64,000 nucleotides of DNA from Halonotius pteroides (GTDB lineage Archaea; Halobacteriota; Halobacteria; Halobacteriales; Haloferacaceae), in assembly GCF_003605635.1 (NCBI RefSeq), contig NZ_QMDW01000003.1:124001-188000 (forward strand), read 5' to 3'. The notes under the pieces are model-generated. The model did no database searches and was not told the origin of the DNA. It saw only the letters and a list, made by a program, of their open reading frames with translations. This document shows, one piece after another, positions 1 through 64,000 of this stretch. The translations under genes and the position numbers were made by a program. Numbering within the stretch: position 1 is the first letter of the stretch; every line of letters starts with the position of its first letter.

Positions 1-1
1 G

Positions 2-625
2 ACCGATCGCGGCTGTACTGTCACCCGCATCACGACCGTTCCCGATCAGATCGAGGTGATCGCCGCCGTTGTCAACGAGTATCGGGCTGACGACGACGCG
101 GTCATCGTTACCGGTGGGCTAGGGCCTACCCACGACGATCGCACGATGGAAGCGGTTGCTGCGGCGGTTGGCCGTGATCTCGAACACCATCCCGAGGCGG
201 AAGCCTGGCTCACCACCGAGGGCGGATACAGTGCCGCCGAACTCGACGCGGGCACCACTGACCTGCCGGCTGGCGCGCGAATGGTACCGAACGAAGCCGG
301 TGTCGCTCCCGGTGCTGTCATCGAGTCAATCTACGTACTCCCAGGGGTGCCCACAGAGATGAAAACCATGTTTGGGCATGTTGCTGCGGAGTTCAGCGGT
401 GAGCCGATCCACACCGAGGTGGTCGTCGCCGACGAACCCGAAAGCGCGCTGATCGACCGTCTTGAGACGGCACAACAGCGGTTCGCTGTCGATGTCGGCA
501 GCTATCCGGGCGAGTACGTTCGCGTCAAGTTCCGCGGCGGCGACCCCGAGGCTGTCGCGGCGGCGACCGACTGGTTTCGCCAGCAGGTAACCGTTGGCAA
601 CATCGATGACAACGACGACTCATAG
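2..625 (+). CDS. CinA-like molybdopterin-binding domain protein (5' end outside window)
   Basis: This is the C-terminal part of a competence/damage-inducible protein A (CinA) N-domain family member, the MoaB/MogA-like fold. The reading frame is open from the first bases, so the start codon lies before the window. Near the visible N-terminus the family signature GGLGPTHDD appears, the characteristic molybdopterin-binding-fold loop, followed by a PGVPTEM motif. In archaea this domain usually stands alone without the deamidase part of bacterial CinA, and the acidic tail ending at 625 fits that. The exact substrate of archaeal stand-alone CinA is not established; pyridine-nucleotide repair or pterin binding are possibilities. 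Confidence 0.85.
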   Translation, partial: TDRGCTVTRITTVPDQIEVIAAVVNEYRADDDAVIVTGGLGPTHDDRTMEAVAAAVGRDLEHHPEAEAWLTTEGGYSAAELDAGTTDLPAGARMVPNEAGVAPGAVIESIYVLPGVPTEMKTMFGHVAAEFSGEPIHTEVVVADEPESALIDRLETAQQRFAVDVGSYPGEYVRVKFRGGDPEAVAAATDWFRQQVTVGNIDDNDDS

Positions 626-634
626 CGCGGACGG

Positions 635-745
635 CTACGACCGAAACAGATGGGCCAGCCAGCCGAGGGTCAAGGCGATACTCGCAACCAACACGACGGC
701 GGCCGTCTCGAAGATCGGCAACGGCGCGGTCTCCAGTGGAGTCAT
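635..745 (-). CDS. Small single-span membrane protein (36 aa)
   Basis: A 36-codon reading frame (ATG at 745, TAG at 635-637) lies in the gap between two genes on the opposite strand. The product has a short acidic/proline N-terminus, one strongly hydrophobic segment (about residues 14-31, rich in Ala, Val and Leu) and a short basic end (HLFRS). Such one-helix mini-proteins are common in haloarchaea and often missed by gene finders. No function can be assigned. Its stop lies 9 bases from the end of the CinA-like gene, so the two are convergent. Support is composition, the clean membrane helix and fit to the gap; conservation was not tested. Confidence 0.45.
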   Translation of the reverse strand: MTPLETAPLPIFETAAVVLVASIALTLGWLAHLFRS

Positions 746-834
746 TACCCGCCGGTAGCGTGCCGACCGGCTTAATTCCTTGAGTCTCCGCGTCGGTGCA
801 GGCCACTTTTCACTGCCGCCGCCATCTGGTTGGT

Positions 835-1923
835 ATGCGCCTTGGGTTCCTCGTTAATCCGATCGCCGGAATGGGCGGGCGTGTCGGCCTGAAAGGAACC
901 GATGGGAAGGTCGCCGATGCTGTCGCCCGTGGTGCTGCGCCCCGCTCGCCGGCGCGTGCCAGCCGGGCCTTAACGCAGTTGGCCGACCACGGTGCTGACA
1001 TCGATCTCGTTACCGCTGGCGAGCCGATGGGGGCGGCCGAAGCGCGGGCCGCTGGATTTGAGCCAACGATTGCTTTTGAGCCGACCATCGGCGATGCTGC
1101 GGCAGTCACCGACGGTGTATCCACCACAACCGCCAGCGACACCGCCAGTGCCGTCGCTGCCTTCGTTGATCACGGGGTTGATCTCGTGGTCTTTGTCGGC
1201 GGCGATGGAACGGCCGTTGATGTCGCTGAGGGGCTGGCCGACACCGGGGTTCCGATGCTCGGTGTGCCCGCCGGTGTCAAGGTCTACTCCTCGGCGTTTG
1301 CGGTCTCCCCCGAGGCCGCCGCGGATGTCGCTGTCGAATTCGATAGAACCGAACAGCGGGAGGTCATGGATATCGACGAGGATGCCTATAGAGCCGGCGA
1401 GGTCAGTCCCGAACTCCGAGCCATCGCAGCAGTGCCGGTTGCCGACGACCTCCAGTCGGCCAAACAGCGCGGTGGCGGGACGGTTTCGGCCCTTGCCGAA
1501 GGGATCGCCAACAGCGTTGACCCCGAGACGACCTACGTGCTTGCCCCCGGGTCGACGCTCGGGGCGATCAAAACGGCTCTCGGCTTTGAGGGCTCACCGC
1601 TTGGGGTTGATGTTTGGCGAGACGGACAGGTGCTTGCAGCCGACGCGAGCGAAGCCGAGATCCTGGACTCACTTGGCGAGACCAACACCATCATCGTCTC
1701 ACCGATCGGCGGACAGGGGTTCATCTTCGGCCGCGGGAACCCTCAACTCTCACCCGCGGTCATCCGACAGGCGAGCGTTGCGATCGTCGCCTCACAATCG
1801 AAACTCGATGACCTGCGGGTGTTGCGTGTCGACACCGACGACCCGGAACTTGACGCTGAACTCCGCGGCTGGCGGACGGTTCGCGTCGGTCGCGTTGAAA
1901 CCCGCATGCTTCGAATCGTATAG
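835..1923 (+). CDS. ATP-NAD/AcoX kinase family protein
   Basis: This 362-residue protein belongs to the archaeal ATP-NAD kinase-like family related to AcoX. The N-terminus carries the family signature NPIAGMGGRVGLKGTDG (residues 8-24), and the diacylglycerol-kinase/NAD-kinase nucleotide loop GGDGT is at 122-126. The start at 835 is preferred because homologues begin with M-x-L-G-F-LVNP; an upstream in-frame codon at 796 adds 13 atypical residues. The family is thought to phosphorylate NAD or a related small molecule with ATP, but many members are uncharacterised, so the substrate is inferred. It stands alone, with a regulatory-looking gap before the phoU-like gene. Confidence 0.85.
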   Translation: MRLGFLVNPIAGMGGRVGLKGTDGKVADAVARGAAPRSPARASRALTQLADHGADIDLVTAGEPMGAAEARAAGFEPTIAFEPTIGDAAAVTDGVSTTTASDTASAVAAFVDHGVDLVVFVGGDGTAVDVAEGLADTGVPMLGVPAGVKVYSSAFAVSPEAAADVAVEFDRTEQREVMDIDEDAYRAGEVSPELRAIAAVPVADDLQSAKQRGGGTVSALAEGIANSVDPETTYVLAPGSTLGAIKTALGFEGSPLGVDVWRDGQVLAADASEAEILDSLGETNTIIVSPIGGQGFIFGRGNPQLSPAVIRQASVAIVASQSKLDDLRVLRVDTDDPELDAELRGWRTVRVGRVETRMLRIV

Positions 1924-1944
1924 CATGCCACACAACCACATATT

Positions 1945-2009
1945 AACATCTGCTGTAGTCAGCACATTAGTTCAACATCTGTTGTTCAATAAGCGTTGTA
2001 TGCATACAA
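1945..2009. promoter_or_regulatory. Direct repeat and 14-bp palindrome upstream of the PhoU-like gene
   Basis: Two near-identical 12-mers, AACATCTGCTGT (1945-1956) and AACATCTGTTGT (1974-1985), lie 29 bp apart, about three helical turns. They are followed by a perfect 14-bp palindrome TTGTATGCATACAA at 1996-2009. The palindrome overlaps the region where a TATA box would sit for a gene starting at 2038 (about 27-40 nt upstream), so a dimeric regulator bound there would block the basal factors. This is inference from position and symmetry. The downstream gene encodes a DNA-binding-type PhoU protein, so autoregulation is possible. Confidence 0.5.
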
Positions 2010-2037
2010 TTAAGATGTCGCCACCCTGAGAAAGGGT

Positions 2038-3066
2038 ATGGAAACACGGAAGGTACAGCGGTTAGGGCCCTCAACACTGGCGATGACGCTGCCGGCGGAG
2101 TGGACGAAGGAACACTACGTCGAAAAAGGCGATGAGGTCTCGATCCGGATGGGTGGAAAGGGAACGCTCACCGTGCTCCCGGAGTCCGCAAGCACCGGCG
2201 AAAGCGAAGCGGTGATCCACGCCGACAATCTCGATGCCGGCTCTGTCGAGCGGGCGATTGTCGCCCAGTATGTGTTGGGCCGGCGAGTGATCCACGTGCA
2301 GATGGAAGCTGATGCCCTTGAGTCTGAACACATCAACGCGGTCTATCAGGCCGAAACGCAGCTGATGGGGCTGGGCGTCATCGAGGAGACACCCGAACGT
2401 ATTGCGATTCGGTGTTCGGCTGACCCTGAGGACTTCACGCTGGATAATCTCTTAGAGCGACTCGAAAACACCGGTAGCACCATGCGCGGGGAGGCTGTCA
2501 AGGCGTTGGCCCACGGCAACCGTGATCTCGCCGAACGCGCGCTCAACCGCGAGCGACAGGCCAACAAGATCTTCGTCCTGCTGCTCAGACTCATCTTCAC
2601 CGCCTACCAGAACCCGAACCTCTGTCGGGCGGTTGGTCTTGATTCGAGCTTCCCGCTGATCGGCTACCGATCGGTGGCGAAAAATCTCGAACTCACCGCC
2701 GACAACGCCGAGGATATCGCCGAGATCGTTGCCTCAGCCGACGAGATGCCGGATGTCGAGAGCTCGACCATCCGCCGGATTCGGGAGTTCACCGACCAGA
2801 TCGACGAGTTGACCGCGATGGCCGTCCGCTCGGTTGTCGAACGTGACTACGATCTGACGATCCGGTGTCGACACCTCTTCGGTGAGATCTCTGACCGCGA
2901 ACAGGAGATCCTCAATGACCTCGAAGAGCTGCCAAACGAGGATCTGCTCCAGATCCGGGAGGTGCTCGTCAGTCTTCAGCACACCGCCGAGTATGCGATG
3001 CGAAACGCCGAGATCGCCGCGAACCTCGCGCTCAACGAGGAGTCCGAACACGTCGATATCACCTGA
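2038..3066 (+). CDS. PhoU domain protein with AbrB/SpoVT-like N-terminus
   Basis: This 342-residue phosphate-uptake regulator begins with an AbrB/SpoVT-type swapped-hairpin domain (about residues 1-50, starting METRKVQRLG and containing GDEV) followed by two PhoU helical bundles (about 115-330). In bacteria PhoU couples the Pst phosphate transporter to signalling; haloarchaeal AbrB-PhoU fusions are presumed DNA-binding regulators of phosphate genes. GAGAAAGGG just before the ATG could act as a ribosome-binding site. A palindrome and direct repeats upstream suggest regulated or autoregulated expression. No pst genes are adjacent; the only transporter of related type in the window is the PhnDCE-like set near 29-31.6 kb. 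Confidence 0.85.
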   Translation: METRKVQRLGPSTLAMTLPAEWTKEHYVEKGDEVSIRMGGKGTLTVLPESASTGESEAVIHADNLDAGSVERAIVAQYVLGRRVIHVQMEADALESEHINAVYQAETQLMGLGVIEETPERIAIRCSADPEDFTLDNLLERLENTGSTMRGEAVKALAHGNRDLAERALNRERQANKIFVLLLRLIFTAYQNPNLCRAVGLDSSFPLIGYRSVAKNLELTADNAEDIAEIVASADEMPDVESSTIRRIREFTDQIDELTAMAVRSVVERDYDLTIRCRHLFGEISDREQEILNDLEELPNEDLLQIREVLVSLQHTAEYAMRNAEIAANLALNEESEHVDIT

Positions 3067-3141
3067 GGCGGTCACCGATGCCGCTGTCGGCGTATCCCGG
3101 CGTTCGAATGAACTAAGCCACCCGACAGGGAACGTATATCC

Positions 3142-3327
3142 ATGGCTACCCACGAAACGGTGACCGACAAGGGACTCGGTGTTGCGATCGCCTGCGGGAC
3201 GGTTGCGGTGCTTGGGGCTGGACTCATGTTTGCCGGCGGCACCCAACGCACGAAGGCTTGGGGCTTTGCGGCGGCTGTCATCGCCGCTGGGCTCTCGGTG
3301 GCTGCACTCCAACTGTACGACGCCTGA
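3142..3327 (+). CDS. Small two-span membrane protein (61 aa)
   Basis: A 61-residue protein with a polar N-terminus and two hydrophobic segments (about residues 12-31 and 39-57) separated by a short basic turn (GGTQRTKAWG). The Ala/Gly-rich helices and the turn resemble small haloarchaeal membrane proteins known only as domains of unknown function; from memory it resembles the family catalogued as DUF7525, which I could not check. It lies between phoU and a small winged-helix gene on the same strand. Function unknown. Confidence 0.7.
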   Translation: MATHETVTDKGLGVAIACGTVAVLGAGLMFAGGTQRTKAWGFAAAVIAAGLSVAALQLYDA

Positions 3328-3391
3328 GCCCCTGCTTGACTGGAGTGAGCCGACGTAATCATTAAGCCGTTCAGTCCTCTAGCTATTATAG

Positions 3392-3616
3392 ATGACACAG
3401 TATACCGAGGAGGAACAACGGATCGTCGCCTATCTCCGTGACAGCGTTGCCCGCGGTGAGCGATATTTCCGGGCGAAGACCATCGCCGAGGCGATCGGTC
3501 TCTCCTCGAAGCAGGTTGGTGTCCGCCTGCCGCAGCTCGCCGAGAAATCCGACGATGTCGACATCGAAAAATGGAGTCGGGCCCGATCGACGACGTGGCG
3601 TGTCACCCCTGAGTAA
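3392..3616 (+). CDS. Small winged-helix protein (DUF7123-like)
   Basis: This 74-residue protein is almost entirely one helix-turn-helix/winged-helix unit: IVAYLRDSV (helix 1), then AKTIAEAIGLSSKQVGVRLP (helix-turn-helix), then a wing ending in WSRARSTTWRV. Very similar short proteins occur throughout haloarchaea (I recall the family as DUF7123). The pattern suggests DNA binding, but no target or ligand is known. A TATA-like ATTATAG lies immediately before the ATG, with AATCATTAAG further upstream at about -35. Confidence 0.75.
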   Translation: MTQYTEEEQRIVAYLRDSVARGERYFRAKTIAEAIGLSSKQVGVRLPQLAEKSDDVDIEKWSRARSTTWRVTPE

Positions 3617-3670
3617 CAATCAATCGCTGTTTCCGCGTCCTTTTTTACCCCGCCACCCCACCACTCTATA

Positions 3671-4090
3671 ATGACTGTCCGTGTCTCACGGACCTTCGAG
3701 TTCGATGTTCCCGGCGAGCAGATCTGGGCGTTTATTGCCGATCCCGAGCAACGCGCCGGCGCGATCAGCGTCGTCGATACCTTCACGATCCACGACGACA
3801 GCCGCGCGACGTGGCAGGTACAGCTGCCGATCCCCCTGCTCAACTCGACGGTCACCGTCGAAACCGAGGAGCTAATCCGCGAGCCGCCAACCAGAGTGAA
3901 ATTTGCGGGTCGCTCACGGGCACTCCGGGTGACCGGCGAACACACGATCACTGAAACCGACAGCGGTTGTCAACTCCACAATGAGTTCGTTGTCGACGGC
4001 CAACTCCCCGGCGTTGAGGGGTTCTTTAAGCGCAATCTTGATACCGAACTCGACAATCTTGAGGCTGCTCTCCGGGCGGATATCGACTGA
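3671..4090 (+). CDS. SRPBCC (START-like) family protein
   Basis: A 139-residue protein with the SRPBCC/CoxG-type lipid- or ligand-binding fold. It opens with the beta-strand pattern VRVSRTFEFDVPGEQIWAFI followed by the helix D-P-E-Q, and ends with a long C-terminal helix (FFKRNLDTELDNLEAAL) that closes the cavity in this fold. Substrates vary widely and cannot be predicted. It is followed after 2 bp by the nitrilase-family gene, suggesting co-transcription; the CoxG-like protein could carry or sense a related small molecule. Confidence 0.8.
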   Translation: MTVRVSRTFEFDVPGEQIWAFIADPEQRAGAISVVDTFTIHDDSRATWQVQLPIPLLNSTVTVETEELIREPPTRVKFAGRSRALRVTGEHTITETDSGCQLHNEFVVDGQLPGVEGFFKRNLDTELDNLEAALRADID

Positions 4091-4092
4091 CG

Positions 4093-4905
4093 ATGCAGGT
4101 CGCTGCGATCCAACTTGATATCGAGCCTGAAGCCGTCGAAACAAATCTTGATCGCGCCCACGAGGCGATCATTGATGCCGCGACAGCGGGTGCCGATCTC
4201 GCTGTTCTTCCCGAACAGTTCTGTGTTGGTTTCTTTGCCTTCGACGCCTATCCGACCCATGCTGTCGGGCTTGACGACGGATTATTCGACCGTCTTGCTG
4301 AGCTGGCTGCCGACAACGGCATCGCGCTTGTGGCTGGTAGCGTCGTCGAATCGCTTGCTGACAGCGCGGCCGCTGGTTACGATGTGCCGGCGACGGAGGG
4401 ATACGCCAACACATCCGTTTTCTTTGACCGCGACGGAACCAGGCGGAGTATCTACCGAAAACACCATCTCTTCGGCTACGAATCCGCGGAATCCGAGCTG
4501 TTGGTGCCCGGCGATTCGCTGTCGGTCGTCGAATTCGAGGGCCTGACGATCGGGACGACGACCTGCTATGATCTCCGGTTTCCGTCGCTGTACCGCCGGC
4601 TGCTCGACCGCGGTGTCGACTGTCTTGTCGTCCCAAGTGCGTGGCCGTATCCCCGGATCGAACATTGGGAGACGCTGGGTCGGGCCCGAGCGATCGAGAA
4701 CCTCAGCTACGTGATCGCGGTCAACGGCTCGGGCTCGTTCTCCGCGGCGGATGCAACGCTCTGTGGCCGCTCGACGGTTTACGATCCGTGGGGAACGGCC
4801 CGGGCCGCCGCTGGCGACGAGCCGACGACGCTCACCGCGACCGTCGAACCCGCGGTCGTCGACCGTGTTCGATCCTCCTTCCCCGCGCTTGCTGACCGCC
4901 GGTAG
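4093..4905 (+). CDS. Carbon-nitrogen hydrolase (nitrilase superfamily)
   Basis: This 270-residue enzyme has the complete nitrilase catalytic triad: Glu41 in VLPEQF, Lys123 in YRKHHLFGYE and Cys158 in TTCYDLRFPSLYR. The superfamily hydrolyses non-peptide C-N bonds (amides, carbamoyl groups, nitriles). The CYDLRFP context is typical of the omega-amidase/carbamoyl-putrescine-like branches rather than true nitrilases. The exact substrate is unknown. It starts 2 bp after the SRPBCC gene, so the two are probably one transcript. Confidence 0.88.
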   Translation: MQVAAIQLDIEPEAVETNLDRAHEAIIDAATAGADLAVLPEQFCVGFFAFDAYPTHAVGLDDGLFDRLAELAADNGIALVAGSVVESLADSAAAGYDVPATEGYANTSVFFDRDGTRRSIYRKHHLFGYESAESELLVPGDSLSVVEFEGLTIGTTTCYDLRFPSLYRRLLDRGVDCLVVPSAWPYPRIEHWETLGRARAIENLSYVIAVNGSGSFSAADATLCGRSTVYDPWGTARAAAGDEPTTLTATVEPAVVDRVRSSFPALADRR

Positions 4906-5683
4906 CTGATTGGTTTGCGGCTGCCGGTGGCTGATTACTTCGCCACACGGTGTCTGGTCTTGCGCCGAGACGACATGGACGGTGGATTTATACGCCGCAC
5001 TGACATACCTTTTGCTGCCGACGTATTGACGCTTTTCTCGTCACTGTCGGCACACACACCTCGCCGCCACGCCCGTCGGCCGCCACGCGGCACGATCCAC
5101 TCCGAGGATCGGGGGCGTCCTCGATCGGATCATCCGCCGCGCTCCTCGCCTTGTTGCAGTAACATAGTCCCGACCGAGCAGACGCTTTGACTCTCCCTTC
5201 TGTGTCATAGAGCTATACAATTGCCAACTGCAGTGGCAAATAGGCCAATAATATCAAACAATATCAGCGAAAAACAGTTTTTACTCAGCGAATATAATGG
5301 AATTACCGCAAACCGTGCAGTATATATACAATCAAGCTTGTTGGTTAAGGTAATGTTAATATCGGAGGTGACAGCCAACGGCGGTTGAGGCGGGACGCCG
5401 GGTTGTGGGCCGCAGTGTGCTCCACCCGGCGTATCGTGGTTGGGCCCCCTCACACTGCCGGTGGCTGTCGATGTGATGGCCGCTCCCCCATCGGGTGCTG
5501 GATGTGCGACCACGATGCCCAACGTACTGACGACCACCATACTCCACCCGCCTCTCACATCCGGGCGGCCACTCGTTTTCACCGAAATGCACATCGTCAA
5601 CAGCGACGCCCCTCGGGAGCAGAGCGGACTGTCGTACGCTCGTCACACGGGATGCTTTTAGGCCACAGCACAAAAGAGAGGAT
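4906..5683. other. 778-bp gap without a recognisable gene
   Basis: I see no convincing coding region here. The centre (about 5,210-5,350) is strongly AT-rich compared with the flanks, with several TAATATT-like stretches. The 3' part (about 5,370-5,640) is GC-rich and reads weakly in both directions. I looked for RNase P RNA and SRP RNA signatures and did not find them. The last 40 bases act as the promoter region of the small zinc-ribbon gene at 5,684. Confidence 0.4.
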
Positions 5684-5854
5684 ATGAAATCAACACGGAA
5701 AGGGCTCCGCAACGACGACCTGTATAAGGACAACTACGAGCGGATCGCCTGTGGTGAGTGCGAAGAGACGCTTCAACGAGAGAACGATCCTGACGAGGTA
5801 TTCGATATTCGAACCTGTCCCAACTGCGGGAAACAGTGGAAGGAACTCCCCTGA
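5684..5854 (+). CDS. Small zinc-ribbon protein (HVO_0758-like), 56 aa
   Basis: A 56-codon gene that starts MKSTRKGLR and contains two cysteine knuckles, CGEC (residues about 23-26) and CPNC (about 45-48), the classic four-Cys zinc ribbon. Length, N-terminal MKSTRKGL and C-terminal KQWKEL match the haloarchaeal HVO_0758-type zinc finger micro-proteins as I remember them. A purine-rich GAGAGGAT precedes the start. The stop lies only 4 bp from the stop of the FttA gene on the other strand. The function of the family is unsettled; roles in growth or biofilm regulation have been proposed for such haloarchaeal micro-proteins. Confidence 0.8.
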   Translation: MKSTRKGLRNDDLYKDNYERIACGECEETLQRENDPDEVFDIRTCPNCGKQWKELP

Positions 5855-5858
5855 TCGG

Positions 5859-7784
5859 TTACCGGAACCGGAACGTTTCGAGGTTTTTCGGCGCGAACGT
5901 CCGGATGTCGAACTCGTGGTAGAGCGCCGACGAGAGGTCTTGGACGGAGCGTTCGTCGCCGTGAACACAGAGGATCTTTTCTGGTCGTGGGTTCATCGTA
6001 CGGACGAAATCCATCAGCCCCTTGCGGTCAGCGTGTCCGGAGAACCCATCAACGGTTTCGACGCCCATGTTCAGGGTGAGGGTGTCGCCACGGCCACCGT
6101 TGTAGTCGTTGTTGACTGGAATCTCATCCCAGCCGTTTTGAATCCGATTGCCGAGCGTTCCTTGTGCCTGATAGCCAACGAAGACAAGTCGGGAGTCCGA
6201 ATCGCTGCCGAGATGTCGGAGCCACGACATAATTGGTCCACCGGTGATCATCCCCGAGGTTGAGAGGATGATCGACTGCTCGTCGTCGGCGACCGCCTGG
6301 CGTTCGTCCTCGCCGGCGTCGATGTGATTAAACTGATCGGCGAGGAACGGGTTTTTATTATCATGGAAGATCCGATCCTGCAGATCGTCTCGCAGGTATT
6401 CAGGATAGGTCGTGTGGATCGCTGTCGCCTCCCAGATCATCCCATCGAGGTGGATCGGCATCTCCGGGATCTTTCCGGTGCGCATCGCCTCCTCTAAGAC
6501 GAGCATGATCTCCTGGGAGCGGCCGACGGCGAAGGCCGGGATCAACACCGTTCCGCCGTCGTCGTAGGTCTCGTTGATGACCTCTAACAGCTTTTCCTCG
6601 GAGTCTTCCTGATCGGTTTGGTAGTCGTTGCGACCGCCGTAGGTTGATTCGAGCACGAGCGTTTCGACCCGCGGGAAGTCGTTGACCGCACCGTTGAACA
6701 GCCGCGTGTCGGTGTAGTGGATATCGCCGGAGAAGGCGACGTTGTAGAGCCCATCGCCGATATGGAAGTGGGTGACCGCCGAGCCGAGAATGTGGCCTGC
6801 GTTGTGGAAGGTGACCTTGATGTCGGGGGCGATGTCGGTCACGTCACCGTATTCAAGCGGGATCGCGTGTTTGATCGCCTCTCTGACCTGTTCAGAGTCA
6901 TACGGCGGCGTGCGGCCCTCCTTCGAGGCGACATCGAGATAATCGAGCTGGAGCAGCCCCATCAGATCCCGTGTCGGCTCTGTACAGTAGATCGGGCCAT
7001 CGTAGCCGTATTTGAAAAGCAGCGGAATGAGCGCGGAGTGATCGAGGTGGGCGTGGGTGAGCACGACGGCATCGATCGAATTCGGCCCGGAGCCGAGGGC
7101 TTCCGGCACCTGAAGGTATGGGACTTCGCCTTCTGCCCCTGGTTTGTCGCCACAGTCGATCAAGACCCGTGTCTCAGCGGTCTGGAGGAGAAACGCTGCC
7201 CGGCCGACCTCCCGACAACAGCCCAGCGTTGAGATCCGCACCCACTGGTCGCGGCCGATCTCCTCGCGGTGGATCTGTCGCCCCACGCGTTCGAGCACGT
7301 CGCGTCGCTCGTCGCGTTCCTGTTTGAGAAAGTTCCGGACGTTCGAGACGGTCGAGGATTCGATCGGCGGCGTGCGGACGACTTCGGGTGTCCACCCGAC
7401 TTCTCGGGTGATCTCCCGGAGCGTTGAGCCGTGGCGGCCGATCACCATGCCGGGTTTTTCGGCTTCGATGACGACTTCGCCGGTGTCCTCGTGGAAATCG
7501 AGATCGGTGACACCGGCGTCGTCGGGGATGACAGACCGAATCTTCGCGTCGGCACTGGCTGGATCCGAGAGTGCTTCCGGGTCGGGACGGACGGTGATCC
7601 GCTTTCGAAGCTTGCTGGCGAGGTTACGGACAAGATCGCCATCTTCCGCGAACTCCTTTGGGTGTGGTGTATAGATCACCAGCTCCGGGCCCTCGTATTT
7701 CACATCCGAGACGGTAATATCGGGTGGAACCTCTTCGTCGATCTCCGCTTTCAGGTCGTCGAGTTGCTTATCTACTGAGCTCAT
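5859..7784 (-). CDS. fttA: Archaeal CPSF-type ribonuclease / transcription termination factor FttA
   Basis: A 641-residue aCPSF1/FttA protein. N-terminal KH-type RNA-binding modules (residues about 1-140) contain the loop GRHG at 116-119. The metallo-beta-lactamase domain has the zinc motif HAHLDH at 244-249, and the beta-CASP region follows (about 380-520). The very C-terminal GHADR and HGDE motifs supply the remaining metal ligands. The family cleaves nascent RNA 3' ends behind U-rich terminators and releases RNA polymerase in archaea, so it acts as the housekeeping termination factor. Length is the family norm. It is divergent from the gene at 8,063. Confidence 0.95.
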   Translation of the reverse strand: MSSVDKQLDDLKAEIDEEVPPDITVSDVKYEGPELVIYTPHPKEFAEDGDLVRNLASKLRKRITVRPDPEALSDPASADAKIRSVIPDDAGVTDLDFHEDTGEVVIEAEKPGMVIGRHGSTLREITREVGWTPEVVRTPPIESSTVSNVRNFLKQERDERRDVLERVGRQIHREEIGRDQWVRISTLGCCREVGRAAFLLQTAETRVLIDCGDKPGAEGEVPYLQVPEALGSGPNSIDAVVLTHAHLDHSALIPLLFKYGYDGPIYCTEPTRDLMGLLQLDYLDVASKEGRTPPYDSEQVREAIKHAIPLEYGDVTDIAPDIKVTFHNAGHILGSAVTHFHIGDGLYNVAFSGDIHYTDTRLFNGAVNDFPRVETLVLESTYGGRNDYQTDQEDSEEKLLEVINETYDDGGTVLIPAFAVGRSQEIMLVLEEAMRTGKIPEMPIHLDGMIWEATAIHTTYPEYLRDDLQDRIFHDNKNPFLADQFNHIDAGEDERQAVADDEQSIILSTSGMITGGPIMSWLRHLGSDSDSRLVFVGYQAQGTLGNRIQNGWDEIPVNNDYNGGRGDTLTLNMGVETVDGFSGHADRKGLMDFVRTMNPRPEKILCVHGDERSVQDLSSALYHEFDIRTFAPKNLETFRFR

Positions 7785-8062
7785 ACGTCAACAAAACCTG
7801 CGCTGATCGCCGCCTCGTCGGTTGTTCGCTCGCCAGACTGCACCCCTGAGTAGTCGGGACGCCGTGGGATACTGCCGGTCGAACTGGAACATACTGAATA
7901 CGATCTGACAACTCCGCATGCGGGAACAGGCAGCGAAAACCCGCTTAGCTTCACCTACACAACCCTCGTTATAAAACCTCTTCGCAACGGCCTGTTTGGC
8001 GCCTGCTCGTTTCGTGTGGTGTCACCCACACACCCAAGCCGATTCGTTGCTTCCGCCCGTGT

Positions 8063-8548
8063 ATGCACATTACGCCGGATCGGGTGGCCGCCGAGCATGA
8101 CTGGGTTCGTCGGCACGCCGACGTTGTCGTGCCGATTCTCAACGAGACTCGGGGTCACCTCGGTGATCTCTTTGAGACCGAGGTCGATACTATAAGCGAA
8201 GCTACCTACCAACAGGCGGTCGATCGTGTGTTCGCCGACGGCGAGGTCGCGGTTAATCTCGCCGGCTACATCGCGCTGCTCCGGGAGCTCGATGTCGACG
8301 GCGACTATCCGGGTTTCGTTGTCGACGAGGTGTTGGGTCGCCAGCTTGCGGCGACGATCGCCGGCGGGCAACCGCTGTCGGTGCTCGCACAGGCAACGTT
8401 CCACATCGCGGATGTCCACACCCACGGCGACACCGATGAGGTGGCTGGCGCAGACGACCTCGACGCCGCGTTGGCCGCAGGGTTTCAGACGCGACTGCCG
8501 GGGTGGGACTGGCGGGTGGGTGAGAGTCAGTTCAGCGTCGATCCATAA
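8063..8548 (+). CDS. Haloarchaeal conserved protein of unknown function (161 aa)
   Basis: A mainly helical 161-residue acidic protein without transmembrane segments or cysteines. It begins MHITPDRVAAEHDWVRRHAD. Composition and codon use are typical for the genome and the reading frame fills the space between FttA and the dioxygenase gene exactly, so it is a real gene. I recognise it only as a haloarchaeal hypothetical. Conserved-looking His and Asp residues (FHIADVHTHGDTDE near 115-130) could be functional but no family motif is evident. Its stop abuts the convergent dioxygenase gene. Confidence 0.7.
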   Translation: MHITPDRVAAEHDWVRRHADVVVPILNETRGHLGDLFETEVDTISEATYQQAVDRVFADGEVAVNLAGYIALLRELDVDGDYPGFVVDEVLGRQLAATIAGGQPLSVLAQATFHIADVHTHGDTDEVAGADDLDAALAAGFQTRLPGWDWRVGESQFSVDP

Positions 8549-9541
8549 TCAGTCAGCGTCGGCATCAACCGCGTCGGCGCGCGGGATCGTCACGTCGCTG
8601 AGGTCGGCTTCGATCTGCTCGCGTTGGTCGGCGAAGGTTCCAGGCAGAATCAGTTCCTCGCCCAACGCATCAAGTGGTTCGTCGCTGGTGTACCCCGGCC
8701 CGCTGGTGGCGAGCTCGAACAACACCCCATTTGGCTCACGGAAATACACCGATCGGAACCAGTGGCGGTCGATCTGCTGGGTCGGACGAACGCTGTGGGC
8801 GGAGACAGCCTGTCGCATCGCCGTTTGATCCGCGTCGCTTGGCGTCTGGAAGGCGACATGGTGGACGGTGCCGTGGCCCTGCCGTGCGCCCTCAACCGTT
8901 GGTAATACGTCGACGTACTGGCCGACGGTACCGGCTGCCTCGAAGCGCGTGCGCTCATCGCCCGGCGTATCGCCCGGTGATTCTTCGGTGCCGGTTGCTT
9001 TGAGGCCCATCGTCCGCAGCACCTCTTCTGTTTGATGCGGATCGGCCAGCCACAGCGTCACCGAGTGGAACCCGCGGATCGCGGCCGTCTCGGGAACAAA
9101 TTCGGTCCACGGGACTGTGGGGTCGTCCGCTGGGATCTCGACGGCGACGAGTTCGACCGGGAGCCCGTCTGGATCGTAAAACGGCAGGACGGTCTCGCCG
9201 AACCGCTCGATGCGATCCTCGTAGTCGACACCGTAGTCGTCGAACCGGTCTTCCCAGAACTCAAGACTACCCTCGGGCACGCGGAAGGCGGTGCGGGAGA
9301 CCTGACCGGAGCCGACCTTGCCCTGGCGGAGATTCTCCCACGGGAAGAAGGTCATACTGGTGCCGGGGGTGCCCTCGGCGTCGGCGAAAAAGAAATGATA
9401 GGTGCTGGGGTCGTCCTGATTAACTGACCGCTTGACGAGGCGGAGGCCCAGCGTTTCGACCCAGAAATCGATGTTCTGTTGGGGGTCGCCCGCGATGCAG
9501 GTCACGTGGTGAATGCCGGGTGTCGATGGTGCGTCTGCCAT
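8549..9541 (-). CDS. VOC-family ring-cleaving dioxygenase
   Basis: A two-module vicinal oxygen chelate protein of about 330 residues, similar to LinE/PcpA-type ring-cleaving dioxygenases. The first module begins GIHHVTCIAGD (metal His), the second GFHSVTLWLADP (metal His), and the later strand VLFELATSG supplies the metal Glu. Such enzymes open hydroquinone or catechol rings with Fe(II), but many haloarchaeal members are uncharacterised and could act on other substrates. ATG at 9,541 (MADAPSTPG) is preferred; another ATG sits two codons upstream at 9,547. No aromatic-degradation genes are nearby. Confidence 0.85.
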   Translation of the reverse strand: MADAPSTPGIHHVTCIAGDPQQNIDFWVETLGLRLVKRSVNQDDPSTYHFFFADAEGTPGTSMTFFPWENLRQGKVGSGQVSRTAFRVPEGSLEFWEDRFDDYGVDYEDRIERFGETVLPFYDPDGLPVELVAVEIPADDPTVPWTEFVPETAAIRGFHSVTLWLADPHQTEEVLRTMGLKATGTEESPGDTPGDERTRFEAAGTVGQYVDVLPTVEGARQGHGTVHHVAFQTPSDADQTAMRQAVSAHSVRPTQQIDRHWFRSVYFREPNGVLFELATSGPGYTSDEPLDALGEELILPGTFADQREQIEADLSDVTIPRADAVDADAD

Positions 9542-9645
9542 TATCATGTGTAAGTGCTGGGGGTACTTGACTTCGCGCTGACACGGGGGTTACCGGATTG
9601 AGCGCTGTTCGAGTGTTTATCCAACATTCCGGCCTGATTGCCGGG

Positions 9646-9882
9646 ATGCGTGCTGGCCGAGAAATTCGGCTGATCGAGGAAGACGACGAGTGGTGGTCTG
9701 CTATCGATGAGGAGGCGAGAGTGGCGAGCCAAGGGCCAACTCGGCAGGAGCCCCTCGAAAATCTTGATGAGGTGACTGAACTGACCGTTGAGGCCCGAAG
9801 CGACGAGACGGCCGCGCTCGAACCCGACGCGCCGTGGTTCCCCCGAACTGCTTCCTATGAACGTCACCATTATCCAAGGTGA
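9646..9882 (+). CDS. HicB-like antitoxin fragment overlapping a macro-domain gene
   Basis: The frame carries REIRLIEEDDEWWSAID followed by VASQGPTRQEPLENLDE, which matches the N-terminal half of small HicB-type antitoxins of haloarchaea. After LDE the sequence no longer resembles HicB, and the last eight or so codons overlap the start of the macro-domain gene in another frame. No HicA toxin is found nearby. I therefore read it as a degenerate or truncated HicB relative, possibly still expressed. The start at 9,646 is chosen because it immediately precedes the conserved GREIRL block; an alternative lies at 9,598. Confidence 0.5.
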   Translation: MRAGREIRLIEEDDEWWSAIDEEARVASQGPTRQEPLENLDEVTELTVEARSDETAALEPDAPWFPRTASYERHHYPR

Positions 9883-10360
9883 TGCCGCCCAGCAGGCTGA
9901 CGCGCTTGTCAACGCGGCGGGAACGAGCCACAAAATGGGCAGCGGCGTCGCCAGCGTGCTCCGCCGCGGTGCGGGCGGCGACAGCAACGCCGAAGTGATG
10001 GCGAACGGGCCGGTCGATCCCGGCGAGGTCGTCGCTACCGACGCCTACGATATTGATGCCGAATACGTGATCTACGCGGCGGCGATGCCGCACGACGGCG
10101 ACAGGCAGGCGACGACGGAGAGTATTCGGAATGCGACGCGGAATACCTTGGAGAAAGCAGACGAATTAGGGTGTGAGTCGGTTGTGTTTCCAGTTCTCGG
10201 TACTGGCGTCGCCGGCTTCGATTTCGAGCGCGGCGCGGAACTGATCTGTTCGGTGATTGCTGACTACGAGTCGTCGACGCTGACTGATGTGCGTGTGATC
10301 GCCTATTCGGATTCGGAGTACGAGTCGTTGCAGTCGGTTGCTGATACGATTCAGGACTAG
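9857..10360 (+). CDS. Macro domain protein (ADP-ribose binding or hydrolysis)
   Basis: A 167-residue stand-alone macro domain. The hallmark ALVNAAG loop (residues about 16-22) is followed by the glycine loop MGSGVASVLRRGAG; a second loop, VLGTGVAGF, lines the distal ribose site near residue 115. Proteins of this type bind or hydrolyse ADP-ribose, O-acetyl-ADP-ribose or related adducts, and some serve as antitoxins that reverse ADP-ribosylation. The start at 9,857 gives the usual MNVTIIQGD beginning; an upstream in-frame ATG at 9,788 would add 23 atypical residues. It overlaps the HicB-like fragment by 26 bp. Confidence 0.88.
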   Translation: MNVTIIQGDAAQQADALVNAAGTSHKMGSGVASVLRRGAGGDSNAEVMANGPVDPGEVVATDAYDIDAEYVIYAAAMPHDGDRQATTESIRNATRNTLEKADELGCESVVFPVLGTGVAGFDFERGAELICSVIADYESSTLTDVRVIAYSDSEYESLQSVADTIQD

Positions 10361-10400
10361 CCGATTTGGGAAGTGTCGTTGGCGACTGCCATAACAGATA

Positions 10401-10570
10401 GAAAGCCCTCGACGCTATCGACCGCCGAAAGACTCGCTCCGCTCGTCTTTCGAGGTTCTGCTCGCTTCGCTCGCAGAACTCCCGCGGCTCGCTGCGCGCT
10501 TCGTCACTCGCTTCGCTCGTTCCTGCAGTGCTTGCGTCGCCGGGGTTCGTCGATAGCGTCTCGCCCTTTC
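10401..10570. repeat. Palindrome-rich mobile-looking repeat element (~170 bp)
   Basis: The element is bounded by GACGCTATCGAC (10,411-10,422) and its exact reverse complement GTCGATAGCGTC (10,549-10,560), with GAAAG (10,401) and CTTTC (ending about 10,570) outside these. Between them are several short perfect hairpins of the type GCTCGCTTCGCTCGC, each a pair of CTCGC/GCGAG-like arms. It sits in a 351-bp gap between the macro-domain gene and the cold-shock gene. The architecture suggests a non-autonomous miniature inverted-repeat or REP-like element common in haloarchaeal intergenic DNA. No coding capacity is seen. Confidence 0.55.
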
Positions 10571-10711
10571 AGTCCGCCAGGGCTGTGGCTGCGGGGCTTG
10601 TCGTATACATCTGGTTGTTGAGTGTCTCGTATGATCGCGGCTGTCAAGCGAGTCGACTCAGCGGTTGAAAAGAACGAAAATTGCAGTATCGCCGTGAGGC
10701 GAGGACTGTAG

Positions 10712-10906
10712 TTAGTTGCGAACGACGTTCGTCGCGCGCGGGCCTTTCGGGGACTGTTCGATATCGAAGTCGATCTCCTCGCCTTCTGTGAGATCCTCGC
10801 CGCCGACATCCTCCATGTGGAAGAACACGTCGTCGTCAGCATCGTCCGTCTCGATAAATCCGTAGCCGCCAGTGTCGTTGAAGAAATCAACTTTTCCGTG
10901 TGCCAT
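10712..10906 (-). CDS. cspA: Cold-shock domain protein
   Basis: A 64-residue cold-shock (OB-fold) protein. Both nucleic-acid motifs are present: GGYGFIE (RNP1-like, residues about 12-18) and DVFFHME (RNP2-like, about 25-31). The highly acidic surface is normal for a halophile. It would bind single-stranded RNA or DNA and act as an RNA chaperone in the cytoplasm. The start at 10,906 (MAHGKVDFF) matches the family; an upstream codon at 10,915 adds only MIA. A TATA-like GGTTATAGCC lies about 26-34 nt upstream, consistent with a leaderless mRNA. Confidence 0.93.
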   Translation of the reverse strand: MAHGKVDFFNDTGGYGFIETDDADDDVFFHMEDVGGEDLTEGEEIDFDIEQSPKGPRATNVVRN

Positions 10907-10948
10907 TGCAATCAAACGTATAGGTCACCGGGCTATAACCCTTGCGAG

Positions 10949-10976
10949 GGTCGTGGTACCACGACCGCCGCGGCGG
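10949..10976. promoter_or_regulatory. Perfect palindromes between cspA and proS promoters
   Basis: An 18-bp perfect palindrome GGTCGTGGTACCACGACC (10,949-10,966) is directly followed, with 2 bp shared, by a 12-bp palindrome CCGCCGCGGCGG (10,965-10,976). They lie just upstream of the TATA/BRE region of cspA (minus strand), and about 100 bp before proS on the plus strand. The symmetry and location suit a dimeric DNA-binding regulator of cspA. This is inference. Confidence 0.4.
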
Positions 10977-11075
10977 CTACCATGACTCGGCTTCGACGTA
11001 TTCTGCGGTTCTTACGCCTGTCGCGGCCGCGGACAACACACTGCGTTTATTTGTCCCGGTTGCGGAGTGCCAGCA

Positions 11076-12539
11076 ATGAGTAGCGAGCAAGATCTCGGGA
11101 TCACCGAGAGCAAACAGCACAACACGGGCGAGTGGTACGCTGAGGTCGTTAAAAAGGCCGGCCTCGTTAACTACGGCCCCGACGGGATGAGCGGCTTCAT
11201 TGTCACACGCCCGCGCGGCTACGCCCTCTGGGAGGCGATCCAATCGGAACTTGATAGCAAGTTCAAGGCCACCGGCGTCCAGAACGCCTACTTCCCGATG
11301 TTCATCCCCGAGAGCTATCTCGAACGGGAGAAAGACATCGTGGAGGGCTTCGACCCCGAAGTGGCGTGGGTTACCCACGGCGGCCACGACGAACTTGAGG
11401 AGCGACTCGCCGTCCGCCCGACCAGCGAATCGATCATCGCGCCCTATCTGGCCCAGTGGGTGCGGAGCCACCGCGACCTCCCGCTGCGGGTCAACCAGTG
11501 GGGTTCGGTTGTTCGCTGGGAAGCAACGGAGACAAAACCGTTTTTCAGAACGAAAGAATTCCTCTGGCAGGAGGGCCATACGGCCCACGAAACCCACGAC
11601 AAGGCGTGGGACGAAACGATGACCCGCCTCGATCAGTATGCTGACCTCTACGAGGATCTGCTGGCGATCCCTGTGCTGAAAGGACAAAAGCCGGATCACG
11701 ACAAGTTCCCCGGGGCGCATAAGACGACGACCGTCGAAGCCCTGATGCCGGACGGCAAATCGGTACAGGCAGGCACGAGTCACCACCTCGGCACCTCCTT
11801 CGCCGAGGCGTTTGACATCACCTTTTCCAATAAAGACGAGGAAACCCAGCCCGCCCACACGACCTCGTGGGGGCTCTCGTGGCGCGCACTCGGCGCGCTC
11901 ATCATGACCCATTCCGACGATCAAGGGCTCGTCCTCCCGCCGACGATCGCGCCCGAACAGGTCGTCATCGTCCCGATCTGGCAGGAGGACACAAAAGGCG
12001 ATGTGCTCGACTACGCCGATGAGGTCGCCAACGACCTCGCCGACAGCGGCGTCCGTGTCGAACTCGACGATCGCGACGAGCGGAATCCCGGCTTCAAATT
12101 CAACGAGTGGGAGCTGAAGGGCGTTCCTATCCGGATTGAGATCGGCCCCCACGAGGTCGAGGACGGCGAGGTGACGATCATCCACCGCCCCGACGGCGAG
12201 TCGATCACCGCTGACCGCGACAATATCGATGCGACGATTCAGGACCACTTCGATGGGGTGTACGCGAAGCTCTATGCGGCTGCTGAAGAAAACCTCGACG
12301 ACAGTGTCCGCGAAGCCGACTCCCGCGAGGAGATTCTCGGGACGCTTGGTCGACACGGTGGTTATGTGAAAGCCCCGTGGTGTGGCGACGAGGAGTGTGA
12401 GGAGCCGATCAAGGAACCGCTGGCCGCCGAGATCGTCATGTGTCCCTTCGACGACGAGGAGACGGTCGGTGACGACGAGACGTGTGCGATCTGTGGCGAC
12501 GACGCCACCCAAACCGCCTACTTCGCGAAGAACTACTGA
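11076..12539 (+). CDS. proS: Proline--tRNA ligase
   Basis: A 487-residue archaeal/eukaryotic-type prolyl-tRNA synthetase, which charges tRNA-Pro with proline. Class II signatures are seen: the motif 2 region FFRTKEFLWQEGHTAH, the TSHHLG loop, and the anticodon-binding domain followed by the zinc-like C-terminal domain with Cys pairs (CGDEEC and CPFD...CAICGD). The bacterial editing insertion is absent, as expected. The start at 11,076 (MSSEQDLGITES) is chosen over 11,067; a TATA-like TTTATTT lies 24-30 nt upstream. Single gene, divergent from cspA. Confidence 0.96.
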   Translation: MSSEQDLGITESKQHNTGEWYAEVVKKAGLVNYGPDGMSGFIVTRPRGYALWEAIQSELDSKFKATGVQNAYFPMFIPESYLEREKDIVEGFDPEVAWVTHGGHDELEERLAVRPTSESIIAPYLAQWVRSHRDLPLRVNQWGSVVRWEATETKPFFRTKEFLWQEGHTAHETHDKAWDETMTRLDQYADLYEDLLAIPVLKGQKPDHDKFPGAHKTTTVEALMPDGKSVQAGTSHHLGTSFAEAFDITFSNKDEETQPAHTTSWGLSWRALGALIMTHSDDQGLVLPPTIAPEQVVIVPIWQEDTKGDVLDYADEVANDLADSGVRVELDDRDERNPGFKFNEWELKGVPIRIEIGPHEVEDGEVTIIHRPDGESITADRDNIDATIQDHFDGVYAKLYAAAEENLDDSVREADSREEILGTLGRHGGYVKAPWCGDEECEEPIKEPLAAEIVMCPFDDEETVGDDETCAICGDDATQTAYFAKNY

Positions 12540-12669
12540 CCGAACGGCGCGAGCGTCGACCGATAGGTTCTCGCTGACCGCTGTTTCGGAGTTGACGATT
12601 GCTTCGCTTTTGTTCCAACTCTGGATGCGTTCTTGGCCCAGATCGTACATGATCGTTAAGCCTGATTAC

Positions 12670-12730
12670 GCCTGATCGTTTCAGGCTGCTAACTATCAAT
12701 TCTTAATATCTCCTAATATGGGAATTAGGA
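12670..12730. promoter_or_regulatory. Two inverted repeats upstream of gltB
   Basis: A 6-bp hairpin GCCTGA/TCAGGC (12,670-12,686) and a 7-bp perfect inverted repeat TCCTAAT-N6-ATTAGGA (12,711-12,730) lie in the AT-rich gap before gltB. The second ends 53 bp before the preferred start, about 25 bp upstream of the TTTAGTTAAG element that could serve as TATA box. A regulator of nitrogen assimilation binding there is plausible but unproven; the first could instead be part of the proS terminator. Confidence 0.4.
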
Positions 12731-12783
12731 ACCCTTATTTTCGCATCAGCAGGCATTTAGTTAAGCGATTGCTCAACTCATGT

Positions 12784-15700
12784 ATGGCTAATCATCACAG
12801 TGAGTCGCATGCGCAAACAGACGATGCGCATGGTGAACCCGTCGGGCTCGCCGATCCGACCGATACCAAATCAAATTGCGGCGTTGGCGCGGTCGTCGAT
12901 CTTGACGGCGGTGCCTCACACGATGTCGTCGCCGACGGCATCGAACTACTCTGCAATCTCGAACACCGCGGCACGACCGGTGCCGAAGAGGGAACCGGCG
13001 ACGGGGCCGGCATCATGATTCAACGCCCCGACGCATTTTTTGCGGCGGTCGTCGGCGACCTCCCGGACACATACGCCGTCGGCTCAGTGTTCATGCCACA
13101 GGACGAGACGGTTCGAGACCGGCTTATCGAGCGCTTCGAATCGACCCTCGCCGACTACGATCTCGAGGCGTTCCACTGGCGGGATGTCCCAACGGACAAC
13201 AGCGACCTCGGCCAGACCGCACTCGACTCCGAACCTGATGTATGGCAGGTCTTTGTGACCCCCTCCGAGTCGATGGCCGACGACGCCTTCGACCGTGGGC
13301 TATTCCTTGCTCGCCGCGACCTCGAAGCGGCCGCTGAGGAGATCGACGGCGCGGGTCGGTTCTACGTCTGTTCGCTCCACCGCAAAACGCTGGTCTACAA
13401 GGGACTGCTGAAAGGCGAACAGCTCGCCGGCTACTACCCCGATCTGGAGGACGAACGCCTGCAGACAACGCTGACGCTCGTCCATGCGCGGTTCTCGACG
13501 AACACCCTCGGCGCGTGGCATCTCGCCCACCCCTACCGGCGGATCATCCACAACGGCGAGATCAACACGATCCGCGGCAACATCAACTGGATGCGGGCCC
13601 GTGAATCCCAACTCGAACACGAGGATTTCGGCGACGACATGGAGACGCTCAAACCCGTCACCGAGGCCGGCCAGTCCGACACCGCCAGTGTCGACAACGC
13701 CATCGAGCTGTTGATGCATTCCGATCGTGACCTGCCGCACATCCTCCGCATGCTGATCCCGGAGGCCCACGAGAACGATGCTTCGATGGATCCTGATCGA
13801 CAGGATTTCTACGATTATCACGCCAGCCTCGTCGAGCCGTGGGATGGCCCCGCGCTCGTCGCGGCGACCGACGGCGACAAGATCGCCGCCGTGCTCGACC
13901 GCAACGGACTGCGGCCCTGCCGGTACGACATCACCGAGGACAACCAGCTCATCGCCGCCAGCGAGGTCGGCGCGATCGAGACCGACCCAAGTGAGATCCG
14001 CGAGCGCGGCCGTCTCCAGCCGGGCCAGATCTTTGTTGCCGACCCCGAGGAAGGCGAGGTCATCCCCGACGCCGAGGTTTTCGACGAGCTTACCGACGAC
14101 AAATACGGCGAGTGGGTCGATGAACACCAACAAGATCTTTCAGACATTGCCGGTGACACCCTCGAACCCCACGGCGATGTCGACTCCCTTCGCGCCCAGC
14201 AGGCCGCTTTCGGCTATACGGAGGATCAACTGACACACCTCTTAGAGCCGATGGCCGACCAAGGGAAAGATCCCGTTGGCTCGATGGGTGACGACACACC
14301 CCTGTCAGTCCTTGGCGAGTTCAATCGGCCGCTGTTTACCTACTTCAAACAGCTGTTCGCCCAGGTGTCGAACCCGCCGATCGACTACATCCGCGAGGAG
14401 TTGGTGACGAGCCTCCAGTCGCGGCTCGGCAAACAGCGAAACCTGATGACCGAGTCGCCGGAACACGCCCACCAGCTCGTTGTTGATTCACCTGTTCTCT
14501 CCGACGAGAAGATGGCGACGATCAAGAACCTTGACCGCGGCGCGGAGGGCTTCGAGTCGGCGACGCTGGACATGACCTACGACCCCGAGACTGATCTCGA
14601 AGCCGCAATCGAGCGGCTCCGGGGTGACGCCCGCGCTGCCATCGACAACGGCGCGGACATCATCGTGCTCTCGGATCGCGGCACCAACGAGGAGCGGATC
14701 CCAATCCCAAGTCTGCTTGCGACCGGTGGCGTCCACCACGATCTCGTTCGCCACGGGCTCCGAACCGATGTCGGGCTTGTGGTTGAGTCCGGCGACCCAC
14801 GCGAGGTACACCACCTCGCAACACTGGTCGGCTATGGGGCAGGAGCAGTCAACCCATATCTTGCCTACCAGACGATCTCCGATCTGTGCGCCGGCCCCGA
14901 CGGTGCCGACGAAGCAGAAGCTATCGAAGGATACATTCACGCCCTTGAACACGGTCTGCTGAAGATCATGGCGAAGATGGGGATCTCAACGGTCGAATCC
15001 TATCAGGGGGCCCAGATCTTCGAGGCCGTCGGCCTCAGCTCCGATCTCATCGCTGAATACTTCGAGGGCACCGAGATCCGGACGGAAGGGATCGGTCTCG
15101 ACGTGATCGAAGACGACGTTCGGACGCGACACGCTGTTGGCTTTGGCTCCGATCCCGAGCTGGAAACGCAGGGCGAGTACGAACACCGCTCTTCGGGGAT
15201 CTACCACCAGTGGAACCCGGAGACGGTCGGTACGCTCCAACAGGCTGTCCGCAGCGGCGACTACGATCGCTACGGCGAATTTGCCGAGCTGATCAACAAT
15301 CAAAACGAGAACCTCCAAACGCTTCGCGGGCTCTTGGAGTTTGACTCCGATCGTGACCCTGTCGACATCGACGCGGTACAGCCGGTTCACGAGATCGTCG
15401 AACGGTTTGCGACGGCCTCGATGAGCCTTGGATCACTGTCACCCGAAGCCCACGAAAACAACGCGATTGCGATGAACCGTATCGGCGGCAGTGCCGGAAC
15501 AGGGGAGGGTGGTGAACCACCCGAGCGGTTCGACACGGAGAAGGAGTGCGACATCAAGCAGGTTGCCTCCGGCCGGTTCGGCGTCACCTCACATTACCTC
15601 TCGTCGGCCGAGGAGATCCAGATCAAGATGGCACAGGGATCGAAACCCGGCGAAGGGGGTCACCTGCCCGGAAAGAAGGTCAACGAGATGATCGCCCACG

Positions 15701-17331
15701 TTCGGTTCTCGACGCCGGGTGTCGGCCTCATCTCGCCGCCGCCGCTACACGACATCTACTCGATCGAGGATCTCAAACAGCTGATCCACGATCTCAAGGC
15801 CGCGAACCCGGATGCGGATATCAACGTCAAACTTGTCTCCGAGGCCGGTATCGGGACGATCGCGGCCGGCGTTGCCAAGGCCAACGGAGACACGGTTCAC
15901 ATCTCCGGCGACTCCGGCGGTACCGGTGCGTCACCGAAAACATCGATCAAAAACGCCGGGCTGCCGTGGGAGCTTGGGGTTGCAGAAGCCAATCAGATGC
16001 TGTGTGCAACCGGGCTTCGCGACCGGATCAAGATCTCAACTGACGGCGGGATGAAAACCGGCCGCGATGTGGCGATCGCCGCGTTGCTCGGTGCAGAGGA
16101 GTACGTTTTCGGCACCGCCTCGCTTGTCACCTCCGGCTGTGTGATGGCCCGACAGTGTCACGCCAACACCTGCCCGGTCGGTGTCGCAACCCAAGATGAG
16201 GATCTTAGAGAACGGTTCCCCGGCGAGCCACAACACGTCATCAACTACATGACGTTCATGGCTCAGGAGCTTCGAGAGATCATGGCCGAACTCGGCTTCA
16301 CGTCGCTCGACGAGATGGTCGGTCGACCGGAACTCCTCAGCCAACGCGACACTGACCACGAGAAGGCCAAACATCTCGATCTCTCGACGGTCATCGCGCC
16401 GACAGCTGGTGATCAGCGACGCAAGACCCGCGAACAGCAACACACCGACATCGAGGAGCAACTCGACTGGGAGCTCATTGAGGAAGCCGAGCCGGCCCTC
16501 GAATCCGGTCAGCCGATCACCCTCGACAAGGAGATCTCCAACGTTGACCGCGCGGTCGGCGCGACGCTCTCCCATGCGATTTCGACGGAGTACGGCGGTG
16601 CAGGACTGGCCGACGATACGATCACCATCGACTTCGATGGGATCGCCGGCCAGAGCTTCGGTGCCTTCCTCGCCGACGGCGTGACGATGCAGCTCACCGG
16701 TGCGGCCAACGACTACCTCGGCAAGGGGCTCTCTGGCGGGAAACTCGCCGTCGAGACCCCACCGACAGCAGCCTACGACGCCGACGAAAACATCCTTATC
16801 GGCAATGTCGCCCTCTATGGGGCGACCCAGGGTGAGGCCTACATCAACGGCGTCGCTGGCGAGCGATTCGGCGTGCGCAACTCCGGTGTGAAAGCCGTCG
16901 TTGAGGGCGTCGGCGACCACGGCTGTGAGTATATGACCGGCGGTGTCGTCGCCGTATTGGGCGAGACGGGTCGTAACTTCGCCGCCGGGATGTCCGGCGG
17001 CGTCGCCTACGTCTACGACCCCGACGGCGAGTTCGAATCCAAGCTCAATCCGGAGATGGTGACGCTCTCCGAGGAGCTGACACAGAAAGACGAGCGCATG
17101 TTGACCCGGCTGGTCGAAAACCACGCCGAGTACACCGACAGCGAGCGCGCCGCTGAGCTACTCGATGATTGGGCCGCTGAACTCAGCAACTTCGTCCGCG
17201 TCTTCCCCGAGGCCTACCGCAACGCAATCGAGACCAAGGGTGGCGACGATGTCCGCGAGGAGCTGCCGGAGACGCCGGCCACCGCGGCCGCTGCCGGGCC
17301 TGATACCGGGGCTGTCTCAAGCGACGACTAA
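12784..17331 (+). CDS. gltB: Glutamate synthase large subunit
   Basis: At 1,515 residues this is a full-length GOGAT alpha subunit, which makes two glutamates from glutamine and 2-oxoglutarate. It has the class II amidotransferase domain with nucleophile Cys32 (CGVGAV), exposed in relatives by removal of a propeptide, then the central and FMN-binding domains. The 3Fe-4S motif CVMARQCHANTCPVG follows, and the glycine-rich beta-helix GXGXG domain lies at the C-terminus (GNVALYGAT, GGVVAVLG). The start at 12,784 leaves a 31-residue propeptide; an upstream ATG at 12,718 is less likely. No GltD small subunit is adjacent, so the electron donor may be ferredoxin or a distant subunit. Confidence 0.95.
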   Translation: MANHHSESHAQTDDAHGEPVGLADPTDTKSNCGVGAVVDLDGGASHDVVADGIELLCNLEHRGTTGAEEGTGDGAGIMIQRPDAFFAAVVGDLPDTYAVGSVFMPQDETVRDRLIERFESTLADYDLEAFHWRDVPTDNSDLGQTALDSEPDVWQVFVTPSESMADDAFDRGLFLARRDLEAAAEEIDGAGRFYVCSLHRKTLVYKGLLKGEQLAGYYPDLEDERLQTTLTLVHARFSTNTLGAWHLAHPYRRIIHNGEINTIRGNINWMRARESQLEHEDFGDDMETLKPVTEAGQSDTASVDNAIELLMHSDRDLPHILRMLIPEAHENDASMDPDRQDFYDYHASLVEPWDGPALVAATDGDKIAAVLDRNGLRPCRYDITEDNQLIAASEVGAIETDPSEIRERGRLQPGQIFVADPEEGEVIPDAEVFDELTDDKYGEWVDEHQQDLSDIAGDTLEPHGDVDSLRAQQAAFGYTEDQLTHLLEPMADQGKDPVGSMGDDTPLSVLGEFNRPLFTYFKQLFAQVSNPPIDYIREELVTSLQSRLGKQRNLMTESPEHAHQLVVDSPVLSDEKMATIKNLDRGAEGFESATLDMTYDPETDLEAAIERLRGDARAAIDNGADIIVLSDRGTNEERIPIPSLLATGGVHHDLVRHGLRTDVGLVVESGDPREVHHLATLVGYGAGAVNPYLAYQTISDLCAGPDGADEAEAIEGYIHALEHGLLKIMAKMGISTVESYQGAQIFEAVGLSSDLIAEYFEGTEIRTEGIGLDVIEDDVRTRHAVGFGSDPELETQGEYEHRSSGIYHQWNPETVGTLQQAVRSGDYDRYGEFAELINNQNENLQTLRGLLEFDSDRDPVDIDAVQPVHEIVERFATASMSLGSLSPEAHENNAIAMNRIGGSAGTGEGGEPPERFDTEKECDIKQVASGRFGVTSHYLSSAEEIQIKMAQGSKPGEGGHLPGKKVNEMIAHVRFSTPGVGLISPPPLHDIYSIEDLKQLIHDLKAANPDADINVKLVSEAGIGTIAAGVAKANGDTVHISGDSGGTGASPKTSIKNAGLPWELGVAEANQMLCATGLRDRIKISTDGGMKTGRDVAIAALLGAEEYVFGTASLVTSGCVMARQCHANTCPVGVATQDEDLRERFPGEPQHVINYMTFMAQELREIMAELGFTSLDEMVGRPELLSQRDTDHEKAKHLDLSTVIAPTAGDQRRKTREQQHTDIEEQLDWELIEEAEPALESGQPITLDKEISNVDRAVGATLSHAISTEYGGAGLADDTITIDFDGIAGQSFGAFLADGVTMQLTGAANDYLGKGLSGGKLAVETPPTAAYDADENILIGNVALYGATQGEAYINGVAGERFGVRNSGVKAVVEGVGDHGCEYMTGGVVAVLGETGRNFAAGMSGGVAYVYDPDGEFESKLNPEMVTLSEELTQKDERMLTRLVENHAEYTDSERAAELLDDWAAELSNFVRVFPEAYRNAIETKGGDDVREELPETPATAAAAGPDTGAVSSDD

Positions 17332-17747
17332 TTCCGCTTTTCGGATACTGCTTTGACAGCTGCCGGGAGCGATAGTCCGCCAAGCTTCCACAGATGACTG
17401 CCACAGTCACAGTCTGAGGCTCCGAACGCGGCGACCGGCGTACAGCCGGCGTCAGCGAACGCCGTTGCCAGCACGCACTCGATGTCTTTGTTGGGGTATG
17501 TTTCGACGCTCGCAAGCCCGCTTTGGGCTGCCCCGAGCAGATAATCGATATGCCAGTGGCGGATGTCGTGGTCGCCGCTGGCAACTCGGCGGTGGCGGTC
17601 GACACGTGAGAGCCCGCCTGGGCCGAACGCGCTGCCGACGTAGGCGTAGCCACCTGCTGTAAACTCACGCTCTCCGAGTGCGCCGATCGTGATCGTGATC
17701 GGAGACTCAACAGCGACGACCAACACGTAGCTGCCGGGCTCGGCCAT
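17328..17747 (-). CDS. DUF123 family GIY-YIG-like nuclease domain protein
   Basis: A 139-residue protein of the DUF123 group, an archaeal family related to GIY-YIG nucleases. The N-terminus reads GSYVLVVAV, then GGYAYVGSAFGPGGLSRVDRH, matching the GIY...YVGS-type core, with RHWHIDYLL and CDCGSHLW later. It may bind or cleave DNA; no experimental role is established. Its stop overlaps the gltB stop by 4 bp on the opposite strand, a tight convergent arrangement. Confidence 0.82.
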   Translation of the reverse strand: MAEPGSYVLVVAVESPITITIGALGEREFTAGGYAYVGSAFGPGGLSRVDRHRRVASGDHDIRHWHIDYLLGAAQSGLASVETYPNKDIECVLATAFADAGCTPVAAFGASDCDCGSHLWKLGGLSLPAAVKAVSEKRN

Positions 17748-18130
17748 TAGTCACCCCCGATCGCCGGCAACTGTGGTGCTGAGTCGTACCGGTGTCTCCC
17801 GGACGAACAGCGCCGGCGCTTGGTTGTTGAACCCGAATCGCTCCGTGACGCCAGCCGTTGAAACATGGCCAGACGGGATCGATGCCAGTTAGACGGCGAC
17901 CACGGGGCCGATAACAAAGCCCACACATTACAACACGACCGAGCGGCCGGTCGCTGCGACGATACCGACAAGCGGTCAAAGATCGCCCGCGTTGCGACCA
18001 ACAGGACGACCCTCCCGAGGGAAATCACTGACAGTTGCATTGTCGGTCTCAACGCGGTCGATCGGCTAAACGGTGACGCGCTGTGACTGTCCCTGCCGCC
18101 GTGTCTTTGATCGGTAGCGCAAGTGATCGC
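17748..18130. other. 383-bp gap without a supported gene
   Basis: Open frames here (for example 17,865-18,086 plus and 17,747-18,052 minus) have biased Arg/Ser-rich composition typical of antisense or non-coding haloarchaeal DNA. I see no RNA signature or notable repeat. Confidence 0.4.
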
Positions 18131-18844
18131 TCAGTCGTCGTTCACACCGGGTGGTTTGTCCTCTGGGCGGTCGGCGTCCATCTCGGCGACCTCACTTTCC
18201 AGCCATTCGCGGAACCATTTCACGCGCTTGAGCCGCTTGTGACCGATGCTTTCGGCGGTATCGGACTCGACACGATTGAGATGGTCTTTCCCGCGTTCGA
18301 GCACGCGGTCGACCATCCGGGCGGCATCCATGTGGGTGCGTGACTCATACCCCATCCGCAACAGCATGAGCGCGGTGCCGTTGGCGCCAACCTTATCGAG
18401 CACGTCGGCTTCCATCAGACAGCGAGACTCCAGTGACACCTCTGAGAGTGGCCCCTGAAATGAGTGGTCGGCGACGGACTGACAGACGGTGTCGATAAAC
18501 GACGGCGGGTACTCCCCGCGGCTTTCGAGGAACTCGCGGGCAACGTGAGCACCCTCCTCGGCGTGTCGATCCTGTGGGGCGTCGAGTTTTGCAACGTCGT
18601 GAAACAGCGCGGCGACAACGACGATATCGACATCGGCACCCTCCGTTTCGGCGATCGTTTCGGCGAGATCGGCGACGTTGAGGATGTGATTAAATCGGTA
18701 CTCCGCGCTGTGCCATGGATACCACCGCATGCGTCCGCCGTCGTCTTCCGTTTCGACGCTGGCAGCCAGATAATCGTAGACAAACTGCTCCATCTCCGCG
18801 CGGGCGTCGTCGCTGACCGCTGACTCCTTGATCTCAACACCCAT
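18131..18844 (-). CDS. HD domain phosphohydrolase
   Basis: A 237-residue HD-superfamily protein. The metal ligands are visible as His53 (RFNHILNVADL), the paired His82-Asp83 (ALFHDVAKL) and a downstream VADHSFQGP histidine. HD proteins hydrolyse phosphates of nucleotides or oligonucleotides; archaeal members of this length resemble YfbR/YedJ-like phosphohydrolases. The substrate is unknown. The start gives a MGVEIKES beginning. It is flanked by gaps on both sides and seems to be a single transcript. Confidence 0.85.
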   Translation of the reverse strand: MGVEIKESAVSDDARAEMEQFVYDYLAASVETEDDGGRMRWYPWHSAEYRFNHILNVADLAETIAETEGADVDIVVVAALFHDVAKLDAPQDRHAEEGAHVAREFLESRGEYPPSFIDTVCQSVADHSFQGPLSEVSLESRCLMEADVLDKVGANGTALMLLRMGYESRTHMDAARMVDRVLERGKDHLNRVESDTAESIGHKRLKRVKWFREWLESEVAEMDADRPEDKPPGVNDD

Positions 18845-19048
18845 GGAGCCACCTCCGATCGCAACGTCGTAACTGATTCATTGTACAGAGACACGACCGT
18901 TTGACTCTTAGGCGTTACGACACCTTGCCCACCGGTGAACGTAGTTTGCTGTTTCGCACGCCGATGCCGACAATCAGTCGTCGTATGCGGCTTTCAGATC
19001 TGAGAATCAAAGCACTGAACTTAGGTCATCGGGGTGTCTGCGGCCTGT

Positions 19049-19810
19049 ATGGAACGCAGACAGTATCTCGCGGCCGCGGCGGCCGGCGGTGCCATCGGTG
19101 TCGGTGGGGTCGGTGGCTACGTTATCTTGAGTGATGATGTGGGGTTCGGCCCGTCCGGCGTGCCCACCGCACCGTATCCACCCTATCCGACCGTCGACGG
19201 CGACGGTGCTATCGAGTCACTCTCGCTTTCGGGCTCGGGACAGGCGACAACGGACAGCTTTGCGTTGACACGTGAGGGCCCCACGATCATCGATACCGAT
19301 GCTGGCGATGCGGACGCCGGTGAGCGGTTTCTGGTTACACTGGTTTCAGCAACTGATGGCACCGAATACCGGGTGATCGAGGTGCTCGGCCCGTTCACCG
19401 GGCGAAATCTGATCAATCCGCCCCCCGGTGAGTACCGACTGGCTGTCAAACAGGCGAGTGCTGACTGGACAGCGACCGTCTACGATGTGCCGGCCTACGA
19501 TATCGACAGTGAGGTCGAGCTTGAACTGGAGCCGCCGGTTGCGTTCAACGATGGGCTTGATGCGGTACTCGGCCCGATCGACTTCGGTGCACAACAACCG
19601 ATCGAGTTCAGCCTCTCTGTCGACACGGATGATGATTACAACCTCTCGCTTATCGACAGCAACGGTGAGCAAGTCGAACTCTTGATTCAGAGCATTGTCG
19701 GCCAAACCGACCCACAGGTGCGGGCTGTCGGTGGTATCGGCTACCTTGCCGTCGACACCAACACGACATGGACGCTCCGCGCTGAACCCGCCGACGACAC
19801 GGAGTCATAG
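19049..19810 (+). CDS. Tat-exported protein of unknown function
   Basis: The 253-residue product begins MERRQYLAAAAAGGAIGVGG, a Tat-type signal with twin Arg followed by an Ala/Gly-rich hydrophobic stretch. The rest is an acidic beta-rich domain with a proline-rich linker (APYPPYPT) after the signal. The pattern of paired strands (DSFALT, RFLVTLVSATDG, EYRLAVKQASADW) suggests a pre-peptidase C-like or immunoglobulin-like extracellular domain. The signal could also act as a membrane anchor since no clear cleavage site is seen. Function unknown; it ends 5 bp from the convergent receiver-like gene. Confidence 0.7.
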   Translation: MERRQYLAAAAAGGAIGVGGVGGYVILSDDVGFGPSGVPTAPYPPYPTVDGDGAIESLSLSGSGQATTDSFALTREGPTIIDTDAGDADAGERFLVTLVSATDGTEYRVIEVLGPFTGRNLINPPPGEYRLAVKQASADWTATVYDVPAYDIDSEVELELEPPVAFNDGLDAVLGPIDFGAQQPIEFSLSVDTDDDYNLSLIDSNGEQVELLIQSIVGQTDPQVRAVGGIGYLAVDTNTTWTLRAEPADDTES

Positions 19811-19815
19811 ATCGG

Positions 19816-20613
19816 TCAGGCTGTGACGATGGCGATGAGGTTTGAGGCTGTCAACACCGCGCCGAGGAGCGCGACAAACGCCGGCGGGCCGTAGTAGCCG
19901 ACCCAATCTTCCCGCTGTCGACCGTAGAGATTGATCGTGATTGCGATCAGGAACACGAGTATTTTGAGCCCAAACAATCCCCGAATCCCAAATTCGGCTA
20001 AAAGGACGGCGACCAGCGGGTTCCCCTCGCCGAGTCCGTCGACGAGATACACCGCGATGATCGTCGAAACGGAGTCACCAACCCCGTAGGTTGCCACCGC
20101 GATCACCCACAGCACCCAGAGGCCGAGACGCTGTGTCATCGGTCTCGTGTCGTCGGCTGTCTCCTCGGCGGCGTCGGTATCAGCGGCCGAAAGTGGGCGA
20201 GCCGCCAGCCGCTTACACCGCGCCGACACCAACGCGGTCGGGATCCCCGTCTCCGTTCGGGGAACATGGGCGGCGGCGTCGGCAGTCTCCAACCGCTCGA
20301 GAAACGCCGCATCGCTGCCGGCCGTGATCACGACCAGCGGTTTTTCTGGATACAGTTCGCGTATCTGTTCGTAGACGGCCGCCGACGTGACTTCCGGGGC
20401 TGAGCAGTCGGCGATCAAACAGTCGACTGCGTGTACCTCTAAGGGGTTGACATCGCGACCAACGACACTGCGTTCGGCATCAGGCAGTCCGCTTTTGAGC
20501 TCGGATTCGATTGGGGTTGTACTGGGCTCCCAGAGGCCGATGGTGAGTGGGCGCTCGTCGGTATCAGTATGCGATGTTTCTGTGTCGGGCTCTGGCTCAG
20601 GTGACGGTGCCAT
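19816..20613 (-). CDS. Receiver-like domain fused to a three-helix membrane domain
   Basis: The first ~130 residues look like a response-regulator fold: TIGLWEP strand, DCLIADCS with Asp69 in the phospho-acceptor position, and VVITAG for the Thr/Ser strand. The N-terminal acidic pair is absent, so it is probably a pseudo-receiver. After an acidic linker (about 145-158), three or four hydrophobic segments follow with the sequence GDSVSTIIAVYLVDGLGEGNPL, which resembles the DUF5658 membrane family. The arrangement suggests a membrane-tethered protein-interaction module. The protein is 265 residues; partner and function are unknown. Confidence 0.65.
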   Translation of the reverse strand: MAPSPEPEPDTETSHTDTDERPLTIGLWEPSTTPIESELKSGLPDAERSVVGRDVNPLEVHAVDCLIADCSAPEVTSAAVYEQIRELYPEKPLVVITAGSDAAFLERLETADAAAHVPRTETGIPTALVSARCKRLAARPLSAADTDAAEETADDTRPMTQRLGLWVLWVIAVATYGVGDSVSTIIAVYLVDGLGEGNPLVAVLLAEFGIRGLFGLKILVFLIAITINLYGRQREDWVGYYGPPAFVALLGAVLTASNLIAIVTA

Positions 20614-20925
20614 CTACAACAATCTCGCGACCGGCTGTGGTGCCTCTGCGTGTATCGATTGCATGTGGTGTTCGTGTTATGTGGTAATGTGAGTCCGGCT
20701 GATAGGAGTGGTGGTGACACTCGATTTGTCCATCAAAGTATCAGACTTTGATGAGTAAATTAAAACACTGGTTCGAAGGTAATCTGACAACATCACATTT
20801 ATTTTCCGATGTTATCTGCCTACCACTATACGGAAAGCCGAGTAAATTAAAATTGATTCATAATTATCATATTGTGCTTCGTAGATGCGTTAACTACGGC
20901 CAATGTATGGTTTTATTTGCTCCGC
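20614..20925. other. AT-rich gap with a perfect hairpin
   Basis: This 312-bp gap is far richer in A and T than the flanking genes. It holds a perfect 8-bp inverted repeat CATCAAAG/CTTTGATG with a 7-nt loop at 20,731-20,753. No gene is supported; an 82-codon frame (20,748-20,996) lacks any family resemblance and runs into the next gene antisense. It forms the left border of the exported-protein island. Confidence 0.45.
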
Positions 20926-22485
20926 TTAAACACTTGATGGCCTCGGGTCGTCCCCACTTATCGTCACGCTATCTGAGATACTATAACCACCGTTAGGGAC
21001 AACATCTCCGCTGATTGTCGCGAATTTCTTTATTTCAATTTCAGCCTGACTACCTTTGCGAGTCTTAACATCGCCACCAACCTCAGCACGCTCCTTGATT
21101 TCGATTGATCCTTTATTCGTCACGTCGCCACCGATCTTAGCTCTCTCTCCGACAGTGATGCTATATCCATTCTTACCCTTTCGAATATTGATATTGCCGG
21201 CAACTTCGGCGTCTTCCCCGATGGTAATTGACCCGTTATTGGTGACATCACCACTGATTTTAGCACCTTCATCGACACTAATGCTATATCCGTTTTTACC
21301 TTCTCGAATTAGAACATTACCGCCAACTTCGGCATTCTCCTTGATTGTAATTGATCCGTTGTTGATGATGTCACCACCGATCTTAGCTCTCTCTCCAGCA
21401 GTGATGCTATACCCATTTTTACCTCTTCGAACCTTGACAATACCGCCAATTTCCGCGTCTTTCCCAATTGTAATCGATCCGTTGTTAATGATCGGGCCGC
21501 AAACCGTTCCACCTTCTCCAACAGTGATACTATTTCCGTTTTTACCTTTTCGAATCTTGACGCTACCGCCAACATCGGCGTCTGGCTTGACTTCAATTGA
21601 CCCGTTGTTGGTTATGTTCCCATTGATTTTAGCACCTTCTCCGACAGTGATGTCATACCCATTTTTACCTTTTCTTATATTGACATTACTACCGACCTTG
21701 GCATTCTTCCCGATGCTAATTGACCCGTTGTTGGTTACGTTCCCACCGATTTTAGCACCTACTCCAACACTGATGCTGTTTCCATTTTTACCCTTTTGAA
21801 TTCTTACATTACCGCCAACCTCTGCACCCTGCTTAATCTCAATCGATCCGTTAGAGACCACATCGCCACTGATCTTAGCACGTTCACCAATAGTAAGGTC
21901 ACGATTACTGTTTACATCGCCATCAATTTCTGCATCTTTGGCGATTTGCTCAGCTCCATCATAGGTTTTTGCGCTGTCGCTAACAGATACGTCAACAGTG
22001 GTCGCAACTGGGCAACTTGGAATACTTACACCAAAGTCAGTCGCGACAGCTATTTCCCGTGTAGCCGTGACTGAAACTGATTCTGATTCTGCGGTAATAG
22101 TCACTTCGATTGGACTTGTGCCTGATCGTTCTTTGGTTGCCCTTGCCATGACATCGCCCGACTTGTTTTTGTCCAGCTCGCCTATCGGCGAGATATCAAG
22201 AAGATTGCCCGAGGAGCTAATAGATATGTCTAGATCTGAGTTAGTTTGATTGATCAACTCAAGTATTTTTTCTCTTTTATTTTTATTTTCAAATTTAACA
22301 GCGGACGTTTTGATTCCTAACAGAGCGTTTTCATCAGCCGCCGTTGTGACGCTAAATCTGCGCGGGGTCTCAGCCTGTGTAAACGCACCGGTACCGCTGA
22401 TAGCAAGTGTTCCCCCGCCGGCGATCAGCGCGATCGCTGCTCGTCGGCTGAGTTTCCCACCACCGCCTCTGGATGTTGGTGACAT
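20926..22485 (-). CDS. Exported repeat protein with bactofilin-like beta-solenoid
   Basis: A 519-residue protein. Residues 14-35 form a Tat-like signal (SRRAAIALIAGGG), then the GTGAFTQAE segment and a beta-rich domain (about 40-170) like the DUF1102 proteins next to it. From residue 199 to 485 there are seven 41-residue repeats built on GAKIGGDVTNNGSITI followed by AEVGGNV-IRKGKNGYSIT, plus a partial eighth. Each repeat splits into two ~20-residue turns with the G-x-V/I pattern of bactofilins and polymer-forming beta-solenoids, so a long exported filament or spacer is likely. Lys and Asn are unusually common for a halophile, and the codons are AT-richer than in neighbouring genes, suggesting transfer. 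Spacing to the upstream gene is 6 bp, so it is probably the last gene of an operon. Confidence 0.8.
   Translation of the reverse strand: MSPTSRGGGGKLSRRAAIALIAGGGTLAISGTGAFTQAETPRRFSVTTAADENALLGIKTSAVKFENKNKREKILELINQTNSDLDISISSSGNLLDISPIGELDKNKSGDVMARATKERSGTSPIEVTITAESESVSVTATREIAVATDFGVSIPSCPVATTVDVSVSDSAKTYDGAEQIAKDAEIDGDVNSNRDLTIGERAKISGDVVSNGSIEIKQGAEVGGNVRIQKGKNGNSISVGVGAKIGGNVTNNGSISIGKNAKVGSNVNIRKGKNGYDITVGEGAKINGNITNNGSIEVKPDADVGGSVKIRKGKNGNSITVGEGGTVCGPIINNGSITIGKDAEIGGIVKVRRGKNGYSITAGERAKIGGDIINNGSITIKENAEVGGNVLIREGKNGYSISVDEGAKISGDVTNNGSITIGEDAEVAGNINIRKGKNGYSITVGERAKIGGDVTNKGSIEIKERAEVGGDVKTRKGSQAEIEIKKFATISGDVVPNGGYSISDSVTISGDDPRPSSV
21031..21891 (-). repeat. Seven tandem 123-bp coding repeats
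   Basis: The region encodes residues 199-485 of the solenoid protein as seven units of exactly 123 bp (41 codons), without spacers or length change. Units differ at many codon positions, so they are diverged rather than fresh copies. The most constant part encodes GKNGYSIT or GKNGNSIT. The exact periodicity is visible in the protein and DNA. Such arrays can expand or contract by recombination. Confidence 0.85.
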
Positions 22486-22491
22486 ACGTGC

Positions 22492-23337
22492 TCACTCCGT
22501 TGCAGCGAACTGGATGTCCGAAAGACGCTGTAGGTCGCCTATTCCATCGGTCGTATCCAGTACTACTACGACCTCAATTATCTCTCCGGTGGCTAAGTCA
22601 ATACCATTTGCGGCTGCCAGATTGTCACCGGATGCAACGGCATTTGCATCTGTATCGAGCACCCGGTATGGGAACCGAATCTGATCTGTGCTCATTGTGT
22701 CGGCTCCATCAAGCAACTCCATGGTGACAGTGACCGACGGCACTGTTGTCGTCGCGTCCTCAGGGCCAACATTGGCAACAAGAAAGGCCACCTCAGTACC
22801 CGGTGGACTGCCTCTGAGCGTCCCGATTCTCGTTGTGGCATTCTTATTCAGTTCATCATCGCGGATGCCGCGCAGGAATCCGTCAGGTGTCCCGGTAATG
22901 TAGCCCGTCTCGAACAGCGAGCCGTTCCATGTCGCCGGCCCGCCGCTATTGAGACCGTTTGCCGCAGCCGGGTCGACAAGCACTTCGACCGATGTTGAGA
23001 CGGATGTATCGTCGCCTGCTCCAGCGTCTGTGTCGCCAGTTCCATCGGTCTCATCGTCTATCGCCCCGTCGTCATCGATCGCTCCGTCATCATCACCCGC
23101 GTCGCCGTCTGCCGTGCCCTCGCTCCCGGTCGCCTCGCCACTGCTGCTATCCTCTTCGCCAGCTTGCCCAAGCGAACTGAACGTAACCGACTGCTCAACT
23201 CCAGCAACCTGTATCCAGTTGTCACCAAGACTTCCCTGCGATCCGACAGTAAGTGCGCCGCTGCTGACGAAGCCAGCGGCTCCGAATGTCAGTGTAGCGA
23301 TTGCGATGACCGTTCGTCTGCGGTTGCGTTTGGGCAT
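22492..23337 (-). CDS. Exported DUF1102-neighbourhood protein (TasA/camelysin-like candidate)
   Basis: A 281-residue protein starting MPKRNRRRTVIAIATLTFGA, a basic Tat/Sec-type signal, followed by SSGALTVGSQGSLGDNW. A low-complexity acidic linker (about residues 55-108, Asp/Gly/Glu-rich) separates this from a beta-rich C-terminal domain (about 112-281) with VSTSVEVLVDP at its start and a final strand VVVVLDTT...DIQFAATE. The same end pattern is found in the neighbouring exported proteins. I infer a surface or matrix protein. It lies between a partial copy of itself (6 bp upstream) and the solenoid gene (6 bp downstream). Confidence 0.65.
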   Translation of the reverse strand: MPKRNRRRTVIAIATLTFGAAGFVSSGALTVGSQGSLGDNWIQVAGVEQSVTFSSLGQAGEEDSSSGEATGSEGTADGDAGDDDGAIDDDGAIDDETDGTGDTDAGAGDDTSVSTSVEVLVDPAAANGLNSGGPATWNGSLFETGYITGTPDGFLRGIRDDELNKNATTRIGTLRGSPPGTEVAFLVANVGPEDATTTVPSVTVTMELLDGADTMSTDQIRFPYRVLDTDANAVASGDNLAAANGIDLATGEIIEVVVVLDTTDGIGDLQRLSDIQFAATE

Positions 23338-23343
23338 TTTTAC

Positions 23344-23790
23344 TCAGTTCACCATCACGGATTCCACACAGGCATCTGTTAAGCGTCGCAGTATAGTAGC
23401 CGTTTCGAACAGCGAACCATCATATATCGCCGACTCGGTGCTATTGAGACTGTTTGCCGCAGCCGGGTCGACGGGTACTTCAACCGACGTTGAGACGAGT
23501 GTGCTGCTGCCCGTACCGGCGTCTGTGTCATCAACTACATCTGTCGCCCTGTCGTCGCCACCTGTCATACCTTCGCTCTCGGTCGCCTCGCCACTGCTGT
23601 TACCTCCACCGCCGGTTTGCCCAAGCGAACTGAACGTAACTGACTGCTCAGTTCCAGCGATCTGTATCCAGTCATCACCAAGACTCTCCTCTGAACCGAC
23701 ATTAATACAATCGCTAGCGACAAAACCGCTGGCTCCAAATGCCAGCGTAGCGATTCCAATGGCGGTTCGCCTGCGGTTAGATTGTGGCAT
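23344..23790 (-). pseudogene. Frameshifted partial tandem copy of the downstream gene
   Basis: From MPQSNRRRTAIGIATLAFGA to GSLFET the product aligns with the first ~148 residues of the gene at 22,492-23,337 with a shorter acidic linker. One base is then missing (about 23,400), giving an altered tail that stops at 23,344. Restoring the base gives TGYYTATLNRCLCGIRDGEL, parallel to TGYITGTPDGFLRGIRDDEL in the intact copy, and the homology runs up to AAAAATGCC, where the ATG of the intact gene starts. This is a 5' partial duplication. It may still be translated as a 148-residue secreted protein. Confidence 0.75.
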
Positions 23791-23862
23791 TATAATGTAA
23801 TTGTCGGGCTCTTTGTCCCAAGCACGATCAAGACGGGACAGCGACAACAACTGGAATTCAGT

Positions 23863-24459
23863 TTACGATGTGTTGGCCGTAATAGTAAGCGTATAGCTTG
23901 CGCCTGAAGGTAATCTGTTAGGGTCGAAGGTGGTACTATCATCATCAAGGAGATTGACGATTACCCCAAAGGTGATGCTATTTCCCACTGAGAGACCACT
24001 GCCGCCTGTGATATCGTTATTATCATCGTTATTATTATCGTATGTGTTGCTTCCGCTCCCGGTGGTAAATTCAAATGCGACGCTTGTATCAACATCTCCA
24101 GACGAAGTCGTTAAATTAAGATTAAGCGATGATATATCTTGCGAACCATTGTTTGTTACCGTTATCAGGTTATTGATCGTTGTTTTCGCATCTTGATTAA
24201 GACCTGATGAGCTTGCGCTATCACCATCTGTTCCGTTAAGATTAATTTGAATCTGATCGCCAGGGGTGGTAACGTAATCAGAGGCGTTCTCGCCGCTGGC
24301 AGGCGCAAGGCTTAGTGCCGCAGATGCGTCGCCTGCTGTTGAAACGTTTACATTTCGCTCCGCTTCAACTGATGTGAACGCGCCCGAGCCGCCGACTACG
24401 CCCGCGCCTGCCGCAACCGTGCCGAGTCCGATGAGTGCGTTGCGTCGTGTGAGTCTCAT
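23863..24459 (-). CDS. DUF1102-like exported protein
   Basis: A 198-residue protein that starts MRLTRRNALIGLGTVAAGAG, a Tat signal with RRNALIGL, then GSGAFTSVEAERNVNVSTAGD, the signature of haloarchaeal DUF1102-type exoproteins. The mature part is beta-rich with Asn/Ser/Asp-rich loops, including a run of Asn-Asp codons (about 140-150). Related archaeal and bacterial proteins (TasA, camelysin, AbpA) build extracellular fibres, so a fibre subunit role is inferred. The start at 24,459 is preferred to an upstream in-frame start at 24,615 because it gives the signal peptide directly and is preceded by a promoter box shared with the divergent paralogue. Confidence 0.75.
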   Translation of the reverse strand: MRLTRRNALIGLGTVAAGAGVVGGSGAFTSVEAERNVNVSTAGDASAALSLAPASGENASDYVTTPGDQIQINLNGTDGDSASSSGLNQDAKTTINNLITVTNNGSQDISSLNLNLTTSSGDVDTSVAFEFTTGSGSNTYDNNNDDNNDITGGSGLSVGNSITFGVIVNLLDDDSTTFDPNRLPSGASYTLTITANTS

Positions 24460-24488
24460 AGTACATTCTACCGTATGACCCCTACCAT

Positions 24489-24498
24489 CTTTGTATTG
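24489..24498 (-). promoter_or_regulatory. Promoter box CAATACAAAG of the 24,459 gene
   Basis: On the minus strand the 10-mer CAATACAAAG ends 29 nt before the ATG at 24,459, where a TATA box of a leaderless haloarchaeal mRNA is expected. The identical 10-mer occurs at the equivalent place upstream of the divergent paralogue. This supports the chosen start codon. Confidence 0.5.
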
Positions 24499-24762
24499 CG
24501 GTACCTGACCGACCGACTGGCAATGCCTGAAGCAGCACAAGTCGGCGGTATATCGATTCAGGCACCGCCTGAAGACGCTGCTGTCGGGTGGTTTTGATCT
24601 TGTGTTGTAGGACAAGAATGATCAATACTGTGTCCATAGCAGCAGATATGAGCATTATAACACGAAAGCGCGTGCCAGCAGTGGGTGTCGCTGGCGCGTA
24701 CGCGCCATTGCTATCGCTCGGTGAGACGTTTTCAATCAGGATTGGGCGTCGTTCAGCCACCC

Positions 24763-24772
24763 CAATACAAAG
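24763..24772 (+). promoter_or_regulatory. Promoter box CAATACAAAG of the 24,797 gene
   Basis: The 10-mer CAATACAAAG ends 24 nt before the ATG at 24,797. It is identical to the box in front of the divergent paralogue at 24,459, suggesting both genes share TATA-like elements and possibly a regulator. Confidence 0.5.
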
Positions 24773-24796
24773 TGATACCCGCTGTTCACGACTACT

Positions 24797-25498
24797 ATGC
24801 GACTGACAAGACGGAATGCGGTACTCGGCCTTACCGGGGTAACCGCCGGAGGTGGGGCCATCGTCGGTACGGGCGCGTTCACGTCGGTTGAAGCAGAGCG
24901 ATCAGTCACCGTTACGACAGCAGGCGATGCCGACGCAGCGCTCGGCATGGAACCGTTGTCCACCCCAAACGGGGACGAGTACGCTGCTATCGACGGTGGG
25001 ACACTCGCGATCACTGTTCCCACGGTAAATCTCACTGCCGTCACCCATATCGACGATGTATTTGGTGTGACCAATAATGGCACTCAGCCTGTGGTTGTCT
25101 GTCTTGAAGAACAGGGTGGCGAGAAGACCGCCGCTGTTGACCTTGGCGCGAGGCTTGATCAGGGGTTTAGCGATGGGAGCAATGATGTCACCAGCGTTGG
25201 CGGCGGTGAGCAGCCGTCAAGTGACGGCATCGCGGATACGGAGATAGTTGATCTTTCCTACCCCGGTTCGCCCGCTGCTTCACGGTATAATGATATCGGC
25301 ATACTACTTGATGTTGGACAGTCGTTGGAAGTAGGGGTGTACATCGATACGTCGGATGCAAATCTGAACGACGAGCTCGGCGAGAGTTCGTCTGTAAACC
25401 TCAACAAAGACCAGACACTGTTGGACGGAGTTGTCGTCCACGCCAGTGCCACCGCTGCAGACAACGACAACTACTATCTCAAGCGGACGAGCACGTAA
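24797..25498 (+). CDS. DUF1102-like exported protein
   Basis: A 233-residue paralogue of the gene at 23,863. It starts MRLTRRNAVLGLTGVTAGGG (Tat motif RRNAVLGL), continues GTGAFTSVEAERSVTVTTAGD, and has a beta-rich mature part with VFGVTNNGTQPV in the middle and the final pattern GQSLEVGVYIDTSD...GVVVHASA. This protein is less Asn-rich and has more usual GC content than its divergent partner. By comparison with TasA-like families I infer a secreted fibre or matrix component; no enzymatic motif is present. The two start regions share a promoter box. Confidence 0.75.
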   Translation: MRLTRRNAVLGLTGVTAGGGAIVGTGAFTSVEAERSVTVTTAGDADAALGMEPLSTPNGDEYAAIDGGTLAITVPTVNLTAVTHIDDVFGVTNNGTQPVVVCLEEQGGEKTAAVDLGARLDQGFSDGSNDVTSVGGGEQPSSDGIADTEIVDLSYPGSPAASRYNDIGILLDVGQSLEVGVYIDTSDANLNDELGESSSVNLNKDQTLLDGVVVHASATAADNDNYYLKRTST

Positions 25499-25551
25499 CG
25501 GGAGACCGGGATTAACCCCGCGATCCGCAACGCACGGATCACCGGAGGCTG

Positions 25552-26277
25552 TTAGAGCGTTGTCGCGGCCTCTAGGGTGATCGTGATCGCGCGTTCAACA
25601 TTGTTTCGCGCCTTCGGTGGCAGCTCCTCGTCGCCGTCGGCTCCCTTCTGGGTGCCCTCGACGAGGTTGCCGTCGACCGTACAGATCGCGCCGGCTCCCA
25701 TCCCTTTTCGGCGGGCCAGCGAGAAGACAGCGGCGGCTTCCATCTCGATTGCAAGGAGATTCGCCGCCGCCCAGTCGTCGACATACTCCTCGCTTTCGGC
25801 GTAGAAGGCGTCGTCGGAGACGATCGGCCCAACATGGATGGCCTCATCGTTTGCTTCTGCGGCGTCAACGAGCGCGCTCAGGACATTATAGTCTGGCGCG
25901 GCCGGGTAGACAGCTGACTCGTAGCGCTTCGTTGTCCCCTCCTCCTTGGCCGCCGCGGTGGCGACGACCATATCGCCGATCTCGATGTCAGATTGGAGCG
26001 CGCCGGTCGTCCCACAGCGGATAACGGTTTCGACGCCGACCGCGTTGAGCTCCTCGATGGCGATGGCGGCGGAGGGACAGCCGATCCCCGTCGAGCAGAT
26101 CGTCAGCGGCGTGTCCTCATACTCGGCGTTGACGAGCTTGTACTCGCGGTTTTCCGCGAGTGGTTCGACGTTGGTACACTGCTTGGCGATGCGATCGACG
26201 CGGCCCGGATCACCGGGGATGAGTGCGATGTCGTGGCAGTCGCCCGGTTCAACCAAGAGATGTGGCTGGGTCGCCAT
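25552..26277 (-). CDS. Nucleoside phosphorylase (uridine phosphorylase type)
   Basis: A 241-residue PNP/UDP-family phosphorylase that splits nucleosides into base and ribose-1-phosphate. The phosphate loop ALIPGDPGRVDRIA, the central STGIGCPSAAIA..EEL block, the IRCGTTGALQ motif and the nucleoside site LLAIEMEAAAVFSLA are all present. The last is typical of uridine phosphorylases (EMEAA). The start at 26,277 (MATQPHL) is used; the frame extends 47 codons upstream but would run into the divergent HTH gene. It takes part in nucleoside salvage. Confidence 0.92.
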   Translation of the reverse strand: MATQPHLLVEPGDCHDIALIPGDPGRVDRIAKQCTNVEPLAENREYKLVNAEYEDTPLTICSTGIGCPSAAIAIEELNAVGVETVIRCGTTGALQSDIEIGDMVVATAAAKEEGTTKRYESAVYPAAPDYNVLSALVDAAEANDEAIHVGPIVSDDAFYAESEEYVDDWAAANLLAIEMEAAAVFSLARRKGMGAGAICTVDGNLVEGTQKGADGDEELPPKARNNVERAITITLEAATTL

Positions 26278-26334
26278 ACCGGCGGTTGCCCACCAGGCGG
26301 CAAAGCTTTGTTGTGTAGCCCCCAATCGATGAGT

Positions 26335-26643
26335 ATGTACAGCGCGCGTGAGCAGGTCGAAAATCAGCCCTGGCTCGACCGTATCGAGTCGGCGGCCGAC
26401 GAGCTCGGTATCGGGCAAGCGGGCCGAACCACCGCCGGTGACCTCTTTTTATCCCACGTTCCTGACGACGACCGATCGAAGCCGGCGGTCGCCGCTGCCA
26501 GCCTGTACGCTGGCGCGCTCATCGCCGGCGAGGAACGCTCTCAACAGGCTGTCGCCGACGCGATGGATGTCTCTCGGCTTAGCGTTCACTCACGATGGAA
26601 ATCGCTGCTGGAATCAGCCGGATTTCAGCCGCCGACGTGGTAG
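26335..26643 (+). CDS. Small TFIIB-core-like (cyclin-fold) protein
   Basis: A 102-residue protein resembling a single cyclin repeat of transcription factor B followed by a helix-turn-helix: AVAAASLYAGALIAGEERSQQAVADAMDVSRLSVHSRWKS. Short haloarchaeal proteins with this pattern are annotated as TFIIB-family or HTH proteins. They lack the zinc ribbon and second repeat of a true TFB, so this is more likely an accessory DNA-binding factor. The start MYSAREQ (26,335) is preferred; ATG at 26,329 is also in frame. Divergent from the phosphorylase by 57 bp. Confidence 0.75.
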   Translation: MYSAREQVENQPWLDRIESAADELGIGQAGRTTAGDLFLSHVPDDDRSKPAVAAASLYAGALIAGEERSQQAVADAMDVSRLSVHSRWKSLLESAGFQPPTW

Positions 26644-26651
26644 TCAGCCTG

Positions 26652-27137
26652 CTACTTGGACTGTCGACCGCTCGCTGTCGGTGTCAGATTGCCGTGGCGA
26701 TCGATCTCGCCGTCCAAGATCCGTGTTGCGGAGATCCGGTCGCCGTCCTCAGCCATCACATGGTCGACAACTTCAATCTGGAGCGGGTCAAGCCCATCGT
26801 CGGCACGTCGCTCGTTGATGCGCTTGGCCCCGTCGACGGTTTCCGGTGAGACAACAAGGACATCGAACCCTGGTTCGGTGGCGATCCCAGTCGGTTCACG
26901 GAGGGTGCGAATCTCGAAGCTGCGATCGTGGGCAGTCGCCAGCGGTTCGAGTTCGTCGGCGAGAGCGGCCTTTCGCGTGTCGTAGTCACGGATCGGCCGA
27001 TCGACGGCTCTGGTTTTCGGTGCAAGCGAATCCGATGTCAGCCCGACGGTCACATCGCCCAGCGAGAACGCCCGCTCGAACAACGCGTGATGGCCGTCGT
27101 GGACGGGATCAAACGTCCCGCCCAATGCCACGTTCAT
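26652..27137 (-). CDS. coaD: Phosphopantetheine adenylyltransferase (archaeal type)
   Basis: A 161-residue nucleotidyltransferase with the signature GGTFDPVHDGHHALF (the GTFDPxHxGH motif) near its N-terminus. Archaeal PPATs transfer AMP from ATP to 4'-phosphopantetheine in coenzyme A synthesis. The product has the archaeal LTSDSLAPKTR block and a VVSPETVDGAKRIN loop. PanB, an earlier enzyme of the same pathway, lies 13 kb away in this window. It ends 8 bp from the convergent TFIIB-like gene. Confidence 0.9.
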   Translation of the reverse strand: MNVALGGTFDPVHDGHHALFERAFSLGDVTVGLTSDSLAPKTRAVDRPIRDYDTRKAALADELEPLATAHDRSFEIRTLREPTGIATEPGFDVLVVSPETVDGAKRINERRADDGLDPLQIEVVDHVMAEDGDRISATRILDGEIDRHGNLTPTASGRQSK

Positions 27138-27161
27138 ACCACCGCCTACAGACGTGTAGAC

Positions 27162-27788
27162 TTAAACGTCTCCTCTCTGGTCGTCACCGGCATCGCCGTC
27201 GCTGCTGTCGGTGTCGGCGTCGTTGCTATCGGTGCCAGCATCACCGGTGGCAGCGTCGCCTGTGCTATCGATCGTGATTGTCACCGGGCCGTCGTCGGTT
27301 TCAGTGTCCGCGTAACCGGACTCCAGGGTAAAGACGGTGTTGAGCTCCGCTTGTACCTCGCTGACGACGCCACGAACGAGACTGCTTGGAGCGATCGCCT
27401 CGTACTCGTAGGGGTTGTTGCCCGCACCGTCGCTGTCGCGTTTGCGGCGGTTAAGCGCGTCCTCGTCGTGGAGATCAGCCAGTGCTTCTCGGACGGTACT
27501 CGGGTACAGTCCCGTCCCGTCGGCGATCTCGTCGCTCGTGCTGTGGGGGCGTTGGCGGAGATACACGTAGATTCGCGCCCGGGTCTCGGTGTCTAACAGC
27601 CACGCCAACAGATCAACGATCCCCTCATCGAACTCCGAGACCGCCCGGTCGGCCTCGGCTTCGAGGCGTTCTTTCGTCTTCCGGAGTTCGGCCCGCGGCC
27701 CCTCGTCACCGGCTGCTGGCTCCCCCATCTCGTCGCCGGCGGTTTCGGCTGTCTCCGTGTCGTCGCCGGTCGCAGTCTCGTCGCTCAT
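27162..27788 (-). CDS. Winged-helix transcriptional regulator
   Basis: This 208-residue regulator has an acidic N-terminus (1-45), a winged-helix domain (about 55-125) with ETRARIYVYLRQRPHSTSDEIADGTGLYPSTVREALADLHDED read as two helix-turn-helix segments, and an acidic low-complexity C-terminus with repeated Asp/Thr (about 165-208). The HTH pattern resembles the TrmB/ArsR-like group. A conserved core VRGVVSEVQAELNTVF might be a dimer helix. Target genes unknown; it lies 24 bp upstream of coaD on the same strand, so the two may be co-transcribed. Confidence 0.8.
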   Translation of the reverse strand: MSDETATGDDTETAETAGDEMGEPAAGDEGPRAELRKTKERLEAEADRAVSEFDEGIVDLLAWLLDTETRARIYVYLRQRPHSTSDEIADGTGLYPSTVREALADLHDEDALNRRKRDSDGAGNNPYEYEAIAPSSLVRGVVSEVQAELNTVFTLESGYADTETDDGPVTITIDSTGDAATGDAGTDSNDADTDSSDGDAGDDQRGDV

Positions 27789-27852
27789 AGCGACTGTTGT
27801 ATTGTGCCTAATCCAACAAAAGGGTTCGTGTCGTCGTCAAAACGACGAAATA

Positions 27853-28926
27853 TCAGAGACGAAGATCGGCACACAGCGCGTCCATTCCTTTCTCCTCGAT
27901 CAGTCGTCGCTGTCGCTGGCTGCCGCTTTCGCGCTCAAAAACGGCTCGAAGCCCGTTGACGCCGAGCCGGTCGCACTCGCGGTCGACAAACTCGGCGAGA
28001 GCGATGGTTCCCTCCCCGTCGCGGGTGATAAAACTCGCCTCGTGGCCGTGCCGGATCGCCCGCCATTTGTTTTCATCGAGGAGTTCTCGGCGCAACGTCG
28101 GGGGTGTCTCATTGTCCTCGTAGCGTGCGGTGAGATCCTCGACGAGCGCGTGGATGTATTCGACGAACGCGAGGACGACAGCCGGCTCTGACTGGCCGTC
28201 GGGAGCCCGGATCTCGACGGTGCCGTGGCCGGTGTGGGGGCGGACATCGAACCAGAGCTCCCCGCGGTCATCGATCGACCCCTGCTCGACCATCCGCCGC
28301 TCATACCGCTCGTAGGCTTCGAAATCCTCGAAACGGCCCGGGATCCCGGTGTTTGGGAGGTTCTCGAATATCTTCGCTCGCGCTGACGCCAGCCCGGTAT
28401 CAAACCCGTCCCAGTACGGCGAGTTCGCCGACAGTGCCAGCAGCGGCGGAAGATACCAGCGTAGCTCGTTTGCGATCCACACAGCCGTGTCGGCGTCGTC
28501 AACGCCGATATGAATGTGGAGCCCGGCTGTTGTATTGCGGTGTTGGGGGTACTGAATCCGTTCCAGTTGAGCCTGGTATCTGGGTTTGGTCGCGTGTTCC
28601 TGCTCGCGCCATTTGGCGGCCGGATGCAACCCGGCGGCGGCGATCCGAAAGCCGTGGGCTTCGGCGTGATCCGTCAGCGCCTCACGGATCGTTGTCAACG
28701 CCGCGTCCGCCTCACCCGGTGACTCGATAATCGGCGTTTGGGTCTCGATCGTGAACTGAAACAGCTCGTGGTCAAGTCGGTTCTGAAGCGCTGCTGGCGG
28801 CTCGGCGTCGTAGATCAGTTCTTGGATGCCTGACACCGGATGACCGGCCTCGTTGACAATAAAAAACTCCTCCTCGATGCCGATCGTCCCTGACTGGCTA
28901 AACACATCCGCCGAGCCTGTCTCCAT
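27853..28926 (-). CDS. gshA: Glutamate--cysteine ligase
   Basis: A 357-residue GCS2-type enzyme joining glutamate to cysteine. Characteristic motifs are [10 protein letters not shown] near the N-terminus (ATP/Mg site), the [10 protein letters not shown] block and the substrate region [19 protein letters not shown]. In haloarchaea the product gamma-glutamylcysteine itself is the main low-molecular-weight thiol, protecting against oxidative damage, so no glutathione synthase is needed. A single-gene unit: the gap to the HTH gene is 64 bp and to phnE 71 bp. Confidence 0.92.
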
Positions 28927-28997
28927 CAGCCTGCCGTATGCAACCGACTCCTAAATACCTCTTGAAGCCGGCGACCGGCCGCCGATTGTCGGTCTTC

Positions 28998-29894
28998 TTA
29001 CTGGTCGACCCGTCGCTGGGAGCCGAGTTGCCCGCGCAGCCGATTGGCCGCGGTTTCGACACCCACGATCAACACGAGAATAGCAACGATGACCGCCATC
29101 ACACGGGTGTAGTTGCGCGCACGGAACGCCATGATCAGCGGGAAGCCAAGCCCGCCTGCGCCGACGATGCCAAGCACCGAGCTTTTGCGGGCGTTGATCT
29201 CCAGATAGAAGAGCGTCCAGGCGATGTAGGCGGTCGTTACCTGCGGGAGTCGGGCAGCGGCCGTCGTCGCCACGGCACCCGCGCCGGTCGACTGGACGGC
29301 CTCGACGGGCCGTTCGTCGATCTCCTCCATCTCGTCGGCGAACAGCCGCCCGAGATCGCCAACGGTGCCGACGGCGATCGCCAACGCGCCGGCAACCGGG
29401 CCGAGCCCGGCGAGAATGACGAACAACAGCGCGTACACCATACTCGGAACGGCGCGAATCCCCCCGAGCAGCAAGCGAACCGGCGTGTGGATCCGCCGCG
29501 GCGTTACAGTGTTGGCCGCAAGCGTTCCGAAAACGAGCGCGACCGGAAGGCCGAGTGCGGTACCGACGGCGGCGATGGCAAGCGTCTCGGCCGCGGCCAG
29601 CACCAACAGCCCCGCATCGCCCTGCAGTTGCGCCCACAGTGCCTGCGGTGCGAGCATCTCCTCGATCAGTACCGACCACAGATTTCCTCGGTGGGCGTAG
29701 AGATAGCCGAGATCGAAGCCCAGCCACCACGCGGCGACGGCGACGCTCACCACGAAGCCGACGGCGATGGCGACCTGGCCGCCGAACCGGCGTCGCCATC
29801 GCTGTTGGTGCTGCTGAAACTCGGCATCGACGCTCAGTGAGTCGTCGCTGGCTGCTGGGTGTCCGCCGCCATCGCTTTCTGCTCGCTCACTCAT
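28998..29894 (-). CDS. phnE: PhnE-type ABC transporter permease
   Basis: A 298-residue inner membrane permease with about six hydrophobic helices and the permease EAA-like loop (AAARLPQVTTAYIAW... then GAGGLGFPLIMAFRARNYTR), as in PhnE phosphonate/phosphite permeases. The start MSERAESD at 29,894 is used; in-frame sequence upstream overlaps phnC. It overlaps phnC by 8 bp, so translation is probably coupled. With PhnC and PhnD it forms a complete importer; no C-P lyase genes are present. Confidence 0.88.
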   Translation of the reverse strand: MSERAESDGGGHPAASDDSLSVDAEFQQHQQRWRRRFGGQVAIAVGFVVSVAVAAWWLGFDLGYLYAHRGNLWSVLIEEMLAPQALWAQLQGDAGLLVLAAAETLAIAAVGTALGLPVALVFGTLAANTVTPRRIHTPVRLLLGGIRAVPSMVYALLFVILAGLGPVAGALAIAVGTVGDLGRLFADEMEEIDERPVEAVQSTGAGAVATTAAARLPQVTTAYIAWTLFYLEINARKSSVLGIVGAGGLGFPLIMAFRARNYTRVMAVIVAILVLIVGVETAANRLRGQLGSQRRVDQ

Positions 29895-30591
29895 GGGCGT
29901 ACACCCCCTCGATGTCGTCGCTGTCGATCTGGGCAGCCGGCCGATCAAGCACTAGTTGTCCGCCGGCCATCCCGAGATAGTGGTCGGCAACATCACTCGC
30001 TAATCCTGGCTGGTGGAGGCTCACCAAGCCGAATAGGTCGTGTTCGCTGACAGCATGGGCCAGTACCGCCAGCACCGACCGCCCGGTTTCGGGATCGAGC
30101 GACGCGACTGGCTCATCTGCCAACAGCACGTCCGGCTGCTGTTGGAGCGCGCGAGCGATGCCGACCCGTTGCTGTTGGCCACCGGAGAGTGCTTCAACCG
30201 GTCGGTCGGCGTAGCCTGCCAGTCCCACATCGTGGAGGCGTTCGATGGCAACTCGCTTTTCGTCCGGCGAGTGCCAGCCGATCAGCTCACGCCACGCGGG
30301 TTTACGGCCGAGCGCGCCGTCAAGGACGTTTCCGACCGCCGATTTGCCGTCGACGAGTGCGCCCGACTGAAAAACCAGGGCGGCGTCGGTCGCCGCAAGC
30401 GGCGCGTCGTCAACGGTGATTCTACCCTCGTCGGGTTGCTCCAACCCATCGAGACACCGCAGCAGGGTCGTCTTACCTGCGCCAGAACGGCCGATCAGGA
30501 CGGTTAGCTCGCCGCGGGCCAGCTGTGCCGAGAGCCCATCGACTGCGGCTTCAGATCCATACTGTCGGGTAAGGCTCTCGATATCAAGCAT
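29887..30591 (-). CDS. phnC: PhnC-type ABC transporter ATP-binding protein
   Basis: This 234-residue ATPase has Walker A GRSGAGKTT, signature LSGGQQQRVGIARAL, Walker B VLLADEP and a switch His in VSLHQP. It powers the PhnE permease. The order of genes on the minus strand is phnD, phnC, phnE. The ATPase resembles phosphonate importers by the QSGALVDGKSAVGNVLDGALGR region. Confidence 0.9.
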   Translation of the reverse strand: MLDIESLTRQYGSEAAVDGLSAQLARGELTVLIGRSGAGKTTLLRCLDGLEQPDEGRITVDDAPLAATDAALVFQSGALVDGKSAVGNVLDGALGRKPAWRELIGWHSPDEKRVAIERLHDVGLAGYADRPVEALSGGQQQRVGIARALQQQPDVLLADEPVASLDPETGRSVLAVLAHAVSEHDLFGLVSLHQPGLASDVADHYLGMAGGQLVLDRPAAQIDSDDIEGVYAHE

Positions 30592-30627
30592 GGTTTGATA
30601 GTTGGTCGACGACCCTGTAGAGCGCGG

Positions 30628-31620
30628 TTACGTGTCGCTCTCGTTGGTGTTGGTCGACGCGTTTGTGGTCGACTCGTTGGTTTCGCTGGTGCTGTTCGTT
30701 GTGCTGTCGTCGTCAGACTCATTCTCGGGGTCGAGCGTCTCGATCTCGACGCCCATCTCCTCGGCGACGCCGCGAACGGGGTCGTAGGTGCCCTCTGAGA
30801 TCTCGCCGAAGCGGTCGATCCGGTGGGCTTCGAGCGCCGACTCCGGCGTGTTGAGCAGTCGTTCGATCAGTGCCTGTTGGATCGCATCCGGGGTGTTGGG
30901 TTTGGCGACGAGCGGATCGAACGGAATAGGGTCGCTCTCGGCGACTTTGACGATGCTGTCGTCGTCTGTGGGATGCTGGAAATCGCCGTAGGCTGCCGCA
31001 TCGACGTGGCCGTTCTGGAGTGCTGCCAGCGAGGCGTCGTGACCGCCGGCCCACTGGATGTCGAAATCGTCCGGCTGGGAGTTCACGGTGCCGGCATCGA
31101 GACCGGCCTGTGTGAGCATATATCGGGGGAAGAGCCCGCCGCTGCTCGACAGCGGGTCGACCATCGCAACTGTTGAGCCCGCGATGTCTCCAAGGGCGTC
31201 GATATCCGACTCAGCGTGGGTTGCGATGTAGGAATAGTAGCTATCCGCACCATGTGACCAGTTGATCACCAGCGGATTGACGCCGTCCTCGGCGGCCAAC
31301 ACCGAGATAATCGGCGAGAGATTCGCCATCTCGGTGTGGCCGTTAACCACACTTTCGACGGTCGCGCTGTAGCTTGTCGTCTGGACGCCTCTGACCGTGT
31401 CGACGCCATCGAACCCGTCAGCGAGCCACTCGAAGACCGGTGCGTACTGTTCGTTGAGCTGTTCGGCGTCTTGGAACGGTGGTAGCCCGAACTCGATACT
31501 GCCATCATCGGCCCACTCCCCGACCGACTCAGGGGGCTCACTTTCGCTCTGGCCGGCACAGCCGGCGACCGCCACCGCGCTTGTGCTCCCAACCGCCTGC
31601 AGGAACGTCCGTCTGTCCAT
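30628..31620 (-). CDS. phnD: PhnD-like phosphonate/phosphate-analogue binding lipoprotein
   Basis: A 330-residue periplasmic-type binding protein. It opens MDRRTFLQAVGSTSAVAVAGC, a Tat signal with lipobox VAGC, so it is anchored to the membrane by lipid at the Cys. The PhnD fold is suggested by LPPFQDAEQLNEQYAPVFEWL and SSSGGLFPRYML (ligand loop). The tail (about 300-330) is Asn/Thr/Glu-rich low complexity. The start at 31,620 yields the signal peptide. It is the first gene of phnDCE and 36 bp from phnC. Confidence 0.88.
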   Translation of the reverse strand: MDRRTFLQAVGSTSAVAVAGCAGQSESEPPESVGEWADDGSIEFGLPPFQDAEQLNEQYAPVFEWLADGFDGVDTVRGVQTTSYSATVESVVNGHTEMANLSPIISVLAAEDGVNPLVINWSHGADSYYSYIATHAESDIDALGDIAGSTVAMVDPLSSSGGLFPRYMLTQAGLDAGTVNSQPDDFDIQWAGGHDASLAALQNGHVDAAAYGDFQHPTDDDSIVKVAESDPIPFDPLVAKPNTPDAIQQALIERLLNTPESALEAHRIDRFGEISEGTYDPVRGVAEEMGVEIETLDPENESDDDSTTNSTSETNESTTNASTNTNESDT

Positions 31621-31687
31621 ACCCGGCGTACTGATTACCGAGGGATAACACTCTCGAATCGGTGTATGATCACGATCAAGACGACGC

Positions 31688-32320
31688 TTATCGCTTGCGG
31701 GCGACAACGCCGAGGTGGTCGTCGTGAGACGGGTCGAGTCGCTGGCGGTCGGTGATCTTGTAGGCCTCGGTCAACTCCGCACAGACCGAATCGAAGACGG
31801 TCTCAGGGTCGGCGGTCACATCCTCACTGCGGGCCTTGATCGCCAACAGGAGTTGGCCGTTATCGCCGAGAAATCGGGCGTTGTCGACGGCGACGCGCGC
31901 CTGCCCGCGGGTGGCGACATCCTGAACGAGCAAATCGAGATCGCTCTCGACGACGTGGCTGTAGGTGTCGGGCTTCCGGGCGTCTTTCAGTAGCGGAAAG
32001 AGATTGTTACGGGCTTCGGCCACGTCAAGCAGATCTGCCATCGGTCGCGGGGCGAACTCGACGGCGTAGGTCGGCCCTGCGAAGTCGGCGACGTGGCTGA
32101 CGGTCGTCCCACTGGCCGCGCCGAGATAGAGCACGCCCTCACCGCTCGAAAGATCGATCCCCATCCCGCCTTCGAGCATCGCGCCGAGTTTTGAGCGGCC
32201 GGCGTCCCAACACCGCCACCCGCCGTCGGTCGGCTCGCCGTACACTGGGTCGCCGCGCGTCGCCAGCCGAGTTTGGCCGTCGAACTCGCGTCGCTGGATA
32301 CCGTCCGGGAGGTCGCTCAT
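31688..32320 (-). CDS. flpA: Fibrillarin-like rRNA/tRNA 2'-O-methyltransferase
   Basis: A 210-residue fibrillarin homologue, the catalytic subunit of the C/D-box ribonucleoprotein, which transfers a methyl group from SAM to the 2'-OH of guide-selected RNA nucleotides. The SAM motif VLYLGAASGTTVSHVAD is clear; YAVEFAPRP and LDLLVQDVA complete the Rossmann core, and the ending KITDRQRLDPSHDDHLGVV is diagnostic. The gene overlaps nop5 by 4 bp, the archaeal norm, so the two are translationally coupled. Confidence 0.95.
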   Translation of the reverse strand: MSDLPDGIQRREFDGQTRLATRGDPVYGEPTDGGWRCWDAGRSKLGAMLEGGMGIDLSSGEGVLYLGAASGTTVSHVADFAGPTYAVEFAPRPMADLLDVAEARNNLFPLLKDARKPDTYSHVVESDLDLLVQDVATRGQARVAVDNARFLGDNGQLLLAIKARSEDVTADPETVFDSVCAELTEAYKITDRQRLDPSHDDHLGVVARKR

Positions 32321-33177
32321 TGTTCACTCTCCTCATCGCCATCGTCCGCTCGCGCACGGATCGTCGCCATCCGGTCGTCGAGTTCGTCGTGGATTTCGGG
32401 GCGGAAGTCGCCGCTGTAGTGGTCGATCCGGGCGGCAATCGTCAGCTTCCCGGCGAGCGCGCGGGCCGCCGAGCCGCGATCCTCCGGGCGAGTTCCGCTG
32501 ACCGCGGGGTGGGTGTAGATGATCCCGTGTTTTGGCGAGGAGCCACGGCCGGCCAGATGGGCGAACAGCGCGTCCTCCGCGCCGAGCACTTGGACGGTGC
32601 CGCTCGGTTTCTTCGCCAGTGAGTCGAGCCCGCCGGCCAGCGAGATCAGCCGTGCCGCGAGTACGGGGCCAGCCATCTCGGCGAGGTTGAGCGCGACCTC
32701 CGGGGCGAGCCGCTTGATGAAGCCGCGTAGCTCGTCGGCCTCGGCTGCGAGATCGTCAATCCGATCGGCCAGCGAGACAACGCGTTCCTCAACCGGATCG
32801 GTTGGCTCGCGACTGGCGACATCTCGGGCTCCGTCGATCCCGCTGTCGACGTCGTCAAACTGTGTGGACGCCCACTTGTGGCATCGCTCGGCGAGTTCGT
32901 TGGCCGTCCGGGTCGCGTCATCCATCGCGCGAACAGCGTGGAGGAGTTGCTGATCGTCGGCTCCTTGGCGTTCGGCAACGGCGTCGTGGGCTGCCTCAAT
33001 GGTCGCCTCCTGCAGTGTGGCGTAGTAGTCGTCGGTGTCGTCTGCGAAGCCGGCGTTGACGGCGGCGGTCGGCCAGTCGGTGGGTGCGTCGGCTGTGCCG
33101 GTTCTGATCGCCGCCCGGAGGTCGTCGTCGGCTGTGTGGCCGGCGAACCACCCCGCATCGGTGGACTGATCGCTCAT
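32317..33177 (-). CDS. nop5: Nop5/Nop56-like protein of the C/D-box RNP
   Basis: A 286-residue scaffold that links fibrillarin, L7Ae and C/D guide RNA. The N-terminal part is shorter than in other archaea, as usual in haloarchaea; the coiled-coil region (about 110-170) is followed by the NOP RNA-binding domain, with EVALNLAEMAGPVLAARLI and VQVLGAEDALFAHLAGRGSSPKHGIIYTHP (the HG-I-h-H motif), the C-terminal segment being typical. The start at 33,177 is used because the longer upstream frame is unlike the family. Immediately upstream of flpA. Confidence 0.93.
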   Translation of the reverse strand: MSDQSTDAGWFAGHTADDDLRAAIRTGTADAPTDWPTAAVNAGFADDTDDYYATLQEATIEAAHDAVAERQGADDQQLLHAVRAMDDATRTANELAERCHKWASTQFDDVDSGIDGARDVASREPTDPVEERVVSLADRIDDLAAEADELRGFIKRLAPEVALNLAEMAGPVLAARLISLAGGLDSLAKKPSGTVQVLGAEDALFAHLAGRGSSPKHGIIYTHPAVSGTRPEDRGSAARALAGKLTIAARIDHYSGDFRPEIHDELDDRMATIRARADDGDEESEQ

Positions 33178-33288
33178 ATATGCTTTCTCTTGGCTGGGGG
33201 CGTATATCCATCCCCTTTCGGTTGTGTCGTCGCTTCCGCTGTCGACCCGGATGAGAGTCCTTTTTCCCGCTCCTCCCGAAGAATACCC

Positions 33289-33732
33289 ATGCCGCGAGTC
33301 CCGTTTCACTATATCGATCTCCGCACCTTCTGCTATGCGACCGAGGACGAAAAGCGGGTCGAGGAGGCCCTGCGACACTTCTTGCCAGAGGAGTTCGAAC
33401 TCAACCGGGTCACCAACACGGGCCACCACGGCGACCGGATCGTCGTCCTCTCGGCGCGCGTCGAGAGTGCTGACGGGATGCGGGTCGTCCTCGATCAGCT
33501 GGCCGCCCTCGATTCTATCGACCGTGTGCTTGCGGAACTCGACGAACGTGTCGACGACAACTGCTCGTTTTTTCTCCGCCTCGGCAAACAGGCTGCGTTC
33601 AATGGCCTCGTTCGGTTGGGCGAGGGGATCACGCTGCGGGCGAAAGTCGAGGCCTATCCGGCCAAACACGAGAAAGCGGTCGCCAACGCCCGCGAAGCGA
33701 TTGAGCTGGCCGGCGCGGACAACGCCGAATAG
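33289..33732 (+). CDS. RNA-binding protein of the exosome-associated family (COG1325 type)
   Basis: A 147-residue alpha/beta protein beginning MPRVPFHYIDLRTFCYATEDE, matching the archaeal exosome-linked RNA-binding family. Conserved-looking blocks are NTGHHGDRIVVLSARV, NCSFFLRLGKQAAF and VRLGEGITLRAKVEAYP. Role in the exosome is predicted from gene neighbourhoods rather than shown for this gene. It lies divergent from nop5, in a context of RNA-processing genes. Confidence 0.82.
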   Translation: MPRVPFHYIDLRTFCYATEDEKRVEEALRHFLPEEFELNRVTNTGHHGDRIVVLSARVESADGMRVVLDQLAALDSIDRVLAELDERVDDNCSFFLRLGKQAAFNGLVRLGEGITLRAKVEAYPAKHEKAVANAREAIELAGADNAE

Positions 33733-33743
33733 ACGACCGATTC

Positions 33744-34307
33744 CTATTCCTCTCGCCACTTGATCGAACAGCCACGGGAGGGTCGATCCGGGTGCTCGAT
33801 TTCCTCGCCGGTGAGGATCGATTCGATGGCCTCCTCGATGTAGAACTCCGTGGGCTCCGAGTCGGGATCGAGCGCGTCGTCAAGCCGGCCGTGGTAGGCG
33901 AGGTGCCAGTCGTCGTCAACGCGGGCAAAGAGGAACGGATCGGGCGTACAGACCGCCCCGTACTCGCGGGCGACATTCTGGGTTTCGTCGTAGAGATAGG
34001 CGTCGTAGTCGACCGTCCCGTCGGCGACGAGTTCAACCATGTTCTCGTAGGAGTCGTCGGGATACTCCGCGTTCGCGTTGGGGTTGATCCCGACGATTGC
34101 AGCGTCGTCGAACTCATCGCTGAGGCCGTTGAGGTGGTCGAACTTGGCTTGGGCGTACGGACAGTGATTGCAGGTAAAGACGACGAGGAGGGCGTCGTTG
34201 CCGGCAAAGTCCTCAGGGCTGTAGTGGGTGCCGTCGGTGGCGCGGAGCTCGAACTCGGGAGCGGTGTCGCCGCGGGCGAGTTCCGAATCGGACTCTTTGA
34301 GTACCAT
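33744..34307 (-). CDS. Thioredoxin-fold redoxin (AhpC/TSA-like)
   Basis: A 187-residue thioredoxin-family protein. The fold is shown by GDTAPEFELRATDGTHYSPEDFAGNDALLVVFTCNHCPYAQ, with the catalytic Cys pair CNHC, and GAVCTPDPFLFAR with the cis-Pro. Proteins with a CxxCPY motif belong to the thiol-peroxidase or ResA-like groups; the actual partner is unknown. The start MVLKESDSEL is at 34,307; the ORF extends upstream without homology. Convergent with the exosome-family gene, 11 bp apart. Confidence 0.85.
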   Translation of the reverse strand: MVLKESDSELARGDTAPEFELRATDGTHYSPEDFAGNDALLVVFTCNHCPYAQAKFDHLNGLSDEFDDAAIVGINPNANAEYPDDSYENMVELVADGTVDYDAYLYDETQNVAREYGAVCTPDPFLFARVDDDWHLAYHGRLDDALDPDSEPTEFYIEEAIESILTGEEIEHPDRPSRGCSIKWREE

Positions 34308-34440
34308 ACCGGTAGTTGCGAGGCCATGAGCAAATCCATTACGGCTCTGCGTGCTCCGACGGATTGTGGCTGATAAATGCCCTTGAGTTATATTCAAAGT
34401 AGAAAGTATTATCACAGAGAATCCGTTATCGGCAACTACG

Positions 34441-34701
34441 ATGAGTGCTACTGTCGCTGCGAGCACGCAGGAATCGTCTGATCGCTGGGAACCCGTCCGT
34501 GAGCTACCGCCGAGCGCGAAGCTCGTCGCCAAGGAGCTAGATCGCCACGAGCAACTCACCCAAACCCAACTCGCCGACGCAACGCTGTTGTCGACCCGAA
34601 CGGTGCGGCAGGCCGTCAGCCGGCTTGAAGATGTTGGGGCCGTCGAATCCCGCGTCTCCTTCCGCGATGCCAGAAAACAGCTCTACACGCTGACGCTGTA
34701 G
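34441..34701 (+). CDS. MarR-like winged-helix protein (86 aa)
   Basis: A compact DNA-binding protein. The N-terminal part is unstructured and then LPPSAKLVAKELDRHEQLTQTQLADATLLSTRTVRQAVSRLEDVGAVESRV forms a full winged helix. A TATA-like AAGTATTATC lies 29-38 nt before the ATG. Function unknown; it ends 8 bp from the convergent gltX, in the gap between two operons. It could sense redox state given the redoxin on the other side, but that is speculation. Confidence 0.8.
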   Translation: MSATVAASTQESSDRWEPVRELPPSAKLVAKELDRHEQLTQTQLADATLLSTRTVRQAVSRLEDVGAVESRVSFRDARKQLYTLTL

Positions 34702-34709
34702 TTGACGGC

Positions 34710-36431
34710 TCAGTCGTGGGCGTAGTAGACAACTGAGTCGTCGGCAGCATGGTCGTCGACCCGAACAAAGCCGATCCGCTCAAACTGGATGATCTCATCA
34801 ACGTCAGTCTCAGCAAAGCCCGGCTCGGCCTCGCCAATCACATCGCCGTCAGGTGTTCGCACTCTGACCGAGACGGTGCCGTCGGCCGGCACCCAGTGAA
34901 TCACATCGACACCATCCTCACGCACCGCGTCGATGTCGTCGCCGGTAGCGACGAACGCACCGTCGGCATGCCGCACACAGCCGTAGCCTTTCAGCCAGAT
35001 TCGCTCGCCGTCGCTCGGTAGATCGGCCGGTTCGACGAGCACCGCGTCGTCGACGGGGATCTCTCGGCGGCCGCGGTCTTCGTGGTTCGGGTGTCGCGGC
35101 GGGTTGCCGGCAGCGGGCTTCTCCTCGCCGACGACGGGGACGCGCTCGCCGTCGCGGACGAGAAAGTAGCGATCTGCCTTGTCGTCGACGAGATCACGGT
35201 TGTTGGCGTAGATCGACGACATGGCGAGATCGACATCCGATGTCGACATCCCGAGGCCGATCATCGACTCGACGACCGCCTCGCCGCGAATCCCGCGGCG
35301 GCGGATCGACTGAAGGGTGGGAGCTCGCGGGTCGTCCCAGCCGTCAAGCTCGCCGGTGTCGATGAGATGCTTGACTGTTGAGGTCGAGATGTCGATATCG
35401 TAGGCGTCGATCTGGACGTGCCCCCAGTGGAGGACTTCGGGATACTCCCAGCCGAAGTAGTCGTAGACGAACTGCTGTCGCTTGGCGGAGTCCTGCAGGT
35501 CGATGCCGCGAATGATGTGGGTGATACCGGTCAGATGATCGTCGATGCCGGACTGGAAATCCAGCATCGGCCAGCAGCGGTAGTCGGCGGCCGCCTCGCG
35601 GGGATGTGGTGTGTCGATCATCCGGAACGCGACCCAATCGCGGAGGGCTGGGTTCTTGTGTCTGATATCGGTTTTCACGCGGAGCACCATCTCGCCGGAG
35701 CTGTACTCGCCGTCGATCATCGCCTCGAACTCCTCGCGGACGGTGTCGGAACCCTTGTTGCGGTTCGGCGACGGCGTCCCCTCGCGTTTGAGTTCGGAGA
35801 ACTCCTCGGCCGGCAGATCACAGGTGTAGGCTTCACCCATCTCGATCAACTCGCGGGCGTACTCGTAGTAGGTTTCGACGCGGTCGGAGGCCCGCAACAC
35901 CTCGTCAGGCTCAAATCCGAGATAGGCGATATCGTCGAGGATCGCGTCGTACGCCGAGAGATCCGGTCGCTTCGTCTCTGGATCGGTGTCGTCGAATCTG
36001 ACGACGAACTCGCCGTCGTAGCGATCGCAGTAGGTGCCGATGACCGCGGGCATGCGGGCGTGGCCGAGATGCCATGGGCCGTTTGGGTTCGGCGCGGCGC
36101 GCAAGCGAATCGTCTCGTAGTCGTCAACGTTCGGGAGGTCGGGTAGTGTGTGGTCGTCGCTCTCGTCGTCGGCGTCGAGTTCGGCGATCAGTTCGGGATC
36201 GAGTTCGGTGAGTCGCTCGCGGCGGGCCGCGCGGTTGAGGCGGCCGATCTTGCCGACGACCTGGCCGACGACGCCCGGAATCTCGTCGCCGTGGGGCCGG
36301 AACTCGGGGTTCTCGCCCATGAGTGGGCCCATAATCGCGCCCACATCGGGGTCGCTGTGGTGTTTGAGCGCGTTGAACAGGGCGTGTTTCTCGGCTTCCT
36401 GTTTCACGCGTTCGCGGAGTTCATCATCCAT
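34710..36431 (-). CDS. gltX: Glutamate--tRNA ligase (archaeal type)
   Basis: A 573-residue class I synthetase of the archaeal GluRS/GlnRS-like branch. It charges tRNA-Glu and, in archaea that use the amidotransferase route, also tRNA-Gln. The HIGH motif reads HLGH at 121-124 within GPWHLGHARM; the KMSKS counterpart is STSTVK at 349-354. The N-terminal extension (1-105) is usual for archaeal GluRS. The C-terminal anticodon domain follows. The gene is preceded by a 122-bp divergent region with the MFS gene. Confidence 0.96.
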   Translation of the reverse strand: MDDELRERVKQEAEKHALFNALKHHSDPDVGAIMGPLMGENPEFRPHGDEIPGVVGQVVGKIGRLNRAARRERLTELDPELIAELDADDESDDHTLPDLPNVDDYETIRLRAAPNPNGPWHLGHARMPAVIGTYCDRYDGEFVVRFDDTDPETKRPDLSAYDAILDDIAYLGFEPDEVLRASDRVETYYEYARELIEMGEAYTCDLPAEEFSELKREGTPSPNRNKGSDTVREEFEAMIDGEYSSGEMVLRVKTDIRHKNPALRDWVAFRMIDTPHPREAAADYRCWPMLDFQSGIDDHLTGITHIIRGIDLQDSAKRQQFVYDYFGWEYPEVLHWGHVQIDAYDIDISTSTVKHLIDTGELDGWDDPRAPTLQSIRRRGIRGEAVVESMIGLGMSTSDVDLAMSSIYANNRDLVDDKADRYFLVRDGERVPVVGEEKPAAGNPPRHPNHEDRGRREIPVDDAVLVEPADLPSDGERIWLKGYGCVRHADGAFVATGDDIDAVREDGVDVIHWVPADGTVSVRVRTPDGDVIGEAEPGFAETDVDEIIQFERIGFVRVDDHAADDSVVYYAHD

Positions 36432-36553
36432 TGGCTATGCGTTTCGCGTGACTGCTCAAAAGGGGTGTGGATCGACAGCATGGTGAGCTACGCTGACAGA
36501 GACGGTCGTCGGCAGTTCGCAACTCTTGAACCGCCGACACACAAGTTACGACT

Positions 36554-37711
36554 GTGAGTCGTCGACGCCTCTTTGGCTCGCTTTGTGGGCTCGTCTTCTT
36601 TCTTAACCTCGCTAGAATCGTCTTTGCGCCGTTGTTGGACGTATTCATCGCCGAGTTCGGCATCGGCGAGGCGACTGCCGGGTTGATCGTCACGCTGGCG
36701 TGGGTCGGCAGCGCGTCGCTCCGGCTGCCGGCAGGCTGGCTGCTCACGAAGGTTCCACGGCACTATCTCGTCATCATCTCAGGGACGATCCTCGCGCTGT
36801 CGGCGGCGGCTGCCGGCGCGGCGGTGACCGTCCGTCAACTGATGATCGGCGCGTTCTTCATGGGCACCGCCTCCGGCGTCTACTTCGTGTCGGCGAACCC
36901 GCTTTTGAGCGAGTTATTCCCGGATCGTGTCGGCCGCGTGATGGGGATTCACGGTGCGGCCACCCAGATCGCCGCTGTTGCGGCCGCGCCGCTGGTCGCC
37001 GTCTCGTTGTGGATCGATTGGCGGTTCGCACTGTGGGCGATTGCTGTTGGCACCGCCATCGTCACCATCGCCACCGTGGTCGTCGCCCGCCAAACTGAGA
37101 TGCCCGCGGCGGGCGAAAACGACCGCTCGCTGCTGGCCGGCGCGCGCTCGGAGTGGCGGATCATCCTTGCCGCCCTCGCTTTGGCCGGTGTTGCCGTCTT
37201 CGTCTGGCAGGGCGTGTTTAATTTCTATGAGCTATACATGCAGTCCCGCGGGCTCTCGCCGAATGAGGCCTCAACGATGCTGACGATCGTGTTTGCCGCG
37301 GGCGTCCCCGCCTTCTTTCTCGCTGGCGAGTTGGCCGACGACCTGCCGTCGGTGCCGCTGCTGCTTGGGATCGTCGGCTCATTTGCGGGGTGCCTGCTGT
37401 TGGTCGTCGCGTCTGAGGGCGTGGTCGCCTTGGCGATCAGCTCCGCGCTGATCGGCTTTGTTATTCACGCGCTGTTTCCGGCGACCGACGCCTATATTCT
37501 GACCGCGCTGCCGGATTCAGCTCGTGGAAGCGCGTATGCCGTCTTCAGCTCCGCGTGGATGCTATCACAATCGGGTGGTTCCTCAGTGGTTGGTGAGTTG
37601 GTCGAACGCGGGGTTGCCTACGGGACGGTCTTTACGGCCGCGGCACTCGTGCTTATCGCGACGGTTGTGGTGCTCGGTGGGCTCGAACGTGCTGGTCGGC
37701 TGCCGGCGTAA
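36554..37711 (+). CDS. Major facilitator superfamily transporter
   Basis: A 385-residue membrane protein with about 12 hydrophobic helices. The first two helices and the loop WVGSASLRLPAGWLLTKVPRHYL resemble the MFS loop 2-3 signature. The start is a GTG at 36,554 (product MSRRRLFGS). The substrate cannot be inferred. It is divergent from gltX. Confidence 0.85.
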   Translation: MSRRRLFGSLCGLVFFLNLARIVFAPLLDVFIAEFGIGEATAGLIVTLAWVGSASLRLPAGWLLTKVPRHYLVIISGTILALSAAAAGAAVTVRQLMIGAFFMGTASGVYFVSANPLLSELFPDRVGRVMGIHGAATQIAAVAAAPLVAVSLWIDWRFALWAIAVGTAIVTIATVVVARQTEMPAAGENDRSLLAGARSEWRIILAALALAGVAVFVWQGVFNFYELYMQSRGLSPNEASTMLTIVFAAGVPAFFLAGELADDLPSVPLLLGIVGSFAGCLLLVVASEGVVALAISSALIGFVIHALFPATDAYILTALPDSARGSAYAVFSSAWMLSQSGGSSVVGELVERGVAYGTVFTAAALVLIATVVVLGGLERAGRLPA

Positions 37712-37853
37712 CTGTCAACCGAACGGTTCTGAACGTCCACGGTCAGGAGGGTTAGGCAGCCGACGACACGGGCGGCGGTGCACGTCTTGAGCTTACCGGC
37801 GTCGAACTCACAGCACAGAGTGAGGACACAACACAGCGGCTACGCCGGAAAAC

Positions 37854-37871
37854 GCACCTCCGGCGAGGTGC
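37854..37871 (-). terminator. Hairpin terminator after cdc48
   Basis: Immediately after the cdc48 stop codon a perfect 7-bp hairpin GCACCTC/GAGGTGC with a 4-nt loop is followed (minus strand) by GTTTTCC. The stem-loop plus T run suggests termination of the cdc48 transcript. Confidence 0.55.
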
Positions 37872-40145
37872 TTACTGGAACGCTTCGCCGACAACGGCAT
37901 CGCTGCCGTCATCAACATCGCTCTGGTTGAACTTGCGTTCGATCTCCTCGTACTGACGCTTGGTTTCCTCGGTCACGCTGGCCTGAACCTCATCAAGTGC
38001 GTCCTCAAAGTGGGCCATCGTCACCCGGACGTTGCCGACGGATTCGCCGACCTCCTCGGGGTCGACGCTGCCGATGAGCTCCCGGCTGGCGGCCATCGAC
38101 GCCTCGCGGCAGACGGCCTCGATATCCGCGCCGACGTAGCCCTCGGTTTTGCGGGCGAGTGTGTCGAGAGCAACGTCGTCGGCCAGCGGCTTTGCGTCGG
38201 TGTGAACATCGAAGATCTTCCGGCGGGCCTCCTCGTCGGGCACCGGAACGTGGACGTGGCGGTCTAGCCGGCCGGGCCGCAGGAGGGCAGAGTCGATCAG
38301 GTCGGGCCGGTTCGAGGTGGCGATCACAACCACGTCCTCCAGTGATTCGAGCCCATCGAGCTCCGTGAGGAGCTGGGAGACGACGCGCTCGCCGACGCCG
38401 GAGCCCTCGGAGTTGCTGCCGCGCTCGGTCGCGATGGCGTCGATCTCGTCGAAGAAAACGACAGTCGGAGCGTTCTCGCGGGCCTTGCTGAATATCTCAC
38501 GAACACCCTTTTCGCTCTCACCGACATACTTGTTTAGCAGTTCTGGCCCCTTGATCGAGATGAAGTTCGACTCGGCCTCGTTGGCGACGGCTTTGGCGAG
38601 CAGTGTCTTGCCGGTTCCTGGCGGGCCGTAGAGCATGACGCCTTTTGCGGCGGCCATATCGAGCTCCTCGAAGACCTCGGGGTATTCAAGCGGCCACTGG
38701 ATCGTCTCGCGGAGTCGTTCCTCGGTCTCGTCGAGGCCGCCAACATCGTCCCACGTCACGTCTGGGACTTCGACGAAGACCTCCCGGAGCGCGCTCGGTT
38801 CGATCCCCTTGAGTGCGGTCTTGAGGTCGGATTCCAACACCTCGATGGATTCTAGCACCTCGGCGTCGATCTCGTCGGTTTCAAGATCGAGTCGCGGGCG
38901 GATCCGCCGGAGGGCCGACATCGCGGCCTCCTTGGCCAGCGATTCGAGATCCGCGCCGACAAAGCCGTGGGTGTTCTCAGCGTAGGTGTCGAGGCTGATC
39001 TCCTCGCCAAGCGGCATATTCCGGGTGTGCACCTGGAGGATTTCCTTGCGACCTTCCCGATCCGGAACGCCGATCTCGATTTCACGGTCGAAGCGGCCAC
39101 CGCGGCGGAGCGCGGGGTCGATGGCGTCGACACGGTTTGTCGCGCCGATGACGACGACCTCGCCGCGCTCTTCGAGGCCATCCATCAGCGAGAGGAGTTG
39201 TGCGACCACACGGCGTTCGACATCGCCGCCTGCCTCCTCGCGTTTGGCGGCGATGGAGTCGAGTTCGTCCATGAAGATGATCGCGGGGGCCTCCTCTGAG
39301 GCCTCCTCGAAGATGCCACGGAGCTGCTCTTCGCTTTCGCCGTAGTATTTCGACATGATCTCCGGGCCGGAGACTGTGTGGAAGGAGGCGTCGATCTCGT
39401 TGGCGACGGCCTTCGCGATCAGGGTCTTGCCGGTGCCCGGCGGCCCGTGGAGTAACACCCCTTTCGGCGGGTCGATGCCGAGGCGTTTGAACAGCTCAGG
39501 GTGTCGCATCGGGAGCTCGATCATCTCTCGAACCTGTTCGAGCTCCTCGTCGAGGCCGCCGATATCCTCGTAGGCGACATTCGGAGCTTCGGACGATCCT
39601 TCCGCGGCCTCTGGTGGCGCGTCGGCGATCTGCTCGGCTGGCTGTTCGGCGATCTGTACCTGCGTCGAGTCGGTGATAACGACCGTCCCGGAGGGCGTCG
39701 TTGAGGCGATCTTGAGCGGGACGGCCTGCGATTGCCCGCCCATGAAGCCGAAGCCAAGTGGGAGCCGGATGCTCTGACCCTGGGTGACCGGCTGGCCGCC
39801 GAGCTCGCGGCGGATCAGCGAATCGATGTTGCCGCGGATCCCGAGCCGTTGGGGGAGGGCGACGGTGATCGTTTCGGCGGGCTGGAGGTCGGCCTTCTCG
39901 ATCTCGACGTTGTCATCGATGCCGACGCCGGCCGCACTGCGGAGGCGGCCGTCGATACGGACGACACCGGTGCCATCATCCTCCGGGTAGCCGGGCCAGA
40001 CACGGGCGATAGCGGTACCGTCGTCGCTATCGAGGCGGATGAAGTCGCCACCGGAGAGGTCGAGTTCGTCGGCAGCAACGCGATCGATCGCGGCCAGTCG
40101 GCGGCCGGCGTCCTTCTGTTTGATCGGTTTGACTGTGAGTTTCAT
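37872..40145 (-). CDS. cdc48: AAA+ ATPase Cdc48/VCP type
   Basis: A 757-residue Cdc48 homologue: N-terminal double-psi barrel (1-185), D1 with Walker A GPPGTGKT at 234-241 and Walker B IIFMDELD near 289-296, and D2 with Walker A at 507-514 and VVFFDEIDA at 562-570. Arg fingers and sensor 1 Asn (ATNR, TSNRPD) are present. It unfolds and remodels proteins and probably hands substrates to the proteasome. Its start overlaps a small upstream gene by 4 bp, so the two are co-translated. Followed by a hairpin terminator. Confidence 0.96.
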
Positions 40146-40390
40146 TGATCCACCTGCACGGTGAGCACACCGTTTTTCACTGTGACTGCTGCATCGGCGC
40201 CAGGGAGGTCGAGTTCGGTCTCGGTGACCTGCCCGTCGGCGTCGATCACGAGGAGCAGGGTGTCGCCGACGGTGTCGTACTGCACGCTGTCGTCGTCGAC
40301 AGCGAGGTCGGCGGCGAGTACCCACTCGTCCTCGTAGTCGTACTCTCGGAGCAACCGGTCGTCACGGTTTGCTAGCTGGGTATTATTCAT
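40142..40390 (-). CDS. Small Hsp20-like beta protein upstream of cdc48 (DUF7127-like)
   Basis: An 82-residue acidic protein with the strand pattern of an Hsp20/p23-like domain: [53 protein letters not shown]. The GVLTV ending is characteristic of small heat-shock folds. It overlaps cdc48 by 4 bp (ATGA type), suggesting a functional link, perhaps an adaptor or chaperone for the ATPase. The ATG at 40,390 is preferred; a GTG at 40,393 is also in frame. Confidence 0.75.
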
Positions 40391-40413
40391 CACTCTACTA
40401 GATGAATAGATGC

Positions 40414-40426
40414 GCTTCTATAAAAA
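40414..40426 (-). promoter_or_regulatory. TATA-like promoter element of the DUF7127-cdc48 operon
   Basis: AGATTTTTATAGA on the minus strand, centred about 30 nt upstream of the ATG at 40,390, is an AT-rich element in the place expected for a leaderless or short-leader haloarchaeal promoter. Confidence 0.5.
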
Positions 40427-40541
40427 TCTTTGGCTGCAAAACCGCAAGACGGCAGCATACGTCGGAATAGCGATGGTGTTGCGGTTCACACCTTCGCTGG
40501 GTTCGGATTCCGGCGGCAACTGTGGGTCAAAAGCGGGCCGC

Positions 40542-41348
40542 TCAGCCGAGGTCGTCGAGGCCGTCTTCGATGTGGCTGTGTTCGTCGGCCGGGAACGAGT
40601 CGGCCTCAACAGCGGTCTTGTACCCTTCGATGGCGTCTGTCATCGCCGCCCGCACGTCACCGAACTGCTCGGCAAACGGCGGGGCGTTCTTGCTGAGGCC
40701 TAACACGTCGCTGATTACCAGCACCTGGCCGTCGCAGTCGCTGCCGGCACCAATACCGATTGTGGGGATATCGAGGGCCTCGGTCACCTGTGCGGCGACG
40801 TTGGCCGGAACATGTTCGACAACGAGCGCGAACGCGCCGGCGTCCTCGTGTGCGTGGGCAAGCGAGAGAATCTCTTCGGCGGCGGCCTCGGTGGTTCCCT
40901 GTCGGGTGTAGCCGCCGAGTTGGTTGACGTGTTGGGGTGTCAAGCCGAGGTGTGCCATCACGGGGATCCCGAGCTGGGTGAGCCGTTCGGTCAACTCGAC
41001 GGTATGCGGGCCGCTTTCGAGTTTGACCGCGTCCGCGCCGGCGTCTTTCAGCATGCGGCCCGCGTTGCGGACGGTTTCAGCCTCATCGACACCAACCGAG
41101 AGAAAGGGCATGTCGGCGACAACAAGCGCGTCATCGCTCCCGCGGGCGACGGCAGCGGTGTGGCGTTCAACGTCGTCGACGGTGACCGGCAGCGTCGAGT
41201 CATACCCCAACGCCTCGGTGCCCATGCTATCGCCGACAAGCAGGATGTCGATCCCGCAGTCGTCGATGACGCTGGCAGTATGAGCGTCATAGGCCGTCAG
41301 CATCGTGATGGGCTCAGTTCGGTCGCGGAGCTCCCGCGTCGTGGTCAT
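40542..41348 (-). CDS. panB: 3-methyl-2-oxobutanoate hydroxymethyltransferase
   Basis: A 268-residue PanB, which makes ketopantoate from 2-oxoisovalerate using methylene-tetrahydropterin, the first step to pantothenate and CoA. The metal/substrate loop DILLVGDSMG is followed by VADMPFLS, VKLESGP, VMAHLGLTPQ and IPTIGIGAG. Length and motifs are typical. The gene stands alone but serves the same pathway as coaD at 26.7 kb. Confidence 0.95.
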   Translation of the reverse strand: MTTTRELRDRTEPITMLTAYDAHTASVIDDCGIDILLVGDSMGTEALGYDSTLPVTVDDVERHTAAVARGSDDALVVADMPFLSVGVDEAETVRNAGRMLKDAGADAVKLESGPHTVELTERLTQLGIPVMAHLGLTPQHVNQLGGYTRQGTTEAAAEEILSLAHAHEDAGAFALVVEHVPANVAAQVTEALDIPTIGIGAGSDCDGQVLVISDVLGLSKNAPPFAEQFGDVRAAMTDAIEGYKTAVEADSFPADEHSHIEDGLDDLG

Positions 41349-41445
41349 ACCTGTGTTTGGATCGCCAGCTGTTAAATCGGCTGTGTCCGACGGTCGCGCC
41401 GCGTGGAACCGTCACATCTTAGCGCGCCGAGTCGAACGCCCCAGT

Positions 41446-41736
41446 GTGGCAGATCCCGTCGCAACGACCGACCCCGACGGCGTCGATTTCGGCTGGGTGA
41501 TGCAGGTCACCTTCGTCGTGACGATCCTCGTCGGCGCGCCGCTGGTCGCCGTGCTGTCGACGACCGTCGAGCTTTCGACATGGGGAGTCCGCGCCACCTT
41601 TGCGATCCGGGTTGGCGCGCCGATCTGGCTGACGACGAACGTGGCGGCCTACCTCTACGCCAAATACAAACGCGAGGATACAGATGATGACGACCGGCCC
41701 GAAAGCGCGGAATCGACACCGGCTGACGACGAGTAA
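41446..41736 (+). CDS. Small two-span membrane protein (DUF5822-like)
   Basis: A 96-residue protein with a GTG start (41,446), short polar N-terminus, two membrane segments (about residues 16-36 and 48-68, with WVMQVTFVVTILVGAPLVAVL and a second WLTTNVAAYLYA helix) and an acidic C-terminal tail (about 75-96). It resembles a family I remember as DUF5822. Divergent from panB and convergent with the HAD gene, from whose stop it is only 2 bp away. Function unknown. Confidence 0.7.
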   Translation: MADPVATTDPDGVDFGWVMQVTFVVTILVGAPLVAVLSTTVELSTWGVRATFAIRVGAPIWLTTNVAAYLYAKYKREDTDDDDRPESAESTPADDE

Positions 41737-41738
41737 TC

Positions 41739-42263
41739 TCAGACGTACTCGAAGGCGACGCCAACCCGTTCGGCAGTCTCCTTATCTCGCCGCGAATCGC
41801 CGACAAACAGCGCGTTGTCGGGGGCGACACCGAGATCCCCCAGTGTCGCCAACAGCGGTTCGGGATCGGGTTTGTGTGTCGCCACCGAGTCACGACCGAC
41901 AACCACGTCTACGTCGGCAGCGAGCCCGTGGGTCTCAAGTGCGATTCGGCAGGCGGCCTCGCAGTTGAGCGAGCAGACCCCAACCGGGACGGTCTGTTCG
42001 GCGAGTTCGTCGGCGAGTCCACAGCGGCGAGAGCGGCGGGCCCCCTCGCGTTCGTGGCGGCTGATCGCCGCTTCAACAGCATCGGTGAGACCGTGGTCGT
42101 CGGCGTCTTCCAGCAGCGACCACAGGCCCGCATCGGTGGCGTCGATCCCGGCGTCGGCGTAGACTTGGGTGACGTCGTCGGCGACGGCCCCCCAGTTGAC
42201 AGCGAGTGTCACCAGCGTCCCGTCGAGGTCGTAGACGATGCCGGCGTACTCTGTGTCGCTCAC
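41739..42263 (-). CDS. HAD-superfamily hydrolase
   Basis: A 174-residue phosphatase of the HAD-like family, phosphoglycolate-phosphatase type. Motif I is IVYDLDGTLV, motif II/III are C-S-L-N and THKPDPEPL, and motif IV is FVGDSRRDKETA. Unlike many homologues the cap domain is short (helical, about 35-90). The substrate is unknown. It overlaps the AIR synthase-like gene by 4 bp, so the two are co-translated. Confidence 0.85.
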   Translation of the reverse strand: MSDTEYAGIVYDLDGTLVTLAVNWGAVADDVTQVYADAGIDATDAGLWSLLEDADDHGLTDAVEAAISRHEREGARRSRRCGLADELAEQTVPVGVCSLNCEAACRIALETHGLAADVDVVVGRDSVATHKPDPEPLLATLGDLGVAPDNALFVGDSRRDKETAERVGVAFEYV

Positions 42264-43252
42264 GAATTGTCCTCCCAGAGCGGATAGAGCTGGTCGGTTG
42301 GTGCCGTCGTGATGCGCTCGCCGTCCAGCACCAACGCGCCGTCGTTGTTGTCGCCGCTCGATTCTCTCACCTCGCCGATGACTGCCGCGTCGATGTCGGC
42401 TTCAGCGAGTGCATCAAGCGCGGGATCGACCGCTGAGGGCGGCACCGTCGCCAGCAACGCCCCGGAGCCGAAGATCCGCAGTGGATCAATGCTTATCGCC
42501 GCACAGATCGCGGCTGTTTCTGGCCGAATTGGAACCGACTCGCGCTCGACGACGAGATCGACACCCGAAGCCGCTGCCAACTCGACACACCCGGTGACAA
42601 CGCCGCCCTCTGTGGGATCGTGCATCGCCGTCGCTGCCGAGCGCAGGCGTTCGGCCTCCGGATGAACGGAAATCTCCTCGAAGAAGTCGGTCGCACGGTT
42701 GAGAGTCGCCTGCTCGATACCGGCCTCGCGTGCCGCATCGACGAAATCGGTCGCCAGAATGCCGGTGCCCTCGATGGCCGCGCCCTTCGTGAGCAGCAGC
42801 CTGTCGCCCGGCTGCGCACCGCCGGTCGGGACGTGGTAATCGGTGCGACCGAAGGCCGTCAGGCTCAACAGGGGACGGTCTAAGGCGGACACGTACTCGG
42901 TGTGGCCGCCGACGATGGTGACGCCGAGGGCGTCGGCTGCGGCGTCCAGCTGATCGGTCAGCGTTGTCAGCGTCTCGTTGTTTTCCTCGGGGAGGAAGAT
43001 CACGTTCGTCAGAAACTCCGGATCAGCACCCGAGGCGGCTACATCGTTACAGGCAACGTAGACGCCGAGCGTGCCGGCGCGGTCGGCCGCAAGCGAGATC
43101 GGATCGCTACTCACAACCAGCGTTTCACCATCGCCGAGATCGATGGCGGCGGCGTCCTCGCCGTAGGCCGCGCCGGTCAGCAGATCCACGCTCGATGCGC
43201 CCGTACGGTCAAGCACGTGACCGAGTGTGTCGGGATCGAGTTTGCCGATCAT
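42260..43252 (-). CDS. AIR synthase-related (HypE/ThiL-like) protein
   Basis: A 330-residue protein of the PurM/HypE/SelD/ThiL superfamily: the N-terminal GAAYGEDAAAIDLGDGETLVVSSDPIS motif, NDVAASGADP and VGGHTEY are the nucleotide- and Mg-binding blocks. The HDPTEGGV block is characteristic of HypE-related proteins. It may bind ATP and a substrate for phosphorylation or dehydration. No hydrogenase genes are present, so it is probably a stand-alone AIR synthase-related protein with an unknown role. Confidence 0.85.
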   Translation of the reverse strand: MIGKLDPDTLGHVLDRTGASSVDLLTGAAYGEDAAAIDLGDGETLVVSSDPISLAADRAGTLGVYVACNDVAASGADPEFLTNVIFLPEENNETLTTLTDQLDAAADALGVTIVGGHTEYVSALDRPLLSLTAFGRTDYHVPTGGAQPGDRLLLTKGAAIEGTGILATDFVDAAREAGIEQATLNRATDFFEEISVHPEAERLRSAATAMHDPTEGGVVTGCVELAAASGVDLVVERESVPIRPETAAICAAISIDPLRIFGSGALLATVPPSAVDPALDALAEADIDAAVIGEVRESSGDNNDGALVLDGERITTAPTDQLYPLWEDNS

Positions 43253-43285
43253 CGTGCGGTGGTCTCAGATGGTCTCAACGCAGGG

Positions 43286-43831
43286 CTACTCATCGACGAG
43301 ATCGATGTCGAACTCGTCTTCGAGCGTGCGAACAGCTGAGCCACCGACACCGGCTCGGGTGGCGCGCCCATCCTCGATAGCTTCGAGATCGGATTCCTCG
43401 ACATCGAGCTCGGCGGCGAGGTCGGCGATGCTGTGGTCGGCGGCCTCCCTGGCCTCGGTGACGCGCTCGGCGTAGTCGGCGACGAGATACGGCAGCCGGT
43501 CGCCCTCGTAGTTGGTGCCCTCCTCTTCCCAGTGGGTCGAATCGCCTTGGGCGGCATCGTACACCTCGGCCTGTCGCTGGGCGGCGCGTTTCTTGCGATC
43601 ATCCGGGCCGTCGCTGCCCTCACCGCTGGAGCCGCTGGCACTGCTACCGGAACTCCCGTCGGCGTCGCTCGTCGTCTTCCGGTTGTCGTCGTGGGGGGCA
43701 CAGTCCGGACAGACCAACAGCACCGCGCCTTCGACGTTGGCTTTGCTGAGCCGACTGCTGGCGGTGCCACACAGCTCGCAGCTGTTGCCGTCACCACCGC
43801 CGCCGCTGTCGCCGGTCGAATATTTCGCCAT
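43286..43831 (-). CDS. Multiprotein bridging factor 1 (archaeal MBF1)
   Basis: A 181-residue protein with an N-terminal zinc ribbon (CELCG ... CPDCAPH), a long Ser/Gly/Asp-rich linker (about 55-80) and a Cro/C1-type helix-turn-helix near residue 115-165 (ERVTEAREAADHSIADLAAELDVEESDLEAIEDG). Archaeal MBF1 associates with the ribosome or transcription machinery; its precise role is not settled. The extended linker is typical for halophiles. The gap to the AIR synthase gene is 33 bp. Confidence 0.9.
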   Translation of the reverse strand: MAKYSTGDSGGGGDGNSCELCGTASSRLSKANVEGAVLLVCPDCAPHDDNRKTTSDADGSSGSSASGSSGEGSDGPDDRKKRAAQRQAEVYDAAQGDSTHWEEEGTNYEGDRLPYLVADYAERVTEAREAADHSIADLAAELDVEESDLEAIEDGRATRAGVGGSAVRTLEDEFDIDLVDE

Positions 43832-44002
43832 GTGTTCCGGTTGGGCCGTGGTTGGTTTAACTCTTCACGCAAGGGTTGCGGGTCGGTGTGCTGTCGAGCC
43901 AGCAGCGTAGAGCCGGTGGTTATCGATCACCGTTGTCGGTAGAATGTGCGTGGGTGCTGTCGTAGAGACAACACCACATCGTGGCGGCTGAACCGCCTGC
44001 GA

Positions 44003-44087
44003 TGCGTGGGAAGAGATTTGAACTCTCGGACCTCTACAGGACAGCGCCCTCAACGCTGCGCCGTTGGCCTAGCTTGGCTACCCACGC
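44003..44087 (-). tRNA. tRNA-Leu (anticodon GAG)
   Basis: Read on the minus strand, the gene begins GCGTGGG and ends CCCACGC plus the discriminator A, giving a perfect 7-bp acceptor stem. The anticodon stem CAGCG/CGCTG encloses TTGAGGG, so the anticodon is GAG. A long variable arm follows, as expected for a class II tRNA-Leu, then the T-loop TTCAAAT. No intron is seen. CCA is not encoded. It is closely similar in the 5' half to the second tRNA-Leu at 49,803. Confidence 0.95.
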
Positions 44088-44258
44088 TCGCGGGTATTTT
44101 GTACGCTTTCACGCATTCGATTATTCACCGGGGTTGAATAAAAGCCCTTTCTTTTCGGGGTCGCCGCTATCGGATCGACCCCGGTGCCGACGCTCGATTT
44201 GTCCGCGGCGGCGACAGACAAACAAACGGTTTTGATCGTCGCTCTCGAACGCGGGCGT

Positions 44259-44816
44259 ATGCAACTGCAGGCCCGCGACAATGTGCCGCTGCTGACCGTC
44301 GTGTTGTCCGTCCTCGCCTTGGGTGCGGTGTTTGCCGCTGTTGGTGGCGTGATCCCAACCCGTTTTATTCCTCGCATCGAGGGACTGATCGCGGTGATCC
44401 CGGAGCTCAACGTCGGTATCAGCCTCGCCGCGATCGGCACAATCGTCTCCGGGTGGCGGGCGATCCGTCGCAACGAGGTGACAACCCATCGCAACTACAT
44501 GATCGCCTCAACGGTGCTGTTTGCCGCGTTTCTCGTGTTCTATCTCTACCGCATCACGCTTGCCGGGACAACCGACTTCGGCGGCCCAGAGGTGATCGAG
44601 CAGTTTGTCTATCTGCCAATTCTCGCGGTGCATATCCTGCTGGCGATCATCTGTGTGCCGTTGGTGATCTACACCCTGTTGTTGGCGGTCAGTCGCCCGA
44701 TCGAGGATATCTACACCAGTCGACACCGGAGTGTCGGCCAGATCGCGGCCGTGCTCTGGCTGATCTCGTTTAGCCTTGGGGTCGTCGTCTATGCGATGCT
44801 GTATGTGGTGTACTGA
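44259..44816 (+). CDS. DUF420 family membrane protein
   Basis: A 185-residue protein with about five hydrophobic segments, of the DUF420/CtaM-like family. Conserved features include NVGISLAAIGTIVSGWRAIRR, THRNYMIASTVLFAAFLVFYLYR and the HIL...VPLVIYTLL region, with paired histidines (THRNYM, VHILLA) that may bind haem or copper. In bacteria CtaM (DUF420) helps mature cytochrome oxidase; here the role is inferred. The start at 44,259 (MQLQARDN) is preferred to 44,184. Confidence 0.82.
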   Translation: MQLQARDNVPLLTVVLSVLALGAVFAAVGGVIPTRFIPRIEGLIAVIPELNVGISLAAIGTIVSGWRAIRRNEVTTHRNYMIASTVLFAAFLVFYLYRITLAGTTDFGGPEVIEQFVYLPILAVHILLAIICVPLVIYTLLLAVSRPIEDIYTSRHRSVGQIAAVLWLISFSLGVVVYAMLYVVY

Positions 44817-44823
44817 GGCCCGC

Positions 44824-45273
44824 TTACCGGTTGGTATCGGTCGTTTCGCTCAGGGTGAACGGCACGAGTAGCCGGCCGAACAGTGCGGTATAAAGCCCTC
44901 GAATCTGGCCCTTCCCATCGGCGACAAGCGGGGCTGCTGGCCGTTCTCGTGTTCGACCGTACCGAAGATGCTGCAGCCCGTCGATCAAAAACCAGCCACC
45001 GAGAAGCCCACCGCCGGCAACCCACAGAGCACCACTACCACTGTAGGCGAGATACCCGACGCCGATCAGTATCCCGCCGCCAAGCAGCACATGATCGGCG
45101 TAATCGCCGATCGCCTGCTGGATCGCGTAGCCGATCGCCCGGAACAGCATAACTCCGGCTGCCGTCCCGGCGGCCATCGTTGTCGATTCACCGAGTACGA
45201 GCAGCATCGCGCCGACAGCACCGCCGTGAAGCAGTTCGCTCACGACGGTCGAACGAGTCTGGAGGGCGGTCAT
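44824..45273 (-). CDS. Multi-span membrane protein of unknown function
   Basis: The 149-residue product has roughly four hydrophobic segments with Gly-rich packing (GGGILIGVGYLAYSGSGALWVAGGGLLGGWFLI). No family is recognised. It begins at ATG 45,273 (the frame also has a GTG at 45,276). It lies between DUF420 (convergent, 7 bp away) and purF (same strand). Confidence 0.6.
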   Translation of the reverse strand: MTALQTRSTVVSELLHGGAVGAMLLVLGESTTMAAGTAAGVMLFRAIGYAIQQAIGDYADHVLLGGGILIGVGYLAYSGSGALWVAGGGLLGGWFLIDGLQHLRYGRTRERPAAPLVADGKGQIRGLYTALFGRLLVPFTLSETTDTNR

Positions 45274-45327
45274 CACTGGACTGATCCCACGGCAGCCACA
45301 AAAACTATCGGCTGTTCCCCGGTTTGC

Positions 45328-46854
45328 TCAGTCGTCGGCCGCGAACGCCTCTTGACCACCGACGACCGGGCGGTTGACCTCCCGGTCGGTTGTTTCGCCG
45401 TCGATATCGTAGGGGTACTCGCCGGTGACACAGCCCAAACAGAGATCGATCTGTTGGCTGTCGAGGCTCTCGGCGATAGCATCGATCGAGAGATAGGCCA
45501 GGCTGTCGGCGTTGATCTCATCGCGGATCTCTGCGACGGATTTGTCGGCGGCGATCAGTTCCTCGCGGGTCGCCATATTGATCCCCATATAACAGGGTGC
45601 GATGATCGGCGGCGCGCCCACGCGCATGTGTACCTCCTCCGCGCCGGCATCTTTCAGCAGGTCGACCAGCTGGTTTGAGGTTGTGCCGCGAACGATCGAG
45701 TCGTCGATGATGGTGACGGTTTTGCCCTCGATCGTCGACTTGATGGGGTTGAGCTTCAGGCGTACAGCGCGTTCGCGTTCATCTTGGGTTGGCATGATGA
45801 ACGTCCGACCAACGTAGCGATTCTTCATCAGGCCCTCAGCGAACCGCACGCCGTCGTCGTCCTCGGCGCGGGGCTCGCCATCGGCGGTTGTCTCGCTTGC
45901 GGCGTCGGCATAGCCGGAGGCAAACGCCCGCCCGGAGTCCGGCACCGGCAGGACGACATCGCTTTCGATGCCGCTTTCCTCCCACAGTTTGCGACCGAGA
46001 TTGCGTCGTACCTCATACACGAGGTTGTCGTCGATGACTGAGTCGGGCCGGGCAAAATAGACGTGTTCGAAAAAGCAGTGTGCCGTGGTGTCGCGGTCGA
46101 CGAGTTGATACGAGTCATAGCCCGTACCGTCGGTATCAAGCACGATGAGCTCGCCCGGTTCGACGTCCCGGACTAACTCACCACCGAGGGTGTCGATAAC
46201 GGCCGATTCGGAGGCCAACACGTAGCCGTCATCAAGCCGGCCGATACACAGTGGGCGGTTGCCCTGTGGATCGCGGACGCCGATGACGGATTCGTCGTGC
46301 ATAATCGTCAGCGAATACGAGCCGTGTAGTCGCTCCATCGTGTGTTTGACCGCCTGGATAAGATCCTCATCAAGGAGGTTGCGGGCGATGTCGTGGGCGA
46401 TAACCTCGGTGTCGCCGTCGGAGGTGAAGGCATGGCCGAGATTGGCGAGCTCGTCGCGGATCTCATCGGCGTTGATGAGGTTGCCGTTGTGCGACAGGCC
46501 CAGCGAGCCGGATTTAAACGAGACCGAAAACGGCTGGGCACAGCAGGTGCCGATCGAGCCCTCAGTTGGGTAGCGGACGTGGCCGATGCCGGTCGCGCCG
46601 TTCAGGGAGTTGAGATCGCCCTCGTCGAAGGCGTCGCCAACGAGGCCCATGTCGACATGGCTGTACTGCTGGAAGCCATCGTGGGTGACGATGCCGGCGG
46701 ACTCCTGGCCGCGGTGTTGGAGCGCGTACAGCGAGTAGTAGAGTGGTCGTGCGACGGGTCGATCTTCCAGTGCGATCCCGACGACCCCGCATTTCTCGGT
46801 TGGGCCCTCGGTGGCATGGTGGGTCGACTCCCGGCCGTGTTCCATACCTCCCAT
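45328..46854 (-). CDS. purF: Amidophosphoribosyltransferase
   Basis: This 508-residue enzyme starts de novo purine synthesis by making phosphoribosylamine from PRPP and glutamine. The class II glutaminase nucleophile is the Cys of EKCGVVGI, preceded by a short propeptide; the PRPP loop is IIDDSIVRGTTSN. The ending with CLGCVTG is normal. The track frame extends to a TTG at 46,872; ATG at 46,854 or 46,845 is more likely. The gene is close to an inverted repeat listed below. purA and purD, enzymes of the same route, are in the last 7 kb of the window. Confidence 0.95.
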   Translation of the reverse strand: MGGMEHGRESTHHATEGPTEKCGVVGIALEDRPVARPLYYSLYALQHRGQESAGIVTHDGFQQYSHVDMGLVGDAFDEGDLNSLNGATGIGHVRYPTEGSIGTCCAQPFSVSFKSGSLGLSHNGNLINADEIRDELANLGHAFTSDGDTEVIAHDIARNLLDEDLIQAVKHTMERLHGSYSLTIMHDESVIGVRDPQGNRPLCIGRLDDGYVLASESAVIDTLGGELVRDVEPGELIVLDTDGTGYDSYQLVDRDTTAHCFFEHVYFARPDSVIDDNLVYEVRRNLGRKLWEESGIESDVVLPVPDSGRAFASGYADAASETTADGEPRAEDDDGVRFAEGLMKNRYVGRTFIMPTQDERERAVRLKLNPIKSTIEGKTVTIIDDSIVRGTTSNQLVDLLKDAGAEEVHMRVGAPPIIAPCYMGINMATREELIAADKSVAEIRDEINADSLAYLSIDAIAESLDSQQIDLCLGCVTGEYPYDIDGETTDREVNRPVVGGQEAFAADD

Positions 46855-46911
46855 ACCGTGCTCAGCCGACAAAAAGACCCGTGTTTGTGCTGTCTCGTCG
46901 TGTTATTGATT

Positions 46912-46939
46912 CGGATATATGCACAAACATGCATATCCG
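46912..46939. promoter_or_regulatory. Inverted repeat upstream of purF
   Basis: The arms are CGGATATATGCA (46,912-46,923) and TGCATATCCG (46,930-46,939), a near-perfect inverted repeat with a 2-bp AT insertion in the left arm and 6-bp centre. On the minus strand GCATATATCCG could contain the TATA element of purF. A purine-responsive regulator acting here is plausible but unproven. Confidence 0.45.
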
Positions 46940-47203
46940 GTCGACGGGAGGCTGAGATGGCTCCCCCGCCAGCATGTTGGTACGATACTGCTCGGTCGGG
47001 ATCGTGCTCAAACCACTAACTACCGGCTGTCAGTGCTTTGTTTGTGTCACACGGGTACGGTCGATAGCCCCCTGTAAGCATGAAACCGTCTCCGCGGTTC
47101 GTACAGATACAGTGCTGACTTCGGATGAGAAGGTATTTGCCGTGTCGACAGCCGCAGTCAGCAGGATTTCGTCAGGGTTTACAGCACAGTCTTAGCCGAT
47201 TCG
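46940..47203. other. Gap between purF promoter and a hypothetical gene
   Basis: Together with the leader of purF this region is about 350 bp. I see no coding region, RNA gene or repeat beyond the purF inverted repeat. Confidence 0.35.
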
Positions 47204-47734
47204 TTATAACAGTACCTGTCTCATCGTCGCTTCGTTGTCGGTGCCGAACAGGCTATCAGCATCGTTCAAACGCAGCCGGGCGTTTCGACTGGCCGGCGTG
47301 CCCGGCAGCCGGACGGTGAATGTTGGTGTACTCTCGTCGCCCCGCCAACCGAGAAACCGGGCGAAACCGTCGCCGTCCAGCGGCACCACATCAGCTTTTC
47401 CAAGCGGTGAGTTCGACACGCTGACCGACTCACGCGGCCGGAATGATGGATCTGTCACCACAGTCCACTGTCCGTCAGCATCCTCGTACCCCAGTCGAGC
47501 ACAGAGGCTGTCGCCGACTGTGGCTTTGAGCTTGGAGATTCCGGCCTCCGAAAGGACGCCCTCTGTTGCCAGCAGGTCGTAGACGCCGTAGAGGAGACCA
47601 CCGCGTGCCGCGGTGGCAACGGTGTCGTCGACGTCGGCGATGGTCACCGACTGGTCGTGAATCTGTACCGCATCGTGCCCGGACTCTGGTGTGTTGACCG
47701 AGACGCCGCGTGGAACGGGCAGTTCGAGTTTCAT
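47204..47734 (-). CDS. Hypothetical protein (176 aa)
   Basis: A 176-residue acidic protein starting MKLELPVPRGVSVNTPES. It shows mixed alpha/beta character (VQIHDQSVTIADVDDTVATAARGGLLYGVYDLL, then VRLPGTPASRNARLRL) and no membrane segment. I do not recognise a family. Codon use is normal, and a long frame without stops supports it being real; the ORF begins upstream at 47,758 but the start at 47,734 fits better. It stands alone between two gene-poor gaps. Confidence 0.6.
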   Translation of the reverse strand: MKLELPVPRGVSVNTPESGHDAVQIHDQSVTIADVDDTVATAARGGLLYGVYDLLATEGVLSEAGISKLKATVGDSLCARLGYEDADGQWTVVTDPSFRPRESVSVSNSPLGKADVVPLDGDGFARFLGWRGDESTPTFTVRLPGTPASRNARLRLNDADSLFGTDNEATMRQVLL

Positions 47735-48439
47735 TTGTGTGCTCCTATACCATGACAAAAGAACTCACGGTACTTGCATGTTGGCCTCACCCGATCTCGC
47801 AGTCGCCGTGACGTACGGTGAATTATGTTGGCGTGACTGGACAAAACTTTGTGAGGTAGTAGCATCGGTAGCGTGATCGCGGTGACAACCGTGCCGAGCG
47901 GATCTCTGCGTTGCAGTTGTCAATCGTACGGATGAGCGGCTCTGATACTCCGCGTGCGTTCGTCTGAGAGGGTCAAAGATAGCCGACGTGTCTGGCAAAA
48001 ATCACTATGCTCGCGCTGTCACGTGTCAGTTCCTCCTCACAACGGAATCCGGTCACACCGCTGTCTGCCGTGTGCACGGGGCTGGTATTACCTGCCGAAC
48101 TGTACGCACCGGGCTACCCTGAATCACTGTTTCGGCATCCATTCGTTGCATAGGAGCGGCCCACGCGGTGAGTACCGTTAGCTCCGCTCCCACATGGCAT
48201 CTTCTACAAGTGGTATGCACGCAAAATGATTCGTTTTATCGCTGTGATCGCCGATTGAATCCTCTATACGCTTTTCGGTGCTACCGAGTGCTGATACCAC
48301 GCGCAGGGTGCGGTGTCATGAGGGGGGGGGGAGGATACGGTTTATCAGTAGCGACGACTATGTGAATCACCGCTATTCCAACCAGAGCAGCGCGTTTGCA
48401 AGCCGTCAAAAGAACACGCAGCGAAGCTTGCGATCCGTC
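47735..48439. other. 705-bp gap with a G10 tract
   Basis: No gene is supported. A run of ten G (48,322-48,331) is the only obvious feature, unusual in this otherwise ordinary sequence. Small frames here have no family resemblance, and one plus-strand frame (48,278-48,763) is antisense to rpl37e. The region could hold degraded genes. Confidence 0.4.
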
Positions 48440-48616
48440 TTAGTTGTCGCCGGACTTCGACTGCCATTCGTAGTCGCGCCGCTTCGCCGATTTGCCGAAG
48501 CCACACGAGGAACATTCCTTCTTTTTCGTGTGGTAGGACTTCTCGCCGCAGCGGCGACATTTGACGTGTGTCGTGGTGTTCTTCTTGCCTTGAGTCGGGG
48601 TTCCAGCACCGGTCAT
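48440..48616 (-). CDS. rpl37e: Ribosomal protein L37e
   Basis: A 58-residue zinc-ribbon ribosomal protein of the large subunit. The N-terminus [13 protein letters not shown] and the Cys pairs CRRCG and CSSCG with basic flanks ([22 protein letters not shown]) are diagnostic. It overlaps the LSm gene by 4 bp (ATGA), the usual archaeal LSm-L37e arrangement. The Cys pairs bind zinc. Confidence 0.96.
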
Positions 48617-48861
48617 AGATTGATCGAAACGACGTTGTCGCCGCGTATAATGGTTGTGTCTTCGACTTCCTCAACGGCGATCTCGTCGACGCCGCCCTCG
48701 TCGATCGGCTCGTCGTCGACCCCGGTCGATGGGTCAAGCACGACGTTCATATGTTGGTCGTAGCCCGCCAGCGTGCCGGTGAATGCCGTTCCGTCCTTCA
48801 GCCTGACGGTCACGGCCTCCTCCAGTGACGCTTCAAGCACATCGAGGGGTCGTCCACTCAT
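48613..48861 (-). CDS. LSm (Sm-like) RNA-binding protein
   Basis: An 82-residue Sm-fold protein with Sm1 ([27 protein letters not shown]) and Sm2 ([14 protein letters not shown]) motifs. Archaeal LSm proteins form heptameric rings that bind U-rich RNA and take part in sRNA handling. Coupled to rpl37e downstream by 4-bp overlap. The start MSGRPLDVL at 48,861 is the family norm. Confidence 0.95.
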
Positions 48862-49028
48862 ATACGAACAGGGTTGTGTTTCGGTCTTAAACGTACCGGA
48901 ACCGCTATTTCGTCGGTTGCCTGCGGTCAACCCGCCGATTATCAGCCGGCGGGTGAGGCGTTTCACCGCCCCCGACACCGGCGGCTGGTGAGCGACGAGG
49001 CTTTGTCGCCGCCGGGCCAACCTCGGGT

Positions 49029-49751
49029 ATGGAGGCGTCTGTCATCGGTGACCTGCTGCCGCGAGATCGCCGCCGGGAGCAGCCCGCGATCGTCGTTCCG
49101 GCCACCGACCGCGAAATGAGCTATCAGGATTTTTTTACCAACGCCTACAAATCCGGTAACGTCCTGCGGTTTCTCGGGGTTCGGGAGGCGGCAACGGTCG
49201 CCGTCGAGATCACGCCGGCACCTGAGCCACTCTTGGCATTTCTTGGGGCGGCGCAACTTGGCGCGGTGACGACGTTTGAGCCGACCAGCGAGGCGCGGGT
49301 GACGTTGGTGCCGGTCGCCGAGGAGACCGCCTACGACCTGCCGCCGGGCGCAAAGCTCGCGGTCTACGGCGGCCCGCCGGAGTCGCCGGCGACGACCCAC
49401 TGGGAGCAGGAGGTCTGGAGCGAAAATCCCGGCTTCCCGGAGACCCCCGTTGATCCTGAATCGCCGGCGGTACGCGCCGGCGGCGAGCCCTACAGCCACC
49501 GCGAGTTGCTCGCCGCAGGTGACGATGTTGTTGACGCTCTCGGTCTCGATAGCGACTCCCGGCTGGCGATTCGAACGCCGCTTGCGGCTCCGGCCACGGT
49601 CGTTGGCCTGATCGCCGCCTTGCTCGCCGAGACGACACTGGTGGTGGTTGGTGAGTCCGATCGCGCTGTCAACGCCGACGCGGCGATCGTTGGCGATGAT
49701 GTGACACCGCCGGAGGCGACAACGATGCCGGCCGCAGGACTCTCGCTGTAA
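49029..49751 (+). CDS. Short acyl-CoA synthetase-like (ANL N-domain) protein
   Basis: A 240-residue protein resembling only the N-terminal part of acyl/acetyl-CoA synthetases (ANL family): PAIVVPATDREMSYQDFFTNAYKSGNVLRFLG, then a GAAQLGAVTTFEP segment and PYSHRELLAAGDDVV. The P-loop STG...GKPKG motif, Lys acyl-site and C-terminal domain are missing, so it cannot be a full synthetase. It is a haloarchaeal stand-alone variant or a degraded copy; the conserved acidic composition suggests the former. It lies just upstream of tRNA-Leu. Confidence 0.7.
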   Translation: MEASVIGDLLPRDRRREQPAIVVPATDREMSYQDFFTNAYKSGNVLRFLGVREAATVAVEITPAPEPLLAFLGAAQLGAVTTFEPTSEARVTLVPVAEETAYDLPPGAKLAVYGGPPESPATTHWEQEVWSENPGFPETPVDPESPAVRAGGEPYSHRELLAAGDDVVDALGLDSDSRLAIRTPLAAPATVVGLIAALLAETTLVVVGESDRAVNADAAIVGDDVTPPEATTMPAAGLSL

Positions 49752-49802
49752 CGCGATTGGAACGACAGTTTCTTAGCCGTCTTTGACGCTATATCGAAGT
49801 GC

Positions 49803-49887
49803 GCGCGGGTAGCCAAGCTAGGCCAACGGCGCAGCGCTTAGGACGCTGTCTCGTAGGAGTCCGCCGGTTCGAATCCGGTCCCGCGCA
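49803..49887 (+). tRNA. tRNA-Leu (anticodon TAG)
   Basis: GCGCGGG (49,803-49,809) pairs with CCCGCGC (49,880-49,886), followed by discriminator A. The anticodon stem CAGCG/CGCTG encloses CTTAGGA, giving anticodon UAG. The T-loop is TTCGAAT and a long variable arm is present. The 5' half is almost identical to the tRNA-Leu at 44,003. CCA is not encoded and no intron is seen. Confidence 0.96.
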
Positions 49888-50455
49888 TACCGTCTCGAAC
49901 GAACGTGAGAGACGTGTCTGCGCGACGAGGATTCGAACCCTGCGAGTCGCAGCGCGCGAACGGGGTGAACATAATCGTCTCGCTCCAGTTCGACTCCTCG
50001 CACGCACACTGAATGGGGAACGGCAAGCGTATTGACGTGGGGCAAATGAACAAGCAACTCTTGCTTGAATCCGGTTTGTCGCCATTGCAGCATTCTCCCA
50101 TAGCTCGTAGTCAACAGTGGGATCGATACGGCTGAGTGATACTGTCCTGGGTCTCTAGCCGAAACACATGTAACGCTCAACAGATTCAATTCTACGATGT
50201 GTTAGGAGGGCACCTTTCGTATCTATCTGCTGTTACTATAATGAATGTTTATCATGATTCGGTTCGTGGATACTAACATATGATAGACGACTTCTCAAAT
50301 GAGAACATACCACATTCGGTGAACGGCCACAGTCGATACCAGCTATCGACGACAGTATCAATCCGCAACCGCAGCCGGCAGTTCCCTGCGAGCTGTATCG
50401 AAGCCATGGCTTCGGTCAGCAATCGGGAGCAAAGTTACCGGATCGCTACAGATCA
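49888..50455. other. Gap after tRNA-Leu with hairpin and tRNA-3'-like inverted repeat
   Basis: CGTCTC/GAGACG (49,891-49,896 and 49,909-49,914) forms a hairpin directly after the tRNA, a possible terminator. GCGACGAGGATTCGAAC (49,922-49,938) and GTTCGACTCCTCGCACGC (49,988-50,005) are imperfect inverted copies resembling the T-loop and acceptor end of a tRNA (GTTCGA-TCC). The rest (50,010-50,455) is AT-richer and contains no supported gene. Such tRNA-flanking relics are common where mobile elements once integrated. Confidence 0.5.
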
Positions 50456-50986
50456 ATGAATCGTCTTGATACACAGGTCACCGAGATCATGAGTAGTCCC
50501 GTTCGGACAACCGATAAGGACACACCAGTAAGTGACGTCGCTGAGATGTTGCTCACGGCAGATATCGGATCGGTCGTTATGACGGATCTCGACGGGATTG
50601 TCACAAAGACAGACCTTCTCACAGCCGTCAGCGACAACCACACCACCGACCCAATCGCAACGGTGATGACCGACTCAGTGGTAACGGTGTCGCCGGATGC
50701 TGATGTGCAGACGGCGGTCAATCGGATGCAAGAACACCAGATCAAACATCTTGTTGTCGAAACCGGGGGTGAAGCGGTTGGCATTGTCACCACCGCCGAC
50801 CTCGCGGCGACGTTGGCAACGGTTCCCGATTCGATCACGAGTATGTTCGCCACGTCGAATAATCCGAATCAACTGAATCGATATGAGTGTACACAGTGTG
50901 GACGCCGTGTAACGGCGGATACACAACCAAAGCAGTGCGGTGAGTGTGGCGCACCGGTACGGAACATCAGCGTCACACGGGACTGA
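50456..50986 (+). CDS. CBS-pair protein with C-terminal zinc ribbon
   Basis: A 176-residue protein. Two CBS motifs (VTEIMSSPVRTTDKDTPVSDVAEML and VMTDSVVTVSPDADVQTAVNRM, about residues 8-125) form an adenine-nucleotide or SAM-sensing Bateman module. The C-terminus is a four-Cys zinc ribbon (YECTQCGRRV...CGECGAPV). Such proteins are inferred to sense energy or metabolite state and to bind a partner or nucleic acid through the ribbon. It appears to be a single gene after the tRNA-Leu gap. Confidence 0.85.
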   Translation: MNRLDTQVTEIMSSPVRTTDKDTPVSDVAEMLLTADIGSVVMTDLDGIVTKTDLLTAVSDNHTTDPIATVMTDSVVTVSPDADVQTAVNRMQEHQIKHLVVETGGEAVGIVTTADLAATLATVPDSITSMFATSNNPNQLNRYECTQCGRRVTADTQPKQCGECGAPVRNISVTRD

Positions 50987-51069
50987 GAGGGGATGGCTGC
51001 CCGTGCCGACGGCGGTTCACGACCAATTCTGGTAGTACTACTGTGGCGTATGACCACGTTCGCCTCGCC

Positions 51070-51810
51070 TCACCCGGCATCGTCCACGCTTGGATGCTGC
51101 TGTGGCTCGTCGGGATGTGGCTCAGCGAACCGCCCTTGCATGACCGCCACCGATTCTGCCTCACGCGATTCCCGTTCCGCGTCGTCGATCTCCTCACAGC
51201 CCGGTGGGAGGTCACGCCCCCGGTCGGTGAAGTAGCCCTCCGGCGTCACCCAGTCGTGATAGAACTCGACATCGGAGTCCTCGATCAGCGTCACGCCGAC
51301 GGTCGCGCCGTGACCGGCGACGATGATCGCCTGATGCGGCTGTGCGGCCAGCCGCCCCGCGGCGTAGAGACCCGCCACACCCGTCCGGCCACGGTCGTCG
51401 GTGTCGACAAACTTTTTCCCCCGATCCAGAATCTCGACGCCATCGATACCAGCGAGAAAGTCGACTGTGTTCTTTGTCGCCGCAACGACGTTGCTCGCGG
51501 CGAGCGTCCGGCCGTCTTCGGTTTCGGCGACGAAGCCGCCGGCTGACTCCCAGAGATCGACGACGCGGCCCTCCTGTCGGTCACAACCGGCGCGGTCGGC
51601 CTGTTCGCCCATCAACTCCAGCAGGCGGTGGCTGTTGACGCCGGCCGGAAAGCCGGGGTAGTTCTCCAGATGGGCGTTCCGTCGGAGGATCGGGTCGCCG
51701 TCGTTGAGAAGCAGGGAATCCAGTTCGGCGCGAGCGGTGAACAGCCCGGCTGACAGGCCTGCGGGGCCACCACCGATGATCAACACATCGCAGTCGTGTG
51801 CGGGCGTCAT
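51070..51810 (-). CDS. FAD-dependent oxidoreductase (thioredoxin-reductase-like, no CxxC)
   Basis: This 246-residue flavoprotein begins with the dinucleotide-binding motif VLIIGGGPAGLSAGLFTARAEL and carries the FAD-binding GLYAAGRLA motif near residue 163. It is much shorter than thioredoxin reductase and lacks the CxxC disulphide, so it cannot reduce thioredoxin by the usual mechanism. The same fold appears in haloarchaeal single-domain flavoproteins of unknown role. The C-terminal ~50 residues are acidic. It stands alone. Confidence 0.82.
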   Translation of the reverse strand: MTPAHDCDVLIIGGGPAGLSAGLFTARAELDSLLLNDGDPILRRNAHLENYPGFPAGVNSHRLLELMGEQADRAGCDRQEGRVVDLWESAGGFVAETEDGRTLAASNVVAATKNTVDFLAGIDGVEILDRGKKFVDTDDRGRTGVAGLYAAGRLAAQPHQAIIVAGHGATVGVTLIEDSDVEFYHDWVTPEGYFTDRGRDLPPGCEEIDDAERESREAESVAVMQGRFAEPHPDEPQQHPSVDDAG

Positions 51811-51864
51811 ACTGTCCGCACATTAGGGGAGTAGCGTATTATACTCCTCGCACACAGCGCGTTG

Positions 51865-53172
51865 CTACGCCCGTCGGATCAACCACACCGTCAATCCCAA
51901 CGCAATCGCCTCAAAGCCGGCCAACAGCACGAACAGCGTCGTCTGCGAGCCGTAGGTGAGCGCGGCCCCTGCCAGCGACGCCCCCAGCGCGCCGATCCCG
52001 AAAATGGCGAGATAGGTAAACCCAAACGACAGCCCCCGGTAGGCCGGCGGCGAGTACTTCGCAATCGTCGCCTGACTCAGCGGTTGGAGGCCGAACAGCG
52101 CAAAACCCAACGCGACACTGATCGCCAGCAACGTCGGCAGCGACCCCGAAGCGGGGACAAACAACAGCGCGATCACGACGAGCAGCGTCAACATTCCTGC
52201 CAGCCCCCGCTCGGGCTCGATAGCGTCGGTGAGTTTGCCGCCGACGTACTGGCCGGCAACACCGACCGCCAGCAGGCCGGCATACAGGTATTTCGAGAGG
52301 TCGAACTCGCTGGCCGCCGGGCTGTCGGCAACCGGGCCGATGGCGGCTGCCGGATCGACCGCGAGCAACGGATCAAGCACGTCGCTCAACACCTCCGGCA
52401 GGAACGTTACCATTCCCCGATAATACAGTCCGTTGAACAACACGAGCACGAAGACGGTCAGAAAGCCCGTGGTAAACAACCCACCAGAAGCGGTCACAAA
52501 CGACGCCAGTGAGTCGACATCCGACGCGGTGGCGGTGTCGCTCGCGTCGTCTTTGCCCGCGTCGACAGCGCGCTCGCCGCTCTCATCCTCGCCAGCGGTT
52601 CCGTCGTCGTCGATAGCGGCGGTTTCGTCGAAGGTAACCGTCAGGCCGACAGCCCCGGCGATGAACGCCGGGATGGCCAACAGCACAACCGCGAGTCGCC
52701 ACTCGACGATGACCAACAGCAACGCGGTAAGAAACGGCCCCCCAGCGATGCCGACGTTGGCGGCCATCCCGTGGTAGGCGAAGGCCGCCCCGCGCTCGTC
52801 GGCTCCCTTGCTAATCAGCGTCAACCCGGCGGGGTGGTAGACGCTGGCAGCGAGTCCCCAGACCGCCAGCGCGACGGTAATGCCGGCGACGCCGGGCAGC
52901 AGCCCCAGCAGAATGAACGCCGACCCCATCCCAAACAGGCAGGCAACGATGAGCCGCCGAGAGCCGAACCGATCGACCAACACGCCGCCGGGCAGTGCGC
53001 CGACGCCGAACAGCCCGTAGCCGACGGCGACGACCGTTCCCAGCGTCGCCGATGTAACCGAAAACTCCACGAGCCAGACGGTCAGCAAGATCGGCACCGC
53101 TAACTCGTAGGTATGAACCATCGCGTGGCCGGCCATCGCAAAGCCGGTGATCGCCCGGTCGTTGGCGTTCAT
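51865..53172 (-). CDS. Major facilitator superfamily transporter
   Basis: A 435-residue membrane protein with about 12 helices and a hydrophilic acidic loop (about residues 190-225) after the sixth helix. The N-terminal half has VLVDRFGSRRLIVA, the MFS loop 2-3. The substrate is not evident; it resembles fosmidomycin-resistance-like or sugar-type efflux transporters in organisation. No partner genes are adjacent. Confidence 0.85.
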   Translation of the reverse strand: MNANDRAITGFAMAGHAMVHTYELAVPILLTVWLVEFSVTSATLGTVVAVGYGLFGVGALPGGVLVDRFGSRRLIVACLFGMGSAFILLGLLPGVAGITVALAVWGLAASVYHPAGLTLISKGADERGAAFAYHGMAANVGIAGGPFLTALLLVIVEWRLAVVLLAIPAFIAGAVGLTVTFDETAAIDDDGTAGEDESGERAVDAGKDDASDTATASDVDSLASFVTASGGLFTTGFLTVFVLVLFNGLYYRGMVTFLPEVLSDVLDPLLAVDPAAAIGPVADSPAASEFDLSKYLYAGLLAVGVAGQYVGGKLTDAIEPERGLAGMLTLLVVIALLFVPASGSLPTLLAISVALGFALFGLQPLSQATIAKYSPPAYRGLSFGFTYLAIFGIGALGASLAGAALTYGSQTTLFVLLAGFEAIALGLTVWLIRRA

Positions 53173-53463
53173 CGGTCACCGTCGATGACAACCTCATGAG
53201 TGGTCACGACACATCGGTATTACTGGCGGTCGTTCAATGCGCTTTTCATTCGTCTCGCGGGCTTCGCCCCGACGGTTGCTGTCACGGTTGGCGACGCCTC
53301 ACTCGGTATTGCGATGAGTCATCCGTTGCACAGCGTCGGATTGAACCGGCGATGTCGAACCGTCAACGGGGTCGATGCGACCGCGTTCACCGCCCACGTC
53401 TGTCCGCCGTGTGTCTGACACTTCCAGTACAGCTTTACCAATCCAGCCAACATATATTTTATA

Positions 53464-54270
53464 ATGGGTTCCTTTGATGACGTTCTTGCTGACATCATGG
53501 CAGATATCGACAGCGTGTTCCTCTTTTCGCCCAACGGGGCGTTCTACGAGCGGTTTGCGGACATCGACGATGTTGTTGTCGTCGCCGGGGAGAACACCGT
53601 CGAGGCTGAGACCTTCGTTGAACTCCCGATCGAATTCACCGGTATCAGGGATCGCATCCGATTCGGCATCGAGGGGGCGATGGATAATAACCTCGTCGAG
53701 GAGGGCAACACCGTCGCCTGCTTCGGTTCGATTTTCGCCGGTGACGCCGACTCGGCTGTCCGGGTACGGGTCAGCGAAGATATGCGGTCGGGCCTCTACG
53801 ACCTCTTTACGAACTCTCGTGCCGACCCGAACGTCATCCGCGACGTGTTCGATGTCGCCCTTGAACTCGGCCGGAAAGGCCAGAAGGGCAGCCCAGTCGG
53901 CGCGCTGTTCGTGGTCGGCGACGCGGGCAAGGTGATGAACAAGTCTCGTCCGCTGAGCTACAACCCCTTCGAGAAATCCCACGTCCATGTCGGCGATCCC
54001 ATCGTCAACGTGATGCTCAAGGAGTTTTCGCGCTTGGATGGCGCGTTCGTCATCTCCGATTCCGGGAAGATCGTCTCCGCCTACCGCTACCTCGAACCGA
54101 GCGCGGAGGGCATCGACATCCCAAAAGGTCTCGGTGCTCGCCATATGGCCGGCGGTGCGATCACCCGTGACACCAATGCAACGGCGATCGTGCTGTCGGA
54201 ATCCGATGGACTGGTCAGAGCGTTCAAAAGCGGCGAGCTTATACTCGAACTTGATCCAGAGGAGCACTGA
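53464..54270 (+). CDS. dacZ: Diadenylate cyclase (DacZ type)
   Basis: A 268-residue archaeal diadenylate cyclase, which makes c-di-AMP from two ATP. The DisA_N domain is at the C-terminal half, with DGA at 192-194 and GARHMAGGAITRD at 224-236 in place of the RHRAA-type motif. In haloarchaea c-di-AMP is essential and linked to osmotic homeostasis. ATATATTTTATA lies directly before the ATG at 53,464, so the true start may be the downstream ATG at 53,497. The next gene, a mechanosensitive channel, starts 5 bp after its stop. Confidence 0.92.
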   Translation: MGSFDDVLADIMADIDSVFLFSPNGAFYERFADIDDVVVVAGENTVEAETFVELPIEFTGIRDRIRFGIEGAMDNNLVEEGNTVACFGSIFAGDADSAVRVRVSEDMRSGLYDLFTNSRADPNVIRDVFDVALELGRKGQKGSPVGALFVVGDAGKVMNKSRPLSYNPFEKSHVHVGDPIVNVMLKEFSRLDGAFVISDSGKIVSAYRYLEPSAEGIDIPKGLGARHMAGGAITRDTNATAIVLSESDGLVRAFKSGELILELDPEEH

Positions 54271-54275
54271 TCGAC

Positions 54276-55061
54276 GTGTCCGTCCTCCAACTTGTGCTCC
54301 CCGACTGGCTGGCGGTCATCTCCACACGCCTGTGGGCTGCCGCCGTGATCGTCTTGTCAGGGATCGTTCTTGGGTATCTGACGATGCTTATGGGTCGTCG
54401 CCTGCTGTACCGTCTCGGCATCGACGACGCCGTTGAGGGCACAGCCGTTGAGCGAGCGGCCGGCGAATACGGCACCTCGACGGTCGGCCTCATCACCAAG
54501 CTGGCGGGCTACTTCGTGATCATCCTCTCGGTGTTTATCGCCGGCACGTTCAGCAATATTCAGTTTGCTGACCTCTTTTTGCGGGCGGCGGCGGTCTTCC
54601 TCCCACAGCTCGCGACCGCGCTGCTCATCCTCGTCGTCGGGATCATCATCGGCGATAAGATCGAGGTGTTGGTCTCCGAACGCCTCCGGGGGATCAAACT
54701 CCCTGAGATCGGCGTTATTCCGGCAACCGCCCGCTACAGCGTCCTCTTTGTCGCCACCTTGATCGCCCTCGGTCAGATCGGCGTCGCCACGAACGCGCTG
54801 ATCGTGCTGTTGGGTGCCTATGCCTTAGCCCTCATCGTCTTCACCGCGATTGCGACCCAGGAACTGCTGGCCTCCGGTGCGGTCGGCGTCTATCTCCTCC
54901 TCACGGAACCATACAGCATCGGCGACGAGGTCGCTGTCGCCGGTCAACAGGGGATCGTCCAAGAGATCGATCTCTTTGTCACCCGCATCGAGACCGACGG
55001 CGAGGAACATATCGTCCCGAATCGAACCGTGCTTCAGGACGGCATCGTTCGAGTGCAATAA
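54276..55061 (+). CDS. MscS-like mechanosensitive channel (osmotic)
   Basis: A 261-residue membrane protein with about five hydrophobic segments followed by the MscS beta domain (TEPYSIGDEVAVAGQQGIVQEIDLFVTRIETDGEEHIVPNRTV). GTG at 54,276 is used. The distance to dacZ is 5 bp, so the two are co-transcribed. Osmotic-stress channels are typical c-di-AMP targets in bacteria; here the link is inferred from position. Confidence 0.85.
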   Translation: MSVLQLVLPDWLAVISTRLWAAAVIVLSGIVLGYLTMLMGRRLLYRLGIDDAVEGTAVERAAGEYGTSTVGLITKLAGYFVIILSVFIAGTFSNIQFADLFLRAAAVFLPQLATALLILVVGIIIGDKIEVLVSERLRGIKLPEIGVIPATARYSVLFVATLIALGQIGVATNALIVLLGAYALALIVFTAIATQELLASGAVGVYLLLTEPYSIGDEVAVAGQQGIVQEIDLFVTRIETDGEEHIVPNRTVLQDGIVRVQ

Positions 55062-55137
55062 CATCCGTCGATTGCTGTACCAGCGGTGTCGCTACTGTCG
55101 TCAGCCACGGATTTCGTGTTACACACTACCGCAGCGA

Positions 55138-56292
55138 CTAGCCGCTATCCTCGCCGAGCAGCTGTTTGGAGGCTTCCTCGGCGTCGCCGTTCCCGACCGC
55201 GGAGTTCGCCAGCAGTCGACCACCGATCTCAGCGGGGCTGATAACGCGGTCGGCCCCGGCGTGGCGGAGTTTGGCGACGTTTTCTCGCTGCATCGCAGCC
55301 GCGAGGACGGTCAGGTCGTCGGTGAGCTGTTTGGCGGTGAGAATCGCCAACGCGTCTTGGGCGTCGTTTTCAGTGGCGGCGATCGCCGCCCGGGCGTCGG
55401 TGATTCTGACCTGTTGCAGCGGGGCTTCATCGCTCGGTTCGGCTGTCAACACGGCGATATCGCGCTCTGCGAGCCGCCGGGCCGCAGTCTCGTTTGTTGT
55501 GACAACGGCAAACTGGGTCTCGTCGCCGAGATGTTCGATAATCGGTTCGGTCAGATCCCCATAGCCGAGGAGGATCACATGATCGTCGAGGAGGTTGAAC
55601 TGGCTGTCTGTCATACGTCCGAGTGCTTTCGAGAGTTGGGCTTCGATCGCGGGCGTCAGCAGGACACCGAGAGCGACCGCAAAGGCGGCGACGTTGATCA
55701 CCAACACCGACACCGAAAACAGCTTACCGAACTCCGAAGTGGCGGTTACGTCGCCGTAGCCGACGGTGCTGGCGGTGACGATGGTGTAGTAGAAGGCGTC
55801 GGTCAGCGTCGTCACTCCAGTGAACTCCTCGCGAAGCGCGTAGGAGCCAACCGTTCCATAAGAGATCGCTGTGACGAGAGCCACACCGGCGGCCAACTGC
55901 GTTGGTGACGGCGAAAACGAGCGATCAAACCGCGGCCGATTGAGGAGTAATGCCGGCACCGCGATGAGTGATAGTCCGACCAACGGCAGCGAGAACGTCG
56001 ACACCTGCAGCAGCCCTTGGATCGCCGTGATCGGGAGCAACACGACCGTCGCATACCAGCCGATCCGAAAACGGCTTTTCAGTGCATACGCACCCCCAAG
56101 CATCGTAAACCCGGTTAGCGTCCCGGTGAAGCCGACCGTTCGCCGCACCGCTGTCGGCACGACCGCGGCGAGTTCGCTGTCAACGCCGCCGGTCGTGATA
56201 TGGACGAGGCCGATCATAATCGACAGGATGGCGACGGCGAACGTCAGCAGGATCGACGCTCTGACGCTCACCCACTCCCGTGTCCACGTCAT
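55138..56292 (-). CDS. Potassium channel with RCK_N (TrkA-N) domain
   Basis: A 384-residue protein. The selectivity filter TVGYGD (176-181) is flanked by pore helices; residues 20-120 form additional membrane helices. From about 235 on the RCK_N domain begins with VILLGYGDLTEPI (GxGxxG-type nucleotide-binding motif). No RCK_C (c-di-AMP-binding) part is present. It faces the dacZ-mscS pair (convergent), forming an osmotic or K+ neighbourhood. Confidence 0.9.
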   Translation of the reverse strand: MTWTREWVSVRASILLTFAVAILSIMIGLVHITTGGVDSELAAVVPTAVRRTVGFTGTLTGFTMLGGAYALKSRFRIGWYATVVLLPITAIQGLLQVSTFSLPLVGLSLIAVPALLLNRPRFDRSFSPSPTQLAAGVALVTAISYGTVGSYALREEFTGVTTLTDAFYYTIVTASTVGYGDVTATSEFGKLFSVSVLVINVAAFAVALGVLLTPAIEAQLSKALGRMTDSQFNLLDDHVILLGYGDLTEPIIEHLGDETQFAVVTTNETAARRLAERDIAVLTAEPSDEAPLQQVRITDARAAIAATENDAQDALAILTAKQLTDDLTVLAAAMQRENVAKLRHAGADRVISPAEIGGRLLANSAVGNGDAEEASKQLLGEDSG

Positions 56293-56659
56293 CGAGGTGG
56301 CTTCGGGTGGCTGACCACTAATACACCCCGGATTGTCACCACCGACCGAACAGTGCGGCCGTCACAGCCACTACTGACGACTGGCAGACGCCGCGGTGTC
56401 GCCGCCGATACGGTGATTCTCGTTATCGACGACAGGGATGTGCCGCTGCTGTCGCCGACTGAGGAGAGTCGGCTGCCGACGGTGCCCGCCGAACCGCAGG
56501 CCGACCGCCAGTTTGCAACGCTGCTGGGTGGTGTCGACGAAACGATCTATGCACTTGTCCGTCCGGACGTATCGCAGAGGCTGGAAGCCCGAGCGAAATC
56601 GGTCGCCGTTCGGAGTCAGCGACCGAAGCCGACGACACGGCGGCATCGTCGCACGCTGC
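56293..56659. other. Gap with a possible degraded ORF
   Basis: On the plus strand one frame reads VILVIDDRDVPLLSPTEE, then VPAEPQADRQFATLLGGVDETIYALV (about 56,410-56,565), which looks like real acidic protein rather than antisense. However it has no good start, and the downstream part becomes Arg-rich and runs antisense into the acyltransferase gene. A decayed gene is the simplest reading. Confidence 0.3.
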
Positions 56660-57226
56660 TCAGGAACCAGCGTCACCCGCACCGTCATTTCTGTGGGTCG
56701 CCTCGCCGCCATTGATCGGTTCCGCCGGCACACCCGCGACGGTCGCGCCGGCCGGCACGTCACGCGTCACCAGCGAGTTGGCCGCGACCTGCGCGCCATC
56801 GCCGATCTCGACGCCCGGCAGCACCGTTGCGCCCGCGCCGATCATCGCCGCCTCACCGACAACGACATCGCCAAGCCGGTATTCGTCTTGAAGAAACTCA
56901 TGGCAGAGCAGCGTCGCGTCGTAACCGATGATCGCGTGGTCGCCAACGGAGATGCGCTCCGGCCAGAACACATCCGGTGTCGCCTCAAGCCCCCACGAAA
57001 CGCCGGTGCCAACGCTTGCGCCCAGCCGACGAAGCAGCCAGTTTTTCAGCCGCAGGCTCGGCGAGATACGGATCAGCCAGACAACCAGATAGTTGCGGAC
57101 GACCCGCCACGGCGACCGAATCGACGCCCACCCCCACAGCGAGTTGTGCGGGCCGACGGTCGACTGTCGCTGGAGGCGATCGTGGCGGCGCACGTCGTCG
57201 CTATCGTCGTGATCGGCTGACGGCAC
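56660..57226 (-). CDS. Left-handed beta-helix acyltransferase
   Basis: A 188-residue acyltransferase of the hexapeptide-repeat family (LbH). Repeats such as IGYDATLL, VVGEAAMIGAGATVLPGVEIGDGAQVAANSLVTRDVPAGATVAGVPAEPI are characteristic. The helical N-terminal part (about 25-75) includes a short amphipathic segment. It probably acetylates a sugar or other cytoplasmic acceptor; the substrate is unknown. It lies between a gap and purD. Confidence 0.88.
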   Translation of the reverse strand: MPSADHDDSDDVRRHDRLQRQSTVGPHNSLWGWASIRSPWRVVRNYLVVWLIRISPSLRLKNWLLRRLGASVGTGVSWGLEATPDVFWPERISVGDHAIIGYDATLLCHEFLQDEYRLGDVVVGEAAMIGAGATVLPGVEIGDGAQVAANSLVTRDVPAGATVAGVPAEPINGGEATHRNDGAGDAGS

Positions 57227-57275
57227 AGCTTGTCTTTTGAGCGGTGGCTACAAAAACATCGAGTGTGCCCTGCGA

Positions 57276-58562
57276 TTACTCGCCGCGAAGCTCGGCCATG
57301 TGGTCGATCCGCGACTGAACAAGATCTGGCTTGCCGATATCGTGGCGGATGTGGAACCCCTCACCGGCGGCCGCCAGCGCGCTCTTGGCGATCTCCTCGG
57401 CGGCACTGATGGAGCCAGCGCGACCAACAACTGCAAACGAGCGGGATGTCGTCGTGTGTAGCCCGTCTTCGCGGGCGTCGACGCTGGCGTAGAACAGCAG
57501 CCCGTCGCCGACCGTCTCCTCGTTGACCTCGATCTTTGCGCCGGCGTCAGGGTCGGTCGGGTAGCCGTCAGGCACCGCGTACTTACAGACCGTCGCCTCA
57601 CCCGAGAAGTCGAGTTCCGGGAGGTCGTCGCCGTTGCGGGCGGCGGTCAGCACATCGAGGAACGGTGTCTCAAGGATCGGCAGCGTGTTCATCGCCTCAG
57701 GGTCGCCAAAGCGGGCGTTGAACTCGACGACCTTCGGCCCCTCTGTCGTCAGCATGAACTGCCCATAGAGGACGCCCTTGTAGTCGGGCACCGCCGCGAC
57801 CGTCTGCTCCATGATGTCGACGGCGGCTTCGTAGTCGCCGTCCTGCATGAACGGCAGTTGGGAGCCGGTATCGCTGTAACTGCCCATCCCGCCCGTATTG
57901 GGGCCTTCGTCGCCCTCATAGGCGCGTTTGTGATCCTGCACGGCTGGTGCCGTTCGCAGATCGCCGTCAGCGACGAAGGCCTGGATCGTGAACTCCTCGC
58001 CGATCAATCGCTCTTCGAGGACGACGCCCTCGTAGTCGGACTCCTGTAGATAGGTCTTGGCCTCCTCGCTGGTCACCTGATCGCCGATGACCTTCACACC
58101 CTTCCCGCCGGTGAGGCCGACCGGTTTGACCGCCAAGTCGCCGTCGTAGTCGTCGATGAACTCGCAGGCGGCGTCCATGTCATCGAAGGTCTCGAAGACC
58201 GGACACCCTGGGATGTCGTTGTCCTGCATGAACTGCCGCTGGAACGCTTTATCGGTTTCAATTCTGGCCTCCGCAGCCTGTGGGCCGAAGGTGTAGATCC
58301 CCGCCGCGTCGAGTTCATCAGCGACACCTGCTTGCAAGCCGGCTTCCGGGCCGACGATGGCGAGGGTTGCGTCGATCTCTTCGGCGTACTCGCGGATCGC
58401 CTCGGCATCGGTGCCGTCGATCTGCTCGAACCCATCGGCGAGGTCGGTGATGCCGGGGTTGCGGTTGCCGGCAACAGCGTACAACGAACAGTCAGGAGCC
58501 AACGCGCGGGCGATCGCGTGTTCGCGGCCGCCACCGCCGACTAACAGCACGGTTTCACTCAT
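57276..58562 (-). CDS. purD: Phosphoribosylamine--glycine ligase
   Basis: A 428-residue ATP-grasp enzyme joining phosphoribosylamine to glycine, the second step of purine synthesis. The N-terminus VLLVGGGGREHAIA and the ATP-grasp blocks KPVGLTGGKGV and NTGGMGSYS are diagnostic, and FNARFGDPEAM marks the Mg/ATP site. Located 69 bp downstream of purA on the same strand. Confidence 0.96.
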   Translation of the reverse strand: MSETVLLVGGGGREHAIARALAPDCSLYAVAGNRNPGITDLADGFEQIDGTDAEAIREYAEEIDATLAIVGPEAGLQAGVADELDAAGIYTFGPQAAEARIETDKAFQRQFMQDNDIPGCPVFETFDDMDAACEFIDDYDGDLAVKPVGLTGGKGVKVIGDQVTSEEAKTYLQESDYEGVVLEERLIGEEFTIQAFVADGDLRTAPAVQDHKRAYEGDEGPNTGGMGSYSDTGSQLPFMQDGDYEAAVDIMEQTVAAVPDYKGVLYGQFMLTTEGPKVVEFNARFGDPEAMNTLPILETPFLDVLTAARNGDDLPELDFSGEATVCKYAVPDGYPTDPDAGAKIEVNEETVGDGLLFYASVDAREDGLHTTTSRSFAVVGRAGSISAAEEIAKSALAAAGEGFHIRHDIGKPDLVQSRIDHMAELRGE

Positions 58563-58631
58563 ACCCGAGAAAGACAGCGGCCCGCGTGTAAGTGTTACTT
58601 TGTCCGCTCAACAGGCAGCATCGGCCGCGAA

Positions 58632-59978
58632 CTACTGCTCAAATGGGTTGTCGAGCACGACCGTCTCGTCGCGGCCGGGGCCGACGCCAACCGCATAGAT
58701 CGGCGCGCCGACCGCCTCGCTGATGTAGTCGAGATAGGCTTGAGCGTTGGCCGGGATCGCATCGTACCCCTCATCGGCGACCGCACTCCAGTCGACTTCC
58801 GCCCACGGCTCGAAGGATTTGAGCACGGGCTCACAGTCGCCCCACCGTTCGGTCGTCGCCGGCATCGTCAGCAGTTCCTCACCATCGAGTTCGTAGGCGT
58901 GGCCGACGTTGATCGCATCGAGGCCGGCCAGCACGTCAATGTGGTTGACGGCGATGCCGGTAAAGCCGTTTGCGCGGGATGCGTGCCGCAACATCGGCAT
59001 ATCGAGCCAGCCGATCCGTCGTGGTCGGCCCGTTACGGTGCCGAACTCGCCGCCTTTCTCGCGGATGAAGTCCGCCAGCTCCTCTTCGCTGTCGGTGCCG
59101 TCGAGTTCGGTCGGCAGCGGGCCGGTGCCGACCCGGGAGAGGTAGGCCTTCACGATGCCGACAACCTCGCCTTGGCCGATGACTGTCGGCGCGACACCGG
59201 AGCCGACGGCCGCGCCGCCGGCGGTCGGATTTGAGGAGGTGACGTAGGGGTAGATTCCGTGGTCGATATCGATGGAGGTACCCTGGGCACCCTCGAAGAG
59301 GAGTTCGTCGTCGCCGGTGTGTTTGTCGCTGAGGAACTCGCCGGCGTTGACGGTCATCGACTCCGATCTGAGCCGCTCGCCGTATTCGCGGTAGGTTGCA
59401 AAGAGATGGTCGATATCGAAGGCGTCGGCGTGCTCGGAGTCTGCGATGTCGAGCCCGTAGATCTCCTCGGCGATGGCCCGTTTCTGCGGAACGGCGTATT
59501 CGAGGCGGTCGCGCAGCACGTCGGGATCAAGAAGGTCGCCGACGCGGATCCCGCGGCGACCCGCCTTATCCTCGTAGGTTGGGCCGATGCCGCGACCCGT
59601 GGTGCCGGCCGCGAGATCGTCGTCGCTTTTGGCCTCCTCCTCGATCCCGTCAAGAACGCGGTGATACGGCAGGATAACATGGGCTCGGCGAGCAAGTCGC
59701 ACATCCGGGTCAAGCCCTTGCTCGCGGAGGGTATCGAGCTCGTCAAACAGTGTTTCGGGATTGATCACACAGCCGTTGCCCAACACGCCGACCTTCCCGC
59801 GGATCGCCCCGCTTGGAACCAATGAGAGCTTATACTCCGTCTCGTCTTGGACAACAGTGTGGCCGGCGTTGTCGCCGCCCTGATACCGGACGACGACATC
59901 GCTGTCCCCGCCCCAGATGTCGACGAGCGCGCCCTTGCCCTCGTCGCCCAGCTGGGAGCCGACGATAGTTACGGTCAT
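58632..59978 (-). CDS. purA: Adenylosuccinate synthase
   Basis: A 448-residue PurA that converts IMP, GTP and aspartate to adenylosuccinate on the way to AMP. GSQLGDEGKGALVD gives the GTP loop, and the GDNAGHTVV, GTTGRGIGP and GTSIDIDHG segments are family motifs. The start at 59,978 (MTVTIVGSQ) removes 30 atypical upstream residues. purA and purD are adjacent on the same strand; purF lies 12 kb upstream. Confidence 0.96.
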   Translation of the reverse strand: MTVTIVGSQLGDEGKGALVDIWGGDSDVVVRYQGGDNAGHTVVQDETEYKLSLVPSGAIRGKVGVLGNGCVINPETLFDELDTLREQGLDPDVRLARRAHVILPYHRVLDGIEEEAKSDDDLAAGTTGRGIGPTYEDKAGRRGIRVGDLLDPDVLRDRLEYAVPQKRAIAEEIYGLDIADSEHADAFDIDHLFATYREYGERLRSESMTVNAGEFLSDKHTGDDELLFEGAQGTSIDIDHGIYPYVTSSNPTAGGAAVGSGVAPTVIGQGEVVGIVKAYLSRVGTGPLPTELDGTDSEEELADFIREKGGEFGTVTGRPRRIGWLDMPMLRHASRANGFTGIAVNHIDVLAGLDAINVGHAYELDGEELLTMPATTERWGDCEPVLKSFEPWAEVDWSAVADEGYDAIPANAQAYLDYISEAVGAPIYAVGVGPGRDETVVLDNPFEQ

Positions 59979-60267
59979 AACGACTGTGGATTTCCAACCA
60001 CCGGGTAAACAGATTACGGTACATCGCCCCGCCCAGCCGGGAGATGGGTCACCGTTGTTTAAACACATGCCGGCTGTGTTGTCGACCCCCTGTTGGCCAT
60101 CTCATTGCGGGTGCCCACCGTGGGAAGTCCGTATGACACGACGATTCCGCCTGTTGCCGTTGTTGTAACCCGAAGTGTTAATTCCTCTCACGACGACCGC
60201 CAACTATCGATCAGTCCGCTGTCCGACAGCAACACTTAAATCACGCCAAGACAAGTTAGCACATGTC

Positions 60268-60573
60268 ATGATTGACCGACTCGAAAAAGAAGTCGACATG
60301 CTCGAACGGCATCTCCAAGTGCTCCGGATGGTCATCGAAAACGAGCCCATCGGCATCGTTAAGATGTCCAACGAGACCGGCTACCCCCATCATAAGGTTC
60401 GGTACTCCCTGCGCGTCCTCGAAGAGGAAAACCTCATCGAGCCGTCCAGCCAGGGCGCGATTCAGACCGACCACACCGAGGAGTTTGTCGACGACCTCGA
60501 TAACAAGATCGACTCCATCGTCGACAAGCTGCGGACGATGCGTATCGACGACACCGCCGAGATCGAAAACTGA
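60268..60573 (+). CDS. Winged-helix protein (101 aa) with helical ends
   Basis: The 101-residue product has an N-terminal amphipathic helix (MIDRLEKEVDMLERHLQVLR), a winged helix (IGIVKMSNETGYPHHKVRYSLRVLEEENLI) and an acidic C-terminal helix. It resembles haloarchaeal transcriptional regulators of this size. A TATA-like CACTTAAATC is 26-35 nt before the ATG. Target unknown. It faces the large acidic protein at its 3' side. Confidence 0.8.
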   Translation: MIDRLEKEVDMLERHLQVLRMVIENEPIGIVKMSNETGYPHHKVRYSLRVLEEENLIEPSSQGAIQTDHTEEFVDDLDNKIDSIVDKLRTMRIDDTAEIEN

Positions 60574-60653
60574 CGCGTTCGATTGGTCGCTTGCGCGCTG
60601 TGGTGTTCTACGCTGTTTTGTGCCGCCCGTGGTAAAACCCGCGACCGCGTCGA

Positions 60654-62846
60654 TTACAATTCGGGCTTCTGGAGCTCAAACCCGCCTTTGATCCGGTCGA
60701 CAAGACAGAGGTGGAAGCCCTGTTTGCGGGAGATATTGACGAAGCTTTTGCCGCCGCTGCGGCTAAACAGGCCGCTGCCGGTCGCGTCGTCGGCCATCTC
60801 GTAGGCGTCTTCGGTAAAGTAGCTGCTTGTCACCGCAAAGCTGGCGGCGAAGCTGTCGTTGCGCTCTCTGAGGGCGTTGCCATCGCGGATCAGCCCCTCG
60901 ACCAACTCCGCGCCGACCGGCTCTTTTGCGCTATCAAAGTTGGCGACACACAGCGGCTTGCCGCGTTTATCGCGAACAACACAGTCAAATTCGTGTTCGA
61001 CGGCCTCGTCGTCCTCGTCGGTGCCGAGTTCGATCGTCCCGCGCAGCTCGGCCCGATCGATCGCCGGAATCATCTCAGCGACCGCGCTGAGCGCGGTTGT
61101 TCCGCCTGTCGCCCGGAGTTCGAACAACAAGTCGGTCACCAGCCACTCCGCGAAGGCAACCTCGATCCGGTCGGCAAGGAACGTCTCGAAGGGGGTGCCA
61201 TCGACCTCCAGGCCCGCCGTTTCGAACGTCGTGTGGGTGTCGAGTCGAATATTCGCCGCCACATCCTCCTTCGATGCCTCGCCGTCGTGGGCGTCGGCAA
61301 GCGTCGCTTCACCCTTCGAATCATAGCGAACAAACAGGTTGGTTCCCGCAAGCGCGCTGGCGGGATCCATCGTGCGGCTCGGCGTCGTCGATGTGCTATC
61401 GACCGTGTCAGTTCCGCCAGCTGACACAGCGGCGTCCAGTTCAGCTTCGAGCTCTTCGATCCGCTCTTTGGCGGCCGCCAGATCAGCTTCGAGCTCATCG
61501 ATTCGCTCCTCGGCGACCGCAAGCTCTTCGCGGGCGTCGTCACGTTCGGCGGCCAACTGCCTGTGTTTTTGCTCGGCCTTCTCCATTACCTCCTCGGCCT
61601 TCCGGAGCCGTTGTTGGAGCTGCTTGCGTGAGACGCGACCGTCCGACCGGGTGACTGTCTGTTGGCCACCGCCACCACCGTGCTCGGCACTGTCGGCGCG
61701 GGTTCCGCTCCCGTTGTCGGCTGTGTCGTCGCTGGGGTCAAGCGACGGGATCGTTGTTGTGTTCCGCCAGGCCGCCTCCTCCTCGAAGGGTTCGGGATCT
61801 GTCGTGGTGGTACCTGCTGCTCCGGTGTCAGCTGGTGTGGGTGTCGCTGTCGACCCGGTGTCGGCTGTCGACGCCGAATCAGCTGCCTCACCAGCATCGA
61901 CCGTCGATCCGTTGCTGTCGACTGTCGATTGATCCATCTCATCGTTGTCGTTGCTGGCCGCTGTCGCGCCGGTTGGATCGATGCCGCCGGTTAGCCCCGA
62001 TGGTTCCGCGTTAGCCGACTTCTCATCGTCGGTGTCAGCCGCGGTCGTCGGTTCTGTTTCATCCTCGTCGGCGTCGGCTGTGGTTGTCGGCTCCGCATCA
62101 GCATCATCTGTTGCGGTTTCGTCGCCTGCCGTGGTGTCGTCAGCCGGCCCCGCCTGTGGGATATCGATCGCGCCCCGACGATGACCACCCGCCGCGGGGT
62201 CGGTATCGGTGGTCGTCGGTGGTGACGTGTCGGCCGTTGTCGACGCGCCGTCGTCGGTGTCTCTGGTATCGGTTTCCTGCTCGTCGGGGGTTGCCGGTGT
62301 GGGCTCACGCTCGGGGAGATCGATCACGTCGATGTCGGCGGCGTACACATCGTAGATGCCGACCTCGTCGTTGGCGCGATCAAACGCCTCCTCGTCGGTC
62401 AGCAGTTGGCGGCTGTTGCCGACGAAGGCGACGCTCATCGAGCGACCACCGTAGTAGACAATGTAGTAATCCCCCGACAGGACGTTCTCCGACAGCTCAA
62501 TGTAGCCGGTGAAGTTGCCACCTGCGAGCGTCGAATCGGCCTCGGCGATCGCCGTCTCATTGGTGTAATACTCCGCCTGCTTCTCGTTGTCCTGTGTCTG
62601 CATCGTATACAACAGGGGGAGGGCAGGCGTCGGGGCTTCGTAGGCAGTCTGGGCTGCCGCATCGAAGGAACCAAGCGAGCCGTCGCGGATCCCGACCAGC
62701 CGGCCGTTGAGCATGAATCCCCAAGCGTCGCCGGCGGTCACCGCACCGGAGAACTCCGCGTCGGCGAGGTCGTGGAGGCCTGCGTACCCTGTGCCGACCG
62801 GAACCGTGTCCCATTCGGTGACTGCAGTAACTATCTCGCTATTCAT
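60654..62846 (-). CDS. Large acidic coiled-coil protein (DUF7527-like)
   Basis: A 730-residue protein in three parts. Residues 1-180 form a globular domain (MNSEIVTAVTEWDTVPVGTG, later FVGNSRQLLTDEEAFD). Residues about 180-400 are low complexity, full of Asp, Thr and Glu. Residues about 415-480 form a coiled coil (QLRKAEEVMEKAEQKHRQ, ELEADLAAAKERIEELEA); the C-terminal ~230 residues form a globular domain (TNLFVRYDSKGEATLADAHDG, IELGTDEDDEAVEHEFDCVVRD). It resembles haloarchaeal proteins I recall as DUF7527. Role unknown; a membrane segment is not present. Confidence 0.75.
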   Translation of the reverse strand: MNSEIVTAVTEWDTVPVGTGYAGLHDLADAEFSGAVTAGDAWGFMLNGRLVGIRDGSLGSFDAAAQTAYEAPTPALPLLYTMQTQDNEKQAEYYTNETAIAEADSTLAGGNFTGYIELSENVLSGDYYIVYYGGRSMSVAFVGNSRQLLTDEEAFDRANDEVGIYDVYAADIDVIDLPEREPTPATPDEQETDTRDTDDGASTTADTSPPTTTDTDPAAGGHRRGAIDIPQAGPADDTTAGDETATDDADAEPTTTADADEDETEPTTAADTDDEKSANAEPSGLTGGIDPTGATAASNDNDEMDQSTVDSNGSTVDAGEAADSASTADTGSTATPTPADTGAAGTTTTDPEPFEEEAAWRNTTTIPSLDPSDDTADNGSGTRADSAEHGGGGGQQTVTRSDGRVSRKQLQQRLRKAEEVMEKAEQKHRQLAAERDDAREELAVAEERIDELEADLAAAKERIEELEAELDAAVSAGGTDTVDSTSTTPSRTMDPASALAGTNLFVRYDSKGEATLADAHDGEASKEDVAANIRLDTHTTFETAGLEVDGTPFETFLADRIEVAFAEWLVTDLLFELRATGGTTALSAVAEMIPAIDRAELRGTIELGTDEDDEAVEHEFDCVVRDKRGKPLCVANFDSAKEPVGAELVEGLIRDGNALRERNDSFAASFAVTSSYFTEDAYEMADDATGSGLFSRSGGKSFVNISRKQGFHLCLVDRIKGGFELQKPEL

Positions 62847-63106
62847 TTGGTGTACCGACGCCCGAGACGCATAAAATACTTTCCAGAGCGTCGGACGTTG
62901 GATTCAGGCTTGTTTGTGTGGAAAATACCTGCTGTCGAAAGCGAGCGTGATTCAAAACCGTGTTTCGACGCCGGTTCTGACCCGCTCGACGCGGTCGGGG
63001 TCGTAGATCCACATACTCCGCCGGACGTTCGGGGTAGTCTCGGTGAGTCGTATACCGCACGCCTGCCGTATTCGTCGTCACGCCGGGAGAGCCGCTGGAA
63101 CGTGGA

Positions 63107-63244
63107 TTAATTATCAAAGGTGCGATCGAGGAGGCTTCCAAGCGGCTGGGGCTCAGTTCGGTTTACTAGAACCAGCGTCTTCGCCTGTCTGCCGGCAATT
63201 TCGTGGATAAACCCCGACAGTGAGTCTGGCAGCTCATAGCTCAT
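63107..63244 (-). CDS. Small leaderless ORF (45 aa)
   Basis: The frame from ATG at 63,244 reads MSYELPDSLSGFIHEIAGRQ and ends TFDN. TTTATATA on the minus strand about 23-30 nt upstream is a good TATA box for a leaderless mRNA. The peptide looks folded rather than random (KTLVLVNRTEPQPLGSLLD), but no family could be named. Possibly a fragment of a larger haloarchaeal signalling protein, or a truncated gene next to an insertion-element relic. Confidence 0.4.
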   Translation of the reverse strand: MSYELPDSLSGFIHEIAGRQAKTLVLVNRTEPQPLGSLLDRTFDN

Positions 63245-63318
63245 CGCGGTCGTCGCGGCTGTCGATATATAAACCGGTGCGGCTTCCTGCTCGCGATTAT
63301 AGAATAGCGAGGCGAAAA

Positions 63319-63338
63319 CCCACGACTTCAGTCGTGGG
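63319..63338. mobile_element. Hairpin of IS200/IS605-type right end, relic
   Basis: CCCACGAC-TTCA-GTCGTGGG (63,319-63,338) is a perfect 8-bp hairpin with a tetraloop. The minus-strand core GACTGAAGTC is typical of the 3' ends of IS200/IS605 (TnpB) elements in haloarchaea. No tnpA or tnpB is present here, so it is either a solo end or a chance match. It also lies 5 bp from the stop of the response-regulator gene and could serve as its terminator. Confidence 0.45.
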
Positions 63339-63342
63339 TAGC

Positions 63343-63930
63343 TCAAATCGAGTCTTTTGGCGCGCGATCGATCGCGTTGAACGCGGCTTCAAAGTCGTCT
63401 AACTCCTCGATGAGCTCACTTTGGTCGGCCCGGAGTGTCTCAATACGCTGGGTGAGCGCTTGATACTCTGTGGACTCTGTGAGCTCTTCGGTGGATTTCT
63501 CGGCTTCGAGAACGCTCACCTTTGAGGTCGCTTGGAACAGCTTCTGGACGGTCTCGCCGTACTCGCGGGCGGTCAGCTGGTGTTCAATCGCCTCCAGCAG
63601 CGTCTCCTTGCCGACCGGCTTACAGAGATAGTCGTCGAAGTCCATATCGACAATGTCGACATCAGGGTCGATCGCGGTCACCATCACAACGCGAGCGTCC
63701 GCATCGGCCGTGCGCACACGCTGGAGTACCTCGTCACCGGTGAGCCCCGGCATCCGGCGATCTAACAGGATCACGTCGATGTCGCCGTCGAACGCATCAA
63801 GTGCCTCCTGTCCGCTGTATGCGGTGTGGACGGTGTACTGTTCCGCGAGTCGGAACGCATAGAGATCGGCGACATCGCGTTCGTCGTCGACAACAAGCAC
63901 CGTCGCGTCGTCGGTAGAGCTAGCAGACAT
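63343..63930 (-). CDS. HalX-type response regulator
   Basis: A 195-residue response regulator. The receiver domain carries the acidic pair DD at 15-16, phospho-acceptor Asp57 in VILLDRRMPG, and the conserved Lys in YLCKPVGKE. The C-terminal part (about 120-190) is the HalX helical domain (ALTQRIETLRADQSELIEELDDFEAAFNA), a haloarchaeal output or dimerisation domain. Stimulus and partner histidine kinase are unknown. The promoter region lies at 63,931-64,000 at the end of the window. Confidence 0.92.
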   Translation of the reverse strand: MSASSTDDATVLVVDDERDVADLYAFRLAEQYTVHTAYSGQEALDAFDGDIDVILLDRRMPGLTGDEVLQRVRTADADARVVMVTAIDPDVDIVDMDFDDYLCKPVGKETLLEAIEHQLTAREYGETVQKLFQATSKVSVLEAEKSTEELTESTEYQALTQRIETLRADQSELIEELDDFEAAFNAIDRAPKDSI

Positions 63931-64000
63931 GAGTATCGAGTGCCTTGGTCATGCCCAAAGCGGGGAGCTACGATCTTTATACTTCCGCTACGCCGGCATC

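Follow-up and report, generated by a model that had tools for sequence, protein, structure and literature searches.

Do a diadenylate cyclase gene, the MscS-family gene that follows it and the K+ channel gene that faces them form a single signalling unit? The question arises from one locus in the window, by which we mean the whole 64,000-nucleotide stretch of Halonotius pteroides DNA analysed here (Table 1), and which the earlier note had read as a local osmotic module with c-di-AMP acting on one or both channels. The account that we favour, if only by somewhat better than an even chance, is that dacZ and mscS2 form a class-wide operon encoding a co-expressed hypo-osmotic pair, that c-di-AMP acts on RCK_C proteins elsewhere, and that the K+ channel is a bystander. 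DacZ would make c-di-AMP in the cytosol, and c-di-AMP would lower K+ and osmolyte uptake via its probable receptors, RCK_C proteins encoded elsewhere in the genome. MscS2, from the same tightly spaced gene pair, would be an MscS-type protein without the cage that serves under hypo-osmotic conditions as a tension-gated valve or tension sensor and vents solute, the link between the two genes being mainly one of co-expression. The K+ channel would derive from a separate cassette (Kch, a split RCK_C protein and a third protein) that was placed here by a genus-level rearrangement and has lost its partners in the species of the window.

Table 1 Features of the dacZ locus in the window.
Feature	Position	Strand	Remarks
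dacZ, diadenylate cyclase, 268 aa	53464..54270	+	DACZ_N (N-terminal) and DAC domains; DGA at 192-194
mscS2, MscS-family, 261 aa	54276..55061	+	PF00924 204-255, PF05552 98-141; GTG start
Kch-like K+ channel, 384 aa	55138..56292	-	PF07885, PF02254; TVGYGD
Junction, ~2.08 kb net deletion	56343..56369	.	blastn and global alignment against H. aquaticus L172 8880-10982
pC pseudogene remnant	56370..56651	+	77-85% identity in blocks to L172 10983-11561
Hexapeptide acyltransferase-like gene	56660..57226	-	PF00132; frequent dacZ-mscS2 neighbour in haloarchaea

The first gene encodes a DacZ-type cyclase

The identification of the first gene as a diadenylate cyclase gene, made in the earlier note, was confirmed by curated model and Pfam searches, in which the protein scored 481 bits against NF041371 ('diadenylate cyclase DacZ'), above the cut-off of 430, and matched PF19294 (DACZ_N) and PF02457 (DAC), with the DGA motif present. 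Residues D192, G193 and A194 were unchanged across 25 aligned DacZ sequences, and among the named loci the window protein is 91-97% identical to DacZ of the Halonotius species that carry the whole neighbourhood. Judged by its sequence, this is an intact DacZ-type cyclase that is predicted to synthesise c-di-AMP, an activity reported for the Haloferax protein (PMC6741144; PMC8646023). Across the order, NF041371 matched 287 of 293 genomes, 279 of them above its cut-off; one DacZ (genome G008, locus L163) is split over two frames in its assembly. The targets of c-di-AMP were left open by the 2019 Haloferax paper (PMC6741144), and our search of the open-access literature turned up nothing on how DacZ is controlled.

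About 2.5 kb upstream of dacZ, the window encodes a protein with two CBS stretches and a DUF7129 domain (50456-50986, + strand). CBS domains bind adenine nucleotides. Further upstream, the block at 20001-24000 has a GC content of 0.518, whereas the remaining 4-kb blocks of the window range from 0.592 to 0.643; it is possibly acquired DNA.

dacZ and mscS2 are conserved as a pair

Only five bases (TCGAC) separate the TGA stop codon of dacZ from the GTG of mscS2, the spacing that had been noted before. To what extent this arrangement is conserved was assessed in 80 regions picked to spread over genera, 79 of which contained DacZ. In all 79, mscS2 lies downstream of dacZ on the same strand, which argues that the arrangement is not due to chance, and this part of the proposed osmotic module therefore held. 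The pair was likewise present in 80/80 named loci, a set that shares genomes with the first sample, and adjacent by coordinates in all 24 genomes of the order within a 148-genome sample of the phylum. An MscS2 profile matched in these 24 genomes at E <= 4e-92, each time beside a DAC gene; outside the order, the best E value among the matches listed was 7e-25, covering part of the protein only, and no DAC-MscS adjacency was seen among those matches. The gap between the two genes fell between -1 and +5 nt in 62 of the 77 pairs measured, values that are approximate because starts were picked by rule; the mscS2 genes of L094 and L106 had no start by this rule and were left out.

The operon itself is already known. 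Braun et al. (2019) described dacZ-mscS2 of Haloferax volcanii (HVO_1660-HVO_1659) as an operon in all halobacteria (PMC6741144); it is the same operon as in the window, whose DacZ belongs to the same family by the curated model. The paper ties c-di-AMP to osmotic homeostasis in Haloferax and reports dacZ as essential, since it could not be deleted, while mscS2 was deletable with slightly reduced growth in hypo-salt conditions (PMC6741144); the earlier note, too, had given c-di-AMP as essential in Haloferax. An acyltransferase homologue is also frequently found near dacZ (56/79 sampled loci, 55/80 named loci).

MscS2 ends at the beta domain

An AlphaFold (AF2) model of MscS2 (pLDDT 85.5, pTM 0.64) showed five membrane-length helices followed by a beta domain, at which the chain ends. 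Helix 5 appears to be the kinked pore helix, and the assignment of membrane-crossing helices is likewise our reading of the model. The position of the chain end is strictly kept, lying 0-3 aa past that of the window protein in 77/77 measured MscS2 sequences and 0-2 aa past it in 80/80 named ones. All of 31 homologues matched the MscS beta domain (PF00924), and none matched the cage domain (PF21082) at E <= 0.001, whereas the same library, used as a control, detected this cage domain in two of the window genome's three other MscS paralogues; the third gave no match, though its chain continues beyond the beta domain. The MscS2 alignments, of 31 and 63 sequences, are subsets selected for spread.

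The remaining core is recognisably that of MscS. A phmmer comparison with E. coli MscS gave E ~1e-11 over the pore helix and beta domain, and in a Foldseek search the best matches of the model were to E. coli MscS (E ~5e-8 over ~155 columns), with the cage-less Trypanosoma cruzi MscS at rank 40. MscS2 thus shares pore helix and beta domain with the E. coli channel in both sequence and fold, but lacks its C-terminal alpha/beta cage and carries two extra N-terminal helices of the PF05552 type; by sequence, it is a member of the MscS superfamily and not a canonical, cage-bearing MscS. Its N-terminal half is similar to PF05552 proteins of other archaea that have no beta domain, so that MscS2 looks like a TM-helix protein fused with an MscS pore and beta domain. 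Another archaeon encodes a beta-less PF05552 protein directly followed by a cage-bearing MscS (L284:343-1197 and 1197-2000, + strand), which may illustrate the components that were fused to give MscS2. We had also considered the nearly invariant EGTxxER loop, which connects helix 1 to helix 2, as a dedicated docking site for DacZ, an idea that was weakened because the N-terminal half, including this loop, aligns with the beta-less PF05552 proteins.

This layout appears to be a previously undescribed variation on MscS. No report of a missing cage in haloarchaeal MscS2 was met in our open-access literature search, and a word scan of the main text of Braun et al. found none of the terms cage, truncat-, vestibule, beta-domain or RCK. 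E. coli MscS variants lacking both parts of the C terminus reportedly failed to insert into membranes (PMC11262690), so it cannot be taken for granted that a prokaryotic channel without the cage works. Like MscS2, T. cruzi MscS (PDB 9bgq; PMC12334622) and Nematocida displodere MscS2 (PMC11262690) are described as having an MscS core and no full C-terminal cage, and the T. cruzi protein retains mechanosensitive channel activity (PMC12334622). Both are eukaryotic and have a shortened N terminus as well, whereas the N terminus of haloarchaeal MscS2 is extended and its gene is linked to a cyclase gene. A prokaryotic cage-less family would widen the picture given by the 2025 T. cruzi MscS paper.

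Is MscS2 a sensor for the cyclase?

A cage-less channel family locked to the gene of an essential cyclase is a specific candidate for a partner of DacZ. The strongest rival to the co-expression account takes DacZ as the regulated enzyme: MscS2 would act upstream as its membrane sensor, tension would set c-di-AMP synthesis, and the cyclase would replace the missing cage, with soluble DacZ possibly docking on the exposed beta-domain ring or on cytosolic loops of the channel. The distribution of the two genes speaks for such a connection, as no DacZ locus examined was without mscS2, and both were absent from G010, a 98% complete genome in one contig that gave only a weak DAC-like match to the DacZ model and whose best match to the MscS2 profile (E 1e-12) covered only the pore and beta region. 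Strict co-occurrence together with this joint absence suggested a tie closer than mere co-expression. The cage is, in addition, missing from all measured DacZ-linked channels, while two of the three unlinked paralogues match the C-terminal domain, and a deletable mscS2 would suit a regulatory role better than that of an essential target.

Several observations weigh against this reading. The co-loss is that of one genome: six more genomes gave no DacZ match (G016, G042, G165, G176, G185 and G301), and since these are only 58-92% complete, four of them in 130-360 contigs each, the joint absence rests on G010. G042 does have MscS2, its gene opening a contig (C99:6-743) so that a preceding dacZ would fall outside it, and a profile search found no close MscS2 in the other five, incomplete genomes. 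dacZ is also essential where mscS2 is not. Finally, we performed a mirror-tree test with PurD and the acyltransferase as controls, using the 82 of 160 loci that contained all four genes (65 after dropping identical DacZ). The DacZ-MscS2 partial distance correlation, given PurD and the acyltransferase, was 0.48 (0.37-0.56), and the DacZ-PurD value of 0.39 (0.28-0.51) overlaps this interval, so the test does not single out the DacZ-MscS2 pair. On balance, we regard a role for MscS2 as the sensor of DacZ as unlikely. Its most concrete form, in which DacZ sits at the cytoplasmic mouth of the cage-less MscS2 as a tension-controlled diadenylate cyclase, with the channel as sensor and c-di-AMP as output, is distinctly improbable in our estimate; if true, it would mean that membrane stretch is turned directly into an essential second messenger. 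Firmicutes offer a precedent for the gene pairing, as the gene of the cyclase CdaA is paired with that of a membrane-associated partner, CdaR. The likeness to dacZ-mscS2 lies in the combination of cyclase and membrane partner, but CdaA is membrane-bound and CdaR is not a channel.

In the metagenome-assembled genome (MAG) A07HN63, represented by L060, L119 and L176, DacZ and MscS2 are joined in one 547-aa frame. We rejected this as a genuine fusion, since it stems from the loss of 1 nt shortly before dacZ ends (L119 ~8780-8810), most likely a sequencing or assembly error. A fused cytosolic cyclase would also be ill-suited to MscS2, because five helices and a cytosolic beta domain would put the N terminus of the channel outwards.

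The DAC-like gene of G010 (L164:8731-9285, +) encodes a protein of 185 aa that matches DAC weakly, at 23.4 bits (below the cut-off of 27), and keeps the DGA motif, and it adjoins two antiporter genes with Na_H_Exchanger and TrkA_N domains (L164:9401-11080 and L164:11080-12879, both on the - strand). Similar proteins were seen in six other haloarchaeal genomes (L275-L280), including a tandem pair in L276, one member of which reached 37.2 bits, above the cut-off; they may constitute a further DAC-like family.

The K+ channel is a neighbour in Halonotius

The convergent K+ channel gene, the stop codon of which lies 76 bp from that of mscS2, agreed with its earlier description: the protein has an Ion_trans_2 domain (139-212), a TrkA_N domain (RCK_N, 239-353) and a TVGYGD pore that was read directly, and a Pfam search found no RCK_C (TrkA_C, PF02080). 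Against PRK10537 it scored 169 bits, under the 425 cut-off of that model. It shares pore and RCK_N with E. coli Kch and MthK, but MthK has RCK_C on the same chain, whereas the window channel does not and many of its relatives encode an RCK_C protein next door. A promoter and terminator scan of the gap between mscS2 and the channel gene found nothing, which says little here as the promoter model is bacterial.

The conservation of the dacZ-mscS2 pair across genera does not extend to the channel. Homologues of this particular channel were found near dacZ-mscS2 in only 3/79 sampled loci, all from Halonotius, and in 0/75 outside the genus, counting up to 8 kb on either side of dacZ (less at contig ends); within 6 kb of dacZ, 3/80 named loci had the channel, from the same three Halonotius species. 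The channel as such is widespread: 33 of 40 relatives, counting the genome of the window, have a homologue. Outside Halonotius, those that could be placed lie either on a contig other than that of dacZ or at a distance from it of over 200 kb. On these counts, for homologues of this channel at most 8 kb from dacZ, we rejected the channel as part of a conserved module, and the dacZ neighbourhood in the window is not to be read as a three-gene unit. In H. roseus, a gene for an MgtE-type divalent cation transporter (L173:7628-8872, -) lies between mscS2 and the channel gene.

The linkage counts bear directly on the earlier proposal that c-di-AMP binds and gates MscS2, the adjoining K+ channel or both. 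The genes are physically close in the window, and bacterial K+ transport is under the control of c-di-AMP. Known K+ transport proteins bind c-di-AMP through an RCK_C domain, however, which the window channel lacks and the gene for which, as described below, has been deleted from this locus; the linkage is confined to Halonotius among the loci examined; and we know of no domain in MscS2 that binds c-di-AMP. Braun et al. moreover judged MscS2 not to be a main c-di-AMP target (PMC6741144). Direct gating of either channel at this locus therefore seems very doubtful to us.

The probable RCK_C partner of the channel was a separate gene

Comparison with related loci explained the presence of RCK_N without RCK_C. 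The H. aquaticus channel gene is arranged divergently with one encoding a 410-aa protein, hydrophobic in its N-terminal part and bearing RCK_C (PF02080, E 2e-12), after which comes a third gene (pC) for a 407-aa protein without a Pfam match. Of 30 channel loci, 20 have a homologue of this RCK_C gene no more than 1.5 kb from the channel gene, 19 of them in divergent orientation; ten loci, the window among them, have none nearby, although in G300 and G076 one is present away from the channel locus. This gene order suggests that the channels of this group have RCK_N on one polypeptide and RCK_C on another, and that the partner, being encoded by a gene of its own, can be lost.

In the window, a net deletion of ~2.08 kb relative to H. 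aquaticus has removed the RCK_C gene entirely, together with roughly two thirds of pC from its start. Window positions 56200-56342 align with the 5' end of the H. aquaticus channel gene and its upstream region at 92% identity, and past the junction, 56370-56538 aligns with the third gene at 77%, with 56539-56608 (80%) and 56609-56800 (85%) covering the end of that gene and beyond. Within the pC remnant, 147 bp are missing at 56538/56539 and a 1-nt shift occurs at 56608/56609; the remnant is still recognised by tblastn (52% over 104 columns, E 3e-19). A search for the RCK_C gene gave no match in the genome of the window, and strong matches in the three sister species that keep the channel (3/3) and in 3/3 other genera. 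Without RCK_C and with its partner gene deleted, the window channel is unlikely to be a c-di-AMP receptor, so that the earlier suggestion of this protein as a c-di-AMP target was not supported; from its sequence context, the channel is not a promising candidate for control by c-di-AMP in this species.

A last alternative holds that, in an ancestor of Halonotius, the channel and its RCK_C partner were selected beside dacZ-mscS2 as a c-di-AMP/K+ module, the responsive subunit of which has since been lost. Consistent with this, the channel, the RCK_C gene and the third gene are all kept at the dacZ-mscS2 locus in H. aquaticus, H. roseus and H. terrestris. The arrangement is, however, that of one genus only, within which a fifth genome, MAG A07HN63 (73% complete), has neither the channel nor the RCK_C partner at the locus or in the assembly, and the mgtE gene separates mscS2 from the channel in H. 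roseus. We consider such an ancestral module rather improbable. The channel is a genus-level Halonotius neighbour with an eroded partner, separate from the conserved dacZ-mscS2 unit, in line with the co-expression account, in which it is probably a bystander.

Elsewhere in the genome of the window, other genes contain 11 RCK_C stretches. At the channel locus itself, a 171-aa open frame (56200-56715, +) spans the antisense 5' end of the channel gene and the pseudogene remnant, and looks like a chance frame.
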